Origin: Melieria omissa
Lineage: Eukaryota > Arthropoda > Insecta > Diptera > Ulidiidae
Length of the DNA stretch: 64,000 nucleotides
Direction: 5' to 3'
Assembly: GCA_963971225.1 (NCBI GenBank)
Contig: OZ020269.1
Location: forward strand, 18,536,921-18,600,920
Position numbers and translations under genes: made by a program. Below the pieces are notes generated by a model. It saw only the letters and a program-made list of their open reading frames with translations. It did not search any database and was not told where the DNA came from. This document shows, one piece after another, positions 1 to 64,000 of the stretch. Within the stretch, counting starts at the first letter, position 1; each line of letters opens with the position of its first letter.

Positions 1-1880
1 AATTAAATAAACTGAGGGAAAGGCTAAAAATAAATTAGAGAAACATAAACATAAACAAATAAATCTAAACTAAACTATGCTTTTCGTCAGCTCAAGTCAG
101 TCGATAATAAAAAACGCGCACGCTGATCGCTTCGAACGCCTTCATTTCGCTATTAGCGCAGCTTATAACTTGAAAGCTGTTCGCATCGACGCAAAGCGTT
201 GCGTATACGGAAGCCAACGGCGGCGGACGTCTTAAGTCCGCTAAAGCGTCAGACGAGATGTTCTAATAAACACAACAAAGGCACATAAATAAAATCATGA
301 AAAAAGTTATTTGAAAAAAGTTGCGCGCAGCTCACAAAAATCGCCACAAAATAATACAAAGAAAAAACACAACCAAAATTTATTTTTTGCTGCTCTCCGG
401 CGAACCACTTAAATATCACAACAACAACAAACACAACAAACAAAAGCTGCTCGTATTTAGTGATTTTTGAATTTTCTTTTATGTTTTCAACTTGATGTGG
501 TTTGATATTTAAATAAATTTGCATTTTTCACATGAACTAAGTAAAGCAAAAACAAATCAAAATAAAATCAAATAAAACTGCCGCAACTTGCAAAGCGTCT
601 CAAATGCCGCATGCGTCGATGTCACCTCAACTCTGGCGTTATCGTTCAAACAAATTTTGAAGGTCAAACAGCGACGATATTCGATTCGGTTTGATTTCTC
701 GTTTATCTCTGACAAAAAAACGCGTAATTAAACTCCAACGAGTGAGGGAGAGAAGTCGTTCACAATGTGCCAACTAGACTGCCACCAGACCGGACCGGAC
801 CACACCACACCACATTAAACAGACAGACAGACACAAAAGACCGACGCATGGCTGTTAACGTGTCAAAAGAGGCGCATGGCTTAATTTGCTCTTCGAGCGT
901 TAACACCAAAGAAGTGTAAACCCCAGTTTGGTTAACTTCGATGTCTTCATTAGAATTTGATAAATGCTTCCACTTTGACCTTTGCAAACTTCTTCCAGCT
1001 CTCGACACGTGATGAGAGGCTACGTTTTTTCGTTGAACCACACAACAACTTCTACAGTTCAAACGAAAACTAGCAGCATTTAAAAATCTGGAAATATTTG
1101 CTCGCAGCTTCAATAAGTTCTCTTGCCCAAAAATATCATTTAGAACCAGTTTGCATCCAACACCTGCAATACCGATGACAAATTCTCATATTTTCATAAT
1201 GCTCGACTGGTTGTTCGCTCTACATGTCTGCATGCTTTGCCTCGCTTCTTCACATTGCCATATATTCTTTCGATTTCGCTTAGTATTGGTTCAATATCGA
1301 GATTTGTCGTTCAAGTTCTTTGAACTTCATTTCATCATCATCGAATTTTCAATGAATTCATTGGTTTTATGTTTTTGCCAAATCAACAAACAATTCATGA
1401 AAAAAATAATAATTCTAATTTACCATAACTTCAAAGCGAATTGAATTTTCCGGTTTCAAAAGCAAAACATTATGAAAAAGACAATTCAAAAAAAAACGTG
1501 CCGCTTATCGCATTTCGCATTTTATTATTTTAAAGCGTAATTTTTACAATTTTTGGCATAAACAAAAATGTCTTATCAGCTAAATATGAATTTATGTGGG
1601 CTACGTCGACACTGAACTATGAGTTAATCTTCTAGAATTCTTGCAAAAGCCATAAAAGTTGTGTATGAAAATTGAAGCCATAAACGTTGTCTAATTGAAG
1701 GCTGTTGCGATATTGTGGCACACTGACTAAGATGTTAGTGTGATGTGTCATTTTGAACGCTGATTTCTAAACATTGCATACTTTCAGAACCAATCACATC
1801 AATTTTCAAATGCATAGATACGCCTCGAAGCAAGCTAACGACATATAGGATGTCTGTATGATGTATGTACATATCTTCAG
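1..1880. other. Non-coding, no gene recognised
   Basis: AT-rich DNA with no open frame resembling a known protein. The first 250 bases are less AT-rich and could be promoter or 5' leader of a gene beyond the left edge, but nothing in the sequence proves this. Confidence 0.4.
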
Positions 1881-1884
1881 ATTA

Positions 1885-2060
1885 AGGTTGGTAAGAAGGT
1901 GGCAGTGGCTGCCGCCGCTAGGCGGGATTCACTTAGACCATGAAGGCCCATTGTGAGCAAACGAGCATGAGACCCTTCATTCATTCAACCTGTTTGAGCT
2001 TCTCTCGAAGCTTAGTAGACTGTGACAGATGTCGTTTGAAAGCAGCCCAAATCGTCTTTC
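1885..2060 (-). mobile_element. Possible LINE 3' end remnant
   Basis: On the minus strand a GC-richer stretch reads GGCGGCAGCCACTGCCACC and then runs into ACCAACCTTAATC, which resembles the 3' untranslated tails of fly non-LTR elements. No coding part is preserved. Weak call based on style and base composition. Confidence 0.25.
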
Positions 2061-3692
2061 GTGGGTGCCAATTAAATCATGATTTCGGATCTGGTCTTTG
2101 TTTAGTGAAAGCAGCTTTCTACATCGCCGCAATTTTAAGGTTGATCAAATTTAAAGCGCAGAAAAGCCTGTGTTGCTATCAGTATTGCCATATCAGAAGA
2201 TTTCCTTCTATATTTTGGAGATTCTTGGCCTTTCAGGAGAATTTTCAGGAGGAAGAATTGTTTAAGAGAGAGCTTAGGAGATTTATATTTTATGTTAGGG
2301 AATTTTTCAGATCCTTATTGGATTTATGAGAGATTTTTTGAAGAACGAAGTATGATGTATTGGGTACACTGGAAACAAAACATATTGTTACGAATACTAG
2401 TTTTTTGTCGTTTTTATCGTTAACATATTTTTGCAACTATTTTAATAGTCAAAGCACCCTATTTTGTTTAAATATTTTAAGCTTACAAAATGTAAGCTCG
2501 TTCTATCTCGTTCTCACTTATTGCTGTCACCATGAAATCCCACCAAAAATTGCACTTTTTGTTTAATTAAATTATTATAAAAATTAAAAAACAAAATTTA
2601 TTAGATTTTATACCTTTTGACAATTTCAGTATTTTTTTAAGATTTAGGAGAAAGTATTTTCAGGTATCTGGCAACACTGGTTGCCATCAGCCCATCTGAA
2701 ATTAGTTGCATGTCAAGAAGGACACCAAGCATTTTACTTTCTCAACGTCTTCAAATTAAACCCCGATATAATTCTTTGAATTCAAAGTCTTTTTACTAAT
2801 AACTTTTGTTAAAAAGAAAACACTATGTCTATTCAACAGTCAAGAAAATAATTCATGCATTGTGGGGTTACTCGTTTTAAAAATTTAAGGAAAACAAGTC
2901 ACGACCATGAATCCTTATTTTATTAACATTGAATAAAAAAGCAGATTTCCTTTTGATAGTTTTTTCTATCAACAGAATTCATAGAACAGGCAAACTCAAT
3001 ATATCACTTTAGGTGCTTTTCATTCAGTTTAACTCCTCCAGTTTAACTCTTTAAGGCCAGCACAGAGAAGTCTTCATATATTTTTTTAATTTTAATACAT
3101 ATTTTCCTAATGTTCTGATATGTTTCTAGCTATCTGTGTTTTTCAGAATGTTTTTTTGTATGTACAGCTCACTTAGGTCCAAAAATGGCTCATGAACAGG
3201 ATTATACCTTCACACATATGTGTATATATACAACGACATCTCTCCTACTGTTTGATGAAAACCATCGAAAACTTTAACGAAGCGAGCGAAACCTTCTACT
3301 TTTAACTCAAAAATAGAGCTCAGAATTCAAAGTGTCAAAGAATTTTGAATTTTTGAGGTCCAACAAAACTACTCCACAGCATTTAAATTATTCGAAAATA
3401 AAAATGTCGTAAAACATTAAATAAAACATCTTAAATAAAAATATTTTAAAATATTTGATAACTTAAGTACATTTCTTTCATCTGATGGTCTGATTACTAA
3501 ATAATAAATTAAATTTACTCATTAATAAATAATTTAAATTATTTAGAAATATTTTATGAAAACTATTACTTATTATTAAAAATTATTAATACAATTTTTT
3601 TTTTAATAAAAATATTTATTTAAAATATTTGATAAAATTATCATAGTATATTTCTTTCGTCTGATTACTAAATAATTAATTAAATTAACTCA
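2061..3692. other. AT-rich intergenic DNA
   Basis: No supportable gene. Strongly AT-rich with short runs of TTTAAATA-type sequence; the 3400-3660 part repeats near-identical AT-rich phrases, including a stretch ending in CTTTC(A/G)TCTGAT that occurs at 3472 and 3652. Confidence 0.4.
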
Positions 3693-3696
3693 TTAA

Positions 3697-4206
3697 CCCT
3701 TTCGACCCCAAAGTTGCCTGAGAGCAACTTCACCTATTTGTCATCTTATAGCAAAGCTACGATTGATTTATGGGTTTAATTTAAGTAGGCACCAACAAAT
3801 TAATATTTGTAGACGTGAATTCAATGCCCAAAATATCCCCAAAATAATTTCCAATAGTTTGCAGCGATATCAGCGAAAGTTTATGCCCTAATTGAAATCT
3901 ATGAATTGGATGCGTTTGATCGAAACCCTGTTTCTTTAATGATAATAAATAATAATGATAATAATTAATAATTTTGTATTTTTCAGTAAATATTAAATAA
4001 TATTTCTGTAATTCAAAAATATTGTTATGAAACTTATTTAACCCGTTTTAAGCTGAAATTGTTCAAAAGTAAACTAGCTCTAGAACTCTAACAAAGAGGC
4101 GTGACGGCTCCAAATTTCGTATACACACTTCTTAGGCAAATGTTTCATTATTTAAATACCAAAAAGTAATATCGAAACACAGGGTATAATTCGGGGTCGA
4201 AAGAGT
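3697..4206. mobile_element. TTAA-flanked MITE, family A, copy 1
   Basis: A 510-base non-coding element bounded by TTAA on both sides (3693-3696 and 4207-4210). The ends are imperfect inverted repeats: CCCTTTCGACCCCAAA on the left and, read inward from the right, CTCTTTCGACCCCGAA. TTAA duplication is the hallmark of piggyBac-superfamily transposition. There is no transposase, so the copy is non-autonomous. A second, 3'-truncated copy of the same family begins at 23350. Confidence 0.7.
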
Positions 4207-4899
4207 TAATAAAATATTTGTTAATTGTGTTTTGTTAAACATTTGAGTTAAAAACGCTATCTTAGGGAGTAAACAAACTCAGTGTCTAAGTTAACGTTTT
4301 TTATTGTTTTAAATGTAAAACCGAAAGTGGATTTTTATCATCAGAATTTGTTTAACAAACAACACCAAAGTAAACATTGATGTAATTCTCGTAGTTACTC
4401 GTATGTGTTGTCTGTTAAAGCTGCTTTGATTAATTTGTTTCTTGACAGTGTTGAGTAAACTTGCTGCAGTTTTTTTTTAATTCATAATGCTAAGTGTAGT
4501 GCAATTCTATAATCTGCAATATTTCTTTATTCAAATTCAAGTACTTCCGTCTAAACATTTATTAAATGTGAACATGGAAGTTATTATATTTGATTTAAAC
4601 TCCCAGTAAGGTTAAGTTGAAATTAGTTAAAGTTAGGTTAGGATCAGAATGCACGCACTGCTTCTATTCGAATACATTACTTGCCATTATGAGTGTTAGA
4701 AGTTTCTCTTTCTCTCTCTAACAAAGGTCCTGGCAAAAGTCAAAGTATTGAACTTGTTAAACCATTTCACCTTCACAGAGCAAACACAAAATGGCTCCGC
4801 AAACGCACAAACATACAATTCGGCCAGACATATCCGACCTTAGACCGACCAGAGCAGATTCAGGAAACTGATTCTACTGAACAAACCCCCAATAGGGAT

Positions 4900-5620
4900 T
4901 ACCATGAGGAACATAACTGGACACTGCTCCATCGACCAACACGCTAAAAGACTGGGTTTGCTGTATAATGAACTGCAGGAACGAAGACTGCGGTTAAAGA
5001 ATTGTACACCTTTATTGTGTATGTTCGACGCTTGCGAGAAGACACTTCCAACGCTTGGAACAGCACTTCCTCAGTTGACTAGCGGACCTAAAGAAGATGT
5101 CTCAACTATTATTGATAAATTCATCAGAGCTACCAAGTGGCTCTCATCAATTGGAAGTGTTAAGGTCCCCACAGTGGGTCACATGGCGCAAGTGAAACTC
5201 TATAAGCAGTCGCTTCAGGTCGGTTGAACCATTTGCTCTCCAGATGAAATTATGGAGGCCGGATGAATTAATGTTCGCTATCTTTGTTGGATCTGCGAAG
5301 AAGCATAACACTAAATACAAAATAGTTGTTTTGACTAAAACCCTGAATGAGATAGAAAGTAATGAATCGAAACAACGCAACAAACCAATCTTAGCAAAGT
5401 CCCCAACCATCCTGCTCTCACCTCATTTACACAGCAGATGGCGCTATGACCGTCGGAAGTGTCGTTCCTAAGCAACGATAGATGGCAGCCCCATCACTTA
5501 GGACTACCTGCGGCAGACTAAGCACATACCCTGGCAGAAAAACACAACCGATTAACGTGACCAACACAAGGCAATGTCTTGTGGAGGCCCTATGCTCCCG
5601 AAAGGAGTGAACCAGGAAAA
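4900..5620 (+). pseudogene. Degenerate LINE ORF2 C-terminus and tail
   Basis: The plus strand encodes ITGHCSIDQHAKRLGLLYN followed after about 60 residues by FIRATKWL. This is the order seen at the end of RNase-H-bearing fly non-LTR retrotransposons (GH..HA.RLGL.N, a Cys/His knuckle, then a FxRxTKW-like tail). The knuckle is scrambled and frames shift. The following 400 bases, including GTGGAGGCCCTATGCTCCCG, look like its 3' untranslated region. A dead, 5'-truncated copy. The family is inferred, not searched. Confidence 0.45.
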
Positions 5621-7353
5621 AAGTGAATCGATTCTATCTTTTTATCCTACGTATTTTTTTTCGTTCTAAGTATTTACATTCTAATGTTGTTAAAAACAGA
5701 GCAAAGTATTTGTGTCTCACTACGACAAAAAAATTATCTATTAATGTATTCATTTAAATCTCTTTAATTAACTCAGTTTGATTTCTAAGCATCGCGTTGA
5801 AGCGATAAAGTAATTAAACACAATGAGAGGTGATTTTCTTCTTTTACTTGGCGCCTTCATTTGGTGTTCTTTGAAACGAAACTCAATTCCATGACGCACC
5901 GATTTGTGCACGAACGCACTAATCACTGAGACGTCAGGCACTTAAAATTTTAATTACTTCTACACACATCTGACGGCAAATCGCACCAGTAACAGGCTTT
6001 CGATAGCTAACCACAAGACGATCCATTTCAAAGAAGACGTCAACAAACTTGTTTGTCAATATGCATTTTTGTCAAAATTGAATAACTTGTAAATTTCCTT
6101 TCGAGTCTTCGCTGTCAAACCGACTAAAAATGCCAACTCAAATACCAACTTCAAGCTTTATCTCCACCACAAATTTGCCTCATCACTAATTAGTTATTTA
6201 ATTGAGGTTATATTAAATTTAAATGAATATTACGTAAAATTTTCAACACCATAAAATTTCATATTTCCGTAAACGAGCAGTAAATTTTGTGGTTTCCCTT
6301 CCTTTCAATAAGAATTTACTCCTTCTTTGATGTGTGTGTTTTATTCTTATCTCAAACTTCCTTGCATGAGTAAACGGGAATATGAAAGATGTTAATTAGT
6401 GAGACATTTTGCGGTTAGTTGCCGAAAAGGCGACAACAACTAAGCGCGATATCCATAGAAACCGACGAGTGACCTGTGCTGAGTCAAACAAAGTTCTTGC
6501 TGTCGTTGTTGAAGGTGGAACATGTGAATCATATACGCCGCCATTCAGCAGCGTAAGGGTGCTAACAAGACAACAACAACAACAACATGTCAGCAAATCA
6601 TGCTAAATACTGACGCAGCCAATATTGTTTAAACAAAAGTGGCCGCCATGACAAATTTTCATCAAATTATGGAAATTTACACTGAAAAGGTGTCAATTGT
6701 TGGTGTTTGTAAAATGAAAAACACAATTTACAAAGCGCACAGGAAACTAAATCAACTTGAAACTTGACGTTTTATGACAATCAACAAAAATTTTTTTTTT
6801 CGAAACTTTGTGCGCAGCGTCTACAAATGTCGGTCGCTCTTTTTTATTTGTACAATTTTAATTTGTTTTTTATTGTGTTTACGCTGTAAATTGATAAAAA
6901 TTGGTATTTTTTTTTTCTGCGTTGCGCCAAATGTTTCCATTGTTTTTCAAATATAAACAAACAAGTCGAATTTTGATTTTGTTTTGATTTTGCTTTATGA
7001 TTTTTAGTTTCTCCTTTGTACTAATTAATTTATCATTGTTCGAAATTTCGTTCAAGCCCATTGGACATTGGGTCTTCTTTCTGATAAAATGATTAGCTGT
7101 GACATTTGTACGCCTAGTTTTAGTTTGAATAATTTTTTTTAACTAAAATTTAAATATTCGAATGTCTGTTCGAAACTAGCAAGTGGCCGAAATATCAGCA
7201 ACATTTACTTTTTGCCACTACAAAAAATCAAACATCGCCTCGTTCAAGTAACGCCAAACTGTCCCACGTCCGTTCGTTGCTCTTCTCTTGCTCTGCATTT
7301 GACATACAGAGGGAAAGCGCCAAATGGGCGCTCCAAGTGTCTTTTGGGTGCGG
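5621..7353. other. Intergenic, no gene recognised
   Basis: AT-rich sequence downstream of MITD1 (minus strand), so its 3' untranslated region probably occupies the right end. I see no convincing coding exon or inverted-repeat element. Confidence 0.4.
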
Positions 7354-8152
7354 CTAGTTTTCGGCAAACGGCTTCGACTTCCAGACACCCACCTCCGTGG
7401 CCAAACACCGCCGAAAGTCGTAGTCACACATGCCCAGCCCGTAGAGCGTCTCCTGTGGCCGATACAGATGCAGGCCGCGGCCCCACTTGATGACCACCCC
7501 GCTGCTCAGCACCACCTTGCGCTCGTGCAGCGCGCCGTCGTACTGACAGTTGAAGAAAATATTGCCCGCCACGAGCTCTTCGCGCAGCCGCTTAAACACT
7601 TGCAACTGACTCTTGGGCGCCTTGCGGCCAAGGCGCGTTATCACACGCACATACATCAGGTTGGGACAATTCTTGACGACCAGCTCCAGGAAGCTCACCA
7701 GGTTCTGTATTTGGGCGCGTTCGCTCAGATGCGGCTCGTACAGCTGCACCTCGGTGACGGTCTCGTTCAGGTAGCGCCCGAACAGCTTCTCGTAGCTGTG
7801 GCCGCGCGACCCGTCCGCAATGCTGATCTTCTCGATCAGTTTGCTGCTCAGCATATGCTCGTTGATCTGATCGCGCAGCTGCTGCACGTGTTTCTCGTAG
7901 TTCTGCAGATAGTTTCTGTCGAAGAGCAAACAAATGTTGGCGTTGACGTTGCCGTGCGTCAAAACTTCAACTTCGCACAAATACTCACTTGTAGATTTTG
8001 TGCGTTTCGCGATCGATCTCGTTTTCGGCCATTTTGCGCAGATGCTCAATGCTCTCCTCGTACAGCTTGAGCGCCTCCAGTATGTGACCGGTGAGTTCGC
8101 ACTTCAGCGCCTTCATTATCATATCTTTGGGATCCAGTTGCACGGTGCTCAT
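7354..8152 (-). CDS. MITD1: MIT domain-containing protein 1 (MITD1)
   Basis: Predicted adaptor that binds ESCRT-III at the midbody through its MIT domain and helps finish cytokinesis (family knowledge). Two exons on the minus strand: 7989-8152 and 7354-7915, with a 73-base GT-AG intron (7916-7988) that splits the codon for Lys55. The product is 241 residues, close to the vertebrate length of about 249. Residues 4-75 form the three-helix MIT domain (starting STVQLDPKDMIMKALK). The C-terminal half is the MITD1 phospholipase-D-like fold, with the characteristic block YEKLFGRYLNETVTEV and, near the end, GLGMCDYDFRRC. This domain lacks phospholipase activity in the family and acts in membrane or protein binding. 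The ATG is preceded by ACAAG and opens the MIT domain directly. Exon choice rests on frame and homology. Confidence 0.9.
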
Positions 8153-9104
8153 CTTGTATCATTTGCTCTTTCCTATTCGAATAATTTGAAAAAGTTTCTT
8201 CTCTATTGTTGTTGTTTTTGTTTTTTTGCAATTGCTTATAGTAGAAAAAATGTTCGCCAAAAAAATGTTTTTGCTGTTGAATTTTACGATTTTTATGTGT
8301 TTCAATTTTTTTTATATTTTTTTTCTGACATTTTTCGTGCACAGCATTTCTAATCAAAATCCGGCATTCAGTGTTGTTGAATGAATATTTAAATCGTAAG
8401 TATATTTTGTATACGAAATGTGTTGTTGCATGCACAGTGTAGCGTGCGCTGTAACCAACGCCAGCAACATTGTCGTCGACGCGTCTCCATTTCATTAACA
8501 AGCGAAAATATTTATTCTTAATTAAATATTCCATTGCCAAGCCGAAAAAGCAAACGGCCAATGTGTGTGTGTGTGTGTGTATGTATATGTGTGTGTTTGT
8601 GGATGTCTGCTGGTAAAGCGCTCAACCGGCTTGAGTAGCTCAAATTGAATGTAAATGGCCCATGCAGTCATTCGGCGCGTACTTAAACAAGTTTTTCAAA
8701 CGCTTCAAGTGCAGTTCACACAGCACTCATACGCCACCGCGCCGCGCCGCCTTACGCTGCGAAGTGATGTGTTGTGCAGTGTAGGGCCGCTTGCGAGTCG
8801 CTGCGACATCTTGCAGAAGAGCGCTGCGACATTGGACGCCTGAGTGGCTCACAGCAGCGCTGCGATCTTTAACCATGCACTGATAAAATTATGGTTTATA
8901 TGTACCCCACTGTAACTAGAGATATATGTTACATTTAAATATGTATATATATCGATTTAAGAAAGATATTTTCTCTTTAATTTCAAGTATTTGTATGAGT
9001 TTAATGATTTTAATATTACATTTCCCATGGGTTTTGAGTATAATATCAGCAAGACCAAGTATACTAAATATTCTTTCGTGCTAGGAAATTGATTGCCCTG
9101 CTCT
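8153..9104. other. MITD1 upstream region with GT repeat
   Basis: Holds the promoter and leader of MITD1 (minus strand), a T-rich stretch at 8170-8330 and a (GT)n microsatellite around 8561-8599. A GC-richer patch at 8670-8870 codes for nothing I recognise. Confidence 0.4.
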
Positions 9105-9300
9105 TCTCTGCAAGATCGGATTTAATGTTCCAATCCGGAACTTGCGGCATGCGAACACATTCTTAATTACTTTTTGCCGGTCGAACTATGCTCGGCAGGC
9201 TCCGCTCGCGCGAGCCCTGTCGGAATTAAACGACCTCTCAGATCTCGATGTCGCTCTGCCAAAGAACGACGTCTTAATTAAACTAAGATCTTCATTATAA
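9105..9300 (+). pseudogene. LINE ORF2 C-terminal fragment
   Basis: The plus-strand translation contains IRFNVPIRNLRHANTF, then RQAPLARALSELNDLSD. This matches the pattern of the extreme C-terminus of jockey/CR1-like reverse-transcriptase proteins (RxxVPxxRT...F..RxxRxWNxLP). It ends in TAA codons and is followed by an ATAAATAAATAAATAAAA tract near 9361. Only the last 60 codons remain, so this is a short 5'-truncated insertion. Confidence 0.45.
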
Positions 9301-9794
9301 TTGCTGTTACTTTTGCCAATGTTATCTCTTAGTCAGTAAGTCATAATGTACATTTGATATATAAATAAATAAATAAAAATTGAATGCATTTTTTTCGTAA
9401 AACGCAGCTCACAGGGATTTAAGTGTGAAGGAATACTTCCCGTCGGTTCAAAGATCAGTTAGTGAATCATAGTCATCCAGCTGGTTCCTTTTTTTTTTTT
9501 TTTATGTGCGTATTCTGTATTGAGCCAATCAATTATTATTTATTATTATTCTTTATTGAATAAGTGCCATTTACATATGTTCTCTAAATTCTCATGTAAA
9601 AGGAATTTTTCAAATACTAACCATTCTAACTATGCCAAAGACAATGGAGGATATATTTTTTTTTGCACGTCTCTTCATATATTTGATGTGCTCAAGGCAT
9701 TCAAGATTCAAGCTGTGTTCAAGATTTGTATTATTGGATCTACAAATAAGTTTCGAGGATTAAGACATTGAGCATTAAATGGCATTTAATGGTA
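9301..9794. other. No gene recognised
   Basis: AT-rich DNA with a run of 16 T at 9488-9503. No supportable coding sequence. Confidence 0.35.
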
Positions 9795-10020
9795 TCAGCG
9801 AAACCTTGGAGCCAGGTATTCCGTGCAGCTATCTTAAGACTGCGCGTTACTCATTTAAGGTCCTTTTTTCTCTGGCTTATATGGGGGTTCCCAATCTCGA
9901 CATTAAGTCGCTGCTGAACTTCTCACCGATCACTTTTGCATCGATCCGCAACACTAAGGACTAAGTAACTTTAACATGCACCAATAAGTATGCGTGGCCA
10001 ACCTAATCTAACCAAACCAA
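9795..10020 (+). pseudogene. LINE 3' remnant with TAACC-type tail
   Basis: Contains LAYMGVPNLDIKSLLNF in one frame, a motif-like segment near the end of RNase-H-bearing LINE proteins. The sequence continues to a tail reading CTAATCTAACCAAACCAAAC. Related 3' ends occur at 54575-54800 (minus strand, sharing TTAAGTCGCTGCTGAA) and, less closely, at 11290-11730. No intact reading frame. Confidence 0.45.
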
Positions 10021-10194
10021 ACAAAGCGTTGAATTCATGTTAAAGCGCCATCTCTCTCTAAAAATTAGTCTATGTTCTCTAATCACATCAACCTTTGTGC
10101 TAATAAAACACAAAATGCGAATTTCTGATCTTTTTCTACAACAACGCTAGCACACATGTTGCAAAGGTTGTCAAGAAAACCTTAGTGCGCTTAA

Positions 10195-10967
10195 CCCTAG
10201 AAAGATAATCTTCGTCGATTCGACGAACACCACATACATTTCTTCAAATTTCTCCTTATTCTCCGATCTGATTGCTTTCTCTTTTCGTGTGATCTCAGTT
10301 GGCGATGTGCTTTCGCCGAATACAAGTTTTTTTTTTATGGAAAAACAAAACTAGGATTCGTCGTAACGACGAAGAATACCATTAACTTGACATTTTGCAA
10401 CTGAATACGAGTACTATACATTGCATTTCAGTATTTCAAAATGTCTCGGAATTCGGGGTTATCGGAAGAGTTAATTGAAAATTTTTTTCGAATTGGTTAG
10501 TTAATTAGTTATTAATTAGCTGAGTTAATTAGTTAGTTAGTTAATTAGTATGCAAGTAAGTTAGTTAAATAGTTAATTAGAATTGTAAAAAATTAGTTAT
10601 AATTATTGATTTTTTGCTTTTCATTCGTTTTTTAAGGAGTTTTCTTTTAATTGTGTTTCTGGCTTCATGAAGAAGCTATGTATTGTTCTTCACTTTATTT
10701 TAATTTTAATTATTTTTTAAATTTCTGATACTCATTCCGATCTCAAAAATAAATGTACCTCAACACAAATTACTGAAAAATACACAAATAATTTTTAAAA
10801 ATATATAAGGTGCGAATTATTTATACAAAAATGTCTAAGTATAATTATATAATGAAGTTGGAGTTTGTACGACTTCCAATACTTCCAAAAATCGGAGTTG
10901 AATACGACTTCGTCGATTCGACGAAGATTACCAACAACGTATGTAAAATATGATTACCCTTCTAGGG
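10195..10967. mobile_element. piggyBac-type MITE with canonical ends
   Basis: A 773-base element flanked by TTAA at 10191-10194 and 10968-10971. The left end is CCCTAGAAAGATAATC and the right end, read inward, is CCCTAGAAGGGTAATC. This matches the terminal repeat of the piggyBac group very closely. Near both ends and once inside lies the palindrome TTCGTCGnnnCGACGAA (10211-10227, about 10356-10372 and about 10908-10924). The inside holds a TTAGTTAATTAG microsatellite (10490-10585). There is no transposase frame, so it is non-autonomous. Confidence 0.85.
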
Positions 10968-11289
10968 TTAAATGAGATGTCCTACCCCACCCGTCGTATT
11001 TATCAGATATAGCTAATTCCGAATACCACTTGTTCCGGTCGATTACTTATGGGTGCACTCCGAGCTGTGCTCCGCTTCTTACAATCATTTTTAGTTTGCC
11101 TTTTAAGATGAAATATTTGTTCAAAGCGGAAGACGTATGCTGCCTGAATGATGGAAAAATTATAGAATTACATTGCTTTCTCCGAATAAACCTTCAAGAA
11201 ACAATCAAAACTTATTTCGGTTAGGTTCGGGCCTTGCCTACCACCGACACGGATAACACTGTGCTCCCTCCTATATCTGCCCTGTTTAG

Positions 11290-11730
11290 TTATATTGATA
11301 GATTGAGCAAAAAGAAAATTGAATCCTCATGGCGCAGCAAGACCGAGTGTAGCACCTGCCTTTCCTTTCCTTGAGGAAAACGCGATTTGTGCTGTCCCTG
11401 AGTCGAACCTGAACACTGCGCCACTTGATCTATGCTCATAAAATGGCGCCTCTCCTCCAGTGATGTCTGCAGAAGCTGCGGAGATGAATATGAAGTAGAA
11501 ACGATTCAACACTTCCTGTGCCACTGCCCGGCTCTGCAGGAACGCCCACTCCGTATCCTGAACGCAAAATTCCTAGCGGATCTGACTTGCTCGGCAAAAG
11601 TTGCAATTCCGAATCTGCTCTCCTTGAGACTGATTGGTTAGGCCCAGAACCAGTCAATTTGGCCTTCGAGTGAAAGTGCGGTTTCTGTGCCGCACACACC
11701 CTTCCCTATCTAATCTAACCTAACTTAGGT
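11290..11730 (+). pseudogene. LINE RNase H / zinc-knuckle C-terminal remnant
   Basis: An open stretch encodes SSDVCRSCGDEYEVETIQHF then LCHCPALQ. This is the C-terminal CCHC-like knuckle that follows RNase H in several fly non-LTR retrotransposons. The segment before it (from about 11290) fits the linker between RNase H and the knuckle but contains frameshifts. The tail ends CTATCTAATCTAACCTAACT. A more complete relative sits on the minus strand at 43300-44470. Confidence 0.6.
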
Positions 11731-11810
11731 TTGGAAAGCTGGCTCTGTATAAGATCCACTCTATACGATCCATTGTGATAACACAAATCCATTCATTTGA
11801 AATGTGTATA

Positions 11811-12708
11811 CTACATGGGCTGAAAAGTCTTTGGCCTGACATAGAGATGGCGCCAAAAATTAAGAATTATTGTGTTGTACATGGAAAACCATCCTTAACT
11901 TAGATTCTGTCAAAGTTTCATGACATTTGGTTGACTCGTTTTCAAGTTATTGCTTTCGAAGTGACGCTACCTCTGAATTTTTGTAAACAATGGAAAAAAG
12001 TGAATTTCGTGTTTTGATAAAACATTGCTATTTGATGGGCAAAAATACAGTGGAAACAAAAGCATGGCTTGATAAATGTTATAATACATCTGCTCCACCA
12101 AATTCAACTATCAAGTATTGGTTTGCTGAGTTTCGTCGTGACCGTACGAGCACCAGTGATGCACCGCGTTCAGGGAGGCCAAATGAGGCAGTTAATCCGG
12201 AAAACATCCAAAAATCACGGACCTTGTGTTAAATGATCGCAAAATAAAATTAAGTGAGATAGCTAACATCATAGGCATCTCAAAGGAACGCGTTGGTCAT
12301 ATCATTCATGAACATTTACACATGCGGAAGCTGTGCGCGCGATGGGTGCCGCGCAAACCAAAAAGCAAAACGTGTTCGTCTTTCAACATCAGATGAATTA
12401 CGCTAAGAAGTCGTCAAACACCCACCGTATTCACCAGATTTAGCACCCAGCGACTATTTCCTCTTTCCCAGGTTGAAAAATTGGCTCGCCGGAAAAAGAT
12501 TTTACTCAAATGAGGAGGTCGAGTTGGAAACAAACGCCTATTTTGAAGAGCTTCACGCGGACCACTATAAGAAAGGCATCGAAATGTTGGAAGACCGTTA
12601 CACTAAATGCATTACTCTAAATGGAGATTATGTCGAAGATTAAAATCATTTTTGCACTAAAAATATCGTTTTTTCATTGTCAGGCCAAAGACTTTTCAGC
12701 CCATGTAG
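11811..12708 (+). mobile_element. Internally deleted mariner transposon
   Basis: An 898-base element between TA dinucleotides (11809-11810 and 12709-12710). The 31-base terminal inverted repeats are perfect, beginning CTACATGGGCTGAAAAGTCT. The transposase start lies at 11990 (MEKSEFRVLIKHCYLMGKN) and runs through the paired helix-turn-helix domain with a frameshift near 12220. The second part continues as KIKLSEIANIIGISKERVGH. Then about 400 bases are missing, including the first two catalytic aspartates, and coding resumes at YSPDLAPSDYFLFPRLK, which holds the third Asp of the DD34D triad. The last codons end in TAA near 12640. Inactive for transposase, but perfect ends could be mobilised in trans. 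The length and motifs fit the irritans-like subfamily. Confidence 0.9.
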
Positions 12709-12927
12709 TACAATACTGTGTTTTCGCACGTCTTATAACACACATTTTAAATGGAAAGAAATGAGTGAAAGGAGGATAGGGCCAACGCCAACTTCGAGCC
12801 TCAAATATATTTTAGAGCGTCCCATAAAAGGACTTTTCTCCATTCCTAATTCTTTACACAGGCAACGACTTTAGGCACGAACGAAACTACAACAACATTC
12901 AGACAACATTTAGAAAAATTCACTTAA

Positions 12928-13373
12928 CCTTTTCGGTACTTCTTTTTTGTTTTTAACTTTAAAAATAAAAGTCATTTTTTTAAATATTGTTCGAAAAAGT
13001 GGTTTTTGGGCAAAGAAGAAATAAAAAAATCGTACAGCTTGTGAACTATATTTGGGATCTAACTCTTTTTACACTTACTAAAGCAATAAATATCTATTAT
13101 TTACATAAACCTATAAAATAAATTGATTTTTGTAATAGAATAAATAAAAGTACAAAGTGACCTCTTTTTGTAAAATACGCAGCTCGATAGGACTGCGCAC
13201 TTGCTGAACCCTTACAATTTACTTGGTACACTAATCAAAATATTTTTCATTATTTGGTATAAAAACCTTCAGAGAAAAATACAAAAATTTAAAAATATAG
13301 TATCCACAAGTTTTTGACCTAAAACAGGCACTGAAAAGAGGCTATGCCATATGGCATAGAATAACCGAAAGGG
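12928..13373. mobile_element. TTAA-flanked MITE, family B
   Basis: 446 bases between TTAA at 12924-12927 and 13374-13377. The left end is CCTTTTCGGTACTTC and the right end, read inward, is CCCTTTCGGTTATTC: an imperfect inverted repeat. Non-coding and AT-rich. TTAA flanks suggest piggyBac-type mobilisation. Confidence 0.55.
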
Positions 13374-13377
13374 TTAA

Positions 13378-14160
13378 AGGAGAATTATTGTGTTTGCTAA
13401 AGTATACTAAACTAACACTTATATACCTAATACACACATATATTAAATACATATACTGTATACCTCAATAAAACTTTGCCCAATTGCAATTCACTCTAAA
13501 GTACACTTGCAAGCTTCTTTTATTGAAAACCAATTGCATACTTTTCGGCCGCTGCCACAACTCAAAACCAATTTGAATACTACACCACAATATAAAATCA
13601 ACTTTTAGGCACTTTGTTGTTTGGAAAACATATTGATAAGTCAACACACGTCCAACAACACTCTATTGCGTTCGTATTTACGTGATTTTTATGTGCTTTG
13701 TTGCACGTAACTCTCAACAGCAACAAGGCTGATGTTCTTTCAATTTTGTTTTCGTAGGTCGTTATGTTTCTTACTGCTGTTCAATATCTCCCATACATTG
13801 GTATTTGTGTTTTTTCAAATTGTTACCGATTATGACAAATTAACATCTTCATGCCAAATTTAGTGTTTAATAGAGCAACAGTTTTGTTCAGTTCTACACA
13901 AACAAATCAGCATTGGACTAATTGGTAAAGAAATAGTAGCTCAAACAGCTGGGCAGATATGGTCAAAGAATGCTCTAGATTTTATTTAGATTGCATAGAA
14001 AAAAGGGCACTTTCGATTTCAAGCATATTTGCAAATTTGTTGAAGTTTGAAGATGAGTGTGAAAATCTAAAGAATTTGCTTCGATAAGGAAATATGGTAC
14101 ATGGTACAAAATATGGTAGCACAATTTTTTACTATGGAAAAAATTCCGAAATTTGTATGG
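13378..14160. other. No gene recognised
   Basis: AT-rich DNA between a MITE and a minisatellite. No open frame resembles a known protein and I see no strong inverted repeat. Confidence 0.35.
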
Positions 14161-14164
14161 AGCG

Positions 14165-14885
14165 ATTGTACACAGATATGATGGTTGAAAGATGATATAA
14201 AAGATGAGTAAATATAGGAAAATATCAAAATAAGAGTTAATTGAAAGTTAATAAAGTATAGTAGAAATATAAGATAAAAGATGAGCAAAGATAAACAAAA
14301 ATCAGAATAAGGAGTAATTAAAAGTTGATAAATGATAGTTGAAATATAACGTAAAAGTCATCTTTTATGATAGCAAAGATAGGAAAAGATCAGAATAAGA
14401 GATAATTGAAAAATGATAAATGATAAAAGATAAAAGATAGTTCAAACATGAGATAAAGGCGAGCGAAGATAGGAAAATATCAGAATAACAGTTAAATGAA
14501 AGATGATAACTGATAATTAAAATATAATATAAAAGATGAACAAAAATAGGAAAAGATCAGAATAATGAAAGATGATAAATGACAGTAGAAATATGAGATA
14601 AAAACTGGCAAAGACGGGAAAGATCAGAAAAAGAGATAATTAAAAGGTCATAAATGATACTAAAGTTCATAAATCAGATTTGAAATATGAGATAAAAGAT
14701 GAGTTTATAAAAGATAGTTGAAATATGAGATAAAAGCGAAGATAGGAAAAGATCAGATTGATAATTAAAAAATACTGCAAAAGATGAGCAAAAATAGGAA
14801 AAGATCAGAATAATGAAAGATGATAAAATGACAGTAGAAATATGAGATAAATACTAGCAAAAACAGAAAAAAACGGGAAGAGAGA
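14165..14885. repeat. Degenerate purine-rich minisatellite
   Basis: About eight imperfect repeats of 60-110 bases built from the phrases ATAGGAAAAGATCAGAATAA, GAAAGATGATAAATGATAG and ATATGAGATAAAAGATGAGC. Copies of the first phrase start near 14214, 14376, 14468, 14545, 14613, 14741 and 14791. The plus strand is almost all A and G with T, with very little C, a marked strand asymmetry. Confidence 0.7.
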
Positions 14886-15214
14886 ATTGAAGACTTTTTG
14901 TTTTGAAATTTTGTTTATAGATTTTCATAGACAAATTGCAGTGCAACTTTGTCATAGATGGATGATGGATAGTTGGACCAATATTGACAAGACTTGTACA
15001 AAAACCTCAACAACTGCCTACGTGGAACTTGTATCATATAAAAAAATGTTCTACTGCAATTTGAGTTTTTTTCTTTCAAAATTCTGTTAATTTGGTTTGA
15101 CTACTTCCTTACTACTTACTCATCAACGTGCGCCAATTTCAATGAAACTCAATAAATTAACTTGTTTTTGTATATATTTTGTAGATAACTAAAATATTTT
15201 TGCATGTAAATATA

Positions 15215-15290
15215 ATTTGTTTGTTTTTTTGTTTTGTTTTTTTTTTTGTTTTTTTTTTTGTTTTTTTTTGTTTTTTTTTTGTTTTTTGTT
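15215..15290. repeat. T-rich low-complexity tract
   Basis: Runs of 6-13 T separated by single G over about 75 bases. It lies just downstream of the first peptide gene (minus strand). Confidence 0.8.
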
Positions 15291-15523
15291 ACTTTCCATA
15301 CAATGAAACAAATACAATAACATTTCATAAACACCTTTAAACAAATCAGGTTCATTAACCTAAGAACTATATATAAATATTTGCAAATGCGCTTAAACAT
15401 AAAAGTAAAGATCAGTCTATTTTTCCAAAATCAGCTGCAACAGATTTGTGCACATTTCCCAACCCCCCAACTATTATTCAATTCAATGTTCCTTTTCCCA
15501 ACTTCGACTTCCAACTTCCCAAC

Positions 15524-15977
15524 TTAGCCAAAAAGATTCGGCACGAAGAGCTTCTTGCGTTTGGCGTGTGTCTCCTTGAACTCCACCAGATGACCCTCAT
15601 TCACAACTGCGTCTTGTCGTCTGTTACCTCGCACCGCTGACAGGGGCACAGCAGTAATGAAGCCATCTTCGAGGTAATAGTAGCCACGATGAAGGCGCCG
15701 CAGTCGCGCGTCTCTTATGGACTCCAAAAAGTATGCGTCAGCAATGTTCTCCACAGGCTCCACATAGCTGTCGACAAAGGATTGGGCTGGCTTGCCAGCA
15801 GTTAGAACCAAGCGACAGGTGCCAACGATGAATAGCAGTAGAAGGAAATGTGTGATGAAGTGCTGTAAAGTGGAAAAGATATGTAAATAACGAGTTGAAA
15901 TAGGAACTTTGGAGTCTTTAGAGTCTTAAATACATTTTAGAAGTAAAGTTATCTGTTTTAAATGTGTCACTTACCAT
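15524..15977 (-). CDS. Secreted small peptide precursor, family member 1
   Basis: I do not recognise this gene; function unknown. Two minus-strand exons: 15975-15977 (only the ATG, followed by donor GTAAGT) and 15524-15862, joined in phase 0 to give 113 residues. Residues 1-24 (MHFITHFLLLLFIVGTC...) form a strong signal peptide, so the product should be secreted. Residues 62-64 are YYY in the block GYYYLEDGFITAV. A basic cluster KRKK (102-105) is followed by the last eight residues LFVPNLFG. The terminal Gly after a basic cluster is the layout of an amidated peptide precursor, but this is inference. The other three members lie at 21.3, 22.3 and 26.7 kb in the same orientation. A TATA-like box sits at 16096-16105. 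Cysteine occurs only in the signal peptide. The microexon is inferred from splice signals and the pattern shared with the other members. Confidence 0.78.
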
Positions 15978-16095
15978 ATTTTTTGGTTTTCTTTTTTACT
16001 TTAAAGCAGTAAAAATCCACTAAACGTGTATCCAAAATGTTATCCAAATCGTAATCCAACGTGATTTATTTGTATGTACTGCTTTGCTGCTGTTT

Positions 16096-16105
16096 CTTCA
16101 TATAG
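16096..16105 (-). promoter_or_regulatory. TATA-like box of peptide gene 1
   Basis: Minus strand reads CTATATGAAG about 120 bases upstream of the ATG, which leaves room for a 5' leader of roughly 90 bases. Confidence 0.4.
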
Positions 16106-17005
16106 AAGTTCCAGCACTTTTCTGTTATATTTGTTTTCTGGTTTCAATCCACTTAGTTTTTGATCAACTGGTTCTGATCAACTTGATTTCAAATTGAATA
16201 TTAATGCTGTATTTATTGCTTGAGAACTTGATGCTTTCAAAGGCACTTGCTTTCTGTTTATGAATTTTCAGCGCCACTTTTCTTTATATATCGCCCCGAT
16301 AGCAATTTTTCGCACTTTTTTCGCACACACCTGCGAAATACCAACAATGGCTTATTTTTCAACAGCAACAAAATTTTTTTTTTTTTTACAAGTAACCACA
16401 TTGTTAATGTTGTTGTTATCATAATTGTTATCAAGTTGCGTACATGAATGCAAACGGCAACCACCCACCGCACCAACAAGTGGCTGAGCAACAAAATTAT
16501 TCTAACCAAGCGAGACTCAATTGACTATTTACTTGCCTGCCAACGCACGTCATACGCTACTTAAGGTCATCGTTGTGTAGACGCATCGGTGCGCTACGAG
16601 ATCACTTAACGGCTCCACCAACACCAATTTTCGACAATCTAATTGATTGAACTTCATTGCGATTGGAATTCGTTACTACTTATTTGTTTTACATATGGAA
16701 AATTTTACAATTTTTTTTTTATACATGTTTGTGTTATAAAAAAAAATTAGAATACCAATAACAAAAGTGCAGCACTGGCATCAGAGGCCTTCGGCTGTTT
16801 ACAATTATTGGTGAATTGCTAAGTACTGAACTGGCAACATTTTAAATGCAGCATTACAATTGGGTAAACACGTCTCTCAAAATATTTGCTTTGATTCTTT
16901 ATTGATTTCAATGATATATCAGTTGACTGTTAATCGTTTTGTGTTATTCAATTCGACTGTGAATCATTTTCTATAGAGAACAGTAAAGAACGACTTACTT
17001 GCAAT
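16106..17005. other. Upstream region of peptide gene 1
   Basis: No gene recognised. Contains a short T-run at 16374-16387 and AT-rich DNA. Confidence 0.35.
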
Positions 17006-17007
17006 GA

Positions 17008-17272
17008 GTTCAAGTTTGTGGCTTAAGTCTTTTGTTTAAGAAGTGTGGCAGTCTGTCTCATTTTCCATGCATAACAGGAAAGAGTAACTAACCAAAAATT
17101 TGTTTGAGTTTGTAGCTTAAGTCTTTTGTTTAAGACGTGTGGCACTTTGTGTCATTTTCCATGCAGGAAACTAAAAATTAGTTTGAGTTTGTTGCTTAAG
17201 TCTTTTGTTTGAGATATGTGCGCATAGTCACACTAAAAGCTAAATAACCCAATCAACGAACTAGAAACGTGA
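17008..17272. repeat. Three tandem-like repeat units
   Basis: Three imperfect copies (about 17008, 17101 and 17180; spacing 80-95 bases) share GCTTAAGTCTTTTGTTTAAG followed in the first two by GTGTGGCA and CATTTTCCATGC. The third continues into GTCACACTAAAAGC and AACGAACTAGAAACGTG. A fourth partial copy lies at 19120-19162, and the distal part recurs at 20166-20220, so this is a dispersed repeat that has also been locally duplicated. Confidence 0.65.
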
Positions 17273-18112
17273 CTTTTACACTTTACTTAACATTTTCAAC
17301 CCGTCGCCCATTGCCGCACATATGGCACACATGAAATGTACAATATTTATTACCAACTATAGCGCAAATCAGGAGCAGTGAAAATATGCAGATTAGTTAT
17401 TGTGCTTTTTGCAAAAGTGTTAAATGCTTTGTAGCACAAAAACAACAAATAACTATACAAAACTTCCACACTTGAAGCCACAGACACATTTCTTTAGCCT
17501 TGAGAGAAAAATAAATTTCATAAAAAATTCCGAAAATCTGAAATTAAAAATTTTTAAATAAATGAAATTGTGCCAAAAACATTTTACTATTTTTTGTACC
17601 ACACTTTTGTGTTATTTCTTTTATGAAATTTCACACTTTATTAAAATTTTGCATATGCCTACATAACTACAACACTAAATTTTTGTAGAGAAAATATAAA
17701 TTTGGTTCACAACAGATGCGTAAAAATTTCCATTAATTTTAGGGTCATTGTATAGTTTTCTTTTGTGTTAATTTGAAGCAAGTTGGGCGCTCATAACTAT
17801 ACACAAAACACACAAACTCTTACTCAGTCTCAGCCGCTATTTGGCACGTAGACCCAGATTGAGCGACTACTGTCTGTTTTTTTGATTGATTTAGTAAAAA
17901 CGGCAGGCAAGTAAAAATCGGATGAAAAAACCTGCCAATCAAATGCCACAATTCCATTTGTTATATGTGCGAATAAAAATTGTTTATTTGCATTTGTGAA
18001 TTTGTGAGCAACAACTTGTTATAATCTGTACTCATTTAGCTCTTCTTCATTCATCGATGCCTACATTTTTTTATTATTTGATGACACGTCCTTTTGAATA
18101 AATATTTTTCAG
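17273..18112. other. No gene recognised
   Basis: AT-rich intergenic DNA with no supportable exon or inverted-repeat element. Confidence 0.35.
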
Positions 18113-18400
18113 TACCATGCGTTAACATGGTCTGTTGCACTTATGGATGCTAAAATGTCTATCGCTATTGCTTATATTTTTAACTTCTACATTTTTCTAC
18201 TAAATGCAATATGTATGGTTGTCCATATGACAGCTGCGCAAAGATATTCTAAATTTGCAAAACTGTTTTTTACTATATCCGAACGTAAATATTTGTTAGT
18301 GGATGTATTGACATGTGTGCCTTTTTTTGTTGATTTTTACGCAAATCTAAAATTTCGATGCTTCACTTGGTTATTGTTGATTTGTATTGAGCAGCAGTAG
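18113..18400 (+). CDS. Hydrophobic open exon, unknown
   Basis: An open frame preceded by an acceptor-like sequence (AATATTTTTCAG ending at 18112) and ending in TAG. From the acceptor it gives YHALTWSVALMDAKMS and then long hydrophobic stretches separated by short polar parts. That is compatible with two or three membrane segments and a basic loop (AQRYSKFAKLFF). No upstream exon was found. It could be the last exon, or the relic, of a multi-pass membrane protein such as a chemoreceptor, or a chance AT-rich frame. I do not assign a function. Confidence 0.25.
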   Translation, partial: YHALTWSVALMDAKMSIAIAYIFNFYIFLLNAICMVVHMTAAQRYSKFAKLFFTISERKYLLVDVLTCVPFFVDFYANLKFRCFTWLLLICIEQQ

Positions 18401-18695
18401 CCGGCAATTTCAGTTGTTTACTAAAATTGGAGTTGTAAATTTCTTGTTTATTGTAACCTGAAAGGCAGACAGAAATACAACTTATAAATAGAACTTTGTA
18501 TTAGTATTATTTGGAGAAGCATACTTTAAGGAAGGATGATAGCATCCTTAACCCAATGATGTCTTAAGCTATATGTTATTTTTGGCCACAGATATATTGT
18601 TGACAGTGTCCATGCACACAGTTACGTAGACATTGCTGCCCATAGTACTGCAGCTATTGGCTTTCAGTTTGACTAACTAGTGCCTCGGCTTGCAA

Positions 18696-18989
18696 CTACT
18701 TGAAGCAGATCTGTCCAGCCCCACCATTATGTGATTCTGTGGCCTTCAATACGCAGTCCAGACACTCTTTTATCCAGTCCGTGCCCCAAGCTCCTTCTCC
18801 TTTAGAGTCATCTTGCCAAAGTACATGTACCTGGAATGTCTTAAAATTCGGCAATTTACTTATACAGTGAGCAGAAATCTCTTTATGCTATAGACACATG
18901 TCGCAAATGGCAGCATTATGTCTCCAAATTCGATTGAAAAATTTAACAGCATAAATCCCATGACTAAATATCCTCACAATGTATCTCAT
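18696..18989 (-). pseudogene. Broken coding segment, family unknown
   Basis: From ATG at 18987-18989 the minus strand reads MRYIVRIFSHGIYAVKFFNR and continues to CDMCL, then a TAG at 18888-18890. The same frame continues with protein-like sequence for 63 more residues (for example QVHVLWQDDSKGEGAWGTDW, then IKECLDCVLK) to a second TAG at 18696-18698. Composition (Trp, Cys, Gly, acidic residues) is unlike AT-rich noise. Either a pseudogene with one in-frame stop, or a last exon, because TATAG just before 18887 could serve as a splice acceptor. I do not recognise the family. Confidence 0.4.
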
Positions 18990-19916
18990 ATTTAGTTTCC
19001 TAGTTTTTAGTTTCAACAAATAATTGGTCCAACTGAGTTGAGGCGCAAATAAATATCTTCGACTGCCTACACATCCGTATCTCGTGACAGTTTCTTAGAG
19101 TAACCAACTAAAAATTAGTTCAAGTTTGTTGCTTAAGTCTTTTGTTTGACATGTGTGCGCAGTAAACATGATTTAGTGTTGTATGGAGATTCTTGGGCAC
19201 AATAGATCTACAGGTCGCAGTGCATCAACCCCATCAATAATAATGGAGATTCTTAATAATAGTTTGTAGAAACCCAAAAGTGGACAACACAAAAACTCCC
19301 ATCGTATGGGAGACGCCCTCTGGTGGTGAATTTCTGAACCTTCATTATTTTGTATATTTTGTACTCAAGAATGTTAGCGATCGCTGAATAAATAATCAGT
19401 GAAATCGGTTCAGTAGTTTTCGAGATACGATGTTTTCTCACTTACTTAACTATTACATTTAAAAGTGAGGAGTCAATGGCATAGAAAATGGCCAGTTTTG
19501 TATGGCAGCTTCCTTAAGAGTTGGATATAGCGGGTAGGTATGTTTGGACGAAACATTTGGAAGGGAAAATAAATGGGTGTCGGTCATACATTTGACACGT
19601 CTGGGGGCAACCTGGAAGCAATGGGAGCCCATTTTATAAAAACGATCATTTTGTATGGGAGCCCCATTAAGGATTGGAGATGAGGTATAAATATGTTTGA
19701 AAGAAATAATCAGTAGAGAAAACTAGTGGGGATCAGTCATAGATTTTAACTCTCTAAGAGCAACTTCTGACCAGCTGTAGAGCAATTTGTCGAATTTTCT
19801 AGCTTTTTTGTCCCACTCTAGCCCCAAAAATGTTTCGCTCATACACTTTTTCACCCAACCGCATTAAATTAGAGGTTGCAGAGCATTGAAATTGAAAAAT
19901 ATTGCACTAAATCATG

Positions 19917-20160
19917 TCGCTCCTTCGCTGCAAGAACGTCATAACCCCAAAAAAATTTTTTTCAGTTTATGGCAGCCCTGTGTGTATCTGCATATGATCT
20001 TTTATCTGTCAAAACCTCTTTGTGAAATATTCAATACTTTGCTCACAAGACGACATGAAAAAGTTGATACCTTGAGCTGCCTGCAATGGCAAATTTTAAA
20101 ATTGAATTTTCTCGGAATGATGTAGTTTTGAGTTATGACGTTCTTGCAGCGAAGGAGCGA
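19917..20160. mobile_element. 244-base MITE with 29-base perfect inverted ends
   Basis: Both ends read inward TCGCTCCTTCGCTGCAAGAA followed by CGTCATAAC, 29 bases with no mismatch (19917-19945 and 20132-20160). The interior is non-coding and AT-rich. No clear target duplication: flanks are ATCATG and TGTGTA. A GTGCGCAGTCAC repeat piece follows at once. Confidence 0.75.
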
Positions 20161-20324
20161 TGTGTAGTGCGCAGTCACAGTAAAAACTAAGTAACTCAAC
20201 CAACGAACTAAAAACGTGCATACAGTGCAATAGTTGCTTAGAAGTAAGGTGAATCACTTTCAAGGTTTCTAGAAACTCCATGGATGGCCCAAGCAAAGCA
20301 TTTGACATTCCCTCTGGACGTAAC

Positions 20325-20705
20325 TATAACTTTATAAAGAAATAAACCCAACGTACAACTGAAGAGTTTGTCATTCTTTCTCCAAACAACAATAGTTTTC
20401 TCTCTAGGCGCCTTGGACCTTCCAGCGGAAACACGGAAACCCTCTACTGCGTTGAACACTTTTTCTGACTTCATTTATCAAACTTTATTTGTCACCCATA
20501 TACTTTTACTCTCGTAAAAATGACACAATTCTTCCCCCTATTTATAGTCAACTGCCACGTAATTGTGGCCCAACGTGACGTATGAGTAACCCCAACTTTT
20601 AACCGCAAACAAGTGTGACAAAAGTGAGCGTGGTTCGCACCTTGACTCGGTGCCTCCTCAGCATCGACTAATGACATCAAATATCTGCTATGTGACACTG
20701 GCGCT
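20325..20705 (-). mobile_element. Probable solo LTR
   Basis: On the minus strand this stretch has the layout of a long terminal repeat. Near its start is AGTGTCACATAGCAG. A strong promoter CTATAAATAGGGGG (20534-20547) is followed about 50 bases later by polyadenylation signal AATAAA (20484-20489). About 160 bases of U5-like sequence follow, ending near GTTATAGTTA. No gag or pol adjoins, so it is a solo LTR. Exact boundaries and target duplication are not visible to me. Confidence 0.5.
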
Positions 20706-21313
20706 AAGAATAAACATTAAAATTTCGCGTTAATTTCCTCTGACGTCACTGAACTTTTACACAAAGTGTATGAGGTCTTAGTTATAATTCTCAGTACTTC
20801 AAATGATTCAATTGCAGCTGATTCAAAGGCTAATTTTAAGCATGTTACACATTCATGACTGAATGTTGTGTATGCCAAACGTATGTAAACATTGCACCAT
20901 TTCAATGACGTCCAGGTGACTGCAGCTTAATACGAAGTAGACTAGTTACGATTTTGCCCTTCAATTAATGGTGTTTCGGCAACATTTCTTAAATTAAGCA
21001 GAGAAATTAACAGTTTTTAAATATTAATAAAAACTTTATTTAGTTGGCAAATAATTTCACTTGGAACTCTCTTGAATGGGTTACATTAGAAATATTCAAA
21101 GCATTACTATGGCGGCGTTTGTTATTATATTCCCACATGATACATATGTCAGTTTGTTTTGACCACTTAAAAAAATACCAAACTCAAAAAAATGAAGCAA
21201 AAACATAAAAAATTCAAAACCTCACGCTGCTCTACAGGGTCCAAGTCATCAAAGTTGAATTACAACTTACTATTTGTGCCATTTAATCCAGAATACAAGT
21301 CTTAAACCACAAT
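20706..21313. other. Downstream region of peptide gene 2
   Basis: No gene recognised. Contains the probable 3' untranslated region of the peptide gene that ends at 21314 (minus strand). Confidence 0.35.
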
Positions 21314-21837
21314 CTAACCAAAAAAATTCGGCACAAATAGTGGCGTGTGTTCTTCTATTGGCCTTTCAGTGCGATCTTCAATGCGCAATTCATGTTCCAA
21401 CTTGGAACTCTGCACCGGAATTACTGCATCTGAATTATCGTCCACGTAGTAATAGCTGCGTTGGTGGCGCTTGAGTGGTGCCTTAGTTGTGTGTTGTTGT
21501 TGCTGCACGCTTTTGGGCACCTGTTGCACAGGAAACAATTCGACGGATGGTACTGGCGATACTGACTGACAGCCAATAACAATGCTTAGTGCAATAGTCA
21601 AGATGACAAGGCACCATGTGGAAAAAGTCTATGCAGAAGGTAGATAAAATTTATGATGTTAATTTGTCTTAGTTTGTGTCACCTTGGATGTGACAAGTTG
21701 TCACAAAGAGTGTATGTGACAAAATATGCATTATGTACGTAAACAAAAACTGAGTCTTTCTGATATGATGACTATTACAATTTGTGACTATTACAATCTG
21801 CGTGAGAACTTGAGCTCTTACATACCATTCTTCCCAT
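21314..21837 (-). CDS. Secreted small peptide precursor, family member 2
   Basis: Unrecognised gene of the same family as those at 15.5, 22.3 and 26.7 kb. Exon 1 is 21826-21837 (codons MGRM, donor GTATGT). Exon 2 is 21314-21628 after acceptor CTGCATAG. Phase 0, 108 residues. Residues about 5-24 are hydrophobic (TFSTWCLVILTIALSIVIG), a signal peptide. A Gln/Pro-rich middle includes QQQQ (46-49). YYY occurs at 63-65 in SYYYVDD, and the C-terminus is LFVPNFFG. Unlike members 1 and 4, no basic cluster precedes the terminal motif; it is preceded by EEHTP. If the family is processed at basic sites, this one would be cut elsewhere, for example at KR (57-58). A TATA box lies at 21931-21940. Confidence 0.75.
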
Positions 21838-21930
21838 TCTTCTGTTTTTATTTAGAATTCCAATACTGTTTGAACACTCAACCCTGTTGCAAATAACTTT
21901 AGCTACTATTTGAAATCTTTTGCAGTTTCT

Positions 21931-21940
21931 GCTTTATATA
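21931..21940 (-). promoter_or_regulatory. TATA box of peptide gene 2
   Basis: Minus strand TATATAAAGC about 95 bases upstream of the ATG, implying a leader of around 65 bases. Confidence 0.5.
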
Positions 21941-22329
21941 GAAAAATTTATTGCTAAAAATTTACACACCTATATTTAGAAAATTAAATATAATTAGTGA
22001 ACATTAGAGTAGTCTCATAAATTCATTAATGCGAACAAGAAAACACAAGAACTGTCAACTTTCTGTTAGCTTTTTCAGGGACAATTAATTTGTTGCATTA
22101 GCACATTTGTTGCTAGAAGATATGAGTTTATTTTTTCTGGTTTTTATTTTTTTTTTAATTTTTTTAACAGCTTCGGTTATGCCAGAATGCTTTAGTAAGT
22201 AAAAATATGGATTGTTTTTTTTTTTTTTTTTTAAATTGAATAAAAATATGCTAGTCAAAGTGACTCATTGATAAACTACAACATAAACATAAAACCAAAA
22301 TTTCTCTTTACAACAGTCAATCACAAAAT

Positions 22330-22747
22330 TTAGCCACAAATGACTGGCACCAGTAGCGGTTTTCTGCGTCTTCTGTTGCGTTGTTTCTTCGATTTGCCCA
22401 CTTCTGTGATCAAAGCACTTTGATCGGCACGTCGATGGCGCTTATTGCTTGTCAGAGCAGCTGGTGGCGCATAATCCTGCAATGGTTGCTGATAATAATT
22501 GGGCACAAAATTGTTGCCAATTAATGAGTCATAACCAATTGAGCTCAATGCTATAAAGTTGCCCAAGTCAGCGTCTCTCTGTGCCAAACTTAGACTCTTT
22601 GCTATATGCAAAAACAGCCAAATCACAACTAACCACTGTTGAAAATAAACATTTTTTGTATTACTCACTAATAGTAATGATTTTTATTTTATTATATCTT
22701 TTAATTTTATTTTCATTTGTAATAGTTTAGCTCACCAATATTTCCAT
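22330..22747 (-). CDS. Secreted small peptide precursor, family member 3 (divergent)
   Basis: Same architecture as its neighbours: exon 1 22736-22747 (codons MEIL, donor GTGAGC), exon 2 22330-22635 after TTTTCAACAG, phase 0, 105 residues. Residues 1-22 (MEILWLVVIWLFLHIAKSLS...) make a signal peptide. It has diverged. YYY is replaced by NYYQQ (50-54), and the protein becomes very basic, with KRHRR (69-73) and RNRRRRK (90-96). The C-terminus is PLLVPVICG, with the family's only C-terminal cysteine. The VP and final Gly are kept. Minus-strand CATTATAAGG at 22771-22780 is TATA-like but sits only about 30 bases from the ATG, which would give almost no leader, so the true promoter may lie farther upstream beyond the A/T tract. 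Confidence 0.7.
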
Positions 22748-22805
22748 CTTGCACAATCGCCAATCAGTCGCCTTATAATGCTTCTCGATGCACACAATTA
22801 ATGTG

Positions 22806-22935
22806 AATTTTTTCTTATTTTTGAATTTTTTTTTAATTTTATTTTTTTTTTTAATTTTTTTTTTTATTTTTTTTTATTTTATTTTTTTTTAATTTTTTTT
22901 TTAATATTTTTTTTTAAATATTTTTCTTTTTTATT
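22806..22935. repeat. T-rich low-complexity tract
   Basis: About 130 bases of almost pure T with single A's (A-rich on the strand of the peptide gene), just upstream of peptide gene 3. It could act as nucleosome-excluding promoter DNA or be simple slippage. Confidence 0.8.
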
Positions 22936-23345
22936 TATATTATTTTGCAATTTCAATTCGAAGCACCTAACTACTCCGCTGGCAATAACGTTCTGTTTCG
23001 TTTGGGCTCAAGATTTTCTACAAATGTTTCACACTGATGTGCAAAAATACTTGAAAGCTCGAACGTGCACCGCATCAAAAACCATAAAATTTGATTAAAA
23101 TCGTTAGTGTGCATATGTTTGTTTATTCGATTAAGTTTGCTGAGCTGGAAATTTTTCATATAGACACTATGCATGTGGACCAATAGAATCAGTTATAGAT
23201 TGTTTTTCTTAGTGATAGAACTTTCAATAGAAATAAACTATTGAATCAGTTGTCAGCTATAAATGTTGGAAAGCGATTTTACTGTTTTCAGTTTACCATT
23301 TCACAAATTTCGAAATATAACCGTATGAAACCCTTTGTGCGATTT
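22936..23345. other. No gene recognised
   Basis: Intergenic DNA between peptide gene 3 and MITE copy A2. No supportable coding sequence. Confidence 0.35.
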
Positions 23346-23349
23346 TTAA

Positions 23350-23725
23350 CCCTTTCGATTTTAAAGTTGCTGAGAGCAACTTCACCTATTATTTGTCATC
23401 TTATAACAAAAGCTACAATTGATTTCTGGGTTTAATTTAAGGAGGCACCAACAATTTAATATTTAATATTTACAAACATTTAATTGTTATACCCAAAATA
23501 ATTTCCAATAAATTGCAGCAATATCAGAGAAAGTTTGTGTTCTAATTGAAGTCTACGAATTGAGTGCGTTTGATCAAAACCATGTTTCTTTAATAATGGT
23601 TAAATAAAATGAAAAAGTTATAATTTTGTATTTTTCCATCAATGTTAAATAAATTTTCTGTAACTAAAAAATATTTTTACATAATTTTTTTAACCCATTT
23701 AAAGCTAAAATTGTTCATTGGAATT
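23350..23725. mobile_element. TTAA-flanked MITE, family A, copy 2 (truncated)
   Basis: Begins after TTAA (23346-23349) with CCCTTTCGATTTTAAAGTTG and follows copy 1 closely, for example GAGAGCAACTTCACCTAT and TTGTCATCTTATA. Similarity stops near 23725, where copy 1 still has about 140 bases to go, so the right end is lost. Confidence 0.6.
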
Positions 23726-23862
23726 TTGTAGAAATAAGAACTAAAGTTGTGGTTGGTTTTTAAGAGTAAATGTTTTCCTCTTTGCTACGCGGAAAAAATT
23801 GAAAGTAGAAAGTACTTTCTTCTTCTTCTTGACTGGCACGATTACGAGACTAAAGGCTTGAT

Positions 23863-24255
23863 TACACGTAACGAGTAGAGTGAGAAGACAGCAACTCGAA
23901 CGAGTACTCGTTTCGTCTAAACGGTAAGGCGAGTTCTTGATTGAGTCAGTGACAGATGAAAGTGGCGAGAGAGCCACTAGAATCACATTTTGTTTGCTAG
24001 GCCGAGCGACCACTACTTTACCGTTATATTTTTCTCTTTTCGCAGCGATTCGCGCAATCGCTCATCACATGCGGAATCGCTCGTGACATGCGGTATGCGT
24101 CACACACCACTTTTCGCTCGGTTGAGTTTAATTGCGCGAGTTGCTTAGTTCATTTTGTGCATTGTAAAACCGAACTGACTCGCCGCGTGTCGAAATACGT
24201 TTGAACAACTCGTCGCTTTTGCTCGCTATCCCAATTCTTTCGGCAATCAAGCCTT
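23863..24255. mobile_element. Possible MITE with short inverted ends
   Basis: Both ends read inward AAGGCTTGATT (11 bases, then T-A-C on the left and G-C-C on the right). The 393-base interior is less AT-rich than its surroundings, with repeats of GCTCGTGACATGCGG type. No clear target duplication, so this is tentative. Confidence 0.35.
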
Positions 24256-24482
24256 AAGCCCTAGCTACCCGAATGTTTTTTCAAGGTTGGAAGGGACCTA
24301 CAGTTTTATGCCGATTCCGAACGGCGAGTTAGAAGCTTTTTTCATAGGCAATTTTACTCTCAGAGGAAAAATTTTTGTTTTTCTTTTTTTTCGGTATTAG
24401 CAGCATCGGAGTCTTGAAACTGGGTTCGAACGTCGCATTTGACTCGCGGCCCAACGCACTAGCCAGCTGAGCTACGGCGGCT
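24256..24482 (-). mobile_element. tRNA-derived SINE
   Basis: On the minus strand the head contains an RNA polymerase III A box TAGCTCAGCTGG (24463-24474) and a B box-like CGTTCGAACCC (in 24421-24432) at tRNA spacing. The 3' half does not pair back to GCCGCCG, so this is not a working tRNA gene. A LINE-like body follows with GGCATAAAACTGTAGGTCCC, a phrase I associate with fly LINE/SINE tails. Confidence 0.65.
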
Positions 24483-24674
24483 GTCAAGTATTACAAGTAT
24501 TAGTAATAGATCCAAAGTACTATCACTGCCATTTTATAACATCTTTCACTTCATCTTTTCACTGTCAACAAACGACTAAGAAATTTTTAGTAAAAACTTC
24601 AGACCGAGACTATTCCTTTAACTTAAAAGATAGAGTACATTTCAAATATTTCTTCTTTATATTATGTCATGTTT

Positions 24675-25166
24675 CAAAAACCCATTTGGTGCTCCTGGAC
24701 CGGGTGCAAAACCGTGCGATTAAACTTATAGGGGACAGTAGGGCATCCAGCTCTATTGACTCCTTAGAACATCGTCGAAACGTGGCGTGTGTGGTGTGGT
24801 TTAACCGATACTTTTTCGGCAATTGCTCAGTGGAGATGAACAGTTTGATGCCATCACTCCGGGTATTCCCACGGGCAACCCGTTTGAACACTGGCGCTCA
24901 TACATTCCACGTTGAAACGATGTTCCAGCGCACTACGCACTACAGGGAAAGTTCGTTTCTGGCCCGTACAGCGCGACTGTGGAATAGTCTCCCTGCGGAT
25001 ATCTTCCCCAGCACTTATGATCTCGATGGGTTCAAGGCAAGAGTCCATAACCACTTCACTCTTAACCCTATCTCCTAACCTTTATATCCTTCCTGAACCA
25101 ACGGAATGCCTCGCATTAATAGGGGTCATCCCCTGCGCGTTTGTTCGAGTTTAAAAAAAAAAAAAA
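24675..25166 (+). pseudogene. 5'-truncated LINE (jockey/CR1-like) with poly-A tail
   Basis: An open frame (24686-25078) encodes the C-terminus of a non-LTR reverse transcriptase. VLLDRVQNRAIKLIGD comes first, then LEHRRNVACVVWFNRYFFGN, and finally SSFLARTARLWNSLPADIFP. These motifs are characteristic of the thumb and C-terminal region of jockey/CR1-clade proteins. About 70 bases after the stop comes a run of 14 A (25153-25166), the retroposition tail. The frame has no stops, so insertion is relatively recent, but the reverse-transcriptase core is absent and it cannot be active. Confidence 0.8.
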
Positions 25167-25228
25167 GTTTTGCTTTTAAATTCTTTGAATTCTATCCTTT
25201 TTTTAATATAGGAGGTTAATTCAAGCGC

Positions 25229-25579
25229 TCAGACAAGATTGTGTCTATAAATACTTGATGATGAAACTCCACGTGGGGAAATCACTCCACTCATTTGGGC
25301 AAAGTGAAGGATTTCAAACAATAACCTATGCTTATAATTTTCACCAAGAGTTTCCAACTGTTTAGGAATGCAAAGTCTGTGGTTAAAAAACGCTGAACAA
25401 ATAGTGGAAATGTGCACAGTTGTATTCTCTTCTTTTAGATAAAACGTACAGAGACTCTTAGCCAATAAACCAACCAGTGGCGCACTGAGGATTTCATTTG
25501 AGGAGCTTGGAAACAACTTTTTAGCCGAATACCATTTGAAACCATATTTTTTAATGACCAGTTTGAATGACTTAAACAA
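25229..25579 (-). pseudogene. Open fragment of unknown (transposon-like) protein
   Basis: A 116-codon frame reading KKYGFKWYSAKKLFPSSSNE, then LLAKSLCTFYLKEENTT and SGVISPRGVSSSSIYRHNLV. Composition looks like real protein, but I do not recognise it. No start context, promoter or neighbouring exon supports a live gene. A repeat on its right (CACCGTGCGACAAA at 25661) recurs at 58965, which suggests a transposable-element relic. Confidence 0.3.
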
Positions 25580-25654
25580 AATTCCTCAGTCACTCTGGTT
25601 AAGGGAAGAAAGCCATTATTTTAAATCAAGTGATATTCTTCTCAAAGCTGCAGA

Positions 25655-26060
25655 GAATTACACCGTGCGACAAAATTCAAACAAATTTCAAAACACACGA
25701 AAAATCGATAAACTTGCAAGACTAGGGACCAAATGTAGTATAACTGCGTTTTTAGTTTTTCTCTTTGAAGTCAGGAATTTTTTTAAATGGACTTTGAAAT
25801 TTCAATTACATGTTTATTTCAAAAAGTTTTTATTTTAAAAATAATTATTTTAAAAACTGAGCACATTATTGAATAACAATATGGGTATCAAATGAAAGAG
25901 AAAAATCCTTAGAACCTAAGAAAATTTCAGGTTTTGGTACAAAAGGACGAAGAAGTATTGAAAATGTCCTTTTAAAATTTTATCCTTGAATATCCTTGGA
26001 AATATCTAATAGTTATTTTTGAAAAAAATATATCTTAGGGACTAATGTGCACACTACCAC
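25655..26060. repeat. Dispersed repeat, copy 1
   Basis: Starts ATTACACCGTGCGACAAAAT and shares further blocks (ACCAAA-TAGTA-ACTGCGT, TTTTTAGTTTTTC, TGTCCTTTTAAAA) in the same order with 58960-59110. Ends unclear. Confidence 0.4.
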
Positions 26061-26677
26061 ATCCTCGAATTTCGTTCTTCTACCTTTATTAGTTTAAAAT
26101 ATAAAATTTATCGGGCTGCCGATAATATAAATCATCACACCTATCTAAATTTTGATTTTACTCGGAATAAAGCTGCAAGTGAAAATGTTTGTTTGGTGGC
26201 AGCAAAAGTACAATGAAGAAAAAATTATATATTTTTCTGACAGTTTTCGTAGATGGAGAAATTTGTGGCTCTTCCCAGTGAACTATTCAAACTTACCAAC
26301 CCCCCCATCCTTATCCTACTTGAGCCTTCTTTCTTATTGCCAGTTGAAAGCATCTAATTACTAATTTGTTATAATTTTCTGTCTACTCTGTCCAACTTAA
26401 CAGATTAATGAACCATTTTTTAAAACAAAAATAAAACTAAAACACACAACTTTTTAATTTTCAATATAACATTCAGTTTTATAGTATAAAAAATATGTTT
26501 TCCAATGCTTAATGCAATTAATTAAAAATTCAAACTTGAGCATGGCACAAGTTATGCAAACAAATCCTTTAAATATGTCTTTAAGTGTAGTATTAAAATC
26601 TGACCACAAAATCATAAATTCAGTCTTTATACTCCAACAATCACTGCCAACAACAACGCTCTGGTATAACTCAGTGC
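26061..26677. other. Downstream region of peptide gene 4
   Basis: No gene recognised. Likely includes the 3' untranslated region of the peptide gene ending at 26678 (minus). Confidence 0.35.
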
Positions 26678-27132
26678 CTAACCAAATAAATTCGGCACAA
26701 AGAGCTTCTTCTTCTTGGTGTGCGTGTGTTTGTACCTGACTAGAGGCGAAAATTGCACCGTGCCGGCCACGTTGTCCTTGCGACGTTGGGCCGACTGTTT
26801 GCCCCGCTGCACGGCGCTTATATAACCGTTGTCCACATAGTAATAGCCCGATGGCAGCGGTCTGCCAATCAACCTGTAATAGTCCTCGTCCAGATTGTCC
26901 AAAGCAGTGGCTGGCTTGGCCTGGCTGCTGCTGAATTGCATGGCAACGAAGGCCAGCAACAAAAAGCAAATGGGAAGATGCTGCAAGAGAAGGTGATGGA
27001 AGATATGGATTAACTTCAGAGGGCCTTAATTTTTTTGAAAGGACAAGATTCATTGGTATATTTGGCACTTTCTTTGACTTAAGTAAGTAAAGAGTTCTAG
27101 AATGTGTTTTTTTCACTTACCATTTCTCTCAT
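26678..27132 (-). CDS. Secreted small peptide precursor, family member 4
   Basis: Unrecognised family; function unknown. Exon 1 27121-27132 (codons MREM, donor GTAAGT), intron 26981-27120, exon 2 26678-26980 after TTCTCTTGCAG. Phase 0, 104 residues. Residues 1-25 (HLPICFLLLAFVAMQFSSS) form a signal peptide. YYY lies at 50-52 in GYYYVDNGYISAV, nearly the same block as member 1 at 15.5 kb (GYYYLEDGFITAV). A basic run KKKK (93-96) precedes LFVPNLFG at the C-terminus, identical to member 1. These two are the closest pair despite being the outermost genes of the array. A strong TATA box lies at 27315-27322. Cleavage after KKKK and use of the final Gly for amidation would release a seven-residue peptide; this is inference only. 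Confidence 0.8.
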
Positions 27133-27314
27133 ATTTTCTTATGTGCGCAGTCCTTTTAAATATTATCGCTTCGTAACATGTAATGTGTGGCGCCTTTGCG
27201 TTATCAAATAACCAATCAACTTGTACACAGTTCAATTAGCCTTTCCACTCTGTGTCGCTGTGAACGTTTCTAATGCCCGTTGAGTTCTGCTTGGCTGCGT
27301 TGCTCGATCACACA

Positions 27315-27322
27315 TTTTTATA
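27315..27322 (-). promoter_or_regulatory. TATA box of peptide gene 4
   Basis: Minus strand reads TCTATAAAAATGTG. About 185 bases upstream of the ATG, implying a leader of roughly 155 bases. A weaker TATTTAAAAGG at 27152-27162 is too close to the ATG to be preferred. Confidence 0.5.
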
Positions 27323-28255
27323 GATAACAAAATGTGTCACAAATTCTCGCTACGCTCCGCTTTCCACTTGAACACTCAACATTAGGTGAGATATTTATCA
27401 AACTTATATAACATTCTCATCGAGACAATCCGTCCAACTGGGCGCGACGTGCTGCTAAGTTGATCGAGCGTACGCTTGTTGTGTGTATTGGCGCGTTTAG
27501 CGCCTTCTTCCAACCACTTCATCCAACCTGCTGTGCCGCCCGCATAGTGGATCGCGCCTGACTCACACACGCCCCGCTGCAACTTTCAGTCCTCAATTTG
27601 TAGGGAGGCGTATGTGACTAAGCCGGCGTCTGGGTCGGACTCTAATTAAATGTTTTGCCGTTGCTTTTCGAAAACATTCAACTTTGTGTTGTGTTGTGTC
27701 TGTGTGTATTGTTTTTGTTTTTAATACTCGAGTTTTATTGAGTGCACGCCGCTTTTATAATTTGTTAGTGTCATTTGTTAAGTCAACAAAGCAATGCGGT
27801 GTGTTTTGTTTATTATTTTTTTTATTTTTATTTTTTCTTTTATTTTTCATTTATCTGAGTTGTTTTTAGTGGAAGATTTGCTGGGTGTTTTATGACTTAT
27901 TAGAGTCAATTAGAGTTAAGGGAAATTTTTAGGCGCACTGCTTCAGTAACCACTAATGACTCCGTTCAATTTTCGTTAATTAGTTGCAAGGAAATTTTAC
28001 ACAATTTAGCTACTTTCGAATTAATTTTATGTTAAATTTTTCAGTTAACAAATCATAAAAACAAAAAAGTAATGTTTAACCAAATATTTTATTGTTTTAT
28101 GTTTGATTGTGTTATTGTTTTTTGTTTTGAATGAAGAAAATTGTTGTTTACCGAAGAATGTTAGAAGACAAAGGTATATGAAATCTTACTCAGACGGTGT
28201 TCAAATGGTTTCCGGAATTGAAAAAAAGATAAAATTATTTTATTTTTATTTTTTT
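27323..28255. other. No gene recognised
   Basis: Upstream DNA of peptide gene 4 and AT-rich intergenic sequence. Confidence 0.35.
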
Positions 28256-28262
28256 TATTTAT

Positions 28263-28360
28263 TTAAAGTAATCCAGAAATTTAACAGATTACAACATTTC
28301 AGTGCATGTACATGTCACTGTAATCTGTACAAATTGTATTAAATTTCTGGATTACTTTAA
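28263..28360. mobile_element. 98-base fold-back element
   Basis: Perfect 22-base inverted ends (TTAAAGTAATCCAGAAATTT plus AA) at 28263-28284 and 28339-28360. Inside, CAGATTACA and its complement TGTAATCTG pair again around GTGCATGTACATGTCAC, so the whole element can fold into one hairpin. TTTATTTA and TAAATAAA flank it. Confidence 0.7.
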
Positions 28361-29950
28361 CTAAATAAATAAAAATTTAAAAAAAACTAATATTGAAAAC
28401 GCAAACATTTCTACATCCTAAAAAACATTTCTCAAAGAGTCGCCAATTAATGAGATAAGTTCCACTTTATTCATACCACAAGACGAAAACTATGCATAGT
28501 GAAAAACCACTATCAGTATTACCTAACCTCACACTTTGTTTTATATTAATATCTCTCACATATACGCATCCGCATTGTGTATTATTTTTAAACTCTAAAA
28601 ATTCATTTATTTTTCTTTTTTACCAAATAATCAATGATTCATCGCTTTGCAGTCGCGTTTCTAAGATTATCACCTAACTTAACAAATGATTTGCTGATGT
28701 ATCATCAATTTTCGATGTGAAGAAAACCCACTCGACCATTATACAACTTCATCAAACCGCCACAGTTAGGTGTGAATAAGCATTGTCAAATTCCAAAACG
28801 CTGCGAAAGTGTGCCGCTGCCGCATATTGAACCCCAAACGCCAGCATGACAAACCACAACAAACAGCCAAACAGTGTTAAACTGCGATGTGTTTTCATTG
28901 CAATTTCTGGCTTCATCCAGTTTTTTCTTTCACGGTGAATGAAAGTGTTAAATTAAACAACAGCAATGACCACAGTTTGTAGCAAACTTTTCTCTAAGTA
29001 AAAAAATTAATAAGTCAGAACAAACAAGTCTTTAGTCAAATACAGATAAAGCTTTCGCCAATTTTCACATTTACATCTTAAACATAAAAACAAACTTACA
29101 AACATTGGCCCGTGCGTTAAAAACTTCCATTACAATTTTTTTTTTTAATATTTACAAGAATTCTTCAAATAAAAATTACCATAATTGCTTCTTTCTTTGC
29201 TACAAGAGTTTCCAGTCATTCAAGCGCTTATTCCAGCATTTACTTTCGCACTTTGTCGCTGAATAATAAAACCTCAGTTGTTGATCCATATGCTGTGTAC
29301 ACTTTGAGCCCATAACTGATTTCTGTTTTGACCATTTTAATCGTGCGTGAAATTCGCAATTCGCAATGTTTTCTTTGCTTATTTTTTCTGCCATATTTAT
29401 TTGCTTATTGTGCGCACGCGCTGTGCGATAAGTAACAGCAAATGTTGAATATGCATGCAAAATATTCAGATTAGTATACGATATACAATTTCTCAACACT
29501 TTGAGGCGCTAATAGTACTTGCAAACAGCAATTACGCCCACAAACAACACAAGTTATACACTTATGATAGCCGCATAGCTAATGGGTATCGATATTTTGA
29601 TGCTGTGATGCTGTTACTTGTGCCACTTCACGACAGACCTAATGCGTGATCTATTGACGTACAGAATATAACTTCCGCATATACTGTTAGGCACGACATT
29701 CATGGCGGACATAACCTTGCCGGCATTTTTGTCCGACTAATGTCAATTACAAAAATCCACAACACCACAAAGTACAAATGCAGGAAAACAAAATTCATAA
29801 GCAGACGTTTACATGTGATCATAGTGTAACTAAGAAACAACTATAAATTACTCGGAAACAGCTATCAGCACGGGGCGTATACGCAACATTTGAATGTCAA
29901 CACTTTGGACTTGTTTTATACATCGAATGCTCATCCTTTGAGTAACATAT
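28361..29950. other. No gene recognised
   Basis: AT-rich DNA between the fold-back element and mRpL52. No supportable exon. Confidence 0.35.
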
Positions 29951-29953
29951 AAC

Positions 29954-29959
29954 TTTATT
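29954..29959 (-). terminator. Polyadenylation signal of mRpL52
   Basis: AATAAA on the minus strand about 75 bases after the mRpL52 stop codon. Confidence 0.5.
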
Positions 29960-30032
29960 AAGTTATTTTCACCACAAACATCAACAGTTTACATTTTCCA
30001 TGCCTCTTAAATGTTCAGCAAATGGATTCATT

Positions 30033-30544
30033 CTACGCATTCTTCTTGAGCAGCAAATGTCCTTTTGGTTTCAGTTTATCCTGCAGAATGCGCTGTCTTT
30101 CGGCTGCCGCTTCCGCCTGCATGCGCACGTGTCGCTTCTTAGCAAAATCCAGCTCACTGCTGAGCGCTACAATTTTTGCCGCAATCTGTTGTTGCTTTTC
30201 CAAGCGACGTTTTTGGTTCGACTAAGTTGGTTGGACAAGAAAGCAAATTAAAAACGTTTTATAAAAACTATACTCAATACTTACGCCCATTGGTGTAGGT
30301 CGCCCATCGAGAAATGTGTAATCGGGCAGATTGGTGAGTGGTCCAAATTCATTGGGATTCGCTGCCAGTCCCCTTTGTTCACGCCACTTCTGATCCAGAG
30401 CACGCACCGCAGTGCAGCTGACTTCCCGTACGCCTATGAATTAAATTGCTACGAATACAAAATTATTGCACTTTACAACACCTTATCATTCATACCCGTC
30501 GCTTTAGCAGCAATATTTTTAGTTACTTTTGTAATATTAAACAT
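30033..30544 (-). CDS. mRpL52: Mitochondrial large-ribosomal-subunit protein mL52
   Basis: Component of the mitochondrial 39S ribosomal subunit. Three minus-strand exons, 30496-30544, 30285-30433 and 30033-30221, give 128 residues with consistent phase. Family signature in exon 2: QRGLAANPNEFGPLTNLPDY followed by TFLDGRPTP, matching the vertebrate block GLAANPxGYGPLTELPDW. Exon 3 is a basic helical tail (SNQKRRLEKQQQIAAKIVAL) ending DKLKPKGHLLLKKNA. The first 25 residues (MFNITKVTKNIAAKATG...) are basic and free of acidic residues until Glu, as expected for a mitochondrial import sequence. The start ATG was chosen because it is the only Met in the short first exon. Lies head-to-head with mus81, ATGs 323 bases apart. 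Confidence 0.9.
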
Positions 30545-30867
30545 TTTGTGCTGCAAATTTGCAATGAATATTATAAAACTTTTATTTATGCGAGCATAAC
30601 CTGCAAGTGAAATGTCAACATCAGCTGTTTCATGCGAATTGATCCAAGTGGATGCTCAACTTGGCAGCACTTCAAATTAAACGTAAACAAACCGCCGGTG
30701 GACAGAGCAAAATAGACTCTGGAAATAAGCAAACAAATTTGTATAAAGTTTATCAATTAAATATTTAGCACATAAAAGTGACCTTAAAAGAAAAAGAAGA
30801 AGTAATCATAACTTTCATATTCTTTATACCTGCACTTTAAAAAGTTAATAATATCCCTCAAAGCTGC
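30545..30867. promoter_or_regulatory. Shared divergent promoter, mRpL52 / mus81
   Basis: 323 bases separate the two start codons. No TATA box is evident, typical of housekeeping promoters. Both genes must be driven from this interval. Confidence 0.5.
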
Positions 30868-32133
30868 ATGTCACAACGCCTGGAAATTACGTTAGAGCAG
30901 CCAAATCCACTTTTTGAAAAGTGGCTGGAGAAATGGCTGCACGATGCCGAGCAACGCAACGCCAAGTCGCAGCACAAGCTGCGCGACGCACTGCTAGCAC
31001 TGCGCAGCTACCCACTACCACTGGCCTCGGGACGTGAGTGTGCCATATTGCGCGGCTTCGGCACCACACTCTGCAATCTCATCGACCAGGAGCTGCGTGC
31101 ACTGCACGAAAAACAGCCCAACAATGCCACACAACCTGCCACCACAAGCATGAGTATCTTCCAACAGGATGTACAAGCAGTTGTGGCATCTGTGAAAAAA
31201 GCCAAGCAGAAGAAGTCACCTAAAAAAGCAAACAAAATCACCAAAAAAGCGCAAAAGGCACTGGATGATGAGGAGGAACGTATGCGCCAGGTGGTAATGA
31301 GTCCGGGCAGCTTTCGCATTTCCTTGCTGGTGGATACACAAGAAACGAGCGGCAAGAACAAACGCACGCTGGATCAGACACGCAGCTACCTGGAATCGCT
31401 CAGCGTTCCGTATGAAGTGCGCCGCCTAACCTTGGGCGATTTTCTATGGATAGCGCGTGATAGCGCGGGCAATGAGCTGGTGTTGCCCTACATTGTGGAG
31501 CGTAAACGCTTCGACGACTTGGCCTCCAGCATACGCGATGGTCGTTTTCATGAACAGAAGCATCGACTGCGCCAGTGCGGCCTGCAGCACGTGATCTACC
31601 TGGTTGAAGACTACGGCGACAATGAGCACCTGAGTTTGCCAATGGATAATCTGCAGCAGGCCATTGTCAACACGCAAATACACTCGGGCTTCAAGGTGGC
31701 ACACACGGAAAACCACTGGCGCTCAATGGTCTACCTGCAGCATGTAACACAATCGCTGATTAAGCTTTACAAGGACAAAGTGCTGCTGAGCACAGCCAAG
31801 GAAGATGTGCGTCCTTGTCAGCCCACGAACGAGCTAGTAGGCCTGATGAAGTTTCGCGAACTCTACGAAGATTCGGCGCGCAATGCACAGCTAACAGTGC
31901 GAGAGATATTCGTGCAGCAACTGCTGCAGCTGCACTCGCTGTCACTGGAGAAGGCATTAGCCATTGTGGCGGTATATCCTACGCCCAGAGTGCTTTTCGA
32001 TGCGTACAAAGACTGTAAAGACGAACAGGAAGCAAGATTGCTGCTGGCCAAAATTACTTTTGGTCCACTCCAACGTTCGCTGGGTGATAAGATTAGTCAA
32101 ACTGTTTACGACTTTTATGAAACTGAGTTTTAG
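30868..32133 (+). CDS. mus81: Crossover junction endonuclease MUS81
   Basis: Catalytic subunit of the XPF-family MUS81-EME1 (fly Mms4) structure-specific nuclease. The family cuts 3' flaps, stalled forks and nicked Holliday junctions in the nucleus. Single exon, 421 residues. N-terminal helix-hairpin-helix region at about 10-85 (including ILRGFGTTLCNLIDQEL). A Lys-rich linker (107-130) may carry the nuclear localisation signal. The nuclease domain is about 150-300. Its motif is complete: LLVDTQE (153-159), GD (190-191) and VERKRFDDL (210-218), so the active-site aspartates, glutamate and lysine are present. A C-terminal HhH2 region ends near residue 418. Shorter than human MUS81 (551) mainly because the linker is short. 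GC content is well above the flanking DNA. The ATG gives a natural N-terminus. Confidence 0.95.
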   Translation: MSQRLEITLEQPNPLFEKWLEKWLHDAEQRNAKSQHKLRDALLALRSYPLPLASGRECAILRGFGTTLCNLIDQELRALHEKQPNNATQPATTSMSIFQQDVQAVVASVKKAKQKKSPKKANKITKKAQKALDDEEERMRQVVMSPGSFRISLLVDTQETSGKNKRTLDQTRSYLESLSVPYEVRRLTLGDFLWIARDSAGNELVLPYIVERKRFDDLASSIRDGRFHEQKHRLRQCGLQHVIYLVEDYGDNEHLSLPMDNLQQAIVNTQIHSGFKVAHTENHWRSMVYLQHVTQSLIKLYKDKVLLSTAKEDVRPCQPTNELVGLMKFRELYEDSARNAQLTVREIFVQQLLQLHSLSLEKALAIVAVYPTPRVLFDAYKDCKDEQEARLLLAKITFGPLQRSLGDKISQTVYDFYETEF

Positions 32134-32552
32134 CAAAGCGTGTAATTGGAAACTATATCATAGGAAAGTAAAATCAAAGTTATTGTAGTTGAACGTTATA
32201 TTTTATATTTTCGTGATCTTGTATAATTTTAATCATTTATCCTTAACATTAAATCATAATTTCGTCAATCCTTGAATGCATGTCTTTTTCATCAACAAGT
32301 TTCAAACGTTTAGTTCGAATTACATATTTCATCACACATTTCTTCCCACTTCACTTGTGCACTACTCTTCCCAGAAAGCACACTAATGTCAGTTGCCCAT
32401 ATCAGCTCCATCGTGAACCGAACTAAATTCAGAAGAAGAAGAGCAACACGTCCCTGGGGTTTTTTCACTTCTCATTGCACCGGAATTATTTTAATTGAAT
32501 TAGCTTTAACTCGTATTGCTACTAAACATAATTCAAATAAAACTTAAGAGAA

Positions 32553-33207
32553 ATGTCAACAAAAACGAATACCATTGAACGGAACAGCAACGGCAGCGCG
32601 AAATCGTCAGCGCTATCGGAGATTTGCTCGCGTGCGCTCAAAGCGAAGTCGGACTGGCCCGATAAGGTGAGTGAACGGTGCTGTGGAGCATGCAATTTTA
32701 GAACAGCGGTGTAGCAGGGGAAGCGAAGAAGCTGCAAGAACGTGAATGTGTATTAAGTGGCTGAAGTAAAAACAGTCAACGTCACGTGGAATATAGCGCG
32801 AAAAGTTAGTAATCAAAACAAATTGGTTTTTACAATTGCAGGATGAGTTTCTGGATGTCATCTACTGGGCGCGCCAAATCTTTGGCATTTTACTGGGCAT
32901 TGTTTGGGGCATTGTGCCGTTGAAGGGGTTAATCGGACTGGTGCTGTGAGTATTCGAGTTGCAATCTACTTCTGGGAAATCGCCAAATGTGACACTTTCT
33001 TCTTTCAGCTTTGCGGGCATCAGCTGTGGCATTGTGTACCTTTACGCCATTAATTTCCAGGGCATTGACGAGGAATCGTACGGCGGCGCTTGGGAGCTGG
33101 TGAAGGAGGGCTTCATGACCTCATTTGCCGGGTTTCTGGTGACGTGGATCATCTTCTACACGGGACTGCACTACGACGAGATCATGGCGGCCAAGGAGTC
33201 GTCATAA
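32553..33207 (+). CDS. RAB5IF: RAB5IF / OPTI homologue (EMC6-like membrane protein)
   Basis: Homologue of human RAB5IF (C20orf24, also RCAF1 or OPTI), reported in the GET/EMC-linked GEL membrane-insertion complex and in respirasome assembly. Three plus-strand exons, 32553-32666, 32842-32945 and 33009-33207, with consistent phase, give 138 residues. Exon 2 starts with the family block DEFLDVIYWARQIFGILLGI. Exon 3 contains GIDEESYGGAWELVKEGFMT then SFAGFLVTWIIFYTGLHYDE. Both are strongly conserved with the human protein. There are three hydrophobic segments (about 49-65, 71-90, 113-130). The start ATG follows CTTAAGAGAA and gives a polar N-terminus before the first membrane segment. Its 3' end converges on U2A, with polyadenylation signals on opposite strands within 25 bases. 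Confidence 0.92.
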
Positions 33208-33642
33208 TATCTGAGGCTCAGGTAGTGGGCGACGCGTAGTCGGACTTTGTTTTAATGTTGAAGTTGAATATGTAAAGTTCGTTCGAATGATTTCTAGCCA
33301 GTCTCCATGCAGCAACCCACAGTACAATAAACAGCTCAACACTCCACACAAGGAGACAACGCCACGTGCACATCTCCGCCAAAGCCTGATTTCGTTGCCG
33401 CAGTTCCTAGCGCCCAGACAATTCCATGTAGCAGTTGACTCCTTCAATATTTAGCATTCAACAAGCCTAATAGCAAAATGTATACATATGTAACCGACAT
33501 TGAATTGAGATTCCCACATAATCTACGTATTTGTCTTCGCATTTTAATTTAATGTTTTTGTTAAAATAGCAGTGCACTACTGTTGCGTAGCATAAAATAT
33601 GTAGTATAAACTTTTTCTATGAAAAACCAATGAAAGTAAGCA

Positions 33643-33648
33643 AATAAA
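33643..33648 (+). terminator. Polyadenylation signal of RAB5IF homologue
   Basis: AATAAA on the plus strand. Cleavage 15-30 bases downstream would fall beyond the opposing signal of U2A at 33661-33666. Confidence 0.55.
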
Positions 33649-33660
33649 ACTGCACGGTGT

Positions 33661-33666
33661 TTTATT
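33661..33666 (-). terminator. Polyadenylation signal of U2A
   Basis: AATAAA on the minus strand, about 90 bases after the U2A stop codon. Confidence 0.55.
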
Positions 33667-33753
33667 GAAAAGTTCAAGCGCATTTTTTCCTCAATAAAAT
33701 CCAGTTAAAGTCCATTTTCGCTATTATAATCAATTAATGACGAAACCTAAAAA

Positions 33754-34542
33754 CTAATATTCCATAGCATCGCCTGCATTGCCGTTGCCGTTTTGCGTCG
33801 TCCCGTTGTGACTGGGCTCCAGGCTAAAATTTTCGGGCAGCTGCCCGCTCTGCAGAATGCGCGATAATCGCTCCACCTCTTGCAGCGAATTGGCCTGATT
33901 GATTGCCTCTCGAATGCGCATCAAATCTTCGGGACTAGCTAGACGCGATGCGCTGACGGCGCTCTTACCGCCCGCCTCTGCCGTTATGGCTGCTGCGGCA
34001 TTTAACTTTGAACGCTTCGCCACCTCTTTCAGCATATCCTTGCCCTGCTTTGTGCGGAAAAAGTCCTGCGCAGCACGTCGATCTTTTTGCTTTATCTTTC
34101 TAAAGTCCAGCAGTCGCAGCTGTGGAAACTTGAACGCCATGTACTCGCGATAGAAGGCCTTCGTAGAGACGGGATTCACCAACAGGCACAAGGTCTCCAG
34201 ATGTGGCAGCGTGACCAGTGGTTCGAGGTCGCTGAGCTCTTGCAGATTGTTGCCGGTCAGTATGACGGAATTCAGATTGGGCACCGCTTCGTGCAGGCCA
34301 TCAGCAATGCGCAAAATGCGATTGTTGTTCAGCAGCAGACACTTGAGACGCGGCAGATACGGCAGTCCGTCCAATTTGCGCAAATCATTGTCGGACAGAT
34401 CGATGGTGTCGAATTGATCGAGTGTGGCGCCCAGATTTTCAATTTGTGGTATCTTATAGCCGCGCAGATCGAGTTCGCGCTCCCGGCACGGATTGATGAA
34501 CTGCATCGACTGGTTGACCAGCTCCGGTGTTAGTTTCACCAT
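33754..34542 (-). CDS. U2A: U2 snRNP protein A' (U2A, SNRPA1)
   Basis: Leucine-rich-repeat subunit of U2 snRNP; with U2B'' it binds stem-loop IV of U2 snRNA in the spliceosome. Single exon, 262 residues (human 255). The N-terminus MVKLTPELVNQSMQFINPCR and the repeats that follow (RELDLRGYKIPQIENLG, DTIDLSDNDLRKLDGLP, CLLLNNNRILRIADGL, NSVILTGNNLQELSDLEPL) match the family closely. Then comes the cap LCLLVNPVSTKAFYREYMAF. The C-terminal 90 residues are polar and basic to Gln/Asn-rich, as in other insects. The start is the only plausible Met. Higher GC than surrounding DNA. Confidence 0.95.
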   Translation of the reverse strand: MVKLTPELVNQSMQFINPCRERELDLRGYKIPQIENLGATLDQFDTIDLSDNDLRKLDGLPYLPRLKCLLLNNNRILRIADGLHEAVPNLNSVILTGNNLQELSDLEPLVTLPHLETLCLLVNPVSTKAFYREYMAFKFPQLRLLDFRKIKQKDRRAAQDFFRTKQGKDMLKEVAKRSKLNAAAAITAEAGGKSAVSASRLASPEDLMRIREAINQANSLQEVERLSRILQSGQLPENFSLEPSHNGTTQNGNGNAGDAMEY

Positions 34543-36184
34543 TTTTACGGTGACTTTGGCAATGCAAAGTATTTAGACTGTTTTGTAACGTAACTGAGTG
34601 CAAGTCTTATTGCTGATAAACACTGGTAAATAAGTTAGTTTGGAAACTGTGTGAATTTCAATCAAATGTGGTCAAGCGTCCAGAACTGCGAATAAAACAC
34701 TTTTTGACAGCAGCAGTGTAAGGCAAACAGTGCTGCCAAGTTGTATTTGGGTAATGCCAACAGGGTTGCATTTGCCATTAAGAAAAGTTAAAATAGATAA
34801 TAAGACTAATCGTCCATGGTAGCTTAGCTTATTGGTTTCTTGCCAACACATAATATTTAATTCTTAAATTGCAGTTGTCTTATTGAATGCCCGCGCCCCC
34901 TTAATAAAACAGCTGTTTTATTTATTTCGGTAAATCGCATTTTTTTTTTATTATTTTTCGTATGTTTTCGACATTTTTAATTTATTTGATTTTTCGTTTT
35001 TAAATATAATTTTATTAAATAGTCAATTTATGTGTTTCTCATGCATGGTTCTCGTTTACTCAATTGTTAATGGTAATACTTGTTTTTTCATTCACATTGT
35101 TGTTGCTGTTTTGAAATCGTAAAACTTCGTGCGCACAATTAAAAACTCGACTGTACGTTTTGCTATCGTAACTATATATTTTTTTTGTTTCAAATAGTGA
35201 AATGTAAACTGTTCGTTTGACGGTTTTGTGTGAATTTTAGAGGTGGGGAGTGGGAGTTTTCATTTCAAATTGTTTATTTTATCAACTTTACACTATACCT
35301 GTGACTATAAATGTGTGTGTGTGCGTGTATTCGGAAACGTTCTGTTTCTTCATCGCTTGTCTTCTACAGTGCATTGCTAGTAAGTTTTGGGGGGGAAATT
35401 GTTTACTAACGTCACTACACTTTCAAATTGTTATGGTTGCGTGTTCTTACTAAACGTTTGCTACTTAATTTGTTTCAATTAGTATTTCTTTGTTGTTGTT
35501 TTGTTGCAATCTTTCGTCAATTAGTTTGTCTTAATTTGTGCAATTTTGACCAAGTTTTCAACTTAACTAAAGCTAACAGCCTGAACGCCTAATTAGTTGT
35601 CACGCAATGTTTAAAATGTTTTGTTTTTCGACATTTTATCTAATTTACTTTTTAGTCAAACAGTGCAGTTGTTCATTGAAAATATTTAAATATCTGGCTA
35701 TCGATTCAGATATATGAAAAATCAGCTGTTCCCATACTTTGATTACACTGCACAAAAATTAGCCTAACATTTAAACTTTTATTTGCATTTAAATAGAAAC
35801 CAAAAGATTGCATGAACACATGGGTTTCAGTAGAAAAATTTAAATTCATGAGACACTTACATAGAAAAAAATAATTGAAATGAAAAGTTTTGTAGTAAAA
35901 ACTCGTTTTATTTTAGATTGTCGTTTGTCAGTTTTTGATTTTATTAAAAAAAATTAAACTTTTGTGAAATAAAGTGGGCGCCGTTGCAGTCCAAATTTTG
36001 TTAACTATGTTATTTGTGTCATTAAAGTGTTTCTTCTAAATCTGCTGACACAATTTACATAGTAATTTTGTCATTTCTACTGTTTTGTTTTCGATTGTGT
36101 TCTTTGTTAGAGTTTCTGAAAAAATGTTAATGTTTTTTCCTTTTTTTCATTTTTTTAATGAAAATTTATAATGAAATAATTATA
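34543..36184. other. Intergenic AT-rich region
   Basis: Between U2A and the 3' end of CARMIL. The left end is U2A promoter. The right part may be CARMIL 3' untranslated sequence. No coding sequence recognised. Confidence 0.4.
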
Positions 36185-36415
36185 CAGTGGTGTCTGGATA
36201 TAGTGAACTAATTATTGCAAGACCTGTATTGAGGTTGTTCACTATATCAAGGTCAACATTTTTGTTCAAAAACTCGTTTTATTTGCTCAAAATACACTTT
36301 TTGTTTTTTGCTTGAAAATTTGTTTCTATATTTAGAGGCTCGATGTCAAAATTTGGGTGTTCACTATATCGAGGTGTTCAATATACAGGGGGTTCACTAT
36401 ACCCAGACACGACTG
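36185..36415. mobile_element. MITE with 24-base inverted ends (pogo/Tc1-like)
   Basis: 231 bases. The left end is CAGTGGTGTCTGGATATAGT and the right end, read inward, is CAGTCGTGTCTGGGTATAGT; both continue GAAC. TTCACTATAT is repeated inside. CAGT ends are usual for pogo-like elements. The left flank is TA but the right flank is CA, so the expected TA duplication is only partly kept. Confidence 0.6.
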
Positions 36416-37644
36416 CACACTGTGATCTTCTCATAATAAAACAAAAACCAACTAAGCCGAAAGTGTAAAGCACTTAGCACAAAACGCAAGCAGAACTAAA
36501 CAAAAATCAAAGGTCAAACTATTGAAACTATGATTAATGGAAGCAGTTACAAAAATATCGCTCATCTCTCCTCAACGTCCAACTTTTGATGTATCTCAAA
36601 CAATCAATGAATTGTATACGTTTTAGCGCCGCATTTTATTTTCAACACTGTTTGATTTTATTTGATCTTTAATTTAAATGTTAAATTTCAAATATATACT
36701 ATATAGAGTGGGTGATTGTGTGTAGGTGTGTATGTATGTATGTACCTATATGTATGTACGTAGTAATTACACATATTGTTAGCATACTGTGCAACATCAG
36801 ATCATCATTATCGTTATCGCATTTATCGTAATCGTAGTTGTAATTGTTAATTAAATTGTTCATAAAATATGATTGGCACTTAAAATCAATACATATAGAG
36901 ATGTATATTTAATATATATATATATTATATACTCGCTTGCTGCTTGCACAGCTTCAACTGCTTCCTCATCCTCATCGCTTCAACTTCAACTTCATCATCA
37001 TCATCATCATAATATACATCGATGGAAAATAGTGGGAGCAGAGTACATTTAAATTTTAACTAAAACTAAACTTTGTATAAATATCCATACAGTAAAATGT
37101 ATATAAAATATGTAAAAAAGTATATCTGTACTTTACAATGGAATACTTTGATTTAAGAGCGTTTAGCATGGAAGATAATAAATTAAAGAGAATACAAAAT
37201 TTTTAAATACAAAATAAAATTTTCTCATTAAAATACATTTGTTTTGCCAGTTCGATTAGTATTAATAAAATTTGTTTAAATATATAAAAACATTAAAACT
37301 TAAAAGTAAATACAAAAAGTTAACAGCATCCAACAATTTCGCACAATAAAAAATAAAAAACACACGCACCATTGCACAAACCAAATTTCCGCTACGAAAA
37401 CAATTCAAATAAGGAAAATATACGAACTCAATTTAATTGCCTTGCGGCACAATGCGCACCAACACGGCTGCGCCGTTGAACACTTAATACGTTAGCTTTA
37501 TTTCGCCTTCAAGTAATTCTTATAAACGTCTCAGTGACTTATTTTCGCTTCATTCATTCTGCTGCGTGGCCATTTTCATTTCTCGTTCTATTTGTTTTTT
37601 GTTAATGTTTTTGGTTTTTCTAACTTGAAACTTTGTTCGCGCGC
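36416..37644. other. Probable CARMIL 3' untranslated / intergenic DNA
   Basis: Very AT-rich, with short microsatellites (TGTATG at 36725-36760, TCATCA at 36990-37010). No coding sequence. Confidence 0.35.
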
Positions 37645-40600
37645 TCACAAATCAACAACATCCTCTTTTGTGTATTGCGTGTCTCTAAGGGTGCGTCGTA
37701 TGGAAGAGCGTTGCAGGCCTTCAACTAATGTCTCCTAGAAGAGGCAAGTGGCAAGTGGATAGAACATTTTAGCATATAAGAAAATTTCACAAAGCTCAGC
37801 TTACGTAAGGCAAATGTAACAAAAACAACACATGCAAACGACACTAAACAATGAGGTACGCATGAAAATAGAATAAAATAAGCCAGAAAGTACAAACATG
37901 ACACTGACAGATGATAATGAAAAATAAACAAGAAATCTTTAAAATGTATTAAATGAGTTTAAAGCTCGTTGCAGATTAAATTAAATATTATATGATTCAA
38001 AAAATTACGCACACACAAAGCAATTATTAAAATTAAGCAATTAAACAATTACAAATGGTTAAAAACTAAACGCAAACATTCAATGGAGAATTAAAGCAAT
38101 TTCGTAACTACAATAACAAATGTTTTGATTTTTTTTTTGTTGTCACACAAAAACATATGTTTTGATATTTTTTGTTTTTTTGGAGCCAAAATGTGTTAAC
38201 CGCAAAGCAGCGCGCACCCAATGCAAGAATTGTTTGTGAATTTTCAGCGCGATCCGTTGCCAAAATGTGGTCCTTGAATGGGGTAACAGCGCAAAACAAC
38301 AGACATTAGCACACAGTAGCGCGACGCGACGCGCGCTCTCTCTGAACAGTACGAAATTCAAACCTCGAATAGTGCGGAAATCTCTTTGCCTGCAATGCGT
38401 TTGATGCCGACGCTCTGCTTCTCGCTGCACAGAAACGAGGCACTGGCCTCGCTGCTGCTGCTGTGGCTGTTGCCGTTGCGTATGTTTAGGATTTCATTGG
38501 TGGTGATGTTGCTGTGACTGTGACTACTCTTGCCATTCTCGGTAATGATGGTTTTCGAGAGCATTGTCTCTGTGCTGGCGCTGCCGTTGGTGCTCACCGA
38601 GCTGCTGGTCAGCTGCGTGCGTTGCGAGCTCAATACTGTGGTGACTGTGGGACTAATGCTGCCGCCGCCATTGCCGCTGCCACTGTTGCGTTTGCTGCTT
38701 ATGTTGGCCGTTGAGGCGGACTTTAGTATGGGCGCGCCAGTAGCGGACGATGTCAGCAGCGTTCGGGGCAAAACCTGTGGTTTCATCGGCAATTCTGTGA
38801 TGTTTTCGCGTCGTAAATCAAAGTAAAACAAACAACAAAACACAATAAAACCAATGTACAAAAAACAAAAATATTAAATCAAATTTAAAATAAAAGTAAT
38901 AATAATAATAATGTAACTTTAATGAAACTATTTAAATTGTGCATGCAAATTGCTAAATAACACATTTCAATAGTAACTGTTGACTAAAGTGCAGTTTAAA
39001 TGAATTGGATAATAGATTCAAGTCGATTAACAATTCAAATCAACCTTCAATGTAATGTTTATGCCATTTTATTAATTTCTTGCAAAACAATATATGAACT
39101 TTTAAGCAAAACTAATCAAATAGAATAATGAAAGAGTGCCTCTGCTTATAGCCCAAAGGGCAAATGATTTCAGTTTCATAGAAATGAGTTTAATATATAC
39201 AACAAATTATAAATATATCTTGGCATTGTTTAAAAATTCTTTTGTACAAAACTATAAACTGCAAAAAATTCAAAAATTAATGTGAAAATAGAGTAGAGAG
39301 ATGCATTTCAATCAGCATTCATACATAAATATTTACAATACATCAAATATAATTGAAAATCTACAACACATCTAAATCGTCTCACTTTATTTGTACTCTT
39401 CAGTATAAAAATCAGTATAGATTAATGCCATTATTCAACAATCGATGGTCAACTTACCCATTCGGTTAAGGCCAGCTGCAAGTTCACGCACTGATTTCTT
39501 CTCCAATGCGGCGCCTGCAAATACAATCAACATTAGCTTTTGAAACTAAATGAGAAGCTAGTCAATCTTGTTACCTGGCGTTATGCCCACAATGCTGCCG
39601 CCACCGCTGCCACCAGCAGCTATTGCAATGCCCGGCGTAATGCCCACAATTGAACCGCCTGTGCCCTGGCCGAACGGCACAACCTCGCATTCTGCGAAAG
39701 TTATAAAAAACAAATTAAAATTATGGAAATTAAAACAAATTAATAAAAAGAATTGACAAGTAAGACGCCTAAACTAAATGCCTCACAAATTGAAATTGAG
39801 ATTCCCTTAAACAAATCGCTTTGATAAGACAAACTTAGCACTTTTGTAAACTATTTCTACCGAAAAAGTTACATCAATTCAAGCAGCACCGCTTAAACTT
39901 CACTCAGACCGACATAGAAATGAACAGACATTATTTCTTAAAATACATCGATTTCAATTGCCCAATGACTATGAGCGCGCAATGCTCTGCAGCGCTCGCT
40001 CAACTCAACTCAACACACCTTCGTCCAGGTTTTCTGGTGTTGTTTTGCTTGAATCGCCGCCATGATAATCACCTGCAGCTGCGGCGGCGTTCGATTTCGG
40101 CTCGTTGCCCACCACCGACCAGGGACGCGGCTTCTGCAGCACAATCGGCGTGCGCAGAATGCCGTTGCCCGTCTTCACCACCACACTGTCGCCGCCAGTG
40201 TGACTCTTGATCGAATCGGTGCTGGGCGAACGCATTTTGTCCTCGCGTCCGGGCGCCTTAAGCAGCGCGCCGCCATCCTCGCCCACGCCGCCCTCGGTGC
40301 GCATTTTCATTAGCGGCGATTTGCGGCCCACCAGCGGTGAATACTTTTCCAGATTGTCGGTGGAACGCGAGCGTGTGGTCCAAGAAACGCCTGCCAAGCC
40401 AAGAATAAGAGGATTAAGAGGAAAGAGAGGAATTATTAGCATTGCTCACCCTTTAGCAGCGGCGAATTACGTTCCAGCTTGATGGGTTTGCGCTCCTCCA
40501 GTATGGGCGTGGTCTCCTCGGATGTCATGTGTCCATTGCCATCGCGACTCATGGTCGGACTGTCCACAAACGACAGCGAGCTGCACTCCTCCGAGGTGGG

Positions 40601-43600
40601 CGACACGAGCGGCGTGAGCGTGGTGGGCGTCACCGAGCCCGGCCGAAAGAACTGCTCCAGGCCCTCGCCAATCTCCTTGGTGGCGCCGCCCTCCACTGTG
40701 ACTAGCGGGCGCGTGGGTGCGCGCGTCTTGGCGCGCTTGGGCCGTCCCTTGACCAGATGCTGCAGCTGAAACGAAGCGCTCGGCAGCTCCGTAATCGAAT
40801 CACAGCACTCGTCGCCGACGCCATCGTCGCCACCGCTGCCAGCGCCGCCGGTTATGCTGCCGGCGCCAGTGCCGTTGGAGTCGCGCGGCGATAGTTGTGA
40901 CGAGGAACGATGCGACGACGGCGACTCGAGCAGATCGGGAATGTGGCCCAAGCTTAGGTTCTCGACAACTGACTGTGGGCGCACTTTGCGCGCAACGGAG
41001 CGACGCTTGGTGGGCAAATGCGGCGTGGCCTGTGACATAGAGAAAGTCAAGTGCCGTGGCGACATATTAGTATTTGATGGCAAACGTGAAATGAGTGATG
41101 GCATACGAAGAAGAAGAAGAAGACGAGAAATGTGAAAATTAATAAAAGCAAATGTTGAACTAAAATACGCTAAATGCGAGCAATGGCAGTTAATGATGGA
41201 ATGGGGCGCATGAACAATGCACAATGCATGATGATGAATGTTGGTGCTAAAGTGCTAACTAAATATGCCGAAATCAAGAGGGGGAATTGAATGCTGCACA
41301 ACTTAAGGGTACATTTCGAAAGATAAAAAACAACTACCAAACAATAATAGTAATGCTTATAAAACAACAACAAAACAATATATGTATGTAGAGAGCAGCA
41401 AACCAAATCATATCAACCGATATACCCAAATCAACTATTTACTTAGTACAGTGCGGGAGAACTGAATGGGGTCGGCAATCGACCGCAGAACACAAAAATC
41501 ACCCATGTACGAGCTAATGTATGTAAATGCGTACTGAGAGGCCACTACTTACAAGGTTCAGATATTCCAATTTCTGTTCAAGTACGATTTGTGATTTTGA
41601 TTCAATTTTTCATTTTGTTTGGTTTTTTGTCAAATTTCATTGTACACAAATTTTGCGGATGAGGTTAGGTGGATTTGTTGTTAAATTTTTGTTTAGTTTG
41701 GTGGTTTAGATTTTGTTGTAGTAGTTGTTGTTGTGTGTATGTTAACGATTGTTTCATTGATTGATTGATTGATTGATTGATAGCATGATGAACGAGGGGG
41801 AAGAGGAAGACACAAAACAAAACACAAATGTTTTAATTTTTTGTTGTTGCTATTGTTTGACGCAAAGTTAAACACAGAATCAATGAGTCTTATTGTTTAG
41901 AAGTGTATGTGTGTGTGTATTCTATGTATAATATAGTGGGCCAAGTCTAAGTGTTTACTTATGCGTGTGGATGTATGCAGCTAAGTTGCACTTTTGTGAT
42001 GCTTTCTAGTGTGCTGTGTAGTTGTTTTTATATATAGGTTTTTTCAAATTTAAATTGCCTCAAATTCAGTGTATTCATTTTTTGCAATGCTATGTGATAA
42101 ACGCTATGAAATTATGCACAATTTCTTCTCATTTTCATATACATGTAGCGTGTGTGTGTGTGTTTTGTTTATTTTTACAGTTTATCCAAATATGTATGTG
42201 TGATATAGATTGTAAATAGTAGTTTATATGTATTTAATGGATAATGGTATGAATCACACATCTGCTCTAGAATATGCAAATAGTTTTAGTATATATTCTG
42301 TTGTGGCTATTGTGGCAAATGATTTTGTGGACTTATTGCATCCACTTGGGCGGTGATATGGCGAAACTTACAGTGGGCGATTCTAATCCTAACTTTGGCA
42401 GTATTGAACCTCTGCCAGGTCGTATAATCATGCCATCGGCGTCCTGAAAATGAAAGAGAGAAACACATGTGAGTCAGTTTGATTAGTAAACAGAGCAGAG
42501 CTACAAGTTGTGAGTGAACTGTGATATGTTCCATGTGAAAGGAGAACATTTCTCTAACCACAAACGCAAATACGTCAACAGGCACTTGAAGTGTTTGTGA
42601 GAATATTTGGTGTTAATAATTGTAATATTTATTGTTTGGTTTTGGGAATTTCCTTAGTGATGTTTCACTTTGTAGACTATGTAAATAACTAAACATAACT
42701 GTTGGACGCTTTAAAAGCATTGAAAACTATTCAACAATTGCACGAAGATGAATTGAACTCAACTCGAATTGTAAAGGGTGACTTTTTTAGCAACATTTTT
42801 TTTGTCAACACTGTTTTTGGCAGCTCAGCTGTTTTCGTTTAACATGTTACTATCAAACATGTTCAGTTTGTTCTATAATTTAACCATGAATCGACCTTAC
42901 GAACGAACAACGCTTGCAGATTATGGAATTTTAGTATCAAAATTCATTAAGGTTCATTAAATTTCATTAAATTATTAATTACACTGTGCGTGAAATTTAC
43001 CCTCCAAAATTCAGACATGAGGGCGACCTACAGAGGACTTTTCTATAGGTATACTGAGTTGAGATCCAACAGCCGTTTGGCTGGATTGGCTCTAGTTTAA
43101 GAGAAATCCGACTTTGAAGTTTGCTCATTTTAGTCGAGTTCGTCGCTTGAGTCTTCGAGTGTTTAAATGCTAATAGATCTTAAATCGTTCCGAATACCGC
43201 TTTGCTGTCTTCGGCAAGTTTGTAGATATTTTAACGACCAACAAATTTACCTAAAACACCAATCCATAAAAAAATACATTCAAAATGTGTTTTCGACAAA
43301 AATTTTCCAAAAATCCAACTTTCGTCGAGGCATAAAAACAGTATAGCGAACCCTCGTGAAAAATATAAATGAGTATGCTTGATGCATTTCAGTCTTGTCT
43401 CAGACAGATCAGCTAGAGAGCTAATCAGACTGTTCCCCAAGGAATTTAGTCTTTTAAAAGCAAAGGCAGGGCAGCCGCAGAGGAAGTGTTCGAGTGTTTC
43501 CCTCTCGTAGATTTCCCAGCAGCTTCTGCAAAAAGGGTTGTGGGGGATTCCCAATCTCGCCGCGCGTAGACCAATTGGCCAGTGGCCGTTAGCCTAGAGA

Positions 43601-46600
43601 CATTCCTACGAGAATTTAGCAGCAAATCGTTGGTTCTGTGGAAGTCGTAGCGTGGCCAGATCTGTCGAACCACTCTGCAGCTGGAGATGATTGCTTTCCT
43701 CAGGAAATAATCCTTTAACTGTCTAAGCCTTACACTTAAAGTCGGGGCCACCCTTTCGGGCTGTGAGTCCATGGCGGATCCCACCTTGGCCAGCTCGTCA
43801 CCTGACTCGTTTCCGCTGATACCCGCGTGACCCGGTATCCAGCAGATGGTAAGATCCACCCGGCCACTCACCAACCCTAGCAATTCTTTACAGACTCTGA
43901 CTAGTTTAGATTTCACTATGGACTTGGTGAGTGCCTTAATCGCTGCTTGGCTGTCTGAAAAGATGTCTACTACTATTACTCTGGATTTCTTGCTGTAGGA
44001 GAATGCTGCAGGCTTCTCTTATTGCAAAGACTTCCGCTTGAAGGACACTGCATATATCTGGTAAGTGAAAAGCTTTTTCCTCTATCAGATCCCTGGAGTA
44101 AATACCTGCCCCAGCATTACAGTCCATCTTTGAACCGTCTGTGGTTTCTACGTTTGCAAAAGAGGATGCACAACGCTCCCATTCCCTTCTGGAGGGAAAG
44201 AGCGTGGAAAACCTAACATCAAAGCCGGCATATTCTTTGGTGTAGTCCGTATACCCCCTTAGGTCCATCGGAGGATGTGAGGATGTTACTGTGTCCGTAA
44301 GGTCTTTCCGCCCATTGGGATGATTTTCTCAGTCTCAATGCGCTTGAAGCGGCCGTCCGTCTAATAAAAGATTCAATCGGCAGCAGATGAAGGAGCGTAT
44401 TTAAAGCGTCAGAAGGGCAGGACCTCAAGGCCCCCGTAATTCCGATACAATGCCACTCTCTGCACTGCACTAAGTCGATGATATAAAGAAAACCAATCGT
44501 CGCAGTGATTGTAAAATTTTTAAATATTGAGCTTAATGCAAAATATTAAAAGTCATTGAGAACCAGATTCATAACTTAAGCCGTTTTAGTTCTAGTGTTA
44601 AAAGCAATCATTTTATATTGTATACGGTTTTGCCTATCTGTCTGTAGTAAAAAATACGCACATGTTTACTAAAAAATACACACGAAGCTTAGCTTTTTGG
44701 CTTTCTAAACACCTAAACACATCTACAAACATTACAAACCTGGAGACCTTGTTGGTCTTTGACCGAGAAAAAAAATTATCGGTTATCGTAGGGTTAAACA
44801 TTGAATTATATAGATCGTTCTATCGTCTCAAATAAATATTTCATACATCTCTCTTAAATTTATGTGTATTTTTTTAATAAAATCCAAAGGCTCTTAAAAA
44901 ATTACCCGATACAAACAACAATCTTCAACTTGTATTCAACCTGTGGTCATATGGAAGAGTAGCTTAAGTCGCCATACATTAGAAAGAATTGAATTATTGC
45001 TTTGGGAACTTTACAGAAGTGAAGGCGCTTAAATTTACTTTATTCCTTTTAAACTTTAAATGTTATGCCTTATTTGTTAGCTTAAACCTTTTGAAACAAC
45101 AATAATTTTCAAACTTTAATTTTTCAACTTAAGTTACTCTTCCATATGACCACAGCTACAATGTCAACACAAAACACTCTCTCAGGCCGGGAGAACAAAA
45201 TGACTACATAAATGGCCGCAAAAAAGACCAAATCAATTAAATAAAACTCTGAAACTGATAAGAGACCAAAAAGTTGGCTCATAGATAAATGAAAAATCCA
45301 TAACAATGACATCAGCAGAGGCCTACAGCAATTTTAAAGCTTTTGCTTACATATACATCCGCGAAAATGCCAAGAAAGAGAGACTGAATTTACATTTAAA
45401 AAAAATCATCCGGAGAAAAAACATTTAAATGCGTAAAACGCTTGCAAAAAAAATTTTGCGGAATTCAAAACGTGTAGATAAAAACAAACACGGCGCAAAA
45501 GAAACGTAGACAAAGGAACGCACAAAATTTATACAACAAATAAATGCGGCGTGGAGCGAGCGGTGGAGAGTTCTAAGATTACACAATATCTAAATACAGC
45601 AATGTATAGTACACACAGAACATGTAATCGCCTGTGTGCACATGGAAGAGTGCAATAAGCCACATGTAACAGGCAGCGCTCGCTATCAGTGCTGGCTGAG
45701 CGATAAATCCAAAAGCCTGCAGACTCTAAACACACACAGTGATTTACCTACTTTCCGACTAGCCTGGGGGCAAATTGTAAAGTCGAAAAGAGAACAGAAC
45801 GAGACGTTATTGAAAAACAAACATTGTGCACGTCTAAAGTGGGCAAAGGCAGATTGCAGAACAAAAAATTGGTTTCAAATTGGTTTGGTAGAAGATTTTG
45901 CAAATCACAAACCGAGTCGCTGAAATCGAATGTTATTCTTGAATGACAATTTCTTGGAATAATTAACACTTGTTGCATTGATTTCAGCTTAAATCATTTA
46001 ATCAGACTGTGTGCTTGCATGACGCACTGAAGCTGCTGGTTTGCGCGCAAATTGAGCGTCTCTGAAAACCAAACCGCGAAATATTTTACTCAGAGCAACA
46101 AACACCTTTCAATTGCCAATTGGCCCCAACATTGGCACACTTTGGACTTTGAAGATGCAAAGGTGACAACAGCGGCGCTTATCACAAACTCGATATTTAC
46201 TATACAATTCACTTCTGTGCGCAACGAGTGCAACCTTCAAAGTTTTGCAATACAAAAAAACACGTCCACATTCATGACGAGGTGAACATAGCGGCTACGC
46301 TTGTTGCGTCTACTTACATGACTTGAGCGGCTGCGTACGATATCAGGTGTCTGCGGCTCATCGAGCAGCACCGACGGCGAATCGGCAATGCCCATGCCGC
46401 GGCGATAGCGTGTGAGCGCCTCCAGAACTTCATCGGTGGCCCGGTCCGAAATGGCAGCGGCCAGCGATTGTTCGATTTCACTGCAAAACCAACGAAGACA
46501 AACATTACAGACAAATCATATTTTTGTTTGTTAAGAACAAATCAAATTATGAAATTTTTTTTAACTAAAACTTGTTGAAATTCACTTTTTGTTGGCTTTT

Positions 46601-49600
46601 GCACTAATGACAGCGGACTGCTCTTCCTCGATGTGGAGCTCTATGGCTGATTGTTTTTTTCGCTTCAACTCTTCGATTAGACTATCGTAGCGCGCATTCG
46701 ACTCTCGGCCGATGTTATCACATTTTTCCACTTTTGGCACAATTCCACTGTTTTCCATCAGCGGCACTTCCTCGGCCACCGATGGCCCATTGGCTGGCTT
46801 CGTGTTAATATTTGCATCTTCGCGGTTCTGATTGTATTTCACTGTGTAGAGATCTTCATCGTCGACCTCCTCCCGCAACGACTTCTTCGGCACATCCGTG
46901 TTGCGCGCAAAGCACTGACACAAACCGCGCCAGCCACGCCCCATTTTCTTATACACTGTTCTTGGTTTTTTCAATTTTATGAAAATTGCAAGTCCACTTT
47001 GTTGTTTGTTTTTAGTTGTCTTGCTGCTGCAAACTGAGCGCAGCCACAGCGCTTTTCAGTTGGCACTCGACTAAGCGGCCACTCATGCGGCACCTAACAG
47101 CTGTTCCTGTGTGCTGTTCTTGGCGGTATGCAGTGGGTTTTTCTGAGCCCACCCGTACCCGAACCGAAACTCAACTCGAATGCTTTGATCACACGGCAGC
47201 CGCAACAACTCCAGTCAGCGATCGCGATGTATGAACTCTTGTTCTCTGTTTTCGCGAGATTTCTTATTTCAGCGGCAGCAGCGCTTGTCATATCGCACCG
47301 AAATAACAAAACGAGTTTCATTGTGTTTTTTGCATTTTTTCTTGTTATTCTATAATGTTTGTTGTTGTTGTTGTGTTATATTTTTGCTGCTTTTTTCGCG
47401 TTCTATTCAATATTGCAGCGCGCTGTTAACTTTTAATCTTATCTGTGCTCAGTTCGGTATATGGACAACCATAGACGGCGGGCAAGCGGAGCAATGTTTG
47501 TATAGCTCAGGCACAGTGGGCGCTAATGATGATAAATTTCAATTGGCACTTTTCACGTGCGCACTAATGACTACACGTTGTTTGTAATTGCAGCGCCAAA
47601 GCATGTAAACTGCTCACTTAGACAAAAGTGTGCACTTGTAGCATTTAATTAATTTTGTAAGTTATAGAAAACATAGTTAGCGCATCCATTTCAGTGTCTT
47701 TATATAAACACATTTTTTACACCAACTCAACAAGACTCTATTCCACTGTAAAAAAGCGCACACCTATGACTCACATTGCTGAAAAGTAAAATAGCGCCGC
47801 TTAAGCTGCAAAAATCACTCAGTTTGCACTTTTGTGCGCTGCTCAAATGATTTTACGCTCAGCGCTCAGCTCGAGTGCAATCTCTGTTCACTGTCACTTA
47901 CCCGACTTTGTTCATAATTTCACTGCCCGCATTATTCAGCAGGCAACTCTGCAGAAAATTTTCCGGTATAATCAGACGCTCACTCAGCGCTTTGCGCAAT
48001 TCCTGCACCACCATTTGATTGCCCAGCGTTTTCGGGCACTGCTCCACTGCGGTGCGTATCATTGTCACCAGCGTCTCCTCCAAGTAGCTGTGAATGGTGT
48101 AGCTCAAGTCGCTGGCAATGCGCGTTAGCTTGATTTCCACCGGATGCGGATCTCGACGCACAGCTTCTTGCAATTTCGGCATCAGCTGTTTGCAATTCTC
48201 TGCGTCGTCAATCAGGCGTTGCACAGCCGAGGCCGAGTCACTGCCCTTGGCCACGGAGATGGTATCCTGTGTTTCGGCTACCAACTTGTCGACCAGCTGG
48301 TGTGTGGAAGAGAGCATAAAGCCGTGTTGCAGACGAAAACCTTGGCCGCCAGCGCGTTTCAGACCGTTGCAGTTGCGCTGCAGCAGCTCCTGCATCTTGC
48401 GCATGATGGCGTCCGTCTTCTCTGGGTGGTTTTTCAGATGCGGCGTAATGTCAAACACGGGATACTGTATGGTGCGCATGCTGTGATTGTTCTCCAGCGC
48501 GTACACAATATCAGAATAGCCCTGCGGCGTTATGTTGTTCTTGTCCAAGTAGAGAGTGCGCAGTTTGTTGTTGATCTGCAGCGCTTTGGCCAGCAGCCGA
48601 GCGCCCACATCGCCCATATAGTTGCCGCTTATGTCTGCAAAAACGAATTAAAATTTGCGTGTCAACATTTATCATATAGACGAACTTGTTTGTTTGACGA
48701 ACTTACCCAATTTCTGGAGGCTCTGATTGCTGCCCAGTGCATTGATAAAGTCGTGTATGTCGTTCTTTAGCTTATTCTCGGACAACACCAACTCGACCAG
48801 GGGAAAGTCATCCTTTTGTATCAGATTCACCAGCGCGTCCATGACAGTTGGAATGTGCTTCAGCTTCATGCCGGTCAGACTGCGGCACATGTACAGTGTG
48901 CGTATCGAGGGATTTTTGGAAATTGCTGTTAAAACGGGAGCTAATTCGGCATCCAAATCTGCAGGCGAAATTCAAGTCATTTTTGTTTCGGGGGTAATTT
49001 GACATTAAGACATTCGCTACTCACTATTGTCACTAATGTCTAAACTCTGTAAAACGCGTACACCGTGTATGCACGATTCCAAGACGTGCGCGCCCTGGGC
49101 ACCTAATGTATTGCTACTTAAATCTAAGTACAGCCCAGCTGTTGACTCGTTGCACGCCAAGCCGAGTAGTAAATTTCTGCAAAATTTAATCAAAGTAATT
49201 AATTACGGCACATTGTGGAAGTTTATTCCGAGGCAATAACTTACTTGAGTGCCTCCATTGGCAGTTTACAACCGGCAATATTTAAATTCTTTAAACTTAA
49301 TGTACTCGTGAAGAATTGCTTAAACGATGGCGGTATCTCTTTGCCTTTCTTTGTGCTAAACGAGTTGTGGGAAACATTTAAATGAGCTAAATGCGTTGCA
49401 CAACCGCGTAAAAGGGCACCAAATAACTGCAAAATTCAAACATAAAACAAGAATAGAAAAATTAGTAAAAAAAAATAGAAAATAGGATAGGAAAATTAGT
49501 AAAGTTAGCATTTCAGTTTGAGTTTACTTACATTCTCTAAGGTTATATCAGTCGACGAGAGGTCCAAATATTCTAAAACATTTGGTTGTGCCAGGAAATT

Positions 49601-52600
49601 ATGCAAATTCTATAAACCAAAAGCAAACATAGGGAAATGGTGAGTTAAAAATAAATTGTTATTGTACAAATATTGCAATTTGTTTACGCACAGTTATATC
49701 ATCCTTGAGACTATTGCCACTTAAGTCTAAATATGTGAGCGAATTGGAAATACTTTGATTTAGCGACAACGAATGCGACATCTGATTGACACCCTTCGAT
49801 GTGAGGCCGCAATGGGCGAGTGCCAGCTTGCAGAGACCTTTCGACACTTTGGCAATGGGACCGGCCAGATGTATGGCGCCTGTGTTTCAATAGAAAATAA
49901 GCATTAATTATATGAATAATATACTAAACACATGAGCCAAGTGCTTAACATGTAGAAAGAAGCATTTTCAACATTTATGTAAAAGCCTAAAAAATGTAAA
50001 TTCTAAGGAAAAGTATAAACAAAATTTGATGATTTCTGATTATGCCTGAACATGTTATAGATTCAGCGAAATGATGTGCCAATTTACGATGTGATTTTGA
50101 ATTTGTCTGTGCCTGAATTGTATGAGTTGGAAAGATAGATTTTAGCGCATTAGAGTTAGATGTATTCATTCCAAAACAGTTTTTAGATGAATGCAATGAA
50201 TTGTGATTCAAGGAAAAGTACAGATAACAGCTAAAAACTTTAAGCAGGCATTTAAACGCGAATAGTGTGAAGTGAAAGATGTAAATTATGTAAGAGGGAA
50301 GTAAATAGAAGTGAAGAAAATCAAGAATAAATATAAAAATAGCAAGTAAACAACTAATTACTTGACTGTAAATACTTATAACAAATTAATGCAAGCAAAA
50401 ACCAAAAAAATAATAATAATATGAACAAGTAGCCCAATGCTAAATAATACAAATATTCAAAAAATCAAGTTCATTTTCAAAATAGTATTTCAACTTACTT
50501 AAATGAATAATAATCAAAAGATTTTGAATCATTAATTATTATTGTTTTTAAACTATTTTATACAATAAAAGTACTATCAATAAAAAGTTAATAAAAAGTT
50601 ATTTCATAATCACATATAAATAAAATATAAAAATATTAAATATTACAAAAGTAAATATTATGTTTCAAAAATTTCAATTTAATTTATTGTTTTTAATATT
50701 AAAAAATCTAATTTCATAATCAAAGATAAAAAATAGAAAATGAAAATGTAAAATATGTATCAAATAAAATATAGTTCAAACATGTTTTAAAAAAAATTTT
50801 TTTATTTTATTAGATTTATATTTTACATGGATATATTTTTATATGTTTATTATATATTTCATATTTTTGTATATTTTTATTTTTATATCTGATTATGGAA
50901 TAGTTTCCATGTTAAATATAAATCTAATAAAATTAAAAAATATTTTTCAAAAATTTTTTTAATTTTAATTAACGTATGGAATAGTTTCTATAATCAGATA
51001 TAAAAAATATAAATATACAAAAATATGTAATATATAAAATATAAAATAAACATATAAAAATATATACATGTAAAATATACATAAATCTAATAAAATTAAA
51101 AAATATATTTCAAAAATGTTTTTCCATTTTAATTAACGTAAATACATTTTTAAAGCTTAGTTCAATAGTTCTAAAAAATTCTTAATAAATATATTAACTA
51201 TTTATAAGCAAACAATTTAAAAAAATCAATAAATGGTTAACCCAATACATTCATAAAAGCTCTAAGCAATGTGTGCTTTAAATACAGGTCCAAATTTGAT
51301 GACTTCAGAAAGTAAAAAAATCATTATGCTTTCTCTTATTTATCGATATTCGACACTCAGATTTCCTAATTAATCAATCAATTAGCTCAAATCAATTATG
51401 ATTCAAAAAAAGTTTAAAGCACACATCACAACAACAAAATGCGTCTAGTTATCATAAGCACATCAATCAATCAATCAATTAATTAATCAATGTCTGCAGC
51501 TATTTTCAATTCAATGCGTTTTGATAAATGATTTTGAAAGAGCGAAATCTTAAATAGTAAAAATTTCAGCGCGATTTTCCAAACATTTATGTTTTTTACA
51601 CAAACAAAAGAAATCAAACCTTGCACAATTTTTCCAAGTAGGGCGCACAATGAGCTCGCTCCTACATCGCACAGAATGGAAATTGTCATTTAAATTGGAT
51701 TAAATGGTTGTAAGGTTATTGATACAAAATAAGAGCATTTCATCATCATTTATGTGATATACTTAAGTTCAATTGAAAGGGTACTTAAAATTAGTGGAAT
51801 TCCATGTTATCAACGCTACACTAAACTTGAGCCAACTATGGCATAGTTAAGCACGCACCTTTGTCCTCAATTAAATTATGACTCAGATCGATCGTACGTA
51901 TTGCGGGATTGTTGTTCGTAATCACAGACACAGCTAATTTATGAAGAAAATCCGATCTGTGAGTGAGATAAATAAACTACTTAAAGACTCATACTGCATG
52001 CGTAGACATTGAATCAATTCTACCTTAAACCTAATGCCTCCAAGTGCAGCTCTTCCAGCCACATTGAACGCTTGAGCACGTGCAGAATACGTTCCAGAGT
52101 CTCGTTGGAGAGGCGCATGTGTGATGCTTGTAGGCCGCGAAAAAACGTATTATACTCCAATGCCGATACAATGGCCATTAAGTCTCTGCAATGCAAACCA
52201 CATTCATATTCATATTCATATACAACTTTAATGCCACAAAACTTACTTTGGTTCCAAATGATCGAAATCACGTAAATTCAGAATGCGCGTATCATGCGAT
52301 AAATAAATCGTGTCAATATCCCAGGCCACTTCCTCTCTGCAAGCAACAACCAAACGGAATTCATAGTAAATTGCATTGTTCGCATAGCACACTCGAAAAT
52401 AGTAAATTGTGGTGAATTGTGAAGGAGGGAGGGACGCTACCAACCTGTAGGGTACGCCATGAAAATCGCACATGCACGCGTATTGTGTGCTAAAGCCGCC
52501 GCACGGTCCAACATTGCGCGGATCAGAAGGGCGAAATTCCTCCGAAAATATGGTCTCTCGCTCGGGTGGCTGTATGTCAATCTGTGGGGACGAAAAAACA

Positions 52601-55600
52601 AACGCATGAATAAAGGAAATTGCAAACATTTAATAAAACGCACACGAGCGAAGCATTTCACATCACAAATCCATACCGGAATTGCAAACTTTGTCAATAT
52701 TTGACTAAAATACGCACACTTTGGCATATTCAAAGGCATTTGAAAGCAGCAGCAGCAGCAACAAAAAGTTGCACGTTGCTGGCAAACAATCTGTGATATT
52801 GCACGTTGCTTTATAGAAATTCATTTCATTTTTGGTCAAACGAGCAGCAGCCAGTGGGCGAGTTGGTAGGGACAGTGGGTGTCGGTGTCGGTGACTAGGT
52901 GACTGTGCCCTTAAGCATGTGTACGTAAGCAAAACTTTCAGTGGCACTAACAACAACAACAAATGAACAGCATCAGTAAGAGGTTAGTGTAGAGGGAGTA
53001 CAGAAACTTTTCGCAGCACAAGTTTGCTACTCAAAACATGAAAAGTCGCTGTACATGTAAACGCTACGTAGGCGAAACTTTGCTGCAAGTTGTGTGTGTT
53101 TACTTTGGGGCGCACAACTTGAGACAAATGCACAGGGGAATTGGCAACAAGACGCTGCAAGTGCTGCCAACAGCGGCTATCAAAGCTTGTAGCGGCCCAT
53201 TTATTGCGCTGCCAAATATGCTGCAAATGAATAAAATTTTATCTGTATGCTTCTACGAGTATGTATTGAACGTTAGAGCTACTTCTGACCCAAGTGGGGG
53301 TTGCACACCGAACTGTGATTATTGTTATCCTTTCAAAGTGAGCTGCCGCAGACCACTAATCAGACAATTCTTTGAGCAACTTATTGAATACAAAAGCAAC
53401 CTTTTCGGGTCGATTATGTGTGTAAAAGTGGTCGAATAATTTGACTTTTTGTGCTTCTACATTGGCAAACCGTACAAGTTCAATCCCTGAGGCAAGCAAC
53501 CCATTTCGTTTTGTGCCGTCAAAGGCCAATAAGGAGAGCAAATAAACAGCACTTGACCTTTTTGTATTTATGCTGTGTTGCTGCTTAGTATGAATGAAAT
53601 TTGTATTGTGGTAAAAATCATATTTTTTATACTAAACGGTTATGGAAAAAGAGCACTTTTGATATTTTTCTAAAATACCAAACGGTTGCTGGGAATTGCA
53701 TATTTGCATGTTTGGGGTTTTTGATCATTTTTTGTTGAAATTCATAGCGTGACGTGAGGCAACACAGGCAGCAGTCATACCACAATGACTTTACGCAACA
53801 ACTTGTAAGCATCCTTTTAGGAGCTACACAGCTGTTTGAGTGATTTTAAAGCGTATCTTAAGGCAGATTGCAAGCAGTAATGTAGGAACTTAACCCATTT
53901 TTTACCGCCCCTAGATCCCGTGGACCGATTTTAAAAATTTTCATAAAACAGCCTATTTAGAGCCTTCGTATGCCATTTCTGCTTTCAAAAAAATTAAAAA
54001 AAATTTTTTTTTGGGCTGGAGCAGATATGATTTTTGAGACACGCTGGCAAAATACGTAAGCCAAATTCGGAAAATTACACATTTTTCAAGTTTCAGTTAC
54101 TGTTTCTTTTTAACTACGCATCGAAAGTAGTTGCAACCAAGGAGAAAGTTGAATATAATGTGATTCCCGTGTTTTTAAGGACACACCAAAATATATCAAG
54201 TTAGAACACGCTTAAAACTTTAGAAAACTGAATGTTTCCTAATTTGTATGTCAACTTTGTTCTTTTGGTAAGCAGTATTAAGTGTTTTACTAAAAACAAA
54301 AATTCATTTTGTATTAAAAAAAAAATTGTTAAAACCCTTAAAAAAGGTGGTCCTGTTTATACCAGTTTTACTCTGAGTGAAACCCTAAAATTCGGAAATA
54401 GTTGTTCGCAGTTTGAAAGCCAATGAATGTAGCTTTTCGATAATGTAAAAATATTTAATATGCGTTAGAAACTGTTATTTTCAGAATTTTTCAAAGTTGC
54501 CGTGTCTTTAAAGACACGGCGGTAAAAAATTGGTTAATGAAAAAAATTCCTAATTAACAAAAAAAAATTCTTACTTTAGGTTAGGTTAGGTTAGCTGGCC
54601 AAGTTGTTCACGCATAGACGCTGTTGGGTTTCTAGCAACACCAAGAACAGCTCCTCAGTGTTCCGAATCGATGTGAAAGTGATCAGCGAAAATGTGGGTT
54701 TTCCTAGCATAATTCAGCAGCGACTTAATAACCTGCTTGGAGACCTCTTCTAACCCAAAGAAGAATGGGGTCTCTAAGTTAGAAAGGCCTAGTCTTGAGA
54801 TAGCCAAACACATTACTACTAATGAACAATAAATACAAACGCTTTAATTGAATTATTAAAAGAGAAATGCCTACAGCTGAATTTTAATTAATCGCCTGCA
54901 ATTTAAACATTAATTGTGCAATCAAGCGCAAGTGCAGACAGCCCAACAACAAACAGCAACAATAATGAATCATTAATGTTGCTATTTAACAGCAACTTGC
55001 GTGCAATTCATTCGCTTTTTCTCTAGTTTACTGACAACTTTTGCATTTTATTAGCTGATTGCTACGTTTTGGTGCGATTGCAACTCATCTTTAGTGCACA
55101 ACAACACTGCACACGAAACGTCACAGCACGTTCACGTTTAGCCATTGTCATGCAAAGAGCGAAGACTTTTGCCGGCTTGGTGTCTTCAACGACAACCACC
55201 AACAACAACAATAACAATAACACCTTTTTCCCATACTTCTAAGGTTTTGTGTGGTGTGGAAGTTTCGTTTGTTTGTTGGTTTGTTTGTTTGTGGTGATGC
55301 GAAAACGTTTTGTTTACAAACTTTTTTTCTTTATGCCTTTGTGAGCACCGGCTTTGCGACAACAACAACACTTGCCAATTGTTTTTGAATGCGGTGTAAA
55401 ATGTTGCTACAATGCTGTGGCATAGTTGTTGCTGTTATGCATGCATAAGTTGTGATTCCTGTTGTTGTTGTTGTCATTGTTGCTTGGTGTTGTTGTCATG
55501 TTAATGACAAGTTATTAAAGTGCCTTTAGCACCTCACAGCAACCAGCTGAGTGCACAATCATAATAACAACAATAATATTGCGGCAACAACTAATGCGTC

Positions 55601-57499
55601 CAAGGTGTGTATGGGTGTGTGTGTGTGTGTTGGCTTTGGTAGGTTCTGAATTGTAGTTAAAGGTAGAAAATTGTCTACAGAGTATAAAACTACTAAAAAC
55701 TATTATATGTCACTGAACCATTTTAAAAGAACCCATTTGTTGTAGATTTTATTATTAAATTTGATGCAAAAATCTATAAATTTTGCTAGCAACAAATGCA
55801 AATTTTACTTCAATTAGGTCACTTGGGCATAGCAAAAATATTTAAATGAGAAACGCCTTACTGCATGCACTGGCAGTACGTATCGCTGCATATTTACATA
55901 CAAATGTATGTTTTATATGTACAAACGTCAGTGCGTACGCATTCATTAACATAGCCAGCAGCGCAGAACAACAACAAAAACAAATCGAAACGCAAAGCAG
56001 AAATGGTGGCTTTCAGGCATTGCGTGTAATGGGTGAAATGTCGACGAACTTTTAAACATTGAATTAAAGTTTAATTAAACTTCGACATAACGTTTTGTGG
56101 TGACTGACAGGCCGGCCTGTCGTCGGCCGTCATTGCTGCCTAGATGCCCTACATGGCATTTACATACACGCACACACACACAAGTACGTAAAGTAAGTAA
56201 AAAGAGTTGCCGCTTTTGGTCTTTTCGGACCAAAATTAGTCAGATTTTTTTACTTTGGTCCGCTGGTCGGCTTAAACGAATTTCGGTCCGTTTTGTAATG
56301 TGAATATTTTTTCATTAGTACACAAAATTTATTAAAATAAAATAAAATTTTAATTTAAAAATTACTTTAGAGATACAACAAATTTTTAATTTGGTTGGTT
56401 GAGGTCGAATTTGGTCAGAAGTTTGGTCGGAAAAAAATTTTTCAAGTGGCAACACTGGTACTAAGCATAGTGCTTATCGTGTGCGTTATGGGCGAAGGCA
56501 CACACACACACACACATATTCTCCATATATGAGATATGTAATTTTTCTCAATTTTTTGTAAATGGAGTTTTACTGTAAGCACACATTCGGCTCTGTCAAT
56601 AAGCGTGCGCCAACTATGCATACATGTGTGTGTGTGTGTGTGTGTTGCGTGCGCGCAGGGAACCGCAGGGCAGTACTCCACTGTGTTCCCGGCTGGCAAG
56701 TGAATTAATAAAGAGTTGCAAACTCAGCGAACTCAATAAAACAGCACCACAAAAAAAAGGCAAAAAACGAACTGTGGATATCGACAAACAGCGAGTCAGG
56801 CAGTCAGACAGATATTCATACACACACATCACATAGTAGAAATAGTTAATGCGCTGATTTTTTGCAATGCTCACATTGCAGTGTAGGCACAGCGCACACG
56901 ATTTGCTTTTAGGTTTTTCTATGTTTGCGCTCAACTTTTAGCTCGCACGCACTTGTGCAAAAAATTCATTTATAATGTGAATTTTTAATTGGCTGCGTAC
57001 TCTGCGTATTCTTTCGTTTTATTCTTTACATTTGGTATGATTTTCAAACAGGGGCCCAAGCAATTACTTAGCGCAGCACGCACTCACTCACCTTGCGAAT
57101 GATGTATTTGAGAGGAACTGTTGGAAATATTTGCTTAATGGCCGATGCCAAATCGGTGAGTATAACGTCGGCATTCTGTAAGCATAAAATCATAAAACGC
57201 AACAATTACAAACAACACTTCAAGTGTGTGTGGGAGCAATTAAACGCCGCGCTCACCGAACTGAAGTTCCCCGCATCGCCGGTCGTTGCAAATGAATAGG
57301 GACGATCGTTTGTTATGATGGAAAAGTGTGTGGGCTTTTTACTCTCAACTGCATGTATGTCCAAATAGTGGAAATGACATTCAATCTGCAACAAGTACAA
57401 GAAGAGTTGAACACAAACTATGGCGGCAAATTATGATTTGTGGCTTACCTTGGTGGGCACCTTTGCAATCAGCAGATAAATGCGAACGGGCGTGAAAAC
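37645..57499 (-). CDS. CARMIL: CARMIL, F-actin-uncapping LRR protein (5' end missing)
   Basis: Actin regulator that binds capping protein at barbed ends and at membranes, promoting lamellipodial actin. Twenty-two exons with consistent phase: 57449-57499, 57257-57385, 57092-57175, 52445-52581, 52247-52336, 52024-52185, 51859-51956, 51620-51661, 49692-49879, 49532-49609, 49245-49426, 49025-49176, 48707-48958, 47902-48634, 46318-46480, 42372-42443, 40450-41029, 40019-40390, 39575-39691, 39458-39514, 38364-38794, 37645-37734. They give 1419 residues. Order: PH-like domain ([32 protein letters not shown]), linker [16 protein letters not shown], leucine-rich repeats (SFKQFF and [13 protein letters not shown] blocks), helical dimerisation region, then a long Ser/Gly/Pro-rich tail with the capping-protein-interaction motif at 40706-40765. 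The preceding N-terminal exon or exons (about 45 residues) were not found and probably lie beyond 64000. An alternative end reads through the weak donor after 38364 to a TGA at 38358-38360. Confidence 0.93.
38880..39457. other. CARMIL intron
   Basis: AT-rich intron sequence; no feature beyond AATAATAAT repeats near 38898. Confidence 0.5.
40706..40765 (-). other. Capping-protein-interaction (CPI) motif of CARMIL
   Basis: Codons in the 580-base exon encode [20 protein letters not shown]. This fits the CPI pattern LxHxTxxRPKx6P at every fixed position except Thr, which is Val here. It predicts that the protein binds and allosterically inhibits actin capping protein. Confidence 0.85.
41030..42371. 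other. CARMIL intron with TTGA microsatellite
   Basis: Contains a (TTGA)n run at 41756-41783 and GT-rich patches. No nested gene seen. Confidence 0.5.
42770..42965 (+). mobile_element. 5' remnant of a Tc1/mariner-type element
   Basis: Starts around GGGTGACTTTTTTAGCAAC and leads into an ATG (about 42886) encoding [19 protein letters not shown]. This degenerate form resembles the MNR-L-x-EQR-L-QIV start of a mariner-like transposase leader. Nothing further of the transposase remains. Family placement is from memory of the pattern and is tentative. Confidence 0.3.
43300..44470 (-). pseudogene. Degenerate LINE 3' half (RNase H + zinc knuckle)
   Basis: Lies in a CARMIL intron on the same strand. 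In order: the end of reverse transcriptase ([20 protein letters not shown]), RNase H with [16 protein letters not shown], the Glu segment [16 protein letters not shown] and a degraded Asp segment, then [19 protein letters not shown], and finally the knuckle [20 protein letters not shown] followed by CGCPAF. Several frameshifts separate the parts, so it is dead. It is a fuller relative of the piece at 11290-11730. Confidence 0.75.
44941..45155. mobile_element. 215-base MITE with about 27-base inverted ends
   Basis: Both ends read inward CTGTGGTCATATGGAAGAGT, then A, G or A, CTTAAGT. One mismatch in about 27 bases. Interior AT-rich and non-coding. Flanks show no obvious duplication. Lies in a CARMIL intron. 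Confidence 0.7.
45156..46317. other. CARMIL intron
   Basis: No nested gene or repeat recognised; moderately AT-rich. Confidence 0.4.
46582..46944 (-). CDS. Nested intronless gene, 120-residue acylation candidate
   Basis: Same strand as CARMIL, inside its intron and only 101 bases upstream of the CARMIL exon starting at 46480. The frame opens with ATG in the context GAAAATGGG and encodes [20 protein letters not shown], so Gly2 with Cys9 and Cys11 could be N-myristoylated and palmitoylated (inference). The middle is acidic and polar (VDDEDLY). The C-terminal 40 residues ([20 protein letters not shown], then HIEEEQSAV) look helical or coiled-coil. It ends ANKK. I do not recognise the family. 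Minus-strand CTCAGTTTGC near 47030-47040 resembles a fly initiator about 90 bases upstream. No AATAAA separates its stop from the next CARMIL exon, so its transcript may share downstream exons. Base composition and codon use look genuinely coding. Confidence 0.6.
   Translation of the reverse strand: MGRGWRGLCQCFARNTDVPKKSLREEVDDEDLYTVKYNQNREDANINTKPANGPSVAEEVPLMENSGIVPKVEKCDNIGRESNARYDSLIEELKRKKQSAIELHIEEEQSAVISAKANKK
46981..47901. other. CARMIL intron, probable promoter of the nested gene
   Basis: Less AT-rich than other introns. Holds the initiator-like site and possibly an alternative CARMIL promoter; no exon recognised. Confidence 0.35.
49880..51619. other. AT-rich CARMIL intron
   Basis: 1.7 kb of extremely AT-rich intron including the large inverted repeat at 50801-51100. 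Confidence 0.5.
50801..51100. repeat. Large AT-rich inverted repeat (potential hairpin)
   Basis: The left arm (50801-50910) begins TTTATTTTATTAGATTTATA and ends near ATGGAATAGTTTCCAT. The right arm (50976-51100), read in reverse complement, gives the same order: TTATTAGATTTAT, TTTTACATG, ATATATTTTTATATGTTTAT, CATATTTTTGTATATTT, ATATCTGATTAT. Arms of about 110-125 bases with small indels and a loop of about 65 bases. The loop unit AATCTAATAAAATTAAAAAA is repeated just after the right arm. Confidence 0.65.
53894..54533. mobile_element. TTAA-flanked MITE, family C
   Basis: 640 bases between TTAA at 53890-53893 and 54534-54537. The left end is CCCATTTTTTACCGCC and the right end, read inward, is CCAATTTTTTACCGCC. 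Near the right end is a perfect 20-base palindrome (54500-54519, CCGTGTCTTT and its complement). Non-coding. Confidence 0.7.
54575..54800 (-). pseudogene. LINE 3' remnant with TAACC tail
   Basis: Minus-strand sequence shares TTAAGTCGCTGCTGAA and the following GATCAC, ATCGAT and AACACT phrases with 9795-10020, and ends in CTAACCTAACCTAACCT. Same LINE family, non-coding copy in a CARMIL intron. Confidence 0.5.
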
Positions 57500-58959
57500 C
57501 TGCAATAAAAAAGCAGAAAGTAAAATATATTTTTGTATGCAATATGGAAAAAAGTGAGTGGTTGTAGTTGGTGGTTGAGTGGTTCATGTTAGAGTCGAAC
57601 GAAAATTCGTATCTATGGAGATACGAGTACAACTTGCTTGAAGTCCGCAATTGCAATGCCAACAACGCAACGTCAAATTCAAAAAAATAACGAAAATTAT
57701 GCGCTTTGCATTGTAAAAGTGGGCGCGCAAATTGGTTTATTAGCTGTTAGCGCCGCGTCCAACAACGTGGGCTGCCAACAGTTGGGCTGCGCCGCGAGCA
57801 AAATGCAGCCACATAAATTTCATTCGACGTGAGGCGGCCGTTTCACTTGAGCGCGTTCCAATATAACACATGAATACATACATATCTATACATGTGTACA
57901 GCTATAAAATTTTTGGCAAATGTTGGCGGAAGCGATATAAGGCAACAGTTGTTGTTTTTGGTGTTACTTATGTTGTATTAGAAAACAAAATTGACACAAC
58001 AGCTACACAGTAATTAATGCGTTGAAATACATTTGCCAAAAAAGAAACTAAACAGCAAAAATAAAACGACAATTTCATATTAAAGACAGAATTTAATCAA
58101 ATTTACAGTAGTGAGCACGTTTTGCTGTTGAATAAATAAATTGAATTTGCGCCTAAAAGCATGTTTCAATTGACAGCGCATGCATATTGTTTGTGTGTGT
58201 GTGCGTAGGGGAAAAACGAATGCAAACGACAGATGACAGTGTCAGCGTTCATTTAAAATTCATAAAGTGGCAAAGGACCTCTGCTACAGCAAACTCCCAG
58301 ACATCAACACAGCGACGAGGCACATAGGGTCGAGTCGGGTGGAGTCAAGTCGAGTTGTGTTGTGTTGAGTTGAGTGGAGCTGAAAGACAATAACCGAAAG
58401 CAAGGAAAGCAAATCACAGCGTGCACCAGTGGGCAACAAAGTGTGAACAAAGGATGGCATAAGGACGAAAGTTGAAGCACATCAAGTCTGCTGTTTTAGT
58501 TGATGGTCCAAGTAGAACTTTTTAAAATAAATTAATTTTGAAATTAAATTTAATTGTAAGATAAGTTTAAGTTAAAAAATTAAATAAGAAAGGAAAAGGG
58601 AAAACATTAAGTGTAGGAATCTTTTAGAGAATGGCTGGTAAAATATTAAACATAATTATGTAAATTGAATTAGCAAACGAATGTTTTGCCGAGGAAAAAG
58701 TAAGGTGTTGAAATTGCGTGTGAAAGTGAGCAGAAAAACGAGAAGAGCCAGCAGCATTTCATGAATGATTACATGGAAAAGGTCACATTTATGTTTGTAT
58801 ACATGAATAAAATGTGAGTTTTTTTAATGAGAGAAATAAGGAGAATATTTTTAGAATTTTAATGGTATTTTTTTACAGCCAATTTCACACTTAAGCTGCA
58901 TACACATTACATATTTAGGCAGTTGATAGATCCAGGCTTACTTGTGAAAAGTTTTAATT

Positions 58960-59110
58960 GATTACACCGTGCGACAAAAATGAAAAAAATTTTTCACACT
59001 GGAAAAAATCCATATGGGCGTGAAACTAGATACCAAACATAGTAATACTGCGTACTCAGTTTTTCATTTCTACATCCTTTGTCCTTTTAAAAGGACTTAA
59101 AAATTTTACG
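58960..59110. repeat. Dispersed repeat, copy 2
   Basis: Begins ATTACACCGTGCGACAAAAA and shares ordered blocks with 25655-26060. Probable transposable-element relic. Confidence 0.4.
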
Positions 59111-59542
59111 GCCTCCTTACGTTTTCATTCATACCGCAACATTACTAAGTAAAGTACATTTGGAATGGGAATGTCTTCGGAGAGATGCTTACTTTTTCAT
59201 CAATACGTAACGCATGTTGGGTATGCGCTCACTTTCGCATTATCTTACTATACGAAAAAGTAAACAGTATTTGGAATGCAAGCACAAAGTATTCCGAGTA
59301 TTTACTTTGCATTCTATTTACAATAGTAAGGGAGAGTGTAAGCATGTGTGATTCTCTTTATACTTTACGAAATAATGCTTACGTCAGGCAGCCATTTCTT
59401 TAAAAAAGTAATGGGAATTCGTAAGGGAAATATGGAGTACTCCACAAGGAAAACTAAGCATTCCGTAATGCATTGATTCATCGTTCCATTTCCGACTGGG
59501 TAGTTAACCAACGATTGGATAAAGTTATAAGTAAGAAGTTAA

Positions 59543-59824
59543 CACATTAAAAGCGGGCCGGGTAAAATTACCCGTTGTGAAAACTGCTGCTTATAAGCGG
59601 GGCGGGTATTTTTACCTTTTGAATGTAGGCACTTTAAAAGCGGGATACGGTATTTTTACCGGATTGGTTTTCATATAAAACTGAAAGTATTATTTCATAT
59701 AATTATTTTAGTTTCATAAATTTCAAGTTTTATTTATTTTGGATCGCGCAATTTTTGCTTGTTTTGCAAGTAATGCCCGCTACGCAGCATAGTTTCATAT
59801 ACTAGGCTACCCGCTTAAAATGTG
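59543..59824. mobile_element. TTAA-flanked MITE, family D
   Basis: 282 bases between TTAA at 59539-59542 and 59825-59828. The left end is CACATTAAAAGCGGGCCGGG and the right end, read inward, is CACATTTTAAGCGGGTAGCC. The left part repeats AAAAGCGGG and GGGTA-TTTTACC three times (59549-59660), a small internal repeat array. Non-coding. Confidence 0.6.
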
Positions 59825-62800
59825 TTAATATGGAATACGCATTAATGTTTTGTCTATAAAATTGGATGGAAAAATAAAGTTTCAAGTTTCAAGATTAATT
59901 CTGAAGTGTACTGTCGTCAGATGGACAAATTGAATGATTCATTTAACAGAAAAGATCAGAATTGATCAACAGAAAAAGTGTACTGTTTTGCTAAGAAAAT
60001 AGGGGACCTCATACAAGTTGATTAACTCGCCAAAAGCTTTTACAGCTTGAATGAGATATATGAGTTTGGTGATTCAAGCCCCTCTACCCCCAAATACAAA
60101 AATTGCTGGTACAAAATATGGTTTTCAATGGTTTTGGGCTCAAAAGTTTGTACGCAACCAGTCCCACCAAATGAAATTCACTAGCCACACGCATCATTTT
60201 TTCCAGATGTGCTAGATTCTCAATTTTTTTTTGCTTCGGTCTCTAAAAAATTTCTTAGACCAAAAATAAGGAGGTGAACAAATATTTGGGTAATTTTTTA
60301 CCAGGAAAGAACCAACATTTTCATGCTAAAACCAAAAGTATGGCAAAAGATATTGGACCAGAATGGCCAATATATAACTCAGTAAAATATTTTTCTAAAT
60401 TACAAAATCTTTATAACTTCATAACAACTCATAATCAACTTATTTATGTTATCTATTAATCAATCTGATCGCGTTAGGCAAAGCAAAGCCAATTTTGTTT
60501 ACCAAAAGAAACAGAAACCTGTCAACTTCTCAATGTCCAACTAACCCATTTCGATGTTTGACATATATACAAAAATATTTACGACTCAAAAAACAAAATT
60601 GAAAACAAAATTTTGTTAATGCCTTGTAAGCTCACTTGCTGCCATTTAATAAATAAAAATGCTCAAACTTTGTGACGTGCAGCGAAAAAGTAACAATAAA
60701 CAACACAAAAATTACAACAACAAGGCGCGTAAGTAAACAGCAAACGATGGCAGACACGTTGATTGGTATGCGTACGCAAAATCCAATTGCTGACGTGAGC
60801 GCGCGCGTACGACAACCCTTGACGGCAGCCAGTGCGACAGGAAACACAAGACAAGAGGCACAAGACACCAGACAGACAGACGATAAGTGGATTTAATGGG
60901 CAAGTGATGTGTTCTGTGGGCAGTCAAAGACAACACACGCACACACAGAGGGAGTTCATAGTAATTGGAAAAATGTAAATGGTAAACACTTGACGCTGAA
61001 AAGGACAGAGAGCATGAAAGGATTTTGCAAGCAGGCGTACCTTGCAAATTCGAATACAAACTGCTCGTAAGGGTAACTAAGCGCATGTGACATAATAGTG
61101 GAAAATTGAGCAACAAAAGTACTTGTCAGCTTATTAGCGCAGTCACGTTTCAAAGGATTTGCCAACTGGCCGAGGTCAACGCACGCAGCTTTGACAATTG
61201 ATACACGTAGCAGCGACTAACACTGGTAGCAGGCAATTAGCAAATCAAGCGTTAAATACCTTAAGCTCAGTGTGGAGCCACTGAAGGCAAATTGTATGCA
61301 TACAGCTGACTCCAACCTGCCTAAAGGATATGGAAGTAGAAAAGTATCATTTCAAACGGAAAACAAAGTAAAGTATACAATTTCAATATTCCATGGCAGT
61401 AGCAAAAGTTGAGCCGGGCAGAGAGAAGAAGAGGGTAGAAATTGTACATAAAGTGCAACAAGGCAGAAAAGCGAAAAAGTATGCTTTTTGCATACAATTT
61501 AATTAGCTTTAGGCACACACACACACACACACAAACATATATGAAACTCAATTTGATTTGTTCAGAAACAAAAGGAAGAAACTTCAAAATCTTATCAGTT
61601 GAGTGAGTGAAGGGTGTTGCGCACAAGTAAGGCAAAGAAAAAGTTTTACAGTAGCGTCTGGTTTACACAAAACAAAGGCCGGAAGGGGGCGCAGCTGTGT
61701 AGCCTTGGAGCAGTCATGTGGCAAAATCAGTTGAAATGCAAAAAACATTTAAATCTAATTCAAATTGAATGTGGGCTAAAAGTTTCTGAAAAATGAAAAA
61801 TTATGGAGATTAAATTGATTTCTAATTTTAGAAATGGAAAATGTAGTTTAACGTACTCGTCAGCCAAAAACAACAACAACGAGCCAAGTTGATGGCACAA
61901 AACTTGAGAAATTTTCTGAAACTTGTGCATGAAATTTGTAAGATTGTCAGAGATTTTCAATTTGACAGCATTTGTAATTCAACGGTATTAGTGAGCTTAG
62001 TGCAGCAGTTTTTGGAACTGTCAATCAAGCTGTTCGAATTGCTGCTGATTGCTTGGAGCTTTAGGCGCTTAGCGAGCGTAAGCAAATTTCTGATGGTGTC
62101 AACTATGCATAATAAATTAAGTAAATATTAGTTTTAATGTGCTGCATGAAAAAATATCTCTTCTCTCACTGCGCTTTAGCTGGCGTTGCCACTTAATTGA
62201 TGATGGCACAATTTTGTGAGCATTTTCAAATTGAGTCATATTTCATAGCACTTATGCGATTATGACTTCATTCAACTTATGTAAAAAAAAATTAATTAAA
62301 ATCATAAGGCAACGGCAGTGGACGGACGAGGTGTTGATGTCAGTTGCTTGCTGCTGCTGTTTGCTGCTATCCGCTGTCGATGCTGATAATCACATTGTTA
62401 TTGTTGTTGCTGTTGCTGCTGCTACTTGCCGTTGACATCTAAATGTATAGCATAAAAACAACAACAACAAAAAACATCAGCACCAGCATTATGCCGCAAC
62501 ATTGCTGCGAGTGACGGTGAAAAACTTCAGCCATACAACCAGCAACAGCTGGCGAAAGTAATTTTCATTCATTTTGTTATTGTTGTTATTGTTGCTGCTA
62601 TTATTGTTGTTGTTGTCGTTGTTATTGTTGTTGTTGATCTCGCCAATAGCCCGAAATATGCAGCCAAGTGTTATTAATACCACGCTGTGTGGTTGCATCT
62701 GCATGTGTGTGTGTGCGTGTGGCAACAACTTTTGCTGCTCATTCTTTAATGCAGCCAAAGCAATTTGAATAGCGCACCGCAGCGTTTTTTGAGCTTCCAG

Positions 62801-63365
62801 CTAGAAATGCTAACAATTTAAACATTGTTTTTGTATTCCACAAAATAAATAAATTTTCAATTGGCTGCCTATTCCAGCAATGTTGTTGGCATTTTAAATA
62901 ACAATATGCAGTCTCCGATACCAGCAGCAATTAGCACAACAAAAAGCAAGTCATTTACAGTGGCTACTGGGGATAATTTCAAAAATCGCTGCACATATCT
63001 ACACACATACTTGCAATGATAACCCAGCGAGCCACAAAATACACAAAAGATACTAAAGCTTCGACATTATTGAATTCATCGAATCAATATTTTAGGCAAA
63101 TGGGCCAGACGACTACAAGATGGTGTCGGTTTCAATCGTTACCTTGTAGTTAGCTACTTGATTACAATGACAACGGTAGCAACAGCACCGGAATCATATT
63201 TTTTATAAGCCTAATCATAAATTGAAGAACGCTTGCGTACTTAGAAAGCATGCGTCTTTATACATTTTATCGTTCTACAATCAATTTAAAGTAATAAATA
63301 TAACTAATGAATTCTAATTGAAATACTAACAAATTTGTAATTTGTTTGATTTTCATGCCTACAAA

Positions 63366-64000
63366 ATAAAAATAGTTCCAAGATACAAAAAATTAAATAA
63401 AACAAACAAACAAAATAAAATAAAAAATCAAATCTTGGATGGAAATAAATAAAATAAAAAAATACAATAAAATACAATAAAATAAAAAATACATAATAAA
63501 ATGAAATAAATTAACTAAAATAAACTAAAATAATAAAATAAAATATTAAAATAAAATTAAAAACATAAAATAAACTAAAGTAAAATAAAATAAATCAAAA
63601 TAAAATAAAATAAAATAAAATAAAATAAAATAAAATAAAATAAAATAAAATAAAATAAAATAAAATAAACAAAATAAACAAAATAAAATAAAATCAATAA
63701 AATAAAAAAAAAATAAAATAAAATAATAAAATAAAACAAAATAAAATAAAATCTAATCAAATAAAATAAACAAAATAAAATAAAATAAAACCAATAAAAA
63801 AAATAAAATAAAATAAAATAAAACCAATAAAATATTAAAATAAAATTAAAAAAATATAAAATAAAATAAAGTAAAATCAAATAAAATCAATAAAAAAAAA
63901 ACAAATAAAATGAAATTAATTAATTAAAATAAACTAAAATAAAATAAAATATTAAAATAAAATTAAAAAAATATAAAATCAAATAAAATAATAAAGTATA
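63366..64000. repeat. TAAAA-type microsatellite array
   Basis: Over 600 bases of imperfect TAAAA units (perfect between about 63597 and 63667), interrupted by short AT-rich variants such as CAATAAAA and TAAACAAAA. Runs to the right edge, so its length is not known. Confidence 0.9.

Follow-up and report, generated by a model that had tools for sequence, protein, structure and literature searches.

Four clustered genes in Melieria omissa with relatives in an unnamed dipteran family, and their candidate amidated gut peptide

Four genes (G1-G4) occupy positions 15524-27132 on the minus strand of the window, the whole stretch of 64,000 nucleotides of Melieria omissa DNA that was analysed, and all were confirmed at these places. 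Judged by sequence similarity, G1, G2 and G4 are homologous to the conserved but unnamed dipteran CG12826 family; graded for membership, two of the four genes belong clearly, one probably and one by gene structure only. The reading tentatively preferred for the product is that the precursor is cut at an upstream dibasic site to yield a basic peptide, amidated at its C-terminus and probably local to the hindgut.

Architecture of the gene cluster

G1-G4 follow one plan, in which a first exon of 1-4 codons and a phase-0 intron precede a single exon that encodes a short protein with a hydrophobic start and a terminal Gly. The sequence-only reading had described four minus-strand genes of 104-113 residues with introns at the same place, and the exon coordinates bear this out: all four introns are GT...AG, in phase 0, and lie 1-4 codons past the start codon.

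15975..15977, minus strand: G1 exon 1, the start codon alone, then GTAAGTGA
15524..15862, minus strand: G1 exon 2, coding including stop; signal-like start, GYYY block, NRRQD, KRKKLFVPNLFG-stop
21826..21837, minus strand: G2 exon 1, ATG GGA AGA ATG, then GTATGTAA
21314..21628, minus strand: G2 exon 2, coding including stop; SYYYVDD block, C-terminus EEHTPLFVPNFFG-stop
22736..22747, minus strand: G3 exon 1, ATG GAA ATA TTG, then GTGAGCTA
22330..22635, minus strand: G3 exon 2, coding including stop; C-terminus RRRRKPLLVPVICG-stop, no YYY
27121..27132, minus strand: G4 exon 1, ATG AGA GAA ATG, then GTAAGTGA; start at 27132 or 27123
26678..26980, minus strand: G4 exon 2, coding including stop; GYYYVDNGYI block, RRKD, KKKKLFVPNLFG-stop

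The encoded proteins have 113 aa in G1 (intron of 112 bp), 108 aa in G2 (197 bp), 105 aa in G3 (100 bp) and 104 aa in G4 (140 bp; 101 aa from the inner ATG at 27123). A Gly directly before the stop, as had been claimed, ends all four (LFVPNLFG in G1 and G4, LFVPNFFG in G2, LLVPVICG in G3). Counted by hand, YYY begins 52 residues from the C-terminus in G1, 46 in G2 and 55 in G4, in agreement with the earlier figure of about 45-55 for three genes; the G3 sequence is without YYY. The signal peptide attributed to each gene was assessed by hydrophobicity and, for G4, by predicted helix: all N-termini are signal-like, with best 10-residue hydrophobicity means of 2.75-3.18, and residues 3-17 of G4 exon 2 form a helix in the structure model. 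With the signal cut by eye, no Cys follows it in G1, G2 or G4 and one does in G3. A canonical AATAAA lies within 400 bp past the stop of G2 and G3, while over the same distance only variants were found for G1 and G4. A T-rich low-complexity repeat family touches the G3 intron.

Of the 6657 ORFs with 25 codons or more in a 264-kb region, four have a C-terminal VP...G, exactly G1-G4, and a scan of both strands of the 264 kb for architecture, using no C-terminal criterion, returned six distinct candidates of which four are G1-G4. Because of these two counts, a chance origin of the shared features is disfavoured.

Family membership and duplication history

With the four-gene alignment as query, homologues were retrieved at a best E of 5.8e-16, and every species-named one among the matches listed (the best 120 of 172 in the main search) is dipteran. 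They are annotated across many flies with no assigned function; one, the D. busckii protein P0057, is named CG12826, and the link to that gene rests on this name given by its depositors. The CG12826 gene of D. melanogaster is cited as hindgut-specific in PMC3411243, the one item of tissue evidence found. A third protein search, with a short C-terminal alignment against proteins of about 35-112 aa, yielded 23 matches from 194 candidates; no match bears a non-dipteran name, and by eye none looks nearer to G2. Searches of the open-access literature found no functional study of the family or of CG12826 and, by string search, no insect peptide with an LFVPN-type end.

The earlier statement that the genes match no known family holds for Pfam, where 0/63 family members gave a match at E 0.01, chitin-binding families included, but not for G1, G2 and G4 as such, since they match the unnamed dipteran family that includes CG12826. 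Run on the four window ORFs, Pfam gave a single match, from one ORF, at E 0.093 and below its cut-off; against solved structures, a profile search reached E 0.46 and 0.64 in its two matches, and AlphaFold on 63 rows gave no confident fold (mean pLDDT 69.1, pTM 0.25).

Against a family profile that includes G1 and G4 as rows and leaves out G2 and G3, searched among the 6657 ORFs, E values were 1.1e-36 for G1, 7.1e-34 for G4, and 2.7e-7 for the whole ORF of G2 (0.00018 for its best single domain). G3 reached E 3.1 and, because of this value, is not a family member by sequence; it joins the cluster on architecture and position only. For G1, G2 and G4, homology supports the coherent secreted-peptide-like family proposed by the sequence-only reading; for G3 the support is gene structure alone. 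The pattern LFVPN[LF][FWY]G before the stop likewise separates G1, G2 and G4, which carry it, from G3.

With CG12826 and unnamed dipteran relatives such as Ceratitis LOC101457300 and LOC101457119 and Zeugodacus LOC105215212 and LOC105215223, the window genes have in common a signal-like start, a GYYY block, LFVPN[LF]FG-stop and, to a degree that differs from gene to gene, the RRxD or NRRD site and the basic module. G4 carries the basic module and the RRxD/NRRD site in full and G1 carries them in part (RRQD, ETHAKRKK). Unlike these relatives, G2 lacks the basic module upstream of LFVPNFFG, together with the RRxD/NRRD site; neither Lys nor Arg adjoins its motif, and its last 26 residues carry a net charge of -3. 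In G3, LLVPVICG stands where the relatives have LFVPN[LF]FG, YYY is missing, and basic runs alone are found instead of the module and site. The window also differs in gene number, with four genes as against one or two per named species among the matches listed (best 120 of 172). All four window genes have a phase-0 intron beside the start codon; in homologues, partial or run-through models give no more than hints of one.

In a midpoint-rooted tree from which G3 was left out, G1 falls with the long form of tephritids (support 94/84) and G4 with their short form (88/89), and no branch used for these placements attains the values of at least 95 and 80 that the tree tool marks with a star; the G2 branch is very long. 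As G1 and G4 are placed, with moderate support, beside separate tephritid paralogues, the duplication that separates them is probably old. A recent tandem duplication was considered and rejected: direct repeats in 15000-28000 (exact seeds of 14, minimum 40 bp) fall into three families, none of them over coding parts.

The conserved C-terminus and alternative products

The conserved part of the family is a cationic C-terminal module, [FY]xPLVRYKxTxxKRKKLFVPN[LF]FG-stop. In the 63-row alignment, information per column averages 4.18 bits over the last 8 columns and 2.93 over the preceding basic module, and stands at 1.84 in the signal, 1.89 in the linker, 1.93 in the middle segment and 1.31 in the spacer; because the homologues were retrieved through shared 5-residue words, the invariance of LFVPN is partly a selection effect. 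Gly, usable for amidation, is the last encoded residue in 4/4 window genes and 127/128 homologues, the sole exception (P0069) being a gene model that goes out of frame upstream of the motif. At the dibasic site one Arg is kept in 62/62 rows, preceded by Arg in 38 and followed by Arg in 22, with Asp two positions on in 53/62. Some [KR]R occurs upstream in 116/127 homologues, the last one at a median of 39 residues from the end, and 11/127 have none in the range counted. Three columns of the Tyr block are kept in 62-63 of the 63 rows, and a literal YYY is present in 87/127 homologues. This block is conserved though it lies outside the proposed product, and it suits a structural protein too.

The hindgut is lined with cuticle, and a rather unlikely alternative is a structural or matrix protein of that lining, cuticle- or mucus-associated, in which the Tyr-rich hairpin would serve for binding or cross-linking and the C-terminal motif for docking to a partner in the matrix. 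The hindgut-specific citation of CG12826 agrees with such a role, as do Tyr-rich blocks of the YDPYDVYYFYPSSYN type in homologues and the weak G4 model, whose only strands form a hairpin over YYVDNGYISA. Against it, no chitin-binding or other Pfam family was matched at E 0.01 by the 63 members scanned, and conservation is highest at the very C-terminus, where Gly precedes the stop, a pattern that would not be expected of a cuticle protein.

An antimicrobial gut peptide that is linear, cationic and amidated would accommodate the mean charge of +6.3 over the last 26 residues (127 homologues), the Gly end and the scarcity of Cys, 122/127 homologues having none after residue 30 and so lacking the several conserved Cys of disulphide-stabilised antimicrobial or toxin-like peptides. 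It is nonetheless improbable: LFVPN[LF]FG is strongly conserved from fungus gnats to tephritids, which is atypical of antimicrobial peptides, and G2 is acidic at its C-terminus.

Cleavage directly after KRKK, which would give LFVPNLF-NH2 as a heptapeptide amide of the classical short neuropeptide kind, is suggested by the basic cluster before LFVPN in nearly all homologues and by the final Gly, but is disfavoured as improbable, for convertases prefer Arg at the residue before the cut whereas that residue is Lys in 124/127 homologues (Arg in 2, Thr in 1), the last four positions before the cut hold no Arg in 14/127 and fit R-x-[KR]-R in 1/127, the block upstream of the cluster is conserved too, and G2 has no site and no basic residue there.

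A candidate amidated hindgut peptide

Under the preferred reading of an amidated peptide cut from its precursor at the upstream dibasic site, G1-G4 would be a locally expanded cluster of CG12826-family secreted peptide precursors. The precursor would enter the secretory pathway of gut epithelial cells (of the hindgut in D. melanogaster), and cleavage at the conserved RRxD or NRRD site would release a basic peptide of about 30-40 residues, whose encoded terminal Gly would be turned into an amide (...KRKKLFVPNLF-NH2). Through its conserved LFVPN[LF]F end the peptide may then contact a particular target, for instance a receptor of gut muscle, nerve or adjacent epithelium. Lacking most of the module, G2 and G3 may have diverged to other targets or be losing function. 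In favour of this reading are the near-universal Gly end, the conservation of the C-terminal module and of the dibasic site, the positive charge, the scarcity of Cys and the hindgut citation; against it are the 11/127 homologues without an upstream [KR]R, the acidic end of G2, the conserved Tyr block and the lack of a confident fold. A secreted precursor, a dibasic site and Gly as amide donor are found equally in insect amidated neuropeptide and gut-peptide precursors as generally known; these differ in giving short peptides bounded by KR/RR, whereas one long basic product is proposed here.

The genes possibly belong to an undescribed peptide system, for which the immune and seminal roles named in the sequence-only reading are conceivable too. 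A bolder version, doubtful though conceivable, is an unrecognised amidated gut peptide hormone, its conservation spanning gall midges, fungus gnats and fruit flies, that is produced in the hindgut and has a receptor of its own, with the four copies here as distinct ligands. To our knowledge, few signals are known from the hindgut. If true, the peptide reading would mean that a conserved peptide signal is made there, in a group that includes major crop pests and Drosophila, a genetic model, and the presence of CG12826 in D. melanogaster makes this reading directly testable.

Four genes of one plan

The window lies on a 109.5-Mb sequence within a 490-Mb genome of Melieria omissa, and four genes in it, designated G1 to G4 (15524-27132, minus strand), are built alike. 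Coding begins in an exon of just 1-4 codons, separated by a GT...AG intron (100-197 bp) from a single second exon of 303-339 bp, whose product is hydrophobic at its start, short and mostly polar in its body, and hydrophobic again at its end, where Gly is the final residue. All four introns are in phase 0 after these 1-4 codons, which bears out the sequence-only reading that they sit at the same place. Few residues are common to all four proteins; in a loose alignment, identity to G4 is 49% for G1, 26% for G2 and 18% for G3.

The further proposal of a coherent local gene family was examined across the window and its two 100-kb flanks, 264 kb in all, which contain 6657 ORFs of at least 25 codons. 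Precisely four of these, G1 to G4, end in VP...G. An architecture scan that made no use of the C-terminus (a donor no more than 4 codons after the start codon, a 60-300-bp intron with a pyrimidine-rich acceptor, and an ORF of 85-140 residues with a hydrophobic start) picked out six distinct candidates, five of them minus-strand and one plus-strand; G1 to G4 account for four of these. A profile of the homologues described below, of which G1 and G4 are themselves rows, scored G1 at E 1.1e-36, G4 at 7.1e-34 and G2 at 2.7e-7 (0.00018 for its best single domain alone) among the 6657 ORFs. G3 was not significant (E 3.1); it is kept in the group chiefly because the architecture scan, blind to the C-terminus, picks it, and the local family was upheld on these terms.

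Genome-wide, the pattern [L]FVPN[LF]FG occurs at three places, all inside the cluster, and control matches numbered 0. Protein searches of the genome recovered only G4 itself and G1 with G4 as query, and G2 itself plus two weak matches (E 0.86 and 4.3) with G2; because exons were read one by one and only the best candidates were scored, a diverged distant copy could escape such searches.

Candidate TATATAA-type boxes, which are pattern matches in AT-rich DNA, lie on the minus strand upstream of three start codons: at 16290 for G1 (313 bp away), 21940 for G2 (103 bp) and 27410 for G4 (287 bp). For G3 the closest, at 22777, is just 30 bp from the start codon.

Relatives among flies and the history of the cluster

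The genes had been thought to match no known family. This holds for Pfam, where the four genes gave nothing except one match below its cut-off and 63 aligned family members gave no match, but 128 distinct homologues, already annotated, were retrieved over all searches: 37 matches among 625 candidates at E up to 10, 172 among 3213 in a larger search (best 120 examined) and 23 among 194 in a further one. Among the matches listed (the best 120 of 172 in the largest search), named species were flies without exception, and many matches were nameless. These matches range from gall midges and fungus gnats (Contarinia, Bradysia, Pseudolycoriella) to scuttle flies, hoverflies, Drosophila, stalk-eyed flies, tsetse, blowflies, muscids and tephritids. 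Named matches listed are labeled uncharacterized, hypothetical, secreted protein or with a gene number, and a D. busckii match bears the name CG12826. The database entries examined give neither name nor function, and neither a functional study of the family (sought by end motif, gene names and topic, the last yielding no paper at all) nor a report of a four-gene cluster with two divergent members was found in the open-access library searched. The kind of thing that the cluster represents is not new.

One homologue, P0011 (Scaptodrosophila lebanonensis LOC115634653), is seemingly a model of two fused tandem copies, with two GYYY blocks and a signal-like stretch between them, so this species may likewise carry a tandem pair.

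In a midpoint-rooted tree of 44 rows (41 of the 128 homologues plus G1, G2 and G4), G1 grouped with a longer tephritid form (support 94/84) and G4 with a shorter one (88/89), the latter group joining drosophilid proteins (81/87); all of these supports are moderate, under the starred level of the tree tool. Because G1 and G4 group with different tephritid forms, their duplication probably, though not certainly, predates the split of M. omissa from the sampled tephritids. No direct repeat of at least 40 bp spans the coding parts of two cluster genes, as expected for old duplicates. Haematobia and Stomoxys each have two forms, in two neighboring groups within the calyptrates, and G2 has a very long branch and an unsure placement.

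Flanking ORFs encode an MIT_C phospholipase-D-like domain, a MUS81-like protein, an LRR protein, which we take from its sequence to be U2A', and two proteins with CARMIL C-terminal domains; U2A and a CARMIL homologue presumably also lie near CG12826 in D. melanogaster. Other features observed were:

16964-17224: adjoining copies of a diverged repeat of ~56-94 bp, between G1 and G2
19074-19167: a further copy of this repeat
24443-25075, plus strand: 211-codon ORF that by eye looks like the terminal part of a LINE reverse transcriptase, with no Pfam match at E 0.001
43449-44018, minus strand: ORF with an RNase H domain (Pfam E 1.9e-6) within the CARMIL region, probably a retrotransposon fragment

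The predicted product

In the 63-row alignment, mean conservation in bits per column was 1.84 for the signal, 1.89 for the linker, 2.62 for the Tyr block, 1.93 between this block and a dibasic site, 1.31 for the spacer, 2.93 for the basic module QFSPLVRYKHTHTKKKK and 4.18 for LFVPNLFG, the C-terminal invariance arising partly because candidates were collected by exact five-residue words. The dibasic site occurs as RRxD or as NRRD. Its constant Arg, present in 62 of 62 rows, is preceded by Arg in 38 rows and by Asn in 15 and is followed by Arg in 22, with Asp two positions on in 53. Among 127 homologues, 116 have an upstream [KR]R, the last lying at a median distance of 39 residues (range 23-85) from the C-terminus, while the remaining 11 lack one in the range counted; Cys is absent after residue 30 in 122, a literal YYY occurs in 87, and the last 26 residues carry a mean charge of +6.3. 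The predicted structure of G4 is weak (pTM 0.25); besides the signal helix it has two short helices, and the Tyr block is modeled as a hairpin.

On the most likely reading, the precursor would be cut at the dibasic site to release a basic peptide, amidated and roughly 30-40 residues long. This is consistent with the conservation of that site, with an invariant hydrophobic end that closes in Gly, and with the lack of Cys. The strongest rival is a protein of the hindgut lining, which would accord with conservation of the Tyr block as well and with the cuticle that lines the hindgut. A cut immediately before LFVPN is less likely, as the residue conserved there is Lys rather than Arg (124 of the 127 homologues have Lys, 2 have Arg and 1 has Thr) and the preceding block is conserved too. 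D. melanogaster CG12826 is cited as hindgut-specific in a passage of PMC3411243, and G1 to G4 may be expressed in the hindgut.

If the family does release a basic amidated peptide, G2, which is acidic and without the basic cluster, and G3, whose end is altered (LLVPVICG), would be unable to yield the standard product and may be either new ligands or relics. Two unnamed homologues, P0127 and P0128, keep STQ[ST][RK]RRKLFVPNLFG and have lost the upstream YKYTPLFQYK block, and they constitute a natural test of which part is essential.
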